From Carallia brachiata (lineage: Eukaryota > Streptophyta > Magnoliopsida > Malpighiales > Rhizophoraceae), in contig JADCRB010000068.1 of assembly GCA_021464245.1 (NCBI GenBank), positions 5,968,565 through 6,032,564 on the forward strand: 64,000 nucleotides of DNA, written 5' to 3'. Of the stretch, positions 1 to 64,000 are shown piece by piece. The notes beneath the pieces were generated by a model. That model was not told where the DNA came from. It saw nothing but the letters and a program-made list of their open reading frames with translations, and did not search any database. The position numbers and the translations under genes were made by a program. The stretch's first letter is position 1; each line of letters starts with the position of its first letter.

Positions 1-1830
1 CCCAATGAACTTCATCTTCATATTGCCTTTTTTTTGTTACCAAAGAAAAAAAAAAAAAAAGCGTAGATCAAGGTGACTCGGAAAGTGGAAATGTGAACAT
101 GAACGGGCCTTCACTTTTGGAGTTGCCCTTTCCCTTCTGTGGCCAAAAATAAGATACGGCAGCGCTTTTCCAATTTCTAGTTTATCCATAGAAGATCCCC
201 CAAAGCATTTTTCACTTTTCTCTGCGCTTTAAACATAAGATCAGATTGCATTTACATCCATTGATAAAACGTTGAGTTTGGTCAAATAAACTGCACCTGT
301 AAAAGGGCTCAAAATGGGAGATCATGTACAATGAAGGCAACATCAACTAAATGGCTAGAGCCAAAAGCTAGACCTAGAGATTCCTTCGTTCTTTTTTTCT
401 TTTTTTTTTTGGGACGATATTTTAGATCACCAAGCAATCCATGTTTTGTATAACTTTCCCTCCTTAGAGATTTAAATGGTATTCCCTTTTGCACTTGAAA
501 CTTTTTCAGGCTTGGAATGGTAATTTTTTGCTAAATCAACCATCTGCATCCAATAATTTATGTACTTCTTTTTTTTTTTGTTAATTAACTTCAACTAATA
601 TTCGAACTCGAAATATTCAAGTTTAGAACTACTTCAATACCGGTGAATTATACCTGCTTTTAGGCATTGGAAAACTAGTTGAACAATGGATTGTGACCGA
701 AGAGCTAACCAAAAGAAAGATGCATTATTGATATTTAATCCTCTAATAGTGAGCTTGCTTTAAAAATCATAATTTGGTCCTTTTTTTTAGGTATTTTATA
801 TTTTTGTGTTCAATAAATTTTTTATTTTGCTCTCACATCTTTTCGTTTACTTCCAGTACTGCCAAAAATTCGTTGCCCTGCCATTGCACTTTTTCCCGTC
901 TCGCCAAAATTGAAAACTCTATTTTTTAAGTATCTTTACTCCTATGGCAGATGTCGCACCCAGCTGCCTTTAGCACTGTGAAGACAAAACTTGAATACAT
1001 GAATTAAATATTAGACGAATCAAAACAGTTATCTTTGAAGCAAAAAGTGCATAGAAACAATCATATTTGGCCTTAAGCAGAGTAACTTGGCTACAAAATC
1101 TGTACATGATTCCAGCCTTTTTTTTTTTTTTTCTAATCAATGTTAGAATTTGAACCCTAATCACTGAAAATAAGAGTCTTAATATTCTATCACCAGACCA
1201 CGTGACTGGTAGCTAAAATGCCCAGCCTTATACACACGGCAACATTGGAAACCGGGTGGCAGTCTTGCTTCCAAAGCTGAAAAATGGGCAATCTTCTTTG
1301 TCATCTATACGAGTGCTTGATTAGTGTCAACTAGACCCGTTTTGCAGCCTGCAACTAGGCCCATTCGACGCTCGGGTCAGGCTGGCTTGGTCATCCATGT
1401 TTCAGGCTGAATATTTTAGTCAAGCCCAAAACTTCGTCAAGCTAGTCAAGCAAAGTCAAATAAGTCCTATAATATTAGACCCAAAAAAAAAAAAAAAAAG
1501 TCCTATAATACACATTTTCTATTTTTTACAAGTCAATGCAAAGGAACGAGTATACAGAGTCCACTGTACATTTCCTTCCAAAGCTTGGCCAGCCACTCTC
1601 CTTGTCAGATAAATAAAGCACTGACCAGTATATCTACCGCACTTAGTAAAGTAGGATCAAACTAAATTTATCCAATTATGAGCAGTGAGTTCGACAGGAC
1701 CATTCAATCGTGCAGGCAGTTAGATTACTTTGAACCCCAATAACGATAAGATGCGATGTCGCTTGAATTTCAGTTCAACAACCTCTGCAGTAGTCCGTGA
1801 CTGTATTCAAGATAATTCGGAGTATTATGA
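1..1830. other. Intergenic / 3' flank, no gene seen
   Basis: AT-rich DNA downstream of the DUF212 gene. Short open frames here have no recognisable domain and several are poly-K/poly-F artefacts of homopolymer runs. The part nearest 1830 should include the 3' UTR of the minus-strand gene. Around 1140-1210 a stretch of the form 'tttgaaccctaatcact' looks like decayed repeat sequence. Confidence 0.5.
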
Positions 1831-4800
1831 TCAGCCATATATTCCTTTAGGGGAATTCGTGAGGAGTGCAATGAAGCAACCCAGGCCAGCGCCCGCAACA
1901 ACCTGACATTTAGCATTGAGAGCATAATCATCCAGAATAAACAGCAATTCCAAAGCAATGCCATTTTTTGTAATTCATATAAAGCTAGAGTCCGAAAACT
2001 TGGGTGCATAAATTAAGGGACAAAAATCAGGAATTAAACTCTAAACCGTACAGCTAAGATTGCTTTAGCTTCTATGTAGTGCTTGCGCCAAAATCTCATG
2101 ATGAATCTTATAAAATAAGAGCCACCGAGGATTATAACTGAGCCAGTTTGTACATGATAGATGCACCAAAATGTGCACCATCAAATTGACCAATTCGGCA
2201 ATTCCCAACACATTATGCAAATAAAAGACAGTATAGGAGTTCAATCTACAGCTCAGAAAACATTGTTTCATGACAGAAGAATCAGGAACCCAAATTTGGG
2301 TGAGAACTGTCCCATAGTTAAGAAGGAAAATGGTAGATCATAAGGACATATATTTCATTTATTAACCCACAGTCATGTCCTGGCTGTGGTCAGTTTAGCC
2401 ATGTTTGTGCAAAGCAAAAAAGTAAGTGCAGATTTGGCAAGCAAAATATTAGGAGATTGATGAAAATTGCTGCAATTTCACAATTTTTAATAACTCAATT
2501 AAATCTTCAAAGTACCTGGAGTGGAGTGTGACCAAGTGATCCTTGCAGTGGTCTAACATTAGAGACAGGGTGTTCAGGGGGAAGCTCGCATACAATTTCA
2601 TTTATTAACTGCGCTAAGCAATGCAAACAAGTTAATAAACCCAATTTAACAAGTGCAAGCAGAGAATAATTAGACAGCATCACCATGCAGAAGACAGGAA
2701 AACCTGCCACAAGACAAAAGGGTATCTTTAACCACGATGGAAGTTTGAATATTTAGCAGCACATTACAAGGACAGATTCATGAGAAAGAATAATCAAACT
2801 AAAGCTAGGAGATGGCTTTAAATATTCATCGGGACGCATGACACTTTTAAGGCCCCAGTGCCTTGGAAACATGTCATACATATTATAATACGAAAACTTG
2901 TGAACAAATTTTCAACATTCTGAAAGCTCAATGCTCATGCCGCTAACAGAGGATGTACGTGGCATAGACTTCAAAGAAGTGCCCAGAATTCAAATTGGAA
3001 GAATTAGAATACGCACAAAATGTCAGAGAAATGTACAATGCAATTAACAAATGGTAAGAGTTATAATTGTCCTTTTCCACAGAATAAATTCTAAAAGAAC
3101 TAGAAATGAAGAACAATAGGTTTCAGAACCTAGCAGTCAGACATGGCAGATACAGCTTTACAATAACAGATTAGAGTTTCGTGTTCATTTTTTTGGATGG
3201 TCATCTTCTTCATAAGATGAGTAAAAATTATTGGCAAGACTTCTTAATTATTGTTGTATATTTATGAACAGAACATTAAAAGCACTAAGTGCAATGAATG
3301 ATCTTACCTCAGCTTGGCGACCAGTATGAAGTCTGACACCAGAAGCATCATACATAACCTGTAGAAAATATGGTATCAACAGCTTGGAAGTTTTACTCAA
3401 AATGGCCTTAAGGAAACTAATGCTTATGTTACTAGGCATGCAAAGGAACATGAGAAATACGGTACTAAGCAAAGCAGCTAGTGTCATAGAAGAAATTCAG
3501 TCTACTTTAGCAAGAGTAGCTTCTTTGTTAAAACAGTAAATAAAGGCAGAGGCACATGCAGATATTTAATCCAGCTGAACAAATTTCCTGAGACACCCAG
3601 ATTAATGACTTTGGTGCCCACTCACTTTTGAATTGTAGTTTAGCAACAAAAGTAGAACTAGTAGCACTATAGTGAGCTTACTTCATCAACATAGGCAATC
3701 TGCATCTATAAACAAGGTAACAGATTGCTTATAGAAAAAAATGAATTCAGAATGATCAAGGTATCAAAAATAAAAATTAAAAAAAAACAAACAAACAAAA
3801 AAACAACGGCAAATACATACAACACATGCCAAAACAAGTGCAACGGCAAATGTTGGTGATCCAGCTCCTTCGTGTAGACCAATAGCCACTGCAAGAGCTG
3901 TCACAGTTGCTGAATGCGCAGAGGGCATTCCACCTGATCCAATAATCCTGCCAGAATCCCATCTCTTTTCAGTGAACCTGCACATCCAGCATGAGACATG
4001 TATGAGAACGAAGGGAGTAAGCATAGCATAATGGGCTAACAGAAAAAGATGAGCTGAAAAAATTGTTGGAGATTGACTCAGATCTAGTCCACCAATTATT
4101 GTTCTCAACCAGACTAACACCATTATCTTCAGCATACCAAAATTAATTACAAGCTCATGCATATAAAGGCAAGATCGCCTATAAAAATGTTTGATTCCTC
4201 ATTAATTAAATGACCTATATAGCTTACAAAACCGAAGGCAACAAAACAAGCACCAATCTTGATCTTTCACCGAAGTCTCCAACATCGTTGTTCACAACAT
4301 CATGACTAACACTCAACCTAACTAGTACACAATCCTGAAAATAACAGAGTTAAGCTAATCTTTCAAGCGTTGTTCAAAAACAAAATGCTTTCCTATCAAG
4401 TTCAACCCACAATAAACCCACATAGTTGTGGAAAAGCCTCATCATCCACGTAATTAGTGAAAAGCAACAATTCTGAAATCCAGGCTAGACATGTAATCGG
4501 AAAGCGTAGTTAAAATAATTATTCTCAGTATGAACACAAAGTTAGACTAAAGGAGCAGACCCATCAATTCAGAAGCATTCAACCTTCCAAATTCCCGTCT
4601 TTTTTATTTATTTATTTATTTTTTTACAGGTCTCTTCAACAATAAGCTTATATCCACACAGAAGAAGCAAAGATAAATGCAAAATTCCCCTAAACTAAAC
4701 AGTACTCAAACGGAAGCCAAAGCTTAAAATCAATTGAAAGGAACCAATAAAGCCATAATTCTCAAACACCCAATTGCACTTATTATCTATAAAGCCAGAA

Positions 4801-4981
4801 AAGACTAAAGAGAGAGAGAGAGGGACCATAAAGTGAAGAGCTTGAGGAGCTGGGCAAGAGCGAAGGCGAGAAAAGCGGCGAGGAAAGGCACGTTGGAGGG
4901 TGAAATGGACGGACGAGATGGGGCTGATCGGAAAAAAGATGATGATGATGATGCACCAGAGGTAGCGATCACTGGGTTCAT
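1831..4981 (-). CDS. DUF212 / acid phosphatase-vanadium haloperoxidase-related membrane protein
   Basis: Five-exon gene reconstructed from splice signals: 4981-4827, 3977-3821, 3358-3308, 2608-2516 and 1902-1831. The joined frame is 528 bp, giving 175 aa, normal for this plant and bacterial family. Exon 1 starts MNPVIATSG and holds a hydrophobic segment ending LKLFTLW. Exon 2 has EKRWDSGRIIGSGGMPSAHS, a divergent PAP2 signature comparable to the PSGH phosphatase motif, then hydrophobic helices. Exon 3 (17 codons) carries YDASGVRLHTGRQAE. Exon 4 has CELPPEHPVSNVRPL and LGHTP. Exon 5 has VVAGAGLGCFIALL and a stop. All introns are GT-AG and phases match. The family is a multi-pass membrane protein; its substrate is not established, so phosphatase activity is inference. 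The in-frame GTG-started extension upstream of 4981 was rejected because the family start fits the ATG. Confidence 0.9.
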
Positions 4982-5310
4982 TGTAAAGCAAGTGCGGCGG
5001 CGGCAGAATAGAGAGAGAGGTTTTTTCTTTTTAACTGTTGGCTGCTGTGCTGGCCATTGGAAGAATAAAAAAAGGAATGCAAATGCGGGCAATCAGAGTG
5101 AGTTGGCGTCACGGATGTAGGCAAAGCTCCTTCTTCGATTTCTCTGCCGTTGGGATTTTTGGATTCTTTCATTCTGATTCCCCTCCTCTTAGAATTCCCT
5201 CCCCAGATTCCCATTGTTAATTATACCCGGTTGTCCTTTTTTTCTCTTTTTTCAATCAACAAAATTTTAGGGTAGGAGGAGGCTACTGATAATAAATTGA
5301 GGGCGTTATA

Positions 5311-5584
5311 GGGTGTATTTATTTATAAGAATTTTTTTTTAATTTTAAGTATTTGTTTCACGTAAAATAAATAATTAACGAAATATTTTGAAAAAATTTG
5401 AAAAAAATTTTAAAATTTTTATGTAAAATAACTTATACTTATTCTGAATTAAAGTTATTTTTTAAGAAAAATATAAAGTGTATTTTAAATGAATGATAAA
5501 AAAAACTATTATTTTTATTAAAAATAATTTTTTCTACAAATATTTTATAAAAATAAATTATTTTTTAATAAATAAACAAACCAA
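5311..5584 (-). mobile_element. MITE-like element, family A copy 1
   Basis: The segment runs from a gggtgtatttatttat end to a rightmost aataaataaacaaacc end. Its reverse complement can be aligned by eye with 23154-23436, sharing ATTTATTTTTATAAAATATTT and AACTTTAATTCA-type blocks. It has no coding capacity. Boundaries are approximate and no target duplication was proven. Confidence 0.55.
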
Positions 5585-6664
5585 CAATAAATTATCAATA
5601 ACTTACGTTTATAAGAGATTCTAATAATGTGGTATTCAAATTTGAGATGAGGAGCTCAAAAAATCAACTCTTTAACATCTAGCATTACATAGTAAGAAGC
5701 CGTTTAATGAAAGCGAAAACGAAATGACTTATTAGTAGACTTCTATAATTTATGATAAATTTGATTATTTTCTTAGAAGATCTTATATTAGAGGAGTAAT
5801 AATTATAATTTGAAACTCAATTTACTGAATTATAGTCTAATCTGTATTTTAATTTACTCAATTTATTTTAACAATTATTCTTGTATAGTTTAGAATTTAT
5901 GGAACACAAATATGTATAATTAATGGAAATGAAAGAAAAAAATTTAACAAAAAAGATAAGAAAAAACTACTCCTAAATTTCACATTTGTTTTTTCAGAGG
6001 AGAAGAAAAAATTTTAATATCATTTTTCTTAGCAATAAAATTAATACTTAGACATTAAATTATTTTACTTTTTCTTTTTAAATAAAAAAAAATAATATAC
6101 TACTAAAAAAATATATTAACCCAGTGTGGGTTTGTCAAATTATTTAAAATTTTATATCTCCTAAAGCCCCAAAAACGAATTTATGTAATAAAAAATAAAA
6201 AATAAAAATAAAAATAAAAAAAGATCCAAGAAAAGGAGAAAAAGAAAACCCTTGCAAAGTCTTTGACTCCTTAGCTTATTTGGAGAAGGTTTTTTTAACA
6301 GGGGAAGAAAAAAAATATAATTATTACTCTTTTTTATTTTTTATTTTTTAATATATTTTTAATTTAAATAATTTATTTTTCTTACATTTTTTTTCTCATA
6401 AATTATTATTTACTTTTTTTCTTTCTAATCATTTTATTTTTCACAACTTTCTCCTATTCCCTAACAAGTTAATTTCTACATAATTTTTTCTCTCATAAAT
6501 TAATGTTTTTTTATAATTTTTTTCTTATAATTTTTTTATTTATCAAAACAACTTATTTTGCACATAATTCTTTTTTTATTCTCTTCTTTCACTCACTTTT
6601 CTCCTATCTTCAAACACACTATTTAACCGTAGCGTTGCTATTTAGAAGAGGACAACAACAAGAC

Positions 6665-7655
6665 AAAAGGTGCGTTTAGTACACAGACTGGATAGTACAG
6701 TATAGGATAGTGTCGACTAATATAGTATAAGATATGTTAGATTACTAGTTTATATTATATTTAGATGTCAATAAATAGTATAAAATAGTTATCCTATTTA
6801 ATATTTGGATGATATGTGATAGAATAGTATAGTATATCAAAATTACTTTTTTACCCTTAAAAATAATTAATTTACATTTACTATTAATTTTAATATTTTT
6901 ATTAAAAATAATTAAAATTAAGTAATGAAATTAATATTTATTTTACATATTATTGTACATTATATTATTTATAATTTTTCAATTTTGTATAAAGAAATAT
7001 TTTTTTAAAATTAAGTATTAATTTTATTTATACAAATAAATTTTAAAATATTAAATTTTTGAGGAAAAATTAAATAAATTTTAAGGGATAAATTTTCAAA
7101 TTTATATGAAAAAAAAAGAATGAGCACCAGAGAGAGAGAATGAGGAGAGAGAGAAAGGAAGGGAGGAAAGAGGAGGGATGGGAGAGAAAGCGTGGAGAGA
7201 GAGATGAGGAGTGCGAGAGAGAGAAGAGGGAGGAGAGAGAAAGGGAAGAAAGAGAAACAAGAAGTGAGAGAGAGAGAGAAGAGGGATGAGAGAGAAAAAA
7301 AGGAAGAGAGAGAAAGTAAAGAGAAAGAAGAGGAGTGAGAGAGAGAAGGGAAGAGAGAGAAGATGAGAGAGAAATGAATTTTTTAAATTTTATATTAATT
7401 TTTTAAAAAATATTTAAAATTTATTTTAATTAAGAGGATATTTTAGTAAATATATAATTTATTAACACTAGTCCATAATGCAAGATAGATTAACCTATAA
7501 GAGTTAGAGAGATAGTAATATCTCATATTCATGAGATAGTAAATTCATACTAATTTATCCTACACCTATCTTATTAACTAACCAAATATAAGTTAAAATG
7601 AGATAGTGACTAACTTATCATATCCTAATTAATCTTATAAAACAAATGCACAGAA
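6665..7655. mobile_element. Non-autonomous TIR element (candidate)
   Basis: The left end GTGCGTTTAGTACA and the reverse complement of the right end (TGTGCATTTGTTTTA) are similar. Both are followed by imperfect 'atagtataggata / gataggtgtaggata' sub-terminal sequence. This is the usual appearance of plant non-autonomous DNA transposons ('gtgcgtttggt' class). No transposase frame is present. The middle holds a strand-asymmetric GA-rich tract. Confidence 0.45.
7118..7375 (+). repeat. GA-rich purine tract
   Basis: About 255 bp in which the plus strand is almost entirely purine, made of irregular GAGAGA, GGGA and GAAAG blocks. It lies inside the candidate TIR element. Such tracts can form H-DNA or act as GAGA-type elements, but nothing here shows that they do. 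Confidence 0.8.
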
Positions 7656-8756
7656 AAAAATTTGTGCGTTTGTTGTGGTGGCTGAGCATAGGGAGTTCCG
7701 TAGGTCTACTTAGAAAATGATAAGGAAAAACTAGTAAGTTGTCCAAGTCCTGCAGCAGCAGTAGTAGATCGTACACAAATCAAAGCAGGGAAGGCAATTG
7801 AAGTTGACGATCGAAGCCTGCGTTTGTGAGTTGTGACCTGTTTGGAATAAACCGCAAAAGTAATAAAATGAAGGGTAAAAACCATCAGCAACATTATCAG
7901 CAATCTCTGCATGATAATTGAGGTACCAAACAATGCAATAGCTAATAGCAATATCCCCCATCTTCATCTTTCCTCCTTTTTCTGTTCAAGTTTTTGTTTT
8001 TTTCTGTGTTTTTTTTTAATATTTAGTTTTGAGCATCAATCTTCAATTCATGCATTTATCAAATCTCTCTGTAGTCACTTTGTATGGTATATTGCTAAGG
8101 ATACCAGGAATTTATTTAACTAACTTACGAATGCATATTATTTTGCTAACAAACAAGCTGTAAAACAAAGTGCTTCGGGGGATAGGGTGATTATTCTATC
8201 TGAGTAGAAAGAGAGAAGAGGAGGGAGGAGGGACTGCAACTCTACGTGAATCAGAAGACAGCTTTTCTAGCTGCTGGATTTTGAGTTGCATAATCTATTG
8301 CTACCTATAAATTTATGTCCTCCTTTGCGCCAATTTTGGGTCATGCTCGTAGTTACTTTCAGTTCTTTGTATGCTGTCTTTTGTTTGTTGATGAATCTAT
8401 TTCTTTTTTTTAATTTTTGGTTAAGGAACTTGTTGCGTGTATCAAAAGTATTTGAAGCAAAGCTTTCTCATTTGATTATGTGGGTACTGGAATGATAATG
8501 GAGCAGAAGAAGTTTCATTCTATATTGCCAACATAAATTTTCTTTTTTATTATATATTTTCTATGAAAGCCCAATTTCTTCTTGATATCAAAATGGATTA
8601 TTTTCTATCAAAAAAAAAAAAGGATTATTAACTCTCAAGCATGTGTTTCATTCCTTACCTTATGAGATTTCCCATTTTTAAAAATGCAAGTAGTATGTAA
8701 TTCCAATTTATAATGACCATTAATTCCTTCTAGATTCATCATTGTGTGTTTCAGTG

Positions 8757-9079
8757 ATGGATGTTAACAGAGAAGAAGCACTAATTCTGCACTGGTCCGC
8801 GCTCCCTCTGGATGTATTGGAAGCCATCGCAGATCATTTCCTCTTATATTCTGATCAATTAAGGTTTTACCCCACATGTAAAACATGGCAATCTGTCATA
8901 AAGTTACCTGATCTCAGTCGTGGTCTTCCTTGGTTGTTGTTACCATATGATGACAATACCAAAACGTGCGGAATCTATATCTCCTGGACAAGAACATTTA
9001 CCATCTTGACTTGCCGGAGCTTCAGGGAAAGTTATATCGTGGGTCATTTCATGGTTGGATAGCAACTGTTGAGAACAGC
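8757..9079 (+). pseudogene. F-box (DUF295/KIB-type) pseudogene, 5' part only
   Basis: The frame from ATG 8757 reads an F-box: WSALPLDVLEAIADHF, then TCKTWQSVIKLPDLSRGLP and PWLLLPYDD. That is the arrangement of plant F-box proteins with a DUF295 beta-propeller, F-box subunits of SCF ubiquitin ligases. Near 9000 the frame breaks: the expected continuation HLDLPELQGKLYRGSFHGW is present but in the next frame, so one or two bases were lost or gained. At about 9080 homology stops and minus-strand gypsy RT sequence begins. The remaining roughly two thirds of the family length is missing. A real but dead fragment; no function is inferred. Confidence 0.75.
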
Positions 9080-10070
9080 AACGCAATGCGTCTCATGATA
9101 GTACTGAACTTGTGGATGAACCATCGGTAAAAGGTTGTCAGGCCATGAAAACTCTACACATCGCCTACAAATTTGGGAATAGGCCAATCTCGAATTGCCC
9201 ATAGCTTCTCCTCGTCAACCTAAATGCCATCGGAACTGACCATGTATCTTCAGGAAAAGTAGTTTGTCAATAATAAAGCTGCACTTCTTCATGTTCACAT
9301 ATAGTTTATTCTTCTACCACATCACTAATACCTCTCTCAAGCGTAAAATATAATTTTTTATTGATCGATTATAAATAAAAATATTATCAAAGTACACAAC
9401 AACAAATTTCCCAATGAAAAGTTTCAATACCTAATTCATCAACCCCATAGAGGTGTTAGGAACATTAGAGAAACAAATGGCATAACTAGTCATTCATTAA
9501 AACTATTATAAGTCTTAAATCCGGTCTTTCACTCGTCTTCAAGTATGATCTTGATCTAACGATAGCCATTTCAAAGATCAATCTTCGAGAACACTTTTGA
9601 TCAATCGAGTTGGCCTAACATATCATCCACTCTGGGAATTGAAAATTTGTACCTAATGGTAATTTTATTTATTACTCGGCTATCAACACACATCCACAAA
9701 CTATCATTTTTCTTAAGGATTAACAAAACTGGTACAACACGTAAACTCTAACTCTCCCTGATATGTCCTTTTCGCAGCAGCTCTTCTGCCTTCTCCCTTA
9801 AAATCTCACTCTCTTTGGAACTCCTACGGTAGTGTTGCAAATTTGGCAGACTAGTACTAAGGACCAAATCAATCTAGTGTTGTATGTCACGAATCGGTGG
9901 CAACCCGTCCAATAATTCTTTTGGTACAATCTCACTGAATTCCTCTAACAACAGCTTAATTGTTTTTGGAATTTTCGTCTTTAAACCACTAGTTACTTCA
10001 CCTTTTACCACTACCACATGAACTGTTTTCGATCATTTGATGGCAAACACCTCTAGCTATGAAAAAGTTG
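9080..10070 (-). mobile_element. Degenerate Ty3/gypsy pol fragment (reverse transcriptase)
   Basis: Read on the minus strand from about 10050 down, the fragment shows the linker 'GLPPIRDIQH', '[18 protein letters not shown]', the RT motif '[20 protein letters not shown]', 'FSKIDL', 'FIGKFVVVYFDNIFIY', and the thumb 'NMKKCSFIIDKLLFL' and 'HGLTTFYR'. This is a chromovirus-like Ty3/gypsy reverse transcriptase. The catalytic YFDD is YFDN, and the reading is broken by several stops and frameshifts, so it is inactive. It abuts the F-box fragment directly at about 9080. No LTRs were found around it. Confidence 0.85.
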
Positions 10071-10870
10071 TAATGCAAAAGGGCTTCCTCTTTGTTCCTT
10101 TTGCATTTTATCCTTATCCTACTTTTTTTCTTCCTGTTGCTTTTATTTTTCTTGCTACTGTTGTTTCTCTGATATCTCATTCTGAGGTTCTTATGAGCTG
10201 CTGTCAATTCCAACATCTTCTCATTGTTGTTGTTCTTTCTGCTCTTCAAATGATTTTTGGTATTCGGATTCTTCATCTTTTCCCTGAACATCTGCTTCTT
10301 ATGATGGTCATTGTCGCTCTTCGTTTGACATTTGCTTCTCAAAATTTTGTGGAAATTTACTCTTCACAAGATCTTGTGGCTGCTCTTCCTCATTTGACTG
10401 TTGATCCTTGTCTGAATTTGGGTTTGTAACTCCCATAAATTTTGGCCACTTTCAGATACTTTGTTTTGCTGTTGACTAGTATTACTCTCCTCATTTGGGT
10501 ATTAATTTTAGTATGCATTCAGGTATGTAACTCCCGTAAATTTTTTAGCCACTGTCAACTATTGTGTTTTGCTTTTCATTCGCTTTATATTTTGCTGACT
10601 TCCCTCAACTTCTGAGCTTCTTGAATAATTTCCTCAATTTCCTTGTTTCGTGTCATCCTACTATCCTTGGATATCTGATTCTATTTATCTTCCTGCTTTG
10701 CCCACTTGTAAGCAGACTTTTTCCCTATTAGACCCTCTGAGCTCTCTTCTACGGTTGTAGCATCATCCTCTTCCTTGTTTTTCGGCACACTGGATTTGAT
10801 AACATCAACACGAAGGTCGCCAAGATTGTCTTCAAAAACAGGTTGGTCTGTTTGATTGATTTCCATTTTC
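10070..10870 (-). pseudogene. Upstream part of the gypsy remnant or unrelated decayed coding sequence
   Basis: Minus-strand frames just upstream of the RT linker include an ATG-started peptide at 10866-10681 (acidic and Lys-rich, beginning MEINQTDQPVFEDN) and a Lys/Arg/Asn-rich frame at 10342-9998. I recognise no gag zinc knuckle or protease DTGA motif. Position and orientation suggest the 5' part of the same dead element. Confidence 0.3.
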
Positions 10871-12205
10871 TATGGCTTATCCGATGAGTACACATTAGTG
10901 TTAGTACTCACAATGTCCTTGACAGCGTGGTTGGTATTTTGTGCAAGTGCTACGGAGTCTGAAGTAAGCATGCATGCACCCATAGTACATAATGCTATGA
11001 ACACTAGAGTAGTTAGAGTTGATGTGTAGGCAGACGAGAAGCAACAGCTAGAACGAAAGAAGGATAGAGATAAACTGATGCAGCTGTGGAGGTCATCTAA
11101 TTTGATGAATATAGACAGTTGATGCAGCTGCAGTCATCGTTGGTTTAAAAACATGTCATAAACTGATTTTCTCTCAAAACACTATATTTCTCTCTCCTTT
11201 AATCTAGTTTTTTTTCTACAACATTCTCCCAAATTTTCTCTCTTGTTTTATTGATTTTTTATCTCTGTTCTTTGTTTCACAGCCCCTTTAAGACCATGCG
11301 ACGAAAATATTTAGCAGAAACCCACTCGGTTCACCAGTCCAACCATTTAGATCAATTTGAGCTAAATGGTTTTTTTTTTGGGTCCAATTTTTATTTGATT
11401 TTTGTAAACTAACTCGACTGAATTGATGGTTAGTTGATCAATTCATCCATTCCACCGTAGACTTGGTTCAATTTTTAGGGCTATGCTTCCAACAAAATAC
11501 AGTGGAAATGTAAATGGTTAAAGCAAAGTTGTTAAAATCTCGATCCAGATCGTAAAATTTCACGATGTTATGATCATACATGAAGCTAATGATATGAATT
11601 GTAGAAGAATCTTTTTAAAATAAAATTTTAGTAGAGTTTTAATCTAAATCATAGGATCAGTAAAATTCTGACTACGATTCTCCTTTTTTTTACATTAAGT
11701 TTTTGAAACTTATTTTTATTAATAATATAAAAAGAATTATAAATATTTATTTTTATTTAAATTTAAATACTAAATATAGAAAATACAAATAATTGGATAA
11801 AAAAAATCTAACATATAAAAATTATTCTCTAACGACTATAAAAAGGAGAGATATTTTTTTCTTATACAAAAAGAGAATTATTGTAATCTTTTTCATTATT
11901 TTTGAAATGATATTTATAAAATGTTTAATTGTATATTATACATTAATATTAGTTAATTTTTTATTTTTTATGTTATTTTTAGTAGAATTTTATGATTATA
12001 CAATCTGATCCATAACATCTCAAAACGATCTTATGCAGGATCTTGATTTTAAAACCTTCTGTTTAAGTCAACAAAATTAGTGATACAAAGTTAGCCAAAG
12101 AATTTGGGTAATGACCCAACTTTTCCCACCACTCCAAAATATTTTTGAGGTACCCTACAAGTTCTGTGAGAGTATGAATTACCCCCACCACAAAATTGAT
12201 AAATA
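10870..12205. other. Intergenic AT-rich region
   Basis: No gene is seen. It holds one MITE-like inverted-repeat element (11529-12057) and pyrimidine-rich DNA around 11170-11290. Confidence 0.5.
11529..12057. mobile_element. MITE-like element with long TIRs
   Basis: The left end TTGTTAAAATCTCGATCC and the reverse complement of the right end (GGTTTTAAAATCAAGATCC) match, and the match goes on through GATCGT and GATGTTATG(G)ATC blocks over about 50 bp per arm. The interior is AT-rich and non-coding. Boundaries are by eye. Confidence 0.6.
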
Positions 12206-12210
12206 GGGTG
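12206..12210. repeat. Target-site duplication, left (GGGTG)
   Basis: GGGTG immediately precedes the 5' LTR and recurs at 21593-21597 immediately after the 3' LTR. A 5-bp duplication is expected for a Ty3/gypsy integrase. Confidence 0.9.
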
Positions 12211-13201
12211 TGTAAACAATTAAAAAAAAAAAAAAAAAGGTTGAAAAGTAAACCCACGTGCTGCATGACATCTTCAAATTTGGTTGATAACATCCATGCA
12301 TTTTCTTCAAACTTGGCTGGCAGACTTGTGCATTTTCAAAATTGGATGGCAAATCCATGCACCTGCTACATTTTCTTCAAGATTGGCTGGCTAAGTTAGG
12401 TGGAATAGTAAATTCCCTTAGCCTATAAATAGATTGATCCAGGATCTTGCAATGGCATCGAGTAAAAAAAAAAACAAGAAGAAGCAATTCCAGAGAATTG
12501 CAAAACATTTAATTCCTTTTGTATTACTACTTTTCTCTCACATTTTTGTACGTTGGGTACATCTTTTCTGAAGACATTCAGCAAATCTGTAAACAGAAAA
12601 ATTAAGAGAATTTGAGAGAAAAAGAAAATTTTGAAAATCTCTCAAGAAAATTTCTCCTTTTCTTACGTGCTTTTACTTAGCAGTATACTCTCCTAACTCC
12701 GTTTTGAGAGATATTTCAGGGGTAAGGCCCAAAAAATTTGCTGTTTCCATTTCTAAAGTTATTTTTAAATTTATATTCTTGAATCGCTCTAGATCTGAAT
12801 TTCTGAGAATATAGATCTAAAAATATCAAATTACTACAAATCCGGCTGGGATTAAGCCTCATACGGCCCTCAGCAAAATCCAGGCAGTTCATCCGAGAAC
12901 AAGTCCCTTCGACTCTCGGTGAAATTAAGTCAGATCGGCTCAGATCAGCTCTTTGCGGTTCGTAACCGTAGTGAAAACGTTCAAATCAGATCCGGTTTTA
13001 GTCTACCAAGTTCGAGAAAAGCAGTGGAAATTTTGTCAAGATCAATCTCGTGCAGCCTTGACGGAGTCAAAAAAGGAACACTAATCGGAGGATCTACGGA
13101 GATCGACCCCACGTAAATTTTTCTTTTTTTTACAATTTTTATTTGTATTTATTTTGTATTTTCGAGTTTAATTGTTTTAGACTCGAAATTTACGCTTTAC
13201 A
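12211..13201 (+). repeat. 5' LTR
   Basis: 991 bp beginning TGTAAACAATT and ending TTTACGCTTTACA, nearly identical to 20589-21592. It contains a probable TATA box (TATAAATA at 12424-12431) followed by the likely transcription start region. A-run length, about ten substitutions and a few small indels separate the two LTRs. Confidence 0.95.
12424..12431 (+). promoter_or_regulatory. LTR TATA box
   Basis: TATAAATA in the context GCCTATAAATAGATT. It is conserved at the same place in the 3' LTR (about 20804-20811). It is the best candidate core promoter of the element. Confidence 0.6.
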
Positions 13202-13205
13202 ATTT

Positions 13206-13221
13206 TGGCACGCTTGGACCA
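13206..13221 (+). promoter_or_regulatory. Candidate primer binding site
   Basis: TGGCACGCTTGGACC lies a few bases after the LTR end. It begins with the TGG that pairs with a tRNA CCA end. The cognate tRNA was not identified. Confidence 0.4.
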
Positions 13222-13249
13222 CTTCACCTCCCATCTCTTGTTCCTTTAA

Positions 13250-13296
13250 AAAAAAAAACAAAAAAGGTAAAAGAAAAGAGCCGAGAAAAAAAAAAG

Positions 13297-13330
<34 letters not shown>

Positions 13331-13440
13331 GCCGAAGAAAAGGAAAAAAAAAAAGAAAAAGAAAAAGAGAAAAAGACAAAATAGAGAAAAAGACGAAAAA
13401 GGTAAAAAAGTAAAAAAAAAAAGTGAAAAAAAAAATTTAA
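13250..13440 (+). repeat. Poly-A/AG purine tract in the element leader
   Basis: A nearly pure A/G stretch downstream of the primer-site region. It creates an apparent Lys-rich frame that is not a real protein. Similar tracts lie at 14340-14510 and 18475-18612 in the same element. Confidence 0.8.
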
Positions 13441-13460
13441 CAAGGTGTTCAGCACATCAA

Positions 13461-14170
13461 ATGGCACCAAAAAGGAGTACAACCACTGCTTCAAAAAAGA
13501 AGGCAACTGCTCCACTGCCTGCATCAACTACCCTACCTGGGTACGCAGGACCACAAACCCGCGGACGGACACAGTTCCTTGCCACTCAATTGAGTCCACA
13601 GACTCGCGCAAGAACAAAGTTCCTCGCCACCAACAAAGTTAAAATTGAGGACTTGCAGCTCACACAGCAGTTAGATTTCTCACGTGACTCTGTCACTAAA
13701 CAAGGAGTCGATCACCTACCCCTACCGAAGTTAGGGGTAGAGCATCAAATTCTGCCCAACAACAGAATCCGACCTATTCTGTACAAACGAACACAGAGGA
13801 AGAAGAAGATCTCTCTACTCTAGTCTTCTATAGAGCATCAAATTCTGCTGAACAGCAAAATCCAATGCGTTGTCCTGAAACAAGTCAGGAAAGATCCGAC
13901 GGGCCCTCTACAACAGTCTTCCGTGGAGAACCATCTACCGCTGCTGATGTCAGGCTGACCAACACCACCAGAATAGAAAAAATGTTTGCAGATTTAAACC
14001 GCGGATATTCACAGCTGATTAGCGGATATGCACAGTTGATTGAAAATATGAAGGAATTAAGACAGCAAATAGATGACGTTAACAAAGGGCTTCACCAAGC
14101 CCAACCCGCTGATGCAGTCAACCGCGAAGATCGTCCTCAATCATCTCGATTTGGGGGGCACAGTTTTTAG
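13461..14170 (+). pseudogene. Gag N-terminal remnant
   Basis: From ATG 13461 the frame starts MAPKRSTTTASKKKATAP, a basic Ala/Ser/Thr-rich N-terminus like those of Tat-type gag. It stops at 13823. A second frame (13865-14170) continues with a predicted coiled segment, 'MFADLNRGYSQLISGYAQL' and 'MKELRQQIDDVNKGL'. The retrotransposon gag core and CCHC knuckle that should follow are absent, so the remnant cannot make a capsid. Assignment as gag rests mainly on position and composition. Confidence 0.5.
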
Positions 14171-14199
14171 CCAATCGGACCAACAGAAGGACGAGAGTA

Positions 14200-14700
14200 C
14201 CGACTCAGCCACAAGCTCATTTCCAAGTGGGATGGGTCATGTCTAGTTCCAAAAAAAAATGCTTTCATATTTTCAGGTCAGAAATGTATTTCGACCTGAC
14301 CCAATAAAGCAGGTAAATTTCGAAATTACTGTTATGTTAAAAAAAAATCTCAAAAAAAAAGACACAAAAAAAAAGCAAAATAATATCAAAAAATTCGAAA
14401 AGAAAAGCCAAAAGTTCGAAAAGAAAAAAAAAGAAAAAAAGTGCAAAAAAGCAAAAAAAAAAAAAAGAGCACGAATAAAGAAAAAAAAAAGGAAAAAAAA
14501 AAGACGTCTGAAGCTCTTGTGCATTTTCAGAACTCTTCATCAAAATTCAAATTTAAATTCGAGAGGGCAAATCTCAAATCCCGACTCAAATTCAAAGCCA
14601 AACATAAACTCGACTAAACTCGGGCTCAAAGCCCAAATCTAAATTCCAAATCCAAATCCAGATTCGAGGGTAAAACTTAAACCCTGAATCAAATTCCAGC
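14200..14700 (+). repeat. Displaced copy of the pol-end and 3' non-coding region
   Basis: At about 14207-14250 the sequence reads 'HKLISKWDGS', matching the pol C-terminus 'DKLTSKWDGP' at about 18330. It is followed, as after the real pol, by A-runs and then C/A-rich 'ctcaaatccc/aaagcccaaat' DNA similar to 18610-18880. A second, decayed copy of the post-pol region therefore sits upstream of pol, in place of gag core and protease. Confidence 0.5.
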
Positions 14701-14838
14701 TCAACAGCTCAATAGCTCACCAAACAGTTCAGTAGCTCAACAGCTCAGCAGCTTACCAAACAGCTCAACAGCTCAACAACTCAGCAGCTCAACAGCTCAG
14801 CAGCTCACCAACTCTCCGGCTCCACAGCTCACCAGTTC
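14696..14838 (+). repeat. CAGCTCA-type short tandem repeat
   Basis: Irregular head-to-tail copies of AACAGCTCA / CAGCAGCTCACC, non-coding, directly upstream of the TATAAAAG repeat array. Confidence 0.85.
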
Positions 14839-15127
14839 AACAAAACACTCCTGCCTCGCACGAGTATAAAAGGCGAACAGCTCCACAGTTCAACACTCCT
14901 GGCTCGCACGAGTATAAAAGGCGATAATCAATCCATCACAATTCAACACTCCTGCCTCGCACGAGTATAAAAGGCGATAATCAATCCATCACAGTTCAAC
15001 ACTCCTGTCTCGCACGAGTATAAAAGGCGACATCACAGTTCAACGCTCCTGCCTCGCACGAGCATAAAAGGCGACACCACAATTCAACACTCCTGCCTCG
15101 CACGAGTATAAAAGGCGACAATACAAC
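14839..15127 (+). repeat. Six-copy tandem repeat containing TATAAAAG
   Basis: Six units of about 44-53 bp share the core CTCCTGCCTCGCACGAG followed by TATAAAAGGCGA. Five have TATAAAAG and one has CATAAAAG. Unit spacers vary (TAATCAATCCATCACA or CATCACA type). A diverged single copy occurs at about 18884-18915. The core is a good match to a plant TATA box, so the array looks like stacked core-promoter modules, but no transcription evidence is available here. Confidence 0.9.
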
Positions 15128-15360
15128 AATGCAGACCCTAACAGGTGAGAAGCAGCCACAGCCTGCCGAACTTTGCCTGTAGGAGGCTCCATCTGCAAGC
15201 ACCATCACATTCCTGCACTATGTGTCGAAGTCACGACGTCTAGAAGGTTAGCCCCCTTTTCCCTTTTTTATTATTGTACTAATCTTAAATAGGAGGAAGG
15301 ACATACCCAACCCGAGTCAGAAGTGCTTCGAAGACAGGCTTATCCAGTCAAACAAAGAAG

Positions 15361-16045
15361 GTGAAGTCAGAGGTTCTGCATTTCATGTCACAATTAGCGA
15401 GGAGGCTAATTCCGACTCATCAGATGGTGAAGTGAAGGAGGCTCCCCCGGAACTTGAAGATAGTGGCCAAGCAACTGTTGATGAACTCAAGGAGGTCAAT
15501 CTTGGCTCTCCGGAAGATCCTCGACCTACATTTGTAAGTGCTTTACTTACTGCAGAAGAAGAACAAGAATATGTTCAGGTATTAAGTCAATACAGGGATG
15601 TGTTCGCATGAAGTTACAAAGAAATGCCTGGACTTGACCCAAAAATTGCGGTGCATCGTCTAGCAGTAAAGAAGGGTGTTCGTTCTGTTAAGCAGCCACA
15701 ACGATGGTTCCGCCCGGAACTCATTCCACACAAATCGAGGAGGAGGTTAACAAGCTGATCAATGCTGGCTTCATCCGAGAGGTCACCTACCCAACATGGA
15801 TTGCCAACATAGTCCTGGTAAGAAAGAAGAATGGACAGTTGAGGGTATGTGTTGATTTTCGAGACCTTAACAGGGTCTGTCCGAAAGATGACTTTCCGTT
15901 GCCCATAACGGAGATCACAGTCGATGCAACAACGGGTCACGAAGCATTGTCCTTCATGGATGGTTCTTCAGGTTATAACCAAATCAGAATGGCACCAGAA
16001 GACGAGGAGTTGACAGCATTCCGCACCCCAAAAGACTTCGCAGGC
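15361..16045 (+). pseudogene. Retrotransposon pol: linker and N-terminal reverse transcriptase
   Basis: The Tat-type linker 'GQATVDELKEVNLGS' and 'DPRPTFVSALLTAEEE' is followed by 'SYKEMPGLDPKIAVHRLAV' and RT fingers/palm 'CVDFRDLN', 'DDFPLPITEI' and 'SFMDGSSGYNQIRM', which includes the first catalytic Asp. A TGA at 15609-15611 replaces the Trp usual before SYKEMPG, and an indel near 15730 shifts the frame. At about 16040 the frame runs from 'AFRTPK' straight into thumb sequence, so the YVDD catalytic block is deleted. The enzyme is inactive. Confidence 0.88.
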
Positions 16046-16640
16046 ATCAGCTCAAAATGAACCCTCTCAAGTATGCATTCGGTGTCACATCAGGAAAGTT
16101 TCTTGGGTTCGTGGTGTGCCATCGTGGAATCGAAGTTGATCAGTCAAAGGTTGAAGTAATTCAAAAGATGCCTGAACCTAAAAACCTGCACGAGCTGCGA
16201 AGTCTACAAGGAAAGCTGGCCTACATTCGCCGTTTCATCTCCAATTTAGCTGGGAGATGTCAACCTTTCCATCGGTTGATGAAGAAAGATGTCAACTTCG
16301 AGTGGGACGAAGCTTGTAGCAAAGCCTTTGAGAGCATAAAGAAGTACCTTTCCAATCCACCAGTCCTGGGAGCTCCAATTCAAGGAAAGTCGTTGATTCT
16401 CTACATTGCAGCGCATGAAAGATCTTTGGGAGCTTTGCTTGCACAGGAAAACGAGCAGGGAAAGGAAGTTGCCCTGTACTACTTAAGCAGAACACTAAAC
16501 GTCCGGAGCTGAGTTATTCGCCCATTGAAAAGACATGTCTAGCACTGTTCTTTGCCATTGACAAGCTGAGGCACTACATGCAAGCTCACACGGTACGTCT
16601 CATTGCCAGAGCTGATCCTGTCAAATATATCTTATCTAGA
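16046..16640 (+). pseudogene. Retrotransposon pol: RT thumb and RNase H1
   Basis: The frame 'MNPLKYAFGVTSGKFLGFV' to 'LRSLQGKLAYIRRFISNLAG' is RT thumb/connection. 'LILYIAAHERSLGALLAQE' begins the Ty3-type RNase H, which lacks the usual catalytic Asp here, as known for Tat elements whose added RNase H is thought to compensate. A frameshift at about 16500 breaks the frame; the continuation 'ELSYSPIEKTCLALFFAID' is in the next frame. Confidence 0.85.
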
Positions 16641-17417
16641 CCAATCTTGTCAGGACGACTTGCCAAGTGGGCAGTAATCCTACAAAGTTACGACATTGTC
16701 TACGTGCCTCAAAAAGCAGTCAAAGGACAAGCCCTAGCAGACTTCCTTGCAGATCACCCTGTTCCGTCAGATTGGGAGTTCACAGATGATCTTCCAGATG
16801 AAGAGGTCTTTTACATTGAGACACTACCACCATGGACGATGTTCTTTGATGGTGCAGCAAGACGTGATGGTGCTGGTGCTGGCATAGTGTTTGTCACCCC
16901 TCAACGACAAATACTACCATATGCTATCATTCTCGGTGAGTTATGTTCAAATAATGTTGCTGAATACCAGGCTTTGATCATTGGTCTTCAAATGGCTGTC
17001 GATATGAAGATTCCAACTATAGAAGTCCATGGAGATTCCCAGCTCGTCATCAACCAACTTACAGGATTGTATGACGTGAAGAAAGAGGATCTTGCGCCTT
17101 ACCATCAACGTGCTCGACAACTAATGGATGAATTTGAAAGCATCACCTTGGAGCATGTGCCTCGACGAGAAAACACTCAGGCAGACGCGTTGGCTAACCT
17201 GGCCACTTCTCTTGCAAAGTCAGAAATCCAGGCTACAGTTGTTGCCGTATGCCAGAAATGGATAGTGCCACAAAAGGATGATGAAGAAACTACAGCAGCC
17301 AACACTGTATCTGTACGTCTCGCGGAGGACGAGGATTGGCGCCAACCAATCATTGACTACCTACAGCACGGGAAGCTGCCCGAAGATCGTCGTCATAAAA
17401 CAGAAATTCAACGATGA
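16641..17417 (+). pseudogene. Retrotransposon pol: archaeal-type RNase H (aRH)
   Basis: The frame 16578-17417 contains 'SGRLAKWAVILQSYDIVYVP', 'KGQALADFLADHPVPSDW', then a complete second RNase H. Its D-E-D-D residues lie in 'MFFDGAARRDGAGAG', 'NNVAEYQALIIGL', 'VHGDSQLVINQL' and 'NTQADALANLA'. A second RNase H placed between the first and the integrase is diagnostic of Tat-clade Ty3/gypsy elements. This domain is intact but out of frame with both neighbours. Confidence 0.9.
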
Positions 17418-18468
17418 GCTCCCCGGTTCATATATATCTCAAGGATGCTCTGTATCGAAGGTCTTTTGATGGAGTTCTACTTCGCTGCCTAGCCAATGAA
17501 GAGGCAAAACAGGCTCTCACTGAAGCACATTCTGGTGTTTGTGGCGGACATCAATCGGGGCCTAAGTTGCACTTCCAACTTAGAAGGATGGGATACTACT
17601 GGCCAACCATGCTTGGGGTCTCGACTTAGTGGGGCCCTTGCCAAAGTCATCCCTGGGTCACCTGTACATCCTCGCAGTAACCGACTACTTCTCAAAATGG
17701 GCTGAAGTCATTCCACTTAGAGAGGTAAAGAAGGAGCATGTTGCCAATTTCATCCGGACTCAGCTGATCTATCGCTATGGAGTCCCTCGATTCATCATCA
17801 CTGATAATGGCAAGCAGTTCTACAACAGCTTAATTGACAAGCTCTGCGAGAAATTCAAGTTCAAGCAGTACAAGTCATCCATGTACAATGCCCCAGCAAA
17901 TGGCTTGGCTGAAGCATTCAACAAGACCTTATGCAACCTGTTGCGGAAGGTAGTCTCTAAATCCAAAAGAGATTGGCATGACAGAATTCCGGAGGCATTA
18001 TGGGCGTATCGTACAACTTACCGGACTCCAACACAGGCGACGCCATACTCACTTGTCTACGGTGTCGAAGCAATACTGCCGTTGGAAACACAGATTCCAT
18101 CCCTGCGCATGGCTGTTCTGGAAGGACTCACACAGGAGGAGAATGCTCGCCTACGTCTGGATGAGTTAGAAGCCCTTGATGAAAGGAGGCTCGAAGCACA
18201 ACAGCAACTTGAGTGCTACCAAGCCCGGCTCACCAACACATTCAACCGCAGGGTCCGCCCTCGATCTTTTCAAGTTGGAGACCTTGTTCTTGCAGTGCGA
18301 CGGCCCATCAACATGAAGCATCGGCCTGGTGACAAGCTTACTTCCAAATGGGATGGGCCATACCTAGTGCAGGAGGCCTACACTCACAACGCTTACATGC
18401 TGTCAGACCAAGAAGGCGTCCGAATCGGCCCAATCAATGGTAAATTTCTGAAACAATATTATGTGTAA
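17418..18468 (+). pseudogene. Retrotransposon pol: integrase
   Basis: The first part (to about 17607) has 'YLKDALYRRSFDGVLLRC' and 'EAHSGVCGGHQSG', the two His of the HHCC zinc finger, ending 'GYYWPTML'. A deletion with frameshift then joins it to 'WGLDLVGPLPKS', removing the Cys-Cys half. The second part (17629-18468) carries the core: the second Asp in 'FIITDNGKQFYNS', Glu in 'NGLAEAFNKT', and the C-terminal 'GDKLTSKWDGPYLVQ'. The DDE residues remain but the zinc domain is broken, so a working integrase is unlikely. Confidence 0.88.
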
Positions 18469-18545
18469 ATATATTTGAAAAAAAAAAAGAAAAAAAAATC
18501 AAAAATCAAAAAAATCAAAAAATCAAAAAAAAAGAAGAAAAAAAT

Positions 18546-18582
<37 letters not shown>

Positions 18583-18920
18583 AAAAAAAAAATCAAAAAA
18601 AAAAAAAAAAAAGTTCGGAAGTCCCGATCTGAAAGTCCAAGCGAAAATCCAAACCCAAAAATCCAAACCCAAACACTTGAGCCCAATTCAGAAAACACAA
18701 AACCTAAGTCCAAAACCCAAACACTCAACCCAAATCCAAAAGTCCAAACCCAAACACTCGACCCAAAAACCCAAATCCAAATCCAAAACCCAAACACTCA
18801 ACCCAAATTCAATTCAAAGCCCAAAACCCAAAAAATTCCAAGTTCCAAACACAGTCCAGAAACCAAGTTCAAAATCCAATCCAACTCCTGGCCCGCATGA
18901 GTATAAACTGTGAACGGCCC
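18469..18920 (+). repeat. Post-pol poly-A and C/A-rich region
   Basis: Long A-runs (18475-18612), then CCAAACCCAAACACTC-type imperfect repeats to about 18880, then one diverged copy of the CTCCTG...GAGTATAAA motif at 18884-18915. Apparent Lys-, Pro- and Asn-rich frames here are composition artefacts. Confidence 0.75.
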
Positions 18921-18994
18921 AAAAATATAAAAGCAACGGAGGGTTTGAGTCTGAAACTCAGCATCAGTCTCAACCGATCTTCACCACATACCAG

Positions 18995-19660
18995 ACCTTT
19001 GCTCCTCTGCCACAAGAAAGATGAAACCAGTTGCAGAACCTCAAGACAAGGGAGAAGAAAGGTCCCCCGCACAAGGTGGCAACCAACCATGGCACAACTG
19101 CAAATTTGGAGGAAGTCTTCCACAACAATGGAGGTATTATGCCTAATGCATCTCAGATTTACCAACTTGTCTCACGATTGCGCCCACTCGGGGCAATCGA
19201 AGGAAAAAATGTGTTTTATTGGTTCCAGAATCGGAGAAGCAGGAAGAAACCAGCACTGAGAGCTGATTTTTCCAAAGAACAGTCTGCGTTCCGATGGTAG
19301 ATCCCACCAGTACAACTTCGCCTCAAATGAAGCAGGTCCGAGTTCTCCACTGCAATGGTCTCTCCACGGTATTCATCAAAGCCGTAGCCCATGGGAGCAT
19401 GCATGCTGGTCCTGGTGGTCTTACGGAGTCAGCCAAGGGTTCATCCCTCCTAGGTACTTAAGTCTAGGAGGACTTTTTCTAGCAGAAAGGAGTCATTCCG
19501 GCGAAACTTTGCCTCTCTTTCCAGAATATTCCGGCAGCATCAACCAGCCGGAAAGCGACGTCAACATCATCGGCCCACCAGACGAGGTCGAGCTTGACTT
19601 GGAGCTGCGCCTCGGCCCCGCTAGGACGGCCGACAAGATAAGGTGCAACGACTTTGGCAC
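18995..19660 (+). pseudogene. Captured WUSCHEL-related homeobox (WOX) sequence inside the retrotransposon
   Basis: Three landmarks of the WUS clade of WOX transcription factors occur in order. The homeodomain spans about 19069-19250: 'RTRWQPTMAQLQI' in one frame, then 'LEEVFHNNGGIMPNASQIY' and 'IEGKNVFYWFQNRRSRKK' in the next, with the helix-3 residues W-F-x-N-x-R. A 100-plus-codon open stretch from about 19293 follows in a third register, with the WUS-box TLPLFP at about 19507 and the acidic/EAR end 'DEVELDLELRLGP' at about 19585. At least two single-base frameshifts (about 19111 and 19285) break it as a single protein. It has the same orientation as pol and shows no intron between homeodomain and WUS-box, suggesting capture through an RNA copy. 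Which WOX gene donated it cannot be told by eye. Confidence 0.85.
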
Positions 19661-19745
19661 ACGGTAACAACTTCTGCAGCACGCGGCAACGACTTCTGCA
19701 GCACGGCAACGACTTCTGCACACACGGTAACGACTTTCGTGACAC
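19639..19745 (+). repeat. Short tandem repeat CAACGACTTCTGCAGCACGG
   Basis: About four or five imperfect copies of a 17-24 bp unit directly after the EAR end of the captured homeobox sequence. The reverse complement gives a Cys/Arg-rich spurious frame. Confidence 0.8.
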
Positions 19746-19923
19746 GCGTCAGCCGCTGCCTCTTTTGTCTCTTATGCAGGAAAGGACGTGGAGGACCCTA
19801 CTCGATTCTGCGTACCTTCTTTTTGACTTTTCAAAAAAAAAAAAAAAAACCTTTATTATGTATATATATCTTGCATGTCCGAGTCATAATACTCACCCCT
19901 CAGCTCTTCTTTCTCAAAAGAAA

Positions 19924-20226
19924 ATGGCTAGTCTCTGCACTTGTCTCAGGAAGTTCTTCGATCAAGAAGTTGGAGGCGCACGAGCTAAGAAAAGAGGGAG
20001 TAGTCTTCTTCGAGGGATCCCTAAAAGCCCTCGAAACTCAGTCTCCAACGCCATCGGTGTCATGGAGTTCCAACTACTCTCCTTAGTTCACATCTACCAC
20101 AGAGGGATGAGAAGCTGCAATTATCCTAATCTTTCTTTGGATGCAGCGACGTACAGGGAAGTTCCAACTACTCTCCTTACGTCGAAGCAGACTTGGAAAT
20201 CATCACTACAGTCAGTCTCTCTGTGA
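19924..20226 (+). CDS. Hypothetical small ORF downstream of the captured homeobox
   Basis: ATG-started 100-aa frame beginning MASLCTCLRKFFDQEVG, basic in its first half (KKRGSSLLRG). I recognise no domain. It follows a poly-A stretch and lies between the WOX sequence and the 3' LTR, so it may be a second captured host fragment, an element-specific 3' ORF, or chance. Confidence 0.25.
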   Translation: MASLCTCLRKFFDQEVGGARAKKRGSSLLRGIPKSPRNSVSNAIGVMEFQLLSLVHIYHRGMRSCNYPNLSLDAATYREVPTTLLTSKQTWKSSLQSVSL

Positions 20227-20570
20227 GCCGGTCTTGAAGTTCCAAGGTCCTGGGCCTTCCTCTTGAGGAGGTTCAAGTTCTTTGCCTACCGGATCATCCT
20301 CACCAGAGCTCTGGAACTTTAAGACATATAAAAAATCCTTTGCGGGCTATGGAAGCTCGAATGCACCTGGAGCCAGAAGGTCAATTTTTATATTGGCTGG
20401 ACTGCTAACTTTCTCAAGATCGTATCGGGTTTCTATTGCGATCCAACAACAGCAGGCATGGTCAAAAATAGAAGACTCCAAGATTCAATGTTCATCAGGA
20501 CGTTTCTAAGTTTCAAACTGGACTTCAAGACTCGGTGCGGATCACATCTGCAAAGTTCTTCCTTACCGAT

Positions 20571-20588
20571 CCTTAAAGTGGGGGCATT
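20571..20588 (+). promoter_or_regulatory. Polypurine tract
   Basis: TTAAAGTGGGGGCATT directly precedes the 3' LTR start at 20589, where plus-strand DNA synthesis of an LTR element is primed. Confidence 0.6.
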
Positions 20589-21592
20589 TGTAAACAATTA
20601 AAAAAAAAAAAAAAAGGGGGTTGAAAAGTAAACCCACGTGCTGCATGACATCTTCAAATTTGGTTGATAACATCCATGCATTTTCTTTAAACTTGGCTGG
20701 CAGACTTGTGCATTTTCAAAATTGGATGGCAAATCCATGCACCTGCTACATTTTCTTCAAGATTGGCTGGCTAAGTTAGGTGGAATAGTAAATTCCCTTA
20801 GCCTATAAATAGATTGATCCAGGATCTTGCAATGGCATCGAGTAAAAAAAAAAACAAGAAGAAGCAATTCCAGAGAATTGCAAAACATTTAATTCCTTTT
20901 GTATTACTACTTTTTCTCTCACATTTTTGTACGTTGGGTACATCTTTTCTGAAGACATTCAGCAAATCTGTAAACAGAAAAATTAAGAGAATTTGAGAGA
21001 AAAAGAAAATTTTGAAAATCTCTCAAGAAAATTTCTCCTTTTCTTACGTGCTTTTACTTAGCAGTATACTCTCCTAACTCCGTTTTGAGAGATATTTCAG
21101 GGGTAAGGCCCAAAAAATTTGTTGTTTCCATTTCTAAAGTTATTTTTAAATTTATATTTCTTGGATCGCTCTAGATCTGAATTTCTGAGAATATAGATCT
21201 AAAAATATCAAATTACTACAAATCCGGCTGGGATTAAGTCTCATACGGCCCTCAGCAAAATCCAGGCAGTTCATCCGAGAACAAGTCCCTTCGACTCTCG
21301 GTGAAATTAAGTCAGATCGGCTCAGATCAGCTCTCTGCGGTTCGTAACCGTAGTGAAAACGTTCAAATCAGATCCGGTTTTAGTCTACCCAGTTCAAGAA
21401 AAAGCAGTGGAAATTATTTCTGTCAAGATCAAGCTCGTGCAGCCCTTGACGGAGTCAAAAAAGGAACACTAATCGGAGGATCTACGGAGATCGACCCCAC
21501 GTAAATTTTTCTTTTCTTTTACAATTTTTATTTGTAATTTATTTTTGTATTTTCGAGTTTAATTGTTTTAGACTCGAAATTTACGCTTTACA
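20589..21592 (+). repeat. 3' LTR
   Basis: 1004 bp, TGTAAACAATT to TTTACA, matching the 5' LTR. Visible differences are few single-base changes and short homopolymer indels. Confidence 0.95.
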
Positions 21593-21597
21593 GGGTG
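21593..21597. repeat. Target-site duplication, right (GGGTG)
   Basis: Matches GGGTG at 12206-12210. Confidence 0.9.
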
Positions 21598-23153
21598 TTT
21601 GTAACCTAGCGATTAACAATAAACAAGGCTAATGCTAGATTAAATTTTCAAAGAGACCTGAATACTGTCATTTGATGCAGGGGTTACGTGATAATTGATA
21701 AGTTAGTGTCTCCACACATTTGACTAAAATTTAAATTTCTATAATTGCATCTCTAAAATTAATAGTGGGATTTGTAACAATAAAATTCTATAAGTTCTAA
21801 GTTCGGTAATTACTAGTAATCTAATGTGGAAAAGTTAGTAAGAGTCATTATTATTTGAGTGATGAATTTTTTTTACAAATAATTGGCACTTGGGCCTATC
21901 ATATCGATCACATCCCAACAATGTTTTTTCTTTTTTCGTCAAAAAAACAATGAGTACTGGGTCTTGAGGAAGGAAAACTGATAAACAATAGGGCCCATAT
22001 CATCGGGCTCTTGCACTGTCCCTTAATGGGGCAAATTATGAATGTACTAGCCGGGCTTTTGTCCTCTGCTTAAAGGGCATTTTGTCTGCAGTCTGCAGTG
22101 CGTCTGGGTCAGGAAATTTCCTTCCAGTTGTCGCCTTCTTGTAATGTTACTTTTGAATGTCTCCTCACAAGCACTCTCCAATTTGAATTTCAGACGGAAT
22201 CTATTAAAAAAAGAAAAATATTAAATAGTAAAATTTAAATATTTCTAAACTAATAACAAAGTAATATAAAATATTACATAATTAAAATTTAAGAAAATTA
22301 ATAATTATTAAAAATTATTAGATAAATTATATAATTATTTTATTAGTACATAAAGTTAAGCTACACGAAGATGCTTTCAAAACAATATTTGGACGTGCCA
22401 CTGCGAGGTGTTGAGCGGAAAAATCAAAGCAATGTTTTCGGGGATTCACACAAGACAACCTTTGAAGCTTGATGCTGAATTTTTATGGAGAAACTGAGTA
22501 GATATTAGATAGTGCAAAACAAAACAATTCGAAGGATTATTGTTGTTTTTGTTTTTTTTTCCCCAATAATAACTATTTGTTCAAACCCATGGAAATTTAT
22601 AGAACCAGTTTTTACAGTTCGAACTGTCAAACGATTCATGGACGTTATGACAATCTGCACAAAGATGTAATAAAATAAAATTGATTTTTAAAAACCTTAA
22701 ACTAATAAGTACCCACAATAAAAGTCAACCTTGAAAATGTAAGGCAGCAAAGCAAACGAGTCAGTACTATATAATTGATTTTTATGCCATCTAATCTTTA
22801 ATGTTTTTTTCAGAATGAGCGTTGGCTTGTCTGTTAAATGTGTTTTTGATTAAAAACGAAAGTTTTTTTTTGAGAGATTTTAAGGAAATAAAAAATTGAG
22901 TAGAAATAAGGACAAAAGATTCATGTAACATATTCTAATTAAATATAAAATTAAAATTTGTTGTTGTAAAGAAAGAACGCGGGGGTGACAAAAGAAAATA
23001 CTAACACTTTTGATAGTTTTTTTTTTTCTCTTTTTAACGTAGGAAATACTTAGTCTCGCATTAACTTATTAAATGTTATAAGAAAGGAGAAATATGTTTC
23101 AAAATATTGCAAGAGACATACGATAATCTCAACCGTGTGTTTAGTTAATGAAA

Positions 23154-23436
23154 GTCCGTTTATTTGTTGAAAAATAATTTATTTTTATAAAATATTTATA
23201 AGAAAAAATATTTACAATGAAAATAATGATTTTCTCTTATCACTCAATTAAAATATATTTTGTGTTTTTTTTCAAAAAATAACTTTAGTTCATTTTGAAT
23301 TAAAGTTATTTTTTCTAAAATTTTTAAAAATTTTTTCAAAATTTTTAAAAAATTTTATTATAAAATATTTTATATAAAATAAATGTCAAAAATTAAAAAA
23401 AAAATTATAAAATATTTTACTGTAAACAAATATACC
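23154..23436 (+). mobile_element. MITE-like element, family A copy 2
   Basis: GTCCGTTTATTTGTTGAAAA at the left, TGTAAACAAATATAC at the right. It is inverted relative to copy 1 at 5311-5584. Shared blocks include ATAATTTATTTTTATAAAA and TTGAATTAAAGTTATTTTTT. Non-coding. Confidence 0.55.
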
Positions 23437-24404
23437 TTTATAAAAAATAAAACCAAAAAGAAAACTCTTGTTACAAAGCATTTTCGGTTGATTGGAAAGC
23501 AGTAGAAAAGAATAAGAAAAGAAAAGCCGCCGATGTCAGGAAAAAAATTCAAACCAATAGGAAATTTTTAAAAAATATATATAAAACAAAATGACTATAA
23601 CAACCCCAACTGATTCAATTAGTTATAGGAGTATTTGTAATTTCCACTAATTATTTAATTATTTACATAGGTATTTTTGTAATTACATTTATATATTTTT
23701 CTTTCTCATAATTTTCTTATATAATTTAAATACAAAATTTTATTTTTTTATTATTTTTTTATTATTTTATTTTCAAACTTTTTTTTTATTAAAATCTCAT
23801 AATTCAAACAGATTATAAGAAAATTACATTCCCAAATCCCACATTTTAGTGAAAACTTTTTTAAAAAGATCAAGAGTCCGACGCCTAATCACGTTTGCAA
23901 ATAGGCTTAGCCTGATTAGTTTCATGAACGGGAACTTGGGAAGGTAAAGACACAGTGGTGGGCCCAGATCAGCAAGGACCAGGACACACAGTAGATTGCA
24001 TCGCATAGAATGATCACTCCACAGATTCCGAATGTCAAGTGCTTTTACAAACAACTTTGTCTTGATTCTGTTTTTATAAACTTCTGTGATAAGTCGTCAT
24101 CAGGCCACTTAACAAAAGCGGATCAAATGCGCTTATCATCGAGGGGCAAATTAGCAAACCACGTGTTCTTCTACAGGGCATAAAGAAAAACGACGTCACT
24201 TTTGTGGTCCCTGTCGCGAGCGCTGTCTTTGTGGTTTGGGAGTCTTTACTTTCAAAGTGACGAGCAAAAACAGGATGGCTTTCTACTTTCTAACTAAGAA
24301 CTTGAATCCATCGTAATTGAGTTGGGAATTACAGTTAATTTAACAAGTCTATATATTTTATCTTCTAAAAATTTTTCGATTAACTCAAAACTACAGTAAT
24401 AGGG

Positions 24405-25745
24405 TTGGCAATTGGAGGGTTAAAGGTGGGGATGACTCTCTCGTTTCCCGTATCCGTTTATTACTCTTATTCTCATTTCCGTCTCCGCCCCTGTTCCTGT
24501 CTTTGTCGGATATGAAATTTTAATATCTGTTTCCATTTTTGTTGGGGAATGGAGATTCTCGTATCCGCCACATACCCGTTGAAATAAAAATTAAAAAAAA
24601 TGTATTTTCACAACTCAAAATACTTGATACTCATAATCAATGATAAGTCAGCTGTTTATATTACAAATATTTTTTAATTTAAAAATATAATAAATAAGTC
24701 ATCTAAATATTAAATTTCAAATGCACGAGTTTTATATAAAGAATTAATAATATAAATTAAGGTCTTACCACTTACGACTTGATGCACAATGTGTAGAAGA
24801 ATAATGATACTATTTTTGAAAATATTATATTGCTCAAGTTTATAGTAAATAAGTATTTAAGTTATATTACTCAAGTTTATATACTGATATAATGACACTA
24901 TTTTTGAAGATGCTGACATAGAGAAATAATTTAAACAAATCGCATTCAACGTTTCAATTGTTATACAATACTAAAGTTTAAACCTGTATTTTATAAAGAT
25001 ATAGATCATATAAAAAAACTCAATTATGAAAAAATTTAATAAATGAAAATTATAAAAACTTCGCCCCATGATTTTAAATTTTTTTGGTCTATTTTCAGTA
25101 TATAATGTTAGATTTCCTACAATGTTGGAAGTTTTAACTTTGTTCCTAACTTCTTAAACAATTTATTCTCATATTTTTGGCATGTATATGCTAGCACTTT
25201 TGAAAAAAAAAATAATAGTGTTTCAAAACAAAACTTCTAGTGAAAAGATGGTCTTTTTAACTTGTGTATTCAGAACCAAAATTTTAAATTATTGACTGAG
25301 AATTTGTATGACAAGTTATTGTGATTCCTATAATATTCATTAACAATTTCGTGATTGTCATTAGAATTGGTTATTATTTGAATCATTGATTTTAAGGCTA
25401 TCAACATTTTAAGTAAATTATTTTAGTAAAGGAAAACAATTATATTAATAATTTAATAATTTCATTATTAATTTAAAAGTAGTTAAAATATAAGTTATTG
25501 AAAAGTGAAGTCAATAAATATTAAGTAATAAAAATGAATAAAAATTAAAAAAATAAAAATTAAAAAAGTAAATTGGGAGAGTATGAGGATAGAGATAGGT
25601 GAACTCGTTCTCGTCCCTATACCTGCTAAAAAAATACGGGGATCCCCAATCCCTGTCCTGTTCCCCAATTAACTAGTTTGACTTCGTATTTGTTGGAACG
25701 GATATGGGTAATCTCTGACGTGTATAAATAAAATTGTCATCCCCA
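24405..25745. mobile_element. Candidate hAT-like non-autonomous element
   Basis: The left edge TAGGGTTGGCAATTGG and the reverse complement of the right edge (TTGGGGATGACAATTTT) resemble hAT termini (TAGGGGTGGCAA-like). Both sides carry 'ggggatccccgtatccg'-type sub-terminal sequence (e.g. GGGGATCCCC near 25640). No transposase is visible, and I could not match an 8-bp target duplication. Confidence 0.4.
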
Positions 25746-28630
25746 AGAAGTAACATTGGCAAGGAACAACCACAAAATGACACGTTAATTACATCAAAAT
25801 GAAGAGATAAAATTTATATAAGATTGGAGGACAAGATTTGCACTAAATGGGGGACTAATGTAGAACATAATCAGAAGAAAATATGAGGATAGGGTAGGAT
25901 GATGGGCAAAAGAAAAAGAGCTCATGATAGCTCCACGAAAAAAAACTACTAACCAACACGTGGTTACTAAATTGTTTGTCTAGTTAACTTTGAAGCCGTC
26001 CCTCTCCTCTCTTTCTTCCTTTATTAATTATACGGGACTTACTTTTCTTTCAAGATTAAAAAAAAAAAAAATTCTCACTACCCAATTTTCTTTCTTCGGA
26101 GAAAGGTACGAAATGTGATGGATTGTGACCCTTTTATGTTACATATCACGAGAAAGTGTGAACCTATCAATTTCAAGATGATTGTGATGCTCCACAATCA
26201 TATATGCCACAAATTTCACCATTGGCTGAGACGCCATGGACTTGGCCTAAGGCTCTCCGCTTGCAGATAATTTTCTTTCTTCTTGGCCAAGGCCCGTCAA
26301 TTCTGCAGAGGAAATTTCCCGTTGTGGACTTTAGTCAGCGTGTAATGAAATGGTTTGATTACGTGGATGCTAGCTATCTTAACGTTTAATATTTATAAAT
26401 AAAGTAAAACTATTGTAATTTTTATTTAAAGATTTTTAATTTAATTTTTTTAATATAATTCACTCGTTATTTTATATCACAAAAATTTATATTTATGCTA
26501 TCTATTAATAATATTTGTTATGCATCGAATCAAAGATTGACAATAATGCAGGTATCGAAACAAGAGCGAATACAACATTGCCATAAGCTCATTGCAGCAC
26601 CCCGCGAAAACTAGTAGAGCACGAATGGAGCTGTCATGGCCCACGGGAAGCTTCTTCAGTAGTTCTTGGTTCTTGAAGCTTCGCCCTCTTCTTATGTCAG
26701 ATGGTTTAAACATAAATTTGGTCAGAGTTTAATGTGAAGTTTTTTCAATTATAGTTAAATTGATTATCGGGGACAGATTTGTAAATAAAAATAGGAAAAT
26801 CTTTTACGAAGGCAATGACGTAAATAGACTTAAGATGCTTTTGTACTATATATACAAAATATTTTATATTATATACATAACATTTTATATGAATGAACAA
26901 TTGGAGAAGTTAAAAGTTCGAATCCTTAACGCCTCAGTTATTGGTATACTGTCAATATCGTTTGAATTACAAGTTTATGATATACATATATTTATTCTCA
27001 TACAAATAATGTTTGTGGTGGGCAAATGAAATAATAACAAAAAAAAAATTTGAAACATTGCAGGAGTTTTTATGAAAAAAAAAATCAATTTTGAGGAACC
27101 ATCTATATATTTCTTTCAAAATTAGTTCTAACTTTAGGAGGTCTAAGGTCCGAATCTGGCCTTCCTCCATTTAAATTGACAAAGCGTGGATGAGATGCAA
27201 AGTATTCAGTTTATGAATAATTTTTTATTCTAAATGATGTATTCTTGCTAACTAAAATATTAACAAATAACAATCCGCACAATGAACTATCCTTGAATTA
27301 GTATTGGAGTCATCTCTCATTCTAATTTTTTGAATTTGAATCTCAGTCGGAACCAACAAACCAAAACATTAAAAAAATAAAAAATAAATAAAAAAAAACA
27401 CTCATATATCACCAACTCATAAGTGTACCATATAAATGCCTTCTTTTTACTCTCAACGGCTGGAGATGCCCCATGCAATTGGAACTAATCAAGGAAAATG
27501 GAAATCAGAAATCGACAAGAAAAATCACATAAACATGTAATTTAAGACTTGCATCAACGTAATTCGGTCGTGATTCCCTTAAATGTTTCTCTTTTTCTTT
27601 TTTTAATGATAGTATCAAGTATTTTACTTTTTAGAATGGGAAAATATTTTTGAGAATATTAGCCACGTAATTTAAGACTTACATTCTTTTCTCAAAAAAA
27701 AAAAAAATTTAAGACTTACATTCACGTAATTCGGTATCTTGAAGTATTTGCTTTCATTTAATATATTATGATTTCTATTCCTATTTCGTTTATCTCCCCC
27801 TTACTCCCCCATTGCCAATTTTTGGGTGTAGCTTCTAAAAACTTATTTCTTATCCAATAAGACGTTAATTTGGAAAGAATATTAAAAAAAAAAAAAAAGG
27901 TGTATAGGTTTAACGATAGGAAAGACAATATTTTGAGGGACTAAATCAAACTTATTTCCTAATCAAGCCAGATTTTGTGCATCCTAAAATGCAAGTTGCA
28001 ACCATCTATTTTCCTTTTTAGGTTTTTCTCCACTCTAGAAAATGTCACAATTACAAACAACAAAACGGGACAATAAATTGTTGCTATTTATTCTTTTCGT
28101 GCTAGATAAACATAAAAGGGGATGGTAACATTACCAATCTATTTACCGTTTTTATTGCACAAGAGCATTTTATAAGTTGCCATTTAAAATATTCTTGCCA
28201 CTTTAGTTAGTTGACTACAAGTAGAGAAGTTGGAACTGGAATTCAAATTTTAATTTTCTCCAATTTTTAATAGTCGGACATCTGTTTTCGAATTGTAATC
28301 ACGTGCAAGTTAACCTCATTCAATGGTATTACACTTGTGATTAATTAAGCAGTTCATTTCTTTGGGACTACAAATATTGTTTATGACTACCAAATTATAT
28401 AAACAGATTTTTAGAACACAAATATTGCAAGTACAACTTTAGTTCTTACTTGAAATATAAAATATACCTAACAAAATTACAAAGTTATACTAGTATAACT
28501 CATACAATTTTAAATTCATTGAAATCACTAAATTAAATTATTAATATTTTTTTACACTACTAACTATTAGGGTTTTGTTTTGAACTATAAAATAATTAAT
28601 AATTAACTCTAACCGTTAACAAAAAAAAGA

Positions 28631-28857
28631 ATGAGTAATGATAAATATTACGAAAACTGTGTCATAAAACATTTAAATGTATAGTTATAGAAAAATCATT
28701 AATTTTTTTTCTTTTTTTAATTTAAAGGTGTTAAGAAAATTAATAATTTTTTTTCATAATTATACATTTTGAGATATAATTAATAATTTTTTTTCATAAT
28801 TATACATTTTGAAATATTTTATAATATGATTTTTAGAATATTTATCATTACTTAAAA
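28631..28857. mobile_element. Small MITE with GAGTAATGATAAATATT termini
   Basis: The left end GAGTAATGATAAATATT and the inverted right end AAGTAATGATAAATATT agree except at one position. The interior holds two direct copies of a 35-40 bp unit (AATTTTTTTTCATAATTATA). Total about 225 bp, non-coding. Confidence 0.65.
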
Positions 28858-29408
28858 AGTATATGGATGCAAAAATATCAAAATAGAATTTTTCACTTTA
28901 ATTTAATCTCACTTTAATGTTAGGGATTTTAGGAAGTGGGAGACTAACAATTAGTGATTTTTTTCTCTAAACCGACTAACTATTAGTGATTGGAATTAGT
29001 AGTCTAATTTTTTTTTTTTTTCAATAAAATGAGAACGCGGGATAATAGTCAAGGGACATAACTCAATATCAAAATATACGTAAATTTAGCCTATTGTTGA
29101 TTAGAGTCCTCTTAAGAAAACATACAAAATAGTTAGAGATCACATAAGAACAAATCTAGCCTCTAAAAAAATAATTTTTTAAAATTAAATTTTAAATATA
29201 CTTAATAATAATTTAACTGTGCTTAATAAATTATTTTATATTTATTTTTTGTATTTTTCTGGCCCTCCCTTATTAATTAGTAGTTTATTAAGTCGCAATA
29301 AAAGCATTCAAACTTCCAAATTCCAAACAGAAACGGAAACCCCGCTTGGCCCCTTGCCTTGAAAGAGGGACGGGTCCTAGTCTTTGGCCTCTCCGTACGA
29401 GTGCATGG

Positions 29409-29471
<63 letters not shown>
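29409..29471 (+). repeat. (CT)n(CA)n compound microsatellite in the VTC2 promoter
   Basis: About 15 CT units then about 14 CA units, about 100 bp upstream of the VTC2 TATA box. Likely length-polymorphic. Confidence 0.95.
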
Positions 29472-29475
<4 letters not shown>

Positions 29476-29572
29476 ATTATCATCAGGAAATTGCCCAATA
29501 GCATAAACAGCAGGCTGCACAGCAGCATACAAGGCCGAACTACAGCCACAATAATATTTTCTCTTCTCATCT

Positions 29573-29579
29573 ATATAAA
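29573..29579 (+). promoter_or_regulatory. VTC2 TATA box
   Basis: TATATAA in CATCTATATAAACACCC, followed by a C/T-rich initiator-like stretch around 29600. It sits about 335 bp upstream of the uORF start. Confidence 0.6.
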
Positions 29580-29910
29580 CACCCTTTCCCCTCCTCTCAT
29601 CCCCCACATTCATTGCTGACAACCCACTTGCCCAATTTCCCTCTTATTTCCTCACTTTCCCTCTCTTCCTTCTCCCAATAGACAAAAAAAAAAAAAAAAA
29701 CCTAAATTCACCTGAAAAACAACAACCCCAAATGCTTTTGACTGCTTTTTTAACAATCTGATGACAAAACAAGAACTGGGTGTCTTTCTTTTGCTCGAAT
29801 CGAAGGTTTTCTCGGTGTAAAGATCGAATCTTGAACGAGTTTTGGGTGTTTTCTGGTGAGTGTTGTGTGGGGGGGTTAAAAACCCAGGCGTTAGACAAGT
29901 TGAAGAAATC

Positions 29911-30108
29911 ACGGCTATACACGGAGTAAGCCGGCGGCCTATAATTCATGTCCGAGCTGTACGACGCAGGGGTTGTGTGATTGGCAGCAGCAGCAACAAC
30001 AACCCTTCGCCTCACGGTGGTCGTGGCGCTTTGCCTTCCGAAGGCGGCAGCCCTTCCGATCTCCAATTTCTCGCCGGCGGCGGTTCCCTTCTCCTCCTTC
30101 TCCATTGA
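29911..30108 (+). CDS. Conserved ACG-initiated uORF of GDP-L-galactose phosphorylase mRNA
   Basis: The in-frame stretch from ACG 29911 to TGA 30106-30108 encodes 65 residues, including AIHGVSRRPIIHVRAVRRRG and HGGRGALPSEGGSPSDLQFL. This peptide is characteristic of plant VTC2/GGP leaders. No in-frame ATG lies upstream, which fits the reported non-AUG (ACG) start. In other plants this uORF represses translation of the main ORF when ascorbate is high, giving feedback on vitamin C synthesis. Here that role is inferred from conservation. It ends 138 nt before the VTC2 ATG. Confidence 0.85.
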   Translation, partial: TAIHGVSRRPIIHVRAVRRRGCVIGSSSNNNPSPHGGRGALPSEGGSPSDLQFLAGGGSLLLLLH

Positions 30109-30246
30109 TTAGGCTAGGACTAATACGTATTTTTACATTTTAGGCAAAAGAAAACCAGAAGCAGAAGCCAAAGCAATATTTATTATAAAAAAATTGTTAG
30201 ATTTTGGCCTGTGGGATTTGTATTGTTTGGCGATTCTAGCAAGAAG

Positions 30247-32472
30247 ATGAGCAGCGATAAGGAGATGATGCTGAGGATCAAGAGGGTCCCGACCGTCGTG
30301 TCGAACTACCAGAAGGAGGAGGTCGAAGAGGGTGCCCGCCGTGGTGGGGGTTGCGGCCGCAATTGCCTCCAGAAGTGCTGCATTCAAGGTATATATATAT
30401 ATATATAATTTTTTTTCCCTTCTGCTGCATGCGAAAGCTGATTGAAAGAGAACATGCAGAAATAAGAGGTGTTAAGCTCTATGTTAATTGTATTTTATTT
30501 ATTTATTTAAAATATTAAAGCATTCTATTATTCCTTGTCTGGGCAGCAGCAATTTTCCTTTTTGCCTGGATTGCTGGAACTTGCTCTTCCTTGTTAAGAT
30601 GCCTCTGTTGCTTTGAGTGTTTGAGTTCGATTTATTTAGCCTTTGTTTGTAACTGGGTTTTTTTTTTTTTTTTTTGCTTCTTTTTTTTTTCTTCCTTGTA
30701 TATATTGCATGGATAGGAGCAAGGCTTCCTTTGTATGCTTTCAAGAAGGTAGCCAGTTTTGGCGAGAAGATTGTGGCCGGAGATGGGTGTAGCGAGCCTC
30801 CTGTTGCCTTCCTTGACTCGCTCCTTCTCGGGGAGGTACAATTGTTTGAGTGATGAAGATTAATGAACCTGAATTTATGTTTTCTTTTTCTGTTCTGTTT
30901 TGAGAACGAAGTTATCAGTTTTGGGGTTGAATTTTGTATGAATTGGAATTTCTAGTGGGAGGATCGGATGCAGAGGGGACTCTTTCGCTATGATGTCACT
31001 GCCTGTGAGACCAAGGTATATTGCTCTTAATTTTTTGAGCTGCCTTGCAATTGTAAGGCAAGCCTGTAGAGTGTACCTCTGTGGTTGAAAATCTTTGCAA
31101 TTTGGGTTTTTGATATTTTAAAACTCCGCTTAGGTGATTCCTGGCCAGTATGGTTTCATTGCTCAGCTGAATGAAGGCCGCCACTTGAAGAAGAGACCAA
31201 CCGAATTTCGTGTTGACAAGGTCCTCCAACCATTTGATGAGAAGAAATTCAACTTCACTAAAGTTGGCCAGGAAGAGGTTCTCTTCCAGTTCGAAGCAAG
31301 CGAGGATGGTGAAGTTCAGTTCTTCCCTAATGCCCCCATTGACACTGAAAATTCTTCAAGTGTGGTTGCTATAAATGTAAGCCTGTTCTTCTTTTACTGA
31401 TTTTCATTCTGTTAATGAAAAGAGGCAGCGATTCTGTAAGTTACTTTTGTTGTTTCACTATAACAGGTTAGCCCCATTGAATATGGCCATGTGCTTTTAA
31501 TTCCATGCATTTTGGAGTGCTTGCCGCAGAGGATTGACGAAGAGAGCCTCTTGCTTGCACTATATATGGCTGCTGAGGCTGGGAATCAGTACTTTCGATT
31601 GGGTTACAACAGCTTGGGTGCATTTGCTACCATCAATCACCTCCACTTCCAGGTCCGTCGACATCTGACATTCATGTGTACATATGTGTATGCTAATTCT
31701 AAATTGGCAAAGTAAAATCTCTTGGAACTGCTATATAAAGCATTTGATAATATTTTCTACTGGAACAGGCTTACTACTTGGCTGTGCCATTTCCTGTTGA
31801 GAAAGCATCCACTAAGAAGATAACTATTTTGGATGATGGCGTGAAAGTTTCTGAACTTTTGAACTATCCTGTTAGAGGCCTCATCTTTGAGGGTGGGAAC
31901 ACTGTGCAAGACTTATCCAGGATTGTCTCCAATGCCTGCATTTGCCTTCAGGATAACAATATACCTTACAATGTGCTGATCTCTGATTGTGGAAAGCGTA
32001 TCTTTCTCTTCCCACAGGTAATATCATGGAGACCTGCTATGTATATTTTTTTCTTAACTTCATGTGGTTAAGTGCGTAGTCCTTACATGTGCTTGTTTTG
32101 CAGTGTTATGCTGAGAAACAAGCTCTTGGGGAAGTGAGTCCTGAGCTTCTTGATACTCAAGTGAACCCTGCTGTGTGGGAAATTAGTGGCCATATGGTGT
32201 TAAAGAGAAAAAAAGACTATGTGGAGGCATCTGAGGAGAATGCTTGGAGGCTCCTCGCTGAGGTTTCTCTTTCTGAAGAAAGGTTCCGAGAAGTGAATGC
32301 TCTTATTTTTGAAGCAATCTCCTATATTGACAATGGTAATGGACATGTCTCTGAAGAATCACTCGAGGATACAGATGTCAAACCTCAACCTCTTGAGGAA
32401 GTTGATGCTATTGACAAGGGCTCCCACCCTGGCATGGTGACTGGGACTCAGGAATGCCTAGTTCTGCAGTAA
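30247..32472 (+). CDS. VTC2: GDP-L-galactose phosphorylase
   Basis: Seven exons: 30247-30388, 30717-30835, 30956-31015, 31134-31376, 31467-31652, 31769-32017 and 32104-32472. They join in frame to 1368 bp, 455 aa, near the usual length. The enzyme converts GDP-L-galactose and phosphate to L-galactose-1-phosphate, the committed and controlling step of the Smirnoff-Wheeler ascorbate pathway, in cytosol and nucleus. Visible landmarks: N-terminal RIKRVPTVVSNYQK, Cys-rich GGGCGRNCLQKCC, EWEDRMQRGLFRYDVTACET, LNEGRHLKKRPTEFRVD, and the HIT-superfamily triad HLHFQ (residues about 246-250) closing exon 5. The C-terminus ECLVLQ is typical. The start is the first ATG (MSSDKEMMLRIKRV); the internal Met before LRIKRV is an alternative. 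Regulation through the ACG uORF is expected. Confidence 0.97.
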
Positions 32473-34500
32473 GAATTGGGCTTTGATGAACATAGCATGG
32501 GACATTTATGCTTATGTTCAGTATGCCAATTTAGGCTATATGGTTGTGACAACTAGAAGTACTTCTATGTGTTATTGGCTGTAGCCTAATAAGCGAACTA
32601 GGTTTGCATTGTTGAACTCAGTTTGCCTTGTGGTAGTACCATTTTCACTTCGAGTTTGCGGTTCTCTTGTATCGCCCACAAGAGAATTCTGTGAATATGA
32701 TTTGGGATGTATGCTGCTATGCAGCTTAAATAAGGCTATTATGGGTGTGCTTTTGGCTTGTGCTTTTAATTCTTTTTGGTTTTCTAAATTTTCCGAGTGA
32801 CCTTGAAAAACAAAGTATTCGTAAGTCTTCATTTCTTGCATGGTAAAATGAAGTGGCTGTCGAGATGGTGATTGACCCATATATCATTAGAACATTGTAC
32901 TGTGCAGATAAGATTCTTATGTGAAATTATGATAGATTTGTCGGAATATCAAATATTTTTAGTTTTAAACCTTTAAATTTTTTATATTTGAGTTTTAAAT
33001 ATTTTTGACATTTTATTTGAGTTTTAAAACTTTTGATTTTTTATCAAATCAGTTCCTTTATTTATTAAAAGTGATTAATTTATTAAAAAATAATTTTAAT
33101 TTTACAAAAAATTATTTAAAAAAAGATTAAATATATGAATGTTACCTATTTAATTCGTATATTTGTTAATTAAAAAATATTTAATGTGCATATTTTATTA
33201 ATAAAAAAATATTTAATTCATGTATTTAATTTTTTTAAATGATTTTTATTAATTTAAATTTTATTTATTAATCGATTGATTATTTTTTGTAAGTTAAAAT
33301 ACTGATGTAATATGAAATTAAAAAATTTATAATTCAAATAAGATATCAATAAAATTTAAGATTTAAATGTAAAAAAATTTAAAATTTTAAAATTAAAAAT
33401 ATTGATATTTATTTATTGCCGTATGAAGCGTAAGGACGAAATGGTGCGTGCATGTTAAAAACGTTTCTCTAGGAAATGATGGCATTGATTAGATATCATA
33501 GAGGTTTTGGTTCTATTCATGAGAAGAGTTTAAAATTCATAAAAGTGGAGCCGTTTATCTTATTATTTAATTTACAGTCTAATTAAATTTTTAATGTTAA
33601 AAAATCAAACAAATTATTCAAAAGAAACCAGTTTATTTTGCCTTGTGGCCATCCCCAATAAATTAATGAATACAGCATGGTCTCCATAAAGTGAACCATA
33701 AGTTGGGAAAGCAAAGTCAAAAAAATAATAATTTAAATGTCGTGGTCATATATCAATGCCATTACGTAATTGGGGATTTTTGGAAGTCTGAATCATATTC
33801 GAATGTTCTTTACGAATGGGCAATGGCTTGTTTGACAAGTAAAGACTTTTTGACCCATTAACCATTTCATACATAAATAACATTTGTGGTCGTTTTCGTT
33901 GGTTTTTTTTTTAAAATAAAATAGAAAAAATATAAGTGATATATCCTAGTTCTATCAAGATTGTGTTAATCACACTATAGAATATACTATATCTCTACAT
34001 AAAAAAAGATAATTTTACGATACATAATAAAAGTTATTAATTTTTTACACAATTATATATAGAGATAGAGATAGATTTAATTATACAAAACATTTTCATA
34101 AAATGTGTATATAATTTAGCCCCGTGAGTGTAAATCCCACGAAGTTTCAAGTGAACGTGGGAATCATCAAGTACAAACAAAAAGGCAAAAAGAAAACGGA
34201 GAAGATAGTGTACAGTGTGACGCACAGGAGAACGTATAATAGATACGAGTAATTTGTACTGTTAGATCATAATAATATGTTAAATCTGAAAAATAAAAAA
34301 AAATAAATTATTAAATATTGTTGAATTAACTGTGCATTTCTCGTTACCTCATTATACGCGTCTACATAATCAAGCGCAAAAAAACAGAAAAGATAAGTGG
34401 ATGCAGAGGAAGCCAATTAAAACGTGGTCGGGCCGGGGAATATTGGATGCAGTGGATGGGCTCTAGAAACAGGGCCCATTCCATCAATTCGCTCTAGGTG
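32473..34500. other. Intergenic, including VTC2 3' UTR and a MITE
   Basis: The first few hundred bases are probably the VTC2 3' UTR. A family-B MITE-like element occupies 32945-33412. The rest is AT-rich with nothing recognisable. Confidence 0.5.
32945..33412 (+). mobile_element. MITE-like element, family B copy 1
   Basis: The termini are inverted: left AGTTTTAAACCTTTAAATTTT, right complement TTTAATTTTAAAATTTTAAAT. The interior has ATCAAATCAGTTCCTTTATT and GTGATTAATTTATTAAAA. The same sequence in the same orientation recurs at 56262-56724. Non-coding. Confidence 0.65.
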
Positions 34501-35520
34501 GGTTAGGGTAGGGTTTTAGCTTCTCTTCACATTTCCTTACCCCAGCGAGATACGTGCACCATCACCAGTCCTTCAATTTCCTCTCAAACAGCTTCATTTT
34601 ACTCGTTGAATTGGCAGTCAAAACGGGTTTTTTTTTTTTTTTTTGGTTCTTTCAAGGTCATTCAATCCTTCAATCCCATCTTTCAGGTACGAGTTCGTTC
34701 CTGCTCTGATTTTCATTCTTTGTTTTGTTTTACTTTTTGTTTTTGGTCTATGTTTACTGAACGACATATCATTGAGTTGTGAGACAGATAACAGAAAAAC
34801 CTTTTTGGTTTCTATTTGAGAATCTACAACTTTTGGGTGGGTTTTAATTTTAGGAATAGTCACTAGTACTGAAGATGAGCTTAATTCTGCATGATAGTGT
34901 TATTTGTTAATTTGTTGATTGATTGGCCTGTTATGGGGTGTTCTTGTGTCAGTCAAAGCAGATTGTTTTGTGGCCAATTTGGTTAATCTTACTTTCTTAT
35001 TGTCAACAGTAAGTATTTGGGTTTCTGTTTTAGTGCTTTTTGGCCAATTTGTTTCTGTTGAGAAGAGGCTTTAAAAAACATATGTGTAGTGAAAATGCGG
35101 GCATCCAAACTGTCTAGCAGTTTGATGTTGTGAATGGTGAAACTGTTTTTAGGTTCTTGGTTTAAAAAAATAGGCAAACTCTTAGTGGTTTGGTTATGGG
35201 GGCTGCTGAAACTGTTTTCAAGTTTCTTGGTATTATGTAAAATTGAGAATGCAAATATGTTTTCACTACCAAGAGACCTTGTAATTGTGGAGCATAACTC
35301 ACCTTTTGATCATTCTTTCGAAGAAAAGAGCTAATAGGTAATCTGATTATCCCAAATATGACGATAAATTTTTGTTGTATCTTGCTGTTTCTCAACATTC
35401 TGTTGTGCACTGAACAAGGAGTGTTGGGATATTCTTTACGAAAAAGAAATTCATCTGGTGATTTGTTTTTTCTTAGCATTATCTAAGTAATTGATTATTT
35501 GAGATGTAGATTTCTGCAAA

Positions 35521-35736
35521 ATGAAGAAAGGGATTCACCCCCAGATGCAATGGATATCCTATGTGACCCAGAGTGGTAGGTTGATGAATGTTATGATGAC
35601 TAAAATACACCAGGTTGGTAAAGTCTATCACTTCAGAGCAAAACGGCAAATGGCTGAGAGTTTAGGGCAGATTGCCAAGTTTAAGCGTCGCTATGGGCTG
35701 GAGAATGCAGAAGTTGCCGAAAAGATTGACAAATGA
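35521..35736 (+). CDS. bL31-family ribosomal protein, probably organellar
   Basis: Single coding exon of 71 codons plus stop. The protein starts MKKGIHPQMQWISYVTQSGR, the bL31 signature (MKK.IHP), and continues with KVYHFRAKRQMAES and FKRRYGL. It is small and basic, as expected of a large-subunit ribosomal protein; plants encode short bL31-like proteins thought to serve mitochondria, but no clear targeting peptide is visible, so the compartment is uncertain. The ATG is preceded by 'gatgtagatttctgcaaa', consistent with a 3' splice site a few bases upstream. A GT donor near 34687 could define a non-coding first exon at about 34500-34686. Confidence 0.8.
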   Translation: MKKGIHPQMQWISYVTQSGRLMNVMMTKIHQVGKVYHFRAKRQMAESLGQIAKFKRRYGLENAEVAEKIDK

Positions 35737-36898
35737 CTTTTGTTTATTGGTGCTAAGATGAGTTTATGTTGAGAGCTAGATTTCTCGATCATGTTTCTAA
35801 GAAACAATCATAAAGCTTGCCAGCACAGGATCTAATCTAGTTTGTCATTTATCAATACTTGCTGAAAAATATATGATATCGCACTGGTATTATGTTTTTT
35901 TAATTGAACAGTTGATTTTAACTAGCTAATACTGAGTGCTTGTGCAAGCACTGGGGCAACTCTTTTTGAGTTGTGTTTCTGCAGACTCGGTTTGTCATCG
36001 ATGCTCCAATTTCTAAATATTGCATATAGTGATTTCATCTCTTTTGTTGAAGAATGCATGGAATAAAATTTTCTCTGCTTCCATGATCACGTTTGGTCGG
36101 GCCGATTCTATGTTTGTGGATAATGGCCCGCGCTTGGGTGTGCAAGGTTTGAGCAACGTCTCTGTAATACATTCCTGGAGTTTGTGAGTCGAGGGAGCAT
36201 TATTTTCCATATTTTTGGTTCATTATTTAGCAGGTAAGGTTTGAACTTAATGCAAATTTGTTCCAATTACCGTGTTTTGGACCTTATTAAATTGTTTGAA
36301 TTGTTGTCTTTTCTGCTACGAAACCATCATAAGGCCTCTGGAGTGATCTAGTTCATTAATTCATCAGTTTATCTTTGTGGGGTTGATGATTTCTGAGATG
36401 AGTGTCATATTATGCGTAAGGGCCTGATTCATGACCAGACAATGCGTGATAAGATGTTCATTGCGCAGGGAATTGGAATTCAATGCGGAGTGTAAACTCA
36501 TGTTTACTGTATGAGACCATAACAAATGAAGAATTTCTTTGCTTGCCTTAAGAAACAAAGGGCTTTTCGTCGTGGAAATTGCTAAAAATTAACATGAGAA
36601 AGAGGCTTGTACGTCGCCAGTCACACTTACTTTATTAAGGCATTTGCAAAAGCAAAACGACCCTCTAAGCACAAAATAAAGTTGCCACCAACCCTTACTA
36701 ATCACGTAGTTGGTAATTTTACTGCCTTCCATGACACGAGAATTGAATTGTTACCCATGTACGAAAAACATGAACTTGTCAAGTACCTTAGAAGATTGTA
36801 ATTTTGGACCAACAACAAAACTGAAGTGATGAGACCCTTTTTCACCCTCTATTTATACCTCGCTATTCCCATTTGATATTTGCTTGTGCATCTAAATA
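35737..36898. other. Intergenic between bL31 and STIG1-like loci
   Basis: It includes the bL31 3' UTR. The open frame at 36607-36801 and others show no recognisable domain. No repeat was identified. Confidence 0.5.
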
Positions 36899-37543
36899 AT
36901 GTGGCTAGGCAATGGTACAATTGTCATCTCGCTGTTATTCATATTATTTGTGTTAGTAGAAGTAACAGCTGAAAGGTTGCAACTGAATTTCACAGCTGGC
37001 TCGACGTCATCGCCATGGCTGAAGAAAAGTAACGAACCACCCGTGGCCGCCACGACCTCCCGGGTGCTGGAAGACGCCATGGATATGCAAACGGGGAGAA
37101 ATTCCGCCGGCGCGAATGTGGTGTTGCAAAAACCAATGTGTTGATGTCTCTTCTGATGTCAATCACTGGCCTATGTGAAACTAGATGCCCCTTCACTTGG
37201 CAATGTTGCCACGGATTTTGTGTCGACACAAACATTAATCCTTTCAATTGTGGGAGATGTGGGAACGAATGCCCCTCGGGGGTTATGTGTGTGTTTGGCA
37301 TGTGTGGATATGCTCTTCCCCCTTTCCCATTTCCACCAAAGCCGCCAAAGCCATTTCCTCCAAAGCCACCAAAGCCATGGCCTCCCAAGCCACCAAAGCC
37401 ATTTCCTCCAAACCACCAAAGCCATGGCCTCCAAGCCACCAAAGCCATTTCCTCCAAAACCACCAAAACCATGGCCTCCCAAGCCACCAAAGCCATGCCC
37501 TCCGAGAGGTGATGAGCCGCCTGCAATGAGTGAAAACACTTAA
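36899..37543 (+). pseudogene. STIG1-like cysteine-rich secreted protein with proline-rich tail, frameshifted
   Basis: ATG 36899 opens a signal peptide (GTIVISLLFILFVLVEVTA) and a variable region, then stops at about 37143. The STIG1 cysteine core follows in other frames: 'CCKNQCVDVSSDVNH' overlaps the stop in a second frame, and 'CETRCPFTWQCCHGFCVDTN', 'NPFNCGRCGNECPSG' and 'CVFGMCGYA' are in a third. Two or more indels between 37100 and 37185 are needed to explain this, and one conserved Cys-Gly pair is damaged. The core is followed by a 24-bp repeat encoding FPPKPPKP / WPPKPPKP, itself broken by a one-base loss near 37410. STIG1 proteins are apoplastic peptides of reproductive tissue; this copy is probably dead, or the assembly has indels. 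Confidence 0.75.
37337..37505 (+). repeat. 24-bp tandem repeat encoding PPKPPKP
   Basis: Units of TTTCCTCCAAAGCCACCAAA-GCCA and TGGCCTCCCAAGCCACCAAA-GCCA alternate about six times. Because the repeat lacks stops in several frames, both strands show long spurious open frames (Gly/Trp-rich on the minus strand). Confidence 0.9.
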
Positions 37544-40164
37544 AAATTCAACAAATTCGATGCATGTTCTTCTGGTTATTGGGTTCTTTTGTTCAACTCG
37601 TTGAATGCCTTATCTTCTACAATCATGATTAGCTTGCATGCGCGTGCTCATGTTGCACTTTCTTTTACGTCTTTGAAGGTTAGCCATGTTCTTGTTATGT
37701 GTTTGCCTTTCAGGGGTGAGCTTATGTATTATGTTCCTTATGTTGTCTTGTAACAAAAGCAATGAAAGTTATTTGTTTTATGTTATAAAAAAAACTGCAT
37801 AAACGTAGTTTTCAGACTAAAACTTATTGTTTTATACAGTTTTTTTTTTAGCAGTGTTTTTTTACAGTTAATTATTCCCATTGAAATTCAAATTTGAAAT
37901 ATTTAATTCTGAAGACAAGTTCATTACTAATTAAACTTATTGTATCAAATGTCAATATTATAACTTTAAAAATTTGAACTTAACTTCCACTACCAAATCG
38001 GGGGTGTAAACAAATTGAGCCAAATGAAATTCCATTTAATAAACAAGTTTGAAATGAGACTCGCATTACAATCGTATAGCTGCAAACCTAGTCAAATTAA
38101 CTCGAACTTAGCCTCCCACTCCGAGTGTTAAATTCAGAATACTAATAATTAATCACAATTATGAAAATTCATATAAATCACCACAATTAGCTGTAGCCTG
38201 GAGGTTGGGTTCTAGATTTAGTGTTTTGAACAGTTTAATCTTAATTACATTGTGCATAAAAACACAAAGAAAAACTTATAATAGTAATCATACCAAAGTA
38301 AGAAAACCCAAAATAAGAATTGAGAATAACGCATGCAAAATTGGAAATTATAATGAATATGGCTAAATCATAAGGCTGAATATCAATTAATTTACCATCC
38401 GAAATGGTAACACGGGAACAATTTAGCATGTTTTTTCTACGTTTGACTCAAGTTTGAATCTCAGTTCACGCAATGGAAATAATATTCCTCCTTTGACGGT
38501 TAGTTTAATTGTGCATGCACGGTGTAGATTTCAGACTCGTTAATACTGGAATCAATTTGAAAGAGGTTTGCTCGGACTTAATAGTATTTAGGTGATGAGT
38601 TCTTTTTATAGAAAATATTAAATAAAAATATTAACGAATAATCTCTAACATCTAACAAGTACGATAACTAGCGCACAGACGATAAATTTGTTTTCTTTGA
38701 TTGAATATATATATGTCAATCACTTTGTTCCTGAAACAGTGCAACAAATGGATACATGTCACTTTGTTCCTCAAATGGATAACAAATGTTTTCTTTGGTT
38801 ACGGATATGAGTTATTATTTTTTTTGTTAAATCATTAACTGCATTTCGATCAAATCATATTCTTATGGTGAGGGTGGAACAATCTGATAAGTATCATAAG
38901 TTTTTAATTCTCTAACTTTTTTGTTGAACAATTTTTTATTTCTTGACTAAGTTGGTAAGGGTAAAATGTTTGTAAAGGAAGCATGAGTTTGTATTGTAGC
39001 CACTTATTAGCGTTTAGAGGTGTTAAAATAAGTCAATGGGTTGGAGTTTTGTTCAGGTTATTTTGAATTTAGTTGTTTTTGAGTTAAGTTATTTTTAAAT
39101 TATTTTGAGTTGACTCGTTTTAGGTGTGATTCGGTTCAAATCAACTTACAAGTTAGTTACGTCATTAAAATAATGTTGCGGCATTTTTATAAAAAGGAAT
39201 TAAAAATTTAAAAAGTTAGGAAAATTTTTTTAAAATTCTTAAAATCAAAGAAAACCATAGGATCAAAAATAATTCAAGAAACTTTTTTTTAAGAAATTAT
39301 AAAATCTAAATATAAATTTTAAAAATTCATAAAAAAAATCTTGAAATATTTTAAAAAGAATTTATAATATTTGTATTGAAAATAATAAAATATATATTTT
39401 TAATAAAATATATGATTTATATGTTATAATCTTGTTATTTTATTTTTTTATTCTCTAAAAAAAATTGGATCATACAGGTTGAGTTTTAGTTTGACTCAAA
39501 ATTTTTGATTCATTTTGAATTCGGGTCATTTTAAATCAAGCTATTTTTAACCAATTTGAGTATTTTTTTTGGTTGAATTTAAGAATATCGAGTCAAATTA
39601 AATTTTGACGTTTTTATTATGCTATATTGAAGAACCACTTTCAATATGTTAACAAGATCTTCTCAAAATATTAATGAGTTGTAATTCAATTAATAATATA
39701 GTTATTTTAAATGCTAAAAATAATGAGTTCAATTTTTAAGTCCGAATTAATAAAAAAAATCTTTTTAAAAATTTTGAATTTGATCCTGGATTGGAATTGA
39801 TTAAAAAAAAAATCCAAAGCGCATTGTCGTATGGACAATTTCTTTCTTCTTTTTGAGCCGAAGGCTAAAATCGACTTGGTATTTTGGTTTCTTCGCTTCT
39901 CAATTCTAAAAACCCCGCTTTTATTCTTTTCATTCTCGTCTATTCTGTTCTGTCCTCCAAAGCCCTTCCCTTTATTCTCGGCAGCTAAACACGCCATACA
40001 CAGAATCTTACATTTTTTTCTGTTTTCGAGTTGTTCTGTCTCTCTCATTTCATTTCAAGATCTATTAGAACTGGGTTTTGTGTTTTTTCTTCGTTCAAAA
40101 GGAATTAAAGGTTGGTTCTTTATTGAATAAATTGGCTACCAATTCAAATTTCAGACATCTTACA
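37544..40164. other. Intergenic region upstream of PYRB
   Basis: AT-rich. It holds family-C repeat copy 1 (39019-39611). 37570-37780 could be the 3' flank of the STIG1-like locus. The last few hundred bases should include the PYRB promoter and leader; no clear TATA box was chosen. Confidence 0.5.
39019..39611 (+). mobile_element. Non-autonomous repeat, family C copy 1
   Basis: It begins AGGTGTTAAAATAAGTCA and is rich in 'tgggttgagtt / cgggtcattttaaatcaag' blocks. The same material appears inverted at 54610-55208, where the reverse complement reads AGGTGTTAAAATGAGTCA. Non-coding, resembling hAT-like non-autonomous elements. Confidence 0.5.
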
Positions 40165-42334
<2,170 letters not shown>

Positions 42335-43049
42335 CGGCTTTTGTCAAACCAGATTTTGATATTAAGTACATTCACCGTGAATGCCGAGGAATACACAAAT
42401 TTATACCACTACGCTGGTTGAAGTTTGAAGGAACATGTGATGAGTGACCGAAGTTTCAATGACATTTTTTATTAGATTACCAGTATGCTCATTTTTTGTT
42501 CGTATCAACAAAGGGAAATGACTGCTATTGCATGTTTTATTCTGAGCTACGTTGTAACCGAATGATTTTCCTTCACCTACCCAAGTTATGTTGGGAATTT
42601 CTTCTCACTTACTGACAGATACTTTCGGAGTCAATCATCAAACTTATTGTTACCAAGCACATTGCAACCATGCAACTTCTCAGAAAAGACTATCCCTTTT
42701 GTGTTATGTATCATTCAACTCAAAAGGACTTTTTACTTGTTAAAGAGTTTACCTCAGATCAAGAAGTATGCTGTTTATCATCATACACTTGTTCATGCTT
42801 GGCCTAAGTAATAAAAGTTATCTTTATCTAACGTGCTCATATTTATTGGCCTCAAGGAAAATCACTCATTATTGTAGGTAGTGAGTTTAGGTTAGCAGAA
42901 AGAAACTAGAGATCATCAGATAAAATGACTTTTGTATTTGATATCAGTGTCTCCAAAGCTGGAATATATATTCAAGGAATATCTTTGCAACAGATGCAAA
43001 CATGGAAATTATCACACAGAACCGCAGCCTAAGCATGCCAGTAGCCCTT
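42335..43049. other. Convergent 3' intergenic region (PYRB / CNX5)
   Basis: About 715 bp between two convergent genes, probably mostly 3' UTR from both sides. No other gene or repeat was seen. Confidence 0.6.
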
Positions 43050-44502
43050 CTAATATGTGGGGAATTTCGGATCTACATCATGAGACCAGCCCTCAAGGCC
43101 CCCAATGATATCCTTGGCTGACGTAAAACCCAACTTGTGTAATAATTTTACAGCTCTCTGCGAATCATTACCTCTTCTACAGACTACAAAAAGGCCCGTG
43201 CCCGTTTCTGAAGCAACCCCTCTATGCTCTTCTGCTGCTTTCAAAGCTGACAAAATCTCAGGCAACCTAGCCTCTAAGCTTGAGAGCGGAATGTTCAAGG
43301 CATTGGGAAGAGAAACAATCTTGAAGTGGTGTGCAGGGCGCACATCGACTAACACATGTGCCTCCCCCTTGACAACTTTCTCGTTGAATTCCTTACTGCT
43401 TATTCTAAAATCAGCAGGAAGTATGTTTAACTTCACGGGAGCCTGCATTCATTTGGTAGGCAAAATAAGCACGACAAAGAGGCGAAAAATTCATCAACAG
43501 CATTTTTATTTTTTTTTTCTTCCTTTAGCGAGTAAAATAAAATAATCTGTAGTCGTGTTATCTTGAAATGCAGTTGGAAGTTGGAATTGAACGAATGGTG
43601 TAGAAAGCAACAGTACCGTTGACAATGGAGACTGAGTGAACTTCGCGTAATCAAAATATCTAAATTGCTGCTGGGTAAAAGCAGAATTTTCTCCACAAAC
43701 TTCACATTCGGATGATCTACCTCTGATCTTAACCTAACAAAATGTTGAAACTCAACAGTAAATGTCGAAACTCAAAAGTAAATGTCCAAATATTATACCA
43801 TAAAGAGCATGTCAACAATTGAACGGATTTTGCTTAATTACCGCATAAAAGAAATAAAATTAAGGCACCTAACGAACGATACAAAAGGATGGAACTTACT
43901 ACACGAATCCGTGCCGACAATGCATCAAATAGAAGCATCCGTTCTGTTAGTGGTTCACCAACAGCACTTGCAATTTTTATGGCCTCCAGTGCTTGGAGAC
44001 AGCCAATGACACCAGGAACTGCACAAATAAATCAAAGGAAAAAAAAAAAAAAGAATAACCTTTGTTAAATGAATGATCAACCTTGTGGCAATAGCAGAAC
44101 ACTCTCAAACATAAACATTCGAACTGCACTTCAAATTAATAAAAACCTAACCCGCACTGCTTTCACCAATATACTCCCTTCTTTTAACAGTACGACAGCA
44201 ATACAGTTTCAAAGCCTCTGTCTTGCTTCAACAGAATATGTCAAAATTGGACAGAATATAACAGCAAAATTTTCATTTTCATAGAAGATTACAGTATTGT
44301 ACAATCACTTGGAAACTGGTTAAGTGAGACAGGGATCTATCAACATACCTACTCCCAGAACTCCACTATCAGCACATCTTTGACATGCTGTGGTAGGTGG
44401 TGGGGTTGGAAAAAGGCATCGGTAGCATGGGCCTCCATTGTAGTTATAGACTGTAAGCTAGAGAACAAACGAGGATTTCAGATGTGTGTGTGTGCGCATG
44501 TG

Positions 44503-44537
<35 letters not shown>

Positions 44538-46575
44538 AAGAGCTTAGAGTACCATACCTGCCCTTCGAATCCCAATGCAGCACCAGATACAAGAGGCTGC
44601 AGAATGCACAATGGCAAATAGTTGGTAGTTGAAGAAGAGACAACAGTTATGACTCAACTTTCAAGCTATTAGACACAAAAACATGCCCCAGAGCTGCACT
44701 GCCACGTATAAAAAATCTGGCAATGTCGATATATGCACAAACCACTTTCAGTTTTGCTACTAGCAAGACCACCAACCAATTGTACCAGGAATTATTATAA
44801 TGTCGTGTGAAATATGTGTGTCACTGAACTTGCAAAGAACCAAGGGAACCAAAACAAATTCTAGTACGGGCATTTATAGAAAACAATCCTTCGAATTCAC
44901 TCCACATAGTGCTAGCTAATCAATGAGACAAAAGGCAAAAGACAGTCTAATTTACCTTTCCCAAAACCACACAGCAGTCACTGATCATGTAACGGCTTGG
45001 AGCATTGTCTGTTGCATCAACTATTATGTCATATCTGAAAGAAGTTGGTAGTTATGGACATCCTACCTTTTCGGTTCACATGAAATTACAACATGAATAA
45101 GGGAAAGAAAGTAAATCATGGAGTAGAAAACTCAGTACAATTATCTTATGACCCTGGGATTTTGACATTTCAAGGATACTGACTCAAAATCTCCAACGCA
45201 TTGGATGTGCACAGAGCTTCTTGGTGTTCCACAATCTTAATGGTGGAATTGACCCTGGAAAGCAAGTAGTTATAAGACAAAATGAAATGATGACATAGAA
45301 TTTTTGTTTGGTTTTTTATTAATGTTGAGTACGATTAGACGGGTAATCAAGAATGTGCACTTACGAACAACAGGCAGCGGCAGCGGATTTAACTTTTGGC
45401 TGTCCAATAAATGCTTCAGTATGTATAACCTGAAGTTCAACAATAGTAGAGAAAAGTTGTTAGAAGAATATTGATGGACATTGTCACCATTAAAGGTGTG
45501 AGCCTGAGTCATAAAAAATTAAAAGAAAAAATTGCAAATAAGTGCAGTGAAAATGCAACATTTCAGGCACCAAGATGGTGTTTTTGTCATTTGTATCTCT
45601 AACACCATTATCATAGTATTACTAAAAATATCCGGGAAAATAATAAAAACGACCATTGACATTGTACCTGCCTATGCATATTATTCAGCTCAACAAGATC
45701 ATGATCAACAATGCCCAACCGGCCTGTATGAGATAACGAAAAACTCAAATTATAAACACTTATAGATTAACAGTTCATAACATAGACTTTCAAGCTACAA
45801 AACCGAACAAAACCCAAAAAACACAATGAAAGCATTGGATTTTCCTTAACGGGCAACACTCTTATAATTCTGAATCGAAATAGACACGTGTTTCACATTT
45901 CACAAAAAAAAAAAAAAAAAGGAACCTCACCAACACCACAAGCTGCAAGATACAACAGAGCAGGCGAGCCCAACCCTCCGGCTCCTACCACTAAAATCGA
46001 AGACTTTAAGAGATTCAACTGCCCTGCAAAATTTGACAAAGAAAATCAATCAGAAAACTACAGCTTCGTTCTTAAAAACACACATTAAAACCGGGCAAAT
46101 TGAGATATAGCAGCAACACCTCAATCTGCCATCAAGCTCTTTCCCCACACACAAACACAAAAACCAAACCAAGATGGTGATTTTCATCGTTTAAATATTT
46201 ATTTTTTCTTACAAATTCTAATATTATCACCGCTAAATTACAAGTAAAAAAAAAAAGGAAAATTTGCTGTTTGGAACTCAAAATTATAAAAACCCAACAA
46301 AACATTTGAACCAAACCTTGAACTCCGAAGGAAGGGAGCAGGAGATGGCGACTGTAACGGTAGATCATATCAGGGGATAATCCATGACCCGACCCGGAAT
46401 CGACGGTGGAGATTGGAGGACAATAACCATTTGAAGAGACGGTGCCGTTTTGAGGATTGAAGTCGCGAAGCTGAGCCTCGAGAGCGGAAATTCGAGACTC
46501 TAATTCGGTCTTCGCGGCCTTCAAGGTTTCGAGCTCGCCGAGGATTCGATCCACGTCGGTTACGTTTGGCTCCAT
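43050..46575 (-). CDS. CNX5: Adenylyltransferase and sulfurtransferase MOCS3/CNX5
   Basis: Eleven exons (minus): 46575-46317, 46023-45931, 45723-45668, 45429-45365, 45254-45180, 45034-44956, 44596-44558, 44457-44349, 44018-43900, 43733-43617 and 43442-43050. They join to 1404 bp, 467 aa, the expected length. The protein adenylates and sulfurates ubiquitin-like carriers for molybdopterin synthesis (MOCS2A/CNX7) and tRNA wobble-U thiolation (URM11), in the cytosol. Domains: N-terminal coiled coil ([19 protein letters not shown]), an E1-like ThiF fold with '[14 protein letters not shown]', nucleotide loop '[21 protein letters not shown]', '[13 protein letters not shown]', '[11 protein letters not shown]', and zinc Cys pairs CYRC and CEVC; then a C-terminal rhodanese domain with '[14 protein letters not shown]' and active-site loop CRRGND, ending DPKFPTY. 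A Harbinger element lies about 250 bp upstream of the start. Confidence 0.95.
44481..44537 (+). repeat. (TG)n(GA)n microsatellite in a CNX5 intron
   Basis: TGTGTGTGTGCGCATGTGTG then AGAGAG, i.e. (CT)n(CA)n on the coding strand. It lies in the intron between exons 7 and 8. Confidence 0.9.
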
Positions 46576-46841
46576 TTTTTTTGAGTTTTGGCTGCGTCGG
46601 TCTCTTTTGCAGAGAATTGAACAAAACTTAGTGGTGAGTACGCCCTGAGAAACCCTAGGTTTTGGGTGGTTTAAGATTTTGGTTGATGCCGCTGACTTGG
46701 AGTTTTGTTTGCCCCGTCACAGTCTTGACGTTGCACTTGCAGGCAGAAGATGAAGTAGGTATATATACTGATTGCCCATCAACGGATCCATCAGAATGCT
46801 CTACGGGATCGTACAGTCTTATATTTATGGTCTGAAATCAG

Positions 46842-46984
46842 AATCGAAATCGGAATCGGAATCGAACGGAATCAGAATCGGAATGACTAAAATTTCAATG
46901 TGTTTGGCTTACTCTGGAAACGGAATCAAATTCCTTCTGTCGTCGTTTGATTAAGTTAGGAATCGGAATCGGAATCGGAATCAA
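46842..46984 (+). repeat. (GGAATC)n-like sub-terminal repeat
   Basis: Two clusters of GGAATC/GAATCA hexamers (46842-46884, 46950-46984) at the left end of the Harbinger element, with GATTCC counterparts at about 51890-52005. Confidence 0.85.
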
Positions 46985-47393
46985 AATTATTTTCTTGAAT
47001 TATTTTTTAGATAATTTAATAAAATAAGAATTGAAATATAACAATTTTTTATTGTAAATTAAAAAAATCACAAATTAATGTCTTTCTTGCATGAATGGTT
47101 ATGTTTGGAGTGCTACGATTTCTTGCATTCATTGAAATGAATATATTATATCATGACATTTTTACTTTTAAGAATATATATGATGTGAGAAATGAATAAT
47201 TTTATAAGAACGAACATTTTGGATGAAAGTCAATATATCAAATATCCTTATTCAAACAAATATAGAAAATATAAATTTTTTTAACAAAATTCATAATAGT
47301 TTACCCATGCAAAATTATTGAAAACAAACAACTATATAACTAGTTACCATTGCCAAACTTTACCAAGGCAAAATTATTGAAAACAAAAAAACT

Positions 47394-48430
47394 TCAATAC
47401 CAACTACCATTGCCATTGCTAGCAGTGCGCAGAAAACCCATCACATACTGTCTTCTAAGATATGGGTCAGCTTGATAAAATACCTTCAATTTGTGAGGCT
47501 CTTTGGCAAGTATTTCAGCTGCATCCAAAATTTCTGTACTAGTAAGACCTTCGATTTTCTTCAACTCATCAAGTACGCTGTTGGCTTTAAGAGACATTTC
47601 TTGCTCACGCTCTTCTGCACGAGAAATGGTATTTGCCATGACACCAAGATATGAATTAGCCTCTTGCATAAATATGCCAAAGTTGGGTCATTGTATGAAA
47701 ATTAGCCGTCATATTTGTTGATTCTGCTGATTCCTTTGGCTCTTTCCCTTTAAAGGTATTTCGTTGTCGTTTTGTTCGTGAAGAGACCGGTTGAGATTCT
47801 GGCTGTGTTGTAGAAAAATCATCATCATCACCATCACTATCTAAGTTGACATTTTCATTTTCAGTCTCTAATTCCATGTTCTGAACAGCTTCTGTGAAAG
47901 TCTCTGCCTCCCTTCCAATTGCTCTATCTTTCCCAAGTAGTGCTCCAATTTCATCAAATAAAGGAAAAGATATATTCAGCAAACCTTTTGCTTCTTTATG
48001 AACCTGTTAGTAAAATACAATACAATATTGTGAGAAATTATATTAATTTTAAATTACAATTATATTTATTTGTTATATATACCTTGCACCATTCTTCATA
48101 AGCGCTTTGATCCCCACATTTTCTTGTTTACATCATCCCAAGTAAATCCAGATTTTCCTATCATTTCAGATAAGGCATGATGTTTTGCCTTCAATGTTTT
48201 CCATCTAGAATCAATGTGGAAAGGCTTTCAATCCACTAGTTGGAAGTTAGCATGGATCAACTCCTCAACTCGATATAGATAGTCATTTCGCCATCCACCT
48301 TCACCTTTCCAGCGGGCTCAGTAGCCACTTCCTGTAGAGCTTCAATCAATATACGATCTTCTGCAGGACTCCATTGTCTTTTGTTTTGCCTCGGCCTCGA
48401 CTTAGTTGGCTACTTTCAGCAGTATTCATT
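47394..48430 (-). pseudogene. Harbinger ORF1, Myb/SANT-like DNA-binding protein
   Basis: Minus-strand fragments from about 48420 down: 'SRGRGKTKRQWSPAEDRIL' and 'EALQEVATEP' open the Myb/SANT-like fold. It continues in other frames as 'DSRWKTLKAKHHALSEMIG', 'SGFTWDDVNKKMWGS', then 'FPLFDEIGALLGKDRA', an acidic stretch, and a C-terminal helix 'LDELKKIEGLTSTEILDAAE'. This is the usual order in plant Harbinger ORF1. Stops and frameshifts (near 48100, 48245, 48300) show it is broken. The partner protein normally binds the transposon ends and assists the transposase. Confidence 0.7.
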
Positions 48431-48610
48431 CTTCAAAGATTGAAATAAAATTAGCACACTTTTAAATTATAAGAAGAAACAAAGCAACATAAATTATTTT
48501 ATGTAAAATATGTTGACATATAAATTTCAAACTTGTATAAAAATCATTCAATAAAAACAACAAGCATACTAACTAATTGTAGAAAAAGTCAAACTTTATT
48601 GTCTAAAAGA

Positions 48611-49963
48611 TCAAGCCCTCCAATCATTGAACATCTCTTGAGCAAGTGCATTTCGAAAATTAGACCATTCATTAGACGTGTTAATCGCTCTAATGAACTC
48701 TGTTTCGTTGGCGTTAATAATATTTGGGTCATCTTCATTGTCATGAATTTCCACTACAGTATCTGTAGGCATATATTTCTTTATCAAATTATGCAACAGA
48801 CAACACGCCATGACAATGCGCCCTTGGGTACGTATTGGATAAAATGACGGACTTCGGAGAATTCCCCATCGCCCTTTGAGCAAGCCAAAACATCTTTCTA
48901 TCACATTTCTAGCTTTTGAGTTTTCATGTTGAAATATTCCTCAGCAGTTTGTGGGTGTCTATCACCCCTCCATTCATTAAGGTGATATCGCTGCCCTCTA
49001 TATGGGTGCAAGAAACCCATGCCGTTAGTGTAACCAGCATCAACTAGGTAATAACAACCTGCAAAAAAAAAAAAAAAAAAGGGAACACATAAAAAACAAT
49101 TTTTTATATAACTATTACAAAAAAAATTATATGAACAATAAATAATTTTACCGTGAGGAATTCTTAAACCATTAGGCCTAGAAATTGCATCTCTAAGAAT
49201 GCGACCATCATGTGCTGAACCCTCCCATCCAGGCAATACATATATAAATTGCAAGTCAGGTGAGCAGACGCCCAAAACATTCATTGCGAGATTACCCTTT
49301 CTCGTCCTATATTTAGGTCTCTCTTCAGAGGACACTGATACACTTATAAATGTGCCATCTAAGGCTCCTAAACAATTCTGCAGTACAAAAAAAAAGTGTA
49401 ATGAGATTATAAAGCGTAATATATTATTAAATTAGAAAAAAAGAAACATGCATTTACCTTGAAGCATCTCCACCTAGCATCTGTGCAATCTTCTGGTATA
49501 GGTGTTGGCTTTTTAAGTAATACCTCGTGCAACTTCAAAATAGCCTTCAAACACTGATTAAAATATCTACTTACTGTTTCTCCACTTCTAATGAAATATG
49601 AACTCATTGTATATTTTTCATATGGTGAGATAGTACATATAAACATAGCGACAATTTCCTCCACTGAAATATTTGAGTACCAGTCAAACTGCCTATCTCA
49701 CATAGCATCTCGCAGAGTATGCTAAATGTATGCCTATTCATGCGAAGCTGGCTTTTACATGCGACGTCGCTTTCTCTTATCAAAGTATTTAACTTTGCTA
49801 ATCGCAATTTTTTCCTTTCTTTTTTCTTCATTCTTATGCATTTTTCACTCATAATTATTGCACCCATTTGATGCCAAATAAAATGCATAATGTACATGAG
49901 TATAGTAATCTCCATTATAAATTGTACCAGTAGAAATTTTCTCCTCCCTCTTAAACGAGTCAT
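48611..49963 (-). pseudogene. PIF/Harbinger DDE transposase
   Basis: Reading down the minus strand: an N-terminal basic region and 'LRMNRHTFSILCEMLCEIG', 'EEIVAMFICTIS', 'GETVSRYFNQCLKAILKLHE', a GT-AG intron (49457-49378), '[11 protein letters not shown]' (first Asp), '[18 protein letters not shown]', a second intron (about 49152-49060), '[12 protein letters not shown]' (second Asp), '[11 protein letters not shown]', then '[19 protein letters not shown]' (Glu). All three DDE residues survive. A one-base loss near 48918 and an indel near 49665 break the frame, so the protein is not made intact from this copy. Confidence 0.85.
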
Positions 49964-52294
49964 TTCTGTAAATGCTTCACAAAGACAAAGAAAGAAATTA
50001 TAAAAATGCTATATAGGTAAATTACTTGAATGGACATTTGCTAAGATTTTGAACAATATATCACAGTCAATGAACTACTAGGTTATCCATCAACTAGGCT
50101 ATTATAGCCTTATTAGAAATATAAAGAAAATGCACCAGGAAATAAAAGCATTGGGACAAAGAGAAAGAGCCTTATGTGTTACCATATATTATAGATTATT
50201 TAATGCAATAACCGAAAGTTGCTTTCAATGGTGGGGTTTGCAAAAAACTTGGTCAAATTTTAATCAAACATGAGCACAAGAAGACAAAATAAGACAAGGA
50301 GGGTCCCAAAATTAATTCATGACACAGATGCATGCGTTGGTGATTAATGCCACTCAAATTTGTTGTCCTCGTACAACAAGTCCAGTTCAAAGGGTATGAG
50401 AATTTTGAATTCTAAAGCATCAATCATGCATATATACGTGATTTGTATATCAACATTTTACTTCTCTTACTATCTGTAGCACACGTACAACTTCTATTGG
50501 CCTTTGAGTAATTGGGCAACGGTCGTTGTTTGTATTAGTCCAAGTTTCTTTCTCAATTAGAAGAAAATAATCATGAATATCCTATTCCTGGAGCTTTTAA
50601 TTACCTTTTTTTTTGTAGATAACAGATCTAATACATGCTTCCACTAGTGAACAATTGACATAATACTTCACAAGCAATTATAATTATGATATGAAAGTAA
50701 TCTGTAGTAACAATAAGTTTCCCACTTTTGAGAACAACCAACACACAATAGCCAAAAGATTCTGTACCTCACAGAAAGAGATTTCTTATTTCATCTAAAA
50801 ATAAAAAAGGCACAAAATTGTCCACACGGTCAATCATTGTAGCAAGAATTATGAATTTATTAGTGGTATATTAGCCAACAAAACAACCGATGAACAACCC
50901 CATCTTTTCAAAAGAATCTTGATACACAAAAGCATAAAAATAATAAACTTCTAAAATTATAACTTCTCAAATGACATAAAGCTTAAACAAATCAATCAGA
51001 TATAAAAACAAACATTGATAATAGACATTCTACAAAAGTTTCTCGCCACTGCACATACCGAAACATGGTCTGCGATAGATTACTTCCACAAGCAATAAAC
51101 TATTGAGGCTTGCTAGCCTCAACGTGTAGGATGGACATAGCATATCTTCCTAACCCGCAAGTATTTATTCTATTATTTTATCTTAGCGCAATATAATTTC
51201 AGACAGCACACAAAATAGTCAACATATTCGGGCCTTATTGCAAGTTGCATGGTCTGGAAAAAGTAGACAAAGAAAAGATGAAAAAGACGAAAGCAAAAGA
51301 AAATTACTAATTGTCTCCTTAAATTCCTACTAGTCTAGAGTGTGCAGCAAAGTTTTTTTTTATATCTTTTAAAAAAAAGTGTGCAGGTTGAGGTTTAAGA
51401 AAGACATGTATTTAAAAATCAAAAGAAGATGAGGAGGTCTACACGTTAGAAAATACAATCAAGAAGATGAGTTTTTCTGAAAAAAAAAAAAAATAAAAAA
51501 AGGAAAAACAATTGTTGAAAATCAAAAGGAATAAATACCTATTTGCTATCTGGCTTCCTACTTAGATGACGATTAACTTCTCACTCTGCCATCAAACATT
51601 GAAACGAGATTGCTCTTCCTTTCTTGACTTCTACAAGCGTCTTTGTTCACTGGTGTTATAGCTTCACAGGCCCCTCATTTATAAGATTTTGATAGATTTT
51701 TGTTAAGGATTTTTCTCTATCAGTTGAGGTTTTCAGATGATTTTAATGGGTTCTGTTGAGAATTTCTATCCTCCCGTTGCAGAGATTTTGGTGGGCTTTT
51801 GTTTGTTGGAGAGATTTTTTTTTTTGTTAACGTATTGTTAGCCTGACAGTTATAGTCAATGGAAATCATTAACGATAAGTATAAGGGAATTAGGATTCCC
51901 CTTATCATGGGAATCTCATTCCCTTTTTTAAGGGAATAGGAATCGTTTTTTTAGGAACCAAACATAAAGAATGGGAAAAAGTTAGTTGATTCCCATTCCC
52001 ATCTAATTTTTTCCTTAAATAAACACAGAAAATTTTTTCCAACACGCAATGTAACAGTAACAGTATAATAGTTATACAATAATTTAAATTATTAAATTAT
52101 AAAAAATTATATTAAATTTAAAATAAAAATAAATAAATTATTAAATATCATTAAATTAATTAATTATATATTCTTTATATATCTTATCAAATATATCTAT
52201 ATAAATTTACCATAAAAGTAAGGTTAATAACAACAGAGTGAAAAGAAAATGTTAGTAACAAAGCTTATAAATAATTGAGCATTATTAAATAATT

Positions 52295-52575
52295 GTCTCT
52301 TAAGTAATTATTTACAGCTGTCATTATATGATATGATAAACAAATTATACGATGTAGTAAAAGAATTAAAAAAAATTATATAATATATTAAAAAAATTAT
52401 ACAACATGTAACAAGTCAATACAAATAAAAAAAATTTTTAATAGCCAATTAAATAGGTCGTATAATTTTTTTGACATATCATATAATTTTTTTAATTTTT
52501 CTGACACGTCGTATAATTTTCTGTTATGTAGTATAGTGATAACTACGAAATAGCTACCTAAAAAATAGCCAAAAA
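52295..52575. mobile_element. Foldback MITE with arms of about 110 bp
   Basis: The left arm (about 52299-52413) and reversed right arm (about 52455-52568) align over nearly their whole length. They share AAATTATACGATG / AAATTATACGACG, AATTAAAAAAAATTATAT and TTAAAAAAATTATAC. Only about 40 bp separates the arms. Non-coding hairpin-type element. Confidence 0.7.
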
Positions 52576-52785
52576 AATGTTTTCCTAATTTTAATATTTT
52601 ACTATTGATGATTGTAGTTTAGTAATAAAAAAATTTGTTCATCACCGAATCACAAATGCAAACTTCGGCCAATTTTTCTTTTTTTAGAAAAGGGAAAAGA
52701 TATCATTTACAAATTGATAAAAATAGGGACATGTGAGTTGAGAAATAGTTATATGTCTTGGATATGAATGTCTAGCTCGTAAAAT

Positions 52786-52823
<38 letters not shown>

Positions 52824-54609
52824 GTCCCAATATTACAAACTCTCCATTTGTTTTCTTTTCCAACACTCTCTAGACCGAACCTTCCACTTTACTATCCCAA
52901 AATTTTATTTCTAATATTATAAGATTATATATATATATATATATATGTAGATGCTTATTAATTGCCATTTAAATATAACAAAGTTAAATATAAATATAAC
53001 TCCAAATATAAATATATATATATAAATATAGCTCGTAATTGCTGACAGATGCTTACTAATTGCCATTTAATCTGAAAGTCGACTCTCAAATCATGTGTGA
53101 ACAAGAAAAGAATTTTGGGGGTGATATAAAAAGATATATGATCATTTAATGAGGAAGCGGTGAGAGAACGAGAAATTATAGATTTCATATAAAATTTATA
53201 TACCTTTTTAAAAAAAATATATATATGATATATATATTATTAAATAAAATGTGCAAATAATTAAAATAAAATGTATATACAATAAAAAAAAATTGATCAT
53301 ATTTCTTGTGCGGCGGGATTTTCGGCATGAAAAGAGAATCTTGGAGAAGGTTGGAATATGCAAGCATTCATTAGCTCAAAAAAGAAGAAACCTTTTCTAG
53401 AGAAACCAATGCATGGCCAAAAACTGGAATGGCGAATGCACACATTGGCTTGTGCCTAATGACTAGTAACGAGCCTCCCGCTTCTAAACTGACGCGTGCA
53501 CTTTCTCTCATGGCCGTTTTGCTCACCTCTTCGCCCCTTTGCCGTATATTTTTTTCCAAAATTTCTCTTATAAAATAAGAAAATAGAGATGGTGTTTTGT
53601 ATTCTTATTAAGAAACGATTTTTGAATAGCGACAACATTTTTTTTTGTTACAGTAAGTTTAGTTGTACTAATTAACTTTAACAAGATTCGATCTACATAT
53701 TTTTTACTTATAATCGTATTCTTTAAATTAATTGAATCTTACAAAAAATAGTTAAACATTTCTATATATTCTTTACATTCTCTACCTCTAAATAATTTCT
53801 CTACCGGTACATGCCAAAACCCAAAGGAGGGAAAAAAATCTCCACCCAAAAAAAAAGGAAAGAAAAGAACCTTGTCTACCATCAATATTTTGCCTCAAAA
53901 AAAGTGAGCGGGCTTATCTTTCTCCACTGCAGCCCCTCGTGGCCTTTGCTCTTAATGAGGGTTTTAACGCCATATCTGCAACGAAACACCAAGGTATGCA
54001 ATGTGCCATAACTTCTTAATTATTAGTTATTGCTTAGTCTTTAGAATTAAAAGCATACATATCATTAATTTTAATGTTATGCGTGATAGGATGCTCCGAA
54101 GAGTAATTGGTTTGTTTTTTTTTATAGAATAATTGTATAGAAAAATCAATTGATTGCATTTCACTGCATCATATAAAGTAAATATCACCATTTTTTTTTT
54201 ATATTTCAGTTTGTGGTCGTTTTGGATAGTGGATAAATTGGTGGGAAAATTCTTAATTTCCTGCTTTATCGAAGTTTGTTCAACTTTGAAATTCAGTGCT
54301 TTTTTTTTTGTTTTTAATTATCAAGTTCAATTTGAGGGTATTAAGTTGTGAAACTGAGTCTTGATCTTATGGCAAACCAAGATTAAGCTTACAGTCTTTG
54401 TTATTTTTCAACCCATGGTTAATTTAACTTCCATTTAGTTAGCATAGTTGACTCGTCTAGTGCTCAAGGTCTAGTTGGGGAAGAAAAATGAGAAAAAGTG
54501 GAGTGTAAAGGAAAAAGGTAGGAAAGCGCACATATCCAACATACGTTGTTTTACCGCTATTGCTTTCGAAGCTTTGGAAGAAGCAATCACCAGTAAAGGA
54601 AGACGTCTT

Positions 54610-55208
54610 AAAATTTGATCTGATCGAATGGGTTGATTTAAATCTGTCAAAAAAAATATGAGACAAATTCAATTTAAAAAATGATCTAATTTGAAATGAC
54701 ATGAACGCGAAATGATTCAAAAATTTTGGGTCAAACTCGAATTCAACTCTAACCCGATCTGTCTGATTTGAACTTTTTTTTCTCAAGGGAATAAAAAAAA
54801 ATTAGCATATTTTATATTATAAAAATTATAAATTTTACTATTTTTAATATAAATCTTAATTAAAAAATTTTTAAGAATATTTTAAGATTTTTTATACAGT
54901 TTTAAATTTTATTTTAATTTTTTAGAATATTTAAAAAAAACTTCTTTAATTATTTTTTATCATATAATTTTATTTGATTTTTAAGAATTTTTAGTAAATT
55001 TTTTAAATTTTTAATAAAAAATATCATGATATCATTTTTTATGACGTGGTTAAGCCGTAAGTTGACCCGAACTCGAACCGAACTTAAAGTGACACATTCT
55101 AAAATAACCTGACAATAACTTGATTTATAAGTAACCCGACTCAAAGTAACCAGAACTTAAAACGATCTAAACCGAACTCAACTCAATGACTCATTTTAAC
55201 ACCTACAA
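54610..55208 (-). mobile_element. Non-autonomous repeat, family C copy 2
   Basis: The reverse complement starts AGGTGTTAAAATGAGTCATT and is rich in 'gttcgggtcaactt'-type blocks, matching 39019-39611 in the opposite orientation. The outer limits are approximate. Confidence 0.5.
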
Positions 55209-56261
55209 GTAAAGGTGATCTGTAAAGGATGAAGAAGAGGTACGAGCAGCACGAACCCGGCGCGGACAATCGCGGGACGGGCTGATGACGTAGAATTACT
55301 GAAATATGCTTGCTTACTACCGTTGTATATATATATTGCAGTATCAGTGATACGTATAGATATGTGTGTTTTGAGTTTGTGGGATCTTGTTTAATTAGGT
55401 AAAAGTGTGCTATGTCTTAAGGGAATTTATTTTTTTGGTCTTAAGGGAATTTATGACTACATGGATTGCTAGTTTTGTTAGTGAGAAATTAGTTCTGATA
55501 TTACTATTAATATGAGTAATTAGTTTTAAAACAATTGTTAGTGATCAATTAGTTCCATACTACGGTTAGCAAATGTCAATAATGATACATTCGAAGCAAT
55601 AGTCAATTACAAAAAAACACATTAAAAAAATGAACTTGATTACATGACGTATGAAAGTCAATACGGCGCTGCCACACGGCTCTATAATTAACCTTTTTTT
55701 TTTAAATTTTTTTCTATTCAAATAGTTGTTTCCTTGAATATAGGGGACAAATATAGGGAAGGAGACCGTGTAACCCTTTATTTTTTTATAAAATTTATTG
55801 AATACTTTAATAACATATGATAAACTAATTATTACGAACAGTGTAATGTTCTGGCCCAACCCATCTTGCATAGTCTTCCGGTGCTAATTTTTCTAAGCAT
55901 ACTAGGATATTAAATATTTTTTCTAAATTTTTTAATTTTTTTTGCAATCATTTAAAGTTTTTATAAACATACATACCCACATCTCTCACATCCCGGAACA
56001 AAGGGCGTCTGCATGGGATATCACTATATCAAGGGCACACAGGCTCTTTTTTTATAATTGGGTGACAGTGCACGACAACGTTTTCTCTTTAATTCAACTT
56101 GTTTGGCCTTAAGAACCGGAAAAGGAAATTAAAATCAACTCAACTCCCTTTCAAACAAAACAAACCGTTAAAACGGTCAGTCCCCAAGTCAAACGACAAC
56201 GTTTCAACAACTCCGAGTCAATTTTCCGTACGCACACAGAATAACCATATAATAGGATAAA

Positions 56262-56724
56262 CAATTTTTTAATACTAAATCTTTAAACTTTTTACATTTG
56301 AATTCTAAACCTTTTTAACATTTCATTTAATTTCAACTTTTTAATTTTCTACCAAATCAGTCCATCTTATAACAAAAGTGATCAATTTATTAAAAAATAA
56401 TTTTAACTTTACAAAAAATTATTTAAAAAAGATTAAATATATAAATTAAATGTCTTTTCTATAAAAAATATACATGTTACCTATTTAATTTGTATATTTA
56501 TTGATTAAAAAAAATTTAATATGTAAATTTTGTTGACATATATTTAAATTTTTTTAAATAATTTTTATTAAATTAAACTCAGTTATTAATAAATTGATTA
56601 CTTTTTGTAACTTAAAGGACTGATATAGTAAAAAATTAAAAGATTTAGAATTCAAATGAAACCATAAAAAAGTTTAGAATTCAAATGTAAAAATATTTAA
56701 AAATTTAGGACTTTAAATATGTTT
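56262..56724 (+). mobile_element. MITE-like element, family B copy 2
   Basis: Collinear with 32945-33412: AAACTTTTTACATTTGAATT, TACCAAATCAGTCCATC, GTGATCAATTTATTAAAAAA, then inverted termini. It lies about 270 bp upstream of the EHD start codon, so it may overlap that gene's promoter. Confidence 0.65.
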
Positions 56725-56998
56725 ATTCTATTAATAATTAGTTAATTAATTTCAAGACCAGGAAAACAACTAAAAAACAGAACCCCCAAAATTCAAAACT
56801 TTTTTTGTTCAGATTTGAGATTCAAATTTCTCAAAAATAACAAAAATCAAAGCCTGAAGACCAACGCCTGAAAATCAGAAGGCATCCAAAAGATCTCCCT
56901 TTTTTGGATTTGATTTTGATCCAATTTTTCTTCTTTTTTTTTTTTTTTTTAATTTAAGTTTTTGTTCCGGCGCAGCAGCGGCGGAGGCGGCGGCGGTG

Positions 56999-59900
56999 AT
57001 GGAAATATCTTCGAGCCCAATCAGCTCGTGCTCGAAAGAGCACCAGAAGATCTACCAGGACTGGTTCAATTACGCCGATTCAGGTTCTCTCCATATGCCT
57101 ATCTTCTGCCGCAATTATCGGTATTGTTTTTCATCGTATCATCCACGGCGCCCCGTTGATGTGTGCGTTTTTGTGTGCCTGTGCATGTAGACGGTGATGG
57201 CCGGATTACGGGAAATGACGCATTAAAGTTCTTCGCCATGTCCAGTTTGTCCCGCCAAGATCTTAAGCAGGTTTACTTTTTCCTCGCCTTCTTTATTATT
57301 TTTTTTTTCCGTGGTTTTTTGCTCAATTGCTCAGATTAGAACACGAACCCGAGACCTTCAGCCCTAGAGGCGACCTTCGGCCTTAGAAAGACTCCAGTAC
57401 TAATTGAGTTATAGTTCATTGCATCTTTTTTCCGTCATTTTTATGTGTTTGTCATGTCTGTATTTCGGTTTATTGTTTTCGTATGTGTGGATGTTATCTT
57501 TTTTTTTTTTTTGTGATTTTTATGTTGAAGGTTTGGGCAATTGCGGATTCCAAGCGGCAGGGATATCTTGGGTTTAAAGAGTTCATATCTGCCATGCAGG
57601 TTGGAGAATTTTTTTTTTTTTTTTTGCAGTTCCATGAAAGGAAAAGTATTTTTTTTGGAGAAATAGACTAGAATTCGTGCGCCCTTTCATTCTCATGAAG
57701 CTTTATCCTCAAGTGTTCTACATTTCGTTTACTTTTTGTGACTTTTGATGGGTATAGCTAGTTTCATTGGCGCAAGCTGGAAATGAGATAACGCGTGATC
57801 TCCTCAATAGCAAAGGTTTGATTCGTTCGTTTTAAGGTTTCTCTTTTATGTTTAGCGAAAAAAGGATGTTGAGTTTGGTTCTTCGTTCTTTAACTTGTTT
57901 TATCTGGATTTGTTTGTGTATAATTTTGATAATTAGCTCTTCTGTACCCAAACCGATAAATTTTAAAAACAGAAAATCGTTCTATTGATACAGTAATATA
58001 CATATTTTGACTGACATTGTTGTATTCTGCATCTGTTGTAGTTGATTACCAAAATTTGAATCCCCCGAAAATGGAAGGTTTAGATATGTTACTCATGGTA
58101 AGTGTATTATCAAATTGGTTCTAAGAATTCAAATTTCCAATTTAGCCCATTTTCTTCCACAAATTATCTTATTGCTTGGTATGACATTTGCAGAAGAAAA
58201 AGCGTTCGTCAAAATTTCATGACTCCGATTCAAATGGTAAGAGACTTTGACTTATTGTTGATGGTTGGCAACTTGCTTTTCTTATGGTGCAGTCAGTAAT
58301 GGGAAAATGATGTAGGTACTTCCACCGTGGAATCCTCACCTTCGGGACATTGGTTGTTTTCTTCAAAATCATCCAAAAAGGTTTGATGCTGCGGTAGTCT
58401 AAGTGCCTAGATTTAAATGAGCTGCTTTTGTATTTCAGTGTGCAAGAGATTGTTGTTTGCCTTTTTCATATGTGTCCTTGCCATAAATGATGATAAATAT
58501 CACAGCATTAGATTATTTGATGCCTGTTTGGTTATATAAAGTTCATTTGCAAGTATCATTCAGTTAATGAACGAATTGTTTGGACATAGAAGACAATTTT
58601 CCAAATAATTTCTTTCATGCTTTATTGGTTGATGGTGAAGTTCTCTTGAAAGGTGTCTAAGTTACAACAGGTCATTTAGGGATTTATCACAGATTATGAA
58701 TTTCTCTATCTGTGCTGCCACTCATACTGATTTTTTTACGTTTGCTTTTTTATTTTCATCATTTGCTATGAATCTTGAAACTCAATAATTTTTCTGGTAT
58801 ATTGAGAGAATTTTTCTCAAAGTTAATGAGGACAGGTGGGCTATTGATTTGATAGTTGTCTGGTCTTGCTTGGTCTTATTTTTCCAGTTTGTTTTCAAGA
58901 TATAAGTTTCTTTGATTTGAATACCAAATTTAATTTTTTAGTGCTTGAATTTTTTGTTATTCTCAGGTTTCATTGTCCTCTGTCACATCTATCATTGATG
59001 GCTTGAAGAGACTGTACATCCAGAAACTCAAGCCATTGGAAGTTACTTATCGTTTTAATGATTTTGTGTCACCATTGTTGGTGAGTGAGCAGCAGTTTCG
59101 GCTTCTGACATGTTTATATAAATAACATGCCTACTAGTTTTGGTTTGGAATCCATTTTCCAGTTTTCCTGGATATTCTTGCATATCACTTCAGATGATAG
59201 TATAATGTAGCTGAACAGTTCATTTGGATTTTGAACTTCTTGTATCCTGCAGACAAACAGTGACTTTGATGCCAAACCAATGGTTATGCTACTCGGTCAA
59301 TACTCCACTGGAAAAACAACATTCATTAAACACTTACTAAAAAGTAGTTATCCAGGTAATTTCTCCCCTCCCATCTGCCCTGTGTGCGTGCACAAAAGAT
59401 GTGTTCATTTTCTCTCCCTTTATTGTTTCTCCTATTTTAATGCAGGTGCTCATATTGGACCCGAGCCAACCACAGACAGATTTGTTGTTGTTATGGTATT
59501 TAGGAAGTTGCTTTTCTGCTAATTTAAAATTGAAACAATCTCATATTATGAAACACAGGATTAAATTGTTGTTGTTGAATCATATTTTTAAACCCCGATC
59601 GGATTTGACCTGATCTGGGGTCCAGTTCACTAGGTTAACTGTCTGATCTTTAACCAGGTGGTCGGACCGGCATGTCCAATCTTTTTTTTTTTTTTTTTAT
59701 AATTAGTATATTTATATTCTATAAAAATAAACAAAATGTTATTGTTCTTAATAAAATAATATGATTATATACTATTTGTTGGAGAGAAAAAACAAGAGTA
59801 GAAATTTTTATCATTGACCTGACCGCTTCATTGGTTGGGCTGGGGAGGTCCGACTGTCTGGGTTGACCGGATCGAGCGGATTTTTCTGGGTCACTTATTG

Positions 59901-61870
59901 GTCTGGACAGATTAGAGAACCGGGCCGATTTATGCTTCGGATCACCGGTTCACTAGCTTCACCGCCGGGTCGGTCCAGGTTTTAAAATTATGTGTTATAT
60001 TGCTAACTTAATTTACTAAATAATTATTATTGATTTTTTAATTTTAACAATCTAGTTGATCCTATACTGTCAAATTCGTTTGTCCTTCTAGTTGAAGCGT
60101 TTACATGCTAATTGTGCTTCTGAACAGAATGGGCCTGATGAAAGAAGTGTTCCTGGCAACACAATTGCAGTTCAAGCAGACATGCCGTTCAGTGGGCTGA
60201 CAACTTTTGGAACTGCATTTTTGTCAAAATTTGAATGCTCTCAAATGCCACATCCTGTAATTATATTGCTCAAATAGCAGCAAGTTCTAAATTTTGCTTG
60301 AAGCATCCTTAACATATATATTTGTCTATGTTTCTGTAGCTGCTGGAGCATATCACATTCGTAGACACACCTGGAGTTCTATCGGGAGAAAAACAACGAA
60401 CACAACGGGCTTATGATTTTACTGGCGTGACAGCATGGTTTGCTGCAAAGTGTGACCTCATTCTGCTTCTGTTTGACCCCCACAAACTTGATGTCAGTGA
60501 TGAGTTCAAGCGTGTGATTTCATCTTTGCGTGGTCATGATGACAAGATTCGCGTGGTTCTCAACAAGGCAGACCAAATTGATACTCAACAGGTGAGAATA
60601 TTTACAACCAATTTTGCATGTTTTATCAGTGATATTTTAACCTTGCACGTCCAACCCTTTACTGCAGCTGATGAGAGTCTATGGAGCTCTGATGTGGTCA
60701 CTTGGAAAAGTTCTCAACACTCCCGAAGTTATGCGTGTCTATATAGGGTAGGCTGCTTATCTATTCTTTTGTTCAATATAACCCTAATGGCAGAGTATGA
60801 GAACTAGAGAGACACTCTTGTTTGCAGATTTGTCAGAATTTTGTGAGTTTCTACCTTTGTCCTCAAATTTGAGGTCCAAATTTTAATTTCTTGGTTCTGC
60901 TCTGAGGACACATCAACCTTAGTATTTGCGTTATATATAGGAACAAAATGCATTTGAATGTGTGTGAGATCAGAAACATTTTGCAGTGAACTCATATTGC
61001 ATTTTGCTTGTGTCATGGAAAATATTGTTTCATCTCTTGGCAGCTCGTTCAATGACAAGCCAATAAATGAAGCTGCAGTTGGTCCTATAGGGAAGGAACT
61101 TTTCGAGAAAGAACAGGAAGACCTTCTTTCTGATCTAAAAGATATACCAAAGAAGGCTTGTGATCGTCGAGTAAGTTTATGGTTTTCACTTCTGCTGATT
61201 CGTTGTAGGTGAATAATATTTTATCAGAGCTTATCATTGGTATGTATGGCATATGTTGTAAATGTATGACAGTGATCATGTATCTGGGAATTAACCTTTT
61301 CCCTGTCATAAAATATATTCATCATACAATTTTTGCTAAGAAACTCCTCAGAGGTAGCTGTTGAACTGGATTTTGATGAGAATTTTTATTTCACAGATAA
61401 ATGAGTTTGTGAAACGTGCTAGAGCTGCCAAGATTCATGCTTACATTATTGGCCATCTGAAAAAGGAGATGCCAGCTATGATGGGAAAATCAAAGGCTCA
61501 ACAGAAACTTATTGACAATTTGCAAACCGAATTTGGAAAGGTCTCTCTCTGCCTCTCTCTCTCTCTCCGTCACACTCACACACACACACACTCACACACA
61601 CACACAGAACTATGTGTTTATCCCATTACATCTAGTTATGCTTCAATTATATGTCTATTCTTCATCACATCCTTGTTTATGCAGATCCAAAGGGAATTTC
61701 ATTTGCCACCAGGTGATTTCCCGAATGTAGAGCATTTCAGGGAGGTTTTGAGTGGTTACAACATTGACAAGTTTGAGAAGTTGAAGTCAAAGATGATACA
61801 ATCGGTTGATGACATGCTAGGTTATGACATCCCAGAGCTCTTAAAGAACTTCAGAAATCCTTATGATTAG
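56999..61870 (+). CDS. EHD1: EH domain-containing protein (EHD1-like endocytic ATPase)
   Basis: Sixteen exons: 56999-57083, 57191-57270, 57531-57599, 57758-57815, 58042-58097, 58194-58236, 58316-58380, 58967-59080, 59253-59355, 59446-59495, 60128-60256, 60340-60591, 60668-60747, 61044-61170, 61397-61540 and 61685-61870. They join to 1641 bp, 546 aa, the length of plant EHDs. The N-terminal EH domain has an EF-hand loop ([10 protein letters not shown]) and '[19 protein letters not shown]'. The dynamin-type nucleotide domain follows with P-loop [10 protein letters not shown], 'TTDRF' switch, DTPG and NKAD, then a helical region ending [15 protein letters not shown]. EHDs tubulate membranes and act in endocytosis and endosomal recycling at plasma membrane and endosomes. 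The symbol follows the closest known plant relative; EHD2 is possible. Confidence 0.94.
59583..59990. mobile_element. TIR element inside EHD intron 10
   Basis: The intron 59496-60127 is unusually long. It contains a GC-richer block running from TTTTTAAACCCCGATCGG to GGGTCGGTCCAGGTTTTAAAA, whose ends are inverted relatives. The sub-terminal 'ggtccagttcactaggtt' is mirrored by 'accggttcactagcttca'. Non-coding and outside the splice sites. Confidence 0.55.
61541..61608 (+). repeat. (CT)n(CA)n compound microsatellite in EHD intron 15
   Basis: CTCTCTCTGCCTCTC then CACACACACACACTCACAC, starting about two bases after the exon 15 donor site. Confidence 0.95.
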
Positions 61871-63145
61871 TCTTAACGGGTTACAGCACTTAATGACCCG
61901 ACCTGAGCATGCGAGAGCATTCTGCAAATTCAGCATGTTTATCTAAGCACATATGTATCCTCTATTCAATTCTGTCAAGTTTTAACCTTTCTTGATTTTG
62001 ATTATGCCTCCCAATAACTTAATTTAAGTTTGTATGTATTTCCTTAGCCTAAGTATTTGCATGGTTGCTGAAAGCACCGTGTGCTGATCAATTCAGTATT
62101 TCTAGATTTTAAGATTAGAAATCAATTCCAATATGTTGTTCCAAATCATTTGATATACTTAATAATATATAAAAGAAAGAAGGATTGAGATCTTGTCCAG
62201 TTGTCCCACTAACTTAAGAGACAAAGGTAGACAAATCCTGCTCTGCCATTGTACATAAATGTTACAAATACCCCAAAAATAACTATTTTGCCGAAGAAAA
62301 AGTATTTTCTTTTTCTCTTTTTAAAAAGAAGCTGCATTGAAAAGATGTCTACACCTTACTTGAGTAGGGGGGTTTGAGTGTGTGGGGAAGGATTTTGGGG
62401 CAGAAAGAGAAATGCTTTTTAACAAGAAAAATGCTGCACGAAATGGTACGAATGATAGAGCATCAATTTTTCTTTTTTTTTTGAATTTTTTTAAAAATTA
62501 TGATATAGAATAATTTTATGTATATTTAAAATAATATTAAATATTAATTAGTATTTATTTTTTATTATAAAAATTATATCTAGAGTAATACTAAATATTA
62601 CTTAGAATTTATTTTTTTAGTTAAAATTTGTTTTGTAAAAAAAATTAAAACCTAAACTAAAACATAACAATTTCAAATTTCGTGAGGTTTCACTCGGGTA
62701 GAAAAAGATTTATTTTGTTTTTAGTTTGTGCGTGTTTGGAGTAGGAAAGAAAAACCAAATTTAAAATTTTTTTATGAGGCCCTCAATAAAATAAGATAAT
62801 TATTTTAATGTATATACTTGTACTTTTTACTTTACTGATAGAGAATAATTGCTATCATAATATATAGTATTTTGTTTTGTCTTACTTTTTATTAATTTTC
62901 AATTAAAAAATTTGTAATTTTTTTCCTCATATTATAGTTCCCAAAAACAGATAAGATAAAAATTCTTTGAACATTCTCTTCCCCATTTTTATCTCTTTCA
63001 TTTTCCTTTCCACCTAATTTTTTCTTCCAAGCGCGGGCAACTCCCAAATAGAAGATCTTGCAATAGATTTTAAGTAATAATAATACGTTTACCGACACTT
63101 TATCAATTGAAATTTTTTTATTTGCGATGTTTTATTCTAATCCTT
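61871..63145. other. Intergenic, EHD 3' flank
   Basis: 3' UTR of EHD followed by AT-rich DNA. No gene or clear repeat was seen. Confidence 0.5.
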
Positions 63146-63870
63146 AGCAAGAAAATTTCAAAATTTCAAATTCTCACTTTAAAAAATGTATTATCAAATT
63201 TATAAAAATATGTAAAATTATCTCAAATAACTTACCGTTCAGTTAGTTTTTTAATAAAAATAAAAATAAAAATAAAAATAATAATAATAACAATAATCAT
63301 GCAAGAACCACAATAATTGAAGCACGGGTCGGAACTGTTTTTTTTAAAAGTTTTTTTTTTTGTATATTATAATATAGATTCCAGAAATAAAAGGCAAAAG
63401 AGAAATAAGTTCATCAGTAAGCGTTAGTACAGATGGTAGGAGTCCGTCATCATTTAATAGGAGGTCTTGAATTTGAGTTTTTAGAAATACAGTCACGTTA
63501 AATATTTAGTAAAAAAATTTTAAAATTTTAAATTCTTACTTTAAAAAATGTATTATCAAATTTATAAAAATACATAAAATTATCTCAAATAACTTACGGT
63601 TGAATTAATTTTTTTATTAAAATAATAATAATAATAATAATAATAATCATCATCATGCAAGAACCACAATAATTGAAGCACGGGTCGGAACTGTTTTTTT
63701 TTAAAGTTTTTTTTTTATGTTATAATATAGATTCCAGAAATAAAAGGTAAAAGAGAAATAAGTCCAACAGTAGGCACTAATATGAATAGTAGAAATTCGT
63801 CGCCGCTTAATTAGAGAGGTTTTGAATTTAAATTTTTAAAAATGTATTCACGTTAAATATTTGTTAAAAA
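63146..63870 (+). repeat. Two tandem copies of a 360-bp unit
   Basis: The block AATGTATTATCAAATTTATA at about 63186 recurs at about 63546, and ATGCAAGAACCACAATAATT recurs at about 63298 and 63656, so the offset is about 360 bp through the whole unit. Each copy also has a (AAT)n or (AAAAT)n stretch and TATAGATTCCAGAAATAAAA. Each unit contains a weak tRNA-like A box (TTAGTACAGATGG in copy 1) and B box-like GGTCTTGAATTTGAG, suggesting a SINE-like origin. Confidence 0.85.
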
Positions 63871-64000
63871 ATTTTTGTCACCGTTTGAAATTTTAGTTAA
63901 ATCGATTCAAATTAATCAGTTTATTAAATTAAATACTAAAAAATATAAGAACAAAAGGAATAAGTCCGGCTTATCGTTTATATTTCTTATACCCAAAATA

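Follow-up and report, generated by a model that had tools for sequence, protein, structure and literature searches.

Capture of host genes by plant LTR retrotransposons is already well known, and the closest described cases, maize Bs1 and the captured genes of sorghum, consist in the available parts of two articles (PMC7264820, PMC13317346) of a host gene carried inside an LTR element, usually in pol orientation, as at the locus described here. An orchid Gypsy element with an ORF for an AlkB-type m6A demethylase offers a further likeness, as it too is a Ty3/gypsy retrotransposon with dual RNase H domains and an acquired extra ORF containing a cellular domain; however, in the available sections of that study (PMC9289625), which compares elements by the dual RNase H feature, the orchid product was active in vitro and had been kept through several rounds of replication, whereas the acquired sequence here belonged to a transcription factor, is broken and was seen in one copy. 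The Tat/Ogre/Retand elements, as described in the accessible portion of a survey (PMC11963269), likewise have additional sequence as well as tandem repeats in the interval from pol to the 3' LTR and include defective members; that interval measures 2,933-6,566 bases, compared with 2,120 bases here, and the same portion reports that no sense ORF between pol and the 3' LTR of Retand elements encodes known protein domains. A captured WOX gene was not found in the literature searched: the words homeobox and WUSCHEL were absent from the main text of reviews on extra ORFs and gene capture (PMC7264820, PMC13317346) and also from two element surveys (PMC11963269, PMC6317226) and the orchid paper (PMC9289625), the word WOX was absent from PMC11963269, PMC6317226 and PMC13317346, and among the titles and abstract openings listed by full-text searches of the open-access literature there was none on a plant LTR element carrying WOX or WUS, which is not proof of absence.

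The window analyzed here, by which we mean the whole stretch of DNA (64 kb), contained a complete LTR retrotransposon at 12211-21592, with an LTR pair, TG...CA ends, a target duplication and a polypurine tract (Table 1). The two LTRs were identical in 979 of 1004 alignment columns, the differences comprising 12 substitutions in 991 aligned bases and 13 gap columns; the resulting divergence of 1.2% (K2P = 0.0122) corresponds to an age of ~0.47 or ~0.87 My at plant substitution rates of 1.3e-8 and 7e-9, respectively, and on this measure the copy is a recent insertion. Only the first half of the reverse transcriptase (RT) profile was matched, and the rest was not found, the next ORF (15979-16509) matching, up to E 0.01, none but RNase H families. 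No gag or protease domain was matched by Pfam in the ORFs tested, nor was the domain set of an autonomous element found, and because half of the RT profile was unmatched the element is probably non-autonomous. A second RNase H between RT and integrase is a mark of Tat/Ogre-like elements; here a second RNase H preceded the integrase, and by this domain order the element is probably a Tat/Ogre-like member of Ty3/gypsy. The top integrase match, a metagenome protein, covered 95% of the query at 85% identity; a second one reached 88% over 69%, and the best named relatives among the 120 listed of 1816 matches were from Orobanche (79%), apple and sesame (both 75%), which makes a eudicot the probable host. 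The content of the window as a whole has the look of plant DNA. An antisense ORF of the Retand TRP28 type between pol and the 3' LTR was not found among the four antisense ORFs tested, which gave no Pfam match up to E 0.1. Just 5' of the pol part, the interval 15145-15292 may be an Ogre-like intron: visual inspection showed CAG/GTGAGA, which makes a good 5' splice site for a plant, then TACTAAT resembling a branch point, and AAATAG/GAGG as the 3' site.

Table 1. Features of the retrotransposon and of the WOX block within it (positions in the window).
Feature	Position	Strand	Remarks
5' LTR (TG...CA)	12211-13201	+	target duplication GGGTG just 5' at 12206-12210
Degenerate second copy of integrase tail and A-rich spacer	14094-14712	+	62% identical to 18218-18824
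Tandem array, unit holding CTCCTGCCTCGCACGAGTATAAAAGG (TATA-like)	14844-15118	+	
Reverse transcriptase, first half only	15692-16057	+	PF00078 positions 1-99 of 205
RNase H of RT and second RNase H (RVT_3)	16419-17414	+	PF17917 1.3e-12, PF13456 4.5e-25
Integrase core and C-terminal part	17584-18468	+	PF00665 5.4e-11
A-rich and CCAAAC-rich spacer leading to WOX block	18469-18883	+	
Diverged copy of TATA-like unit, 21/24 bases	18884-18907	+	~114 bases 5' of ATG 19021
First ATG 3' of TATA-like unit	19021-19023	+	possible start; N-terminal reading uncertain
Homeodomain start RTRWQPTMAQLQ	19068-19103	+	frame of ORF 18708-19259
Homeodomain core and helix 3	19106-19297	+	frame of ORF about 19025-19300
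Helix 3 NVFYWFQNRRSR	19208-19243	+	inside homeodomain core
Open frame for the WOX C-terminus, containing WUS-box and EAR motif	19260-19667	+	135 codons; stop at 19665-19667
WUS-box TLPLFP	19506-19523	+	in open frame 19260-19667
EAR-like motif LELRL, within acidic stretch	19599-19613	+	in open frame 19260-19667
Short tandem repeat, about 20 bases	19645-19736	+	overlaps WOX 3' end
3' LTR	20589-21592	+	purine-rich AAAGTGGGGGCATT before, GGGTG after

A preliminary description of this DNA had placed a WOX homeodomain, a WUS-box and an EAR end, in that order and in pol orientation, between the pol end and the 3' LTR of an LTR retrotransposon, and the arrangement was recovered in full: a WOX block at 19068-19667, lying 3' of the integrase stop (18468) and 5' of the 3' LTR (20589), encodes a WUSCHEL-clade homeodomain in pol orientation with both motifs downstream. 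A profile search of the stop-to-stop ORF at about 19025-19300 (+) gave a significant match to the Pfam Homeobox family (PF00046, E 7.2e-9), and the best solved-structure match of the same ORF was the WUSCHEL homeodomain 6ry3 (E 4.2e-13), with the STENOFOLIA homeodomain also matched (E 6.8e-12). An AlphaFold2 model of this ORF, computed from a 36-sequence alignment itself rich in WUS proteins, had three helices at modest confidence (mean pLDDT 65.8), and its best 11 PDB matches were all WUS or STENOFOLIA homeodomains (E 2.8e-3 to 1.7e-2, none reaching E 1e-3). When the read-through of the block was searched against 5.8 billion proteins, 402 relatives up to E 0.001 were found among 539 candidates, and a WUS profile was built from the 120 listed protein matches; a single profile alignment of 83.3 bits covered both parts of the homeodomain, and the WUS-box was recovered by the same profile as a second, weak piece (4.4 bits). 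The IEGKNVFYWFQN block of WOX homeodomains was present, and the stretch from RW to QN measured 53 residues, the value found in every one of the listed matches (120/120), a length not perfectly exclusive to WUS in that the one WOX2 among these matches shares it. An extra homeodomain residue is specific to the WUS clade according to the available part of PMC3701499, where angiosperm WUS has tyrosine at this place while two proteins from ferns and one from a gymnosperm have histidine; in our alignment the element copy had this extra residue as histidine, against tyrosine in the WUS consensus.

The C-terminal part of the block was equally characteristic in its motifs. A TLxLFP followed by L[DE]LxL occurred once in the six frames of the 64 kb and never in the three forward frames when the WOX block was shuffled 200 times; TLPLFP was found in 119 of the 120 listed matches, the exception being WOX2 with TLNLFP, and L[ED]LxL followed the WUS-box in 113 of them. 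The Pfam EAR model matched LELRL at E 0.18, below its cut-off, and was excluded from the evidence; EAR-like motifs occur only in the WUS and WOX5/7 subclades, as stated in the available text of PMC6274733 and similarly of PMC5977200. WUS-clade proteins have an acidic region before the WUS-box, and here the acidic residues lie, as judged by eye, after it. The interval of ~200 bases between homeodomain and WUS-box was open in one frame with no intron-like gap, which bears out the preliminary description on the absence of an intron, as does the 135-codon frame on its statement that more than 100 C-terminal codons stay open. Its account of frameshifts was likewise upheld: the WOX reading is interrupted by two or more frame changes, one near 19104 into the homeodomain frame and one within 19260-19297 back to the first frame, and a third is required if translation begins at ATG 19021; no intact open reading frame was found. 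Openness by itself is weak evidence for the block, because an equally long stop-free path with up to three frame switches arose in 13 of 300 base shuffles, and homology carries the case.

Most of the named proteins among the 120 listed of 402 matches were called WUSCHEL, and none of the listed relatives exceeded 53% identity when matches spanning a quarter or more of the query were considered. The homeodomain ORF searched alone gave one candidate and one match, P0241, a metagenome protein of 91 aa resembling a WOX3 fragment, which was closest by homeodomain (37/61 identities) and shares with the element a similar, unusual tail of helix 3 (NRKSRSK vs NRRSRKK) as well as the residues AQL and NASQI. 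Identity over the 61 homeodomain positions was 30 to the WUS consensus, 28-32 to WUS, WOX1-4 and WOX6 and 26 to WOX5, the individual proteins being Arabidopsis sequences; most modern-clade members are thus at a similar distance from the element copy. In a FastTree analysis of 62 columns (12 distinct WUS-type homeodomains, ten from Arabidopsis, P0010 and P0241), the element formed a long branch that joined WOX9/11/13 with a support of 0.84, not WUS, in a tree that was poorly resolved over so short a domain. On this comparison the homeodomain by itself does not point to WUS, and at 5 of the 12 lost WUS-only positions the residue equals that of a paralogue, which leaves room for more than one donor. 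Judged on its motifs, the block is of WUS-clade derivation and reads as a frame-broken sequence, not a working gene. It resembles WUSCHEL and the other modern-clade WOX proteins in its longer WUS-type homeodomain, TLPLFP WUS-box and C-terminal LxLxL in identical order, but differs from them in being frame-broken and retrotransposon-borne, in the low homeodomain identity given above, in the tail of helix 3 (NRRSRKK vs NHKARERQK in the WUSCHEL type) and in the distance from QN to the WUS-box (~93 residues in the read-through vs 98-175 in the 120 listed matches).

The homeodomain very likely diverged before the present insertion, because an identity of 30/61 would be very unlikely to arise within <1 My given that, of the 61 columns compared, 42 show conservation of 98% or more among 119 WUS-type proteins, and the captured sequence is thus probably older than this copy of the element. 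Among the 42 conserved columns, the element kept the residue at 24 of 29 that are also common to WOX2 and P0241 but at 1 of 13 others (p = 6e-6); the contrast held with WOX2 alone as the sharer (25/35 vs 0/7, p = 7e-4), with P0241 alone (24/30 vs 1/12, p = 3e-5) and with the IEGKNVFYWFQN block left out (12/17 vs 1/13, p = 8e-4). This pattern suggests protein-level selection during much of the divergence, not plain decay from WUS, and it fits constraint acting either before capture, in a host gene that was already divergent, or afterwards in the element. We also simulated neutral decay of the WUS consensus to equal identity under two mutation models (2000 runs each). Runs with zero stops made up 10% and 5%, runs with substitutions as conservative as those observed 1.6-1.7%, and runs with both 0.1-0.15%, while the conserved-column contrast appeared in none; the simulation is given little weight, its donor codons and donor paralogue having been assumed and its frames chosen.

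Sequence preceding the WOX block was related to other parts of the element. Two copies of the integrase tail and A-rich spacer are present, and because of this the element appears to have undergone an old internal rearrangement, perhaps through template switching, a type of event that could also acquire a host mRNA. The tandem array at 14844-15118 comprised about six repeats of a unit of 44-53 bases, of which five contain the TATA-box-like TATAAAAGG, and is a possible internal promoter cluster of the element. The diverged unit in the leader of the WOX block scored 18 against the array unit, compared with a maximum of 13 in 300 dinucleotide shuffles, and the spacer containing it may serve as a promoter for the block. 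Farther downstream, an open frame starting MASLCTCLRKFFDQEVGG lies at 19924-20226 between the WOX block and the 3' LTR, and the ORF that contains it (19642-20223) matched no Pfam family up to E 1.

We consider it likely that the block originated when the element lineage captured a WUS-clade WOX transcript, probably via RNA, and that it has since decayed. Capture of WOX sequence by the element is well supported, in that the block is enclosed by the LTR and target-duplication boundaries and its leader holds the element's own TATA-like unit. RNA-mediated capture appears likely because the intron between homeodomain and WUS-box is missing, an absence that only suggests such a route. In this reading, reverse transcription in a Tat/Ogre-like Ty3/gypsy lineage would most likely have switched template onto a co-packaged host mRNA, so that the coding portion of a transcript from a WUSCHEL-clade WOX gene came to lie 3' of the integrase gene and ahead of the 3' LTR; the lineage would then have carried the captured gene as passenger or accessory cargo, in pol orientation and behind its own TATA-like spacer. 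The present copy would be a recent insertion whose frame changes most likely allow no full WOX protein now, and any present effect would come from RNA or a truncated homeodomain product. The spread of homeobox RNA, small RNAs or promoters suggested in the preliminary description would be hypothetical. Counting against a cargo of a whole family, the WOX-bearing element is known from one copy: tblastn found no second WOX copy in the 64-kb window beyond the block, except a 22-residue match at E 3.7, and among viral contigs the homeodomain ORF gave 19 pattern matches, 0 of them confirmed, and the integrase 0 matches.

The constraint pattern in the diverged homeodomain also bears on whether the WOX sequence was an accessory transcription factor maintained by selection acting on the element, where it would promote a stem-cell state or act on the element's promoter, with this copy decayed. 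All three functional motifs were kept and a TATA-like unit lies 5' of them, and the accessible text of PMC9289625 provides a precedent in the functional extra ORF retained in dual-RNase H Ty3/gypsy elements. However, this copy is frame-broken, the constraint may predate capture, and the close relative sought among the listed matches was lacking. Furthermore, the WUS-type motifs gave no clear enrichment of the kind expected for self-regulation via sites in the LTR or leader: TAAT, TTAATG and TGAATG were not enriched in the LTR relative to shuffles, its TTAATT count was equalled in 68 of 500 shuffles and its single CACGTG in 22 of 500, and the leader held none of the five motifs. We regard such a role as unlikely, and use of WOX by the element is unproven. 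It seems quite unlikely that a WUSCHEL-type regulator served a plant LTR lineage as a selected accessory gene that raised the lineage's own transmission, either by driving host cells to stem-cell identity or through action in meristem cells from which the germline derives; if true, the case would parallel, in plants, the cellular oncogenes of animal retroviruses.

The single known copy and the rearranged state of the element are also compatible with a WOX retrocopy or WOX-carrying transposon having inserted into this one element after, or shortly before, its integration, and a 30-base inverted pair of 70% identity (21/30) does flank the block (19014-19043 and 20108-20137). This pair, the best around the block, was nevertheless at chance level, its score being reached in 25 of 40 shuffles, and the bases adjoining its arms showed no target duplication; a nested DNA transposon was rejected on the level of this pair. 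Insertion as part of a Helitron, or as a retrocopy lacking terminal repeats, is possible. The leader unit of the WOX block is common to the element's own array, and the strong divergence would demand that an old, separately decayed WOX sequence jumped in, and we judge a late insertion of this kind to be decidedly improbable.

Acquisition at the DNA level, through read-through transduction of a neighboring genomic WOX gene or recombination with it, would follow a route described for retroelements in the available part of PMC13317346, where flanking sequence is transduced. At this locus, however, the interval between homeodomain and WUS-box is free of intron-like sequence and the block sits upstream of the 3' LTR, not downstream, and we hold this origin to be very unlikely. 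The preliminary description had maintained that the three marks together could not be chance, and in agreement with it a chance resemblance or an unrelated homeodomain-like stretch, for which only the broken frame and the weak openness test speak, has a practically negligible probability and is ruled out by the Pfam, PDB and WUS-profile matches and two further motifs in order.

The presence of a WUS-clade-derived, frame-broken sequence in a young, probably non-autonomous Tat-like retrotransposon is real. With capture by the element lineage as the preferred reading, the cargo would be a striking one, a master regulator of the meristem that has retained its motifs for DNA binding and repression. 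Should the block be present in several copies, the sequence family would make it possible to ask directly whether an element of this kind has ever benefited from a regulator of development, and also whether WOX RNA or small RNAs made from the element affect the host gene. Elsewhere, the window also contained pieces matching a carbamoyltransferase and a dynamin-type GTPase, Harbinger-like transposase pieces with a DDE_Tnp_4 domain on the minus strand (48611-49428), and, at 63139-63816, direct repeats ~353-362 bases apart that were 80-89% identical.
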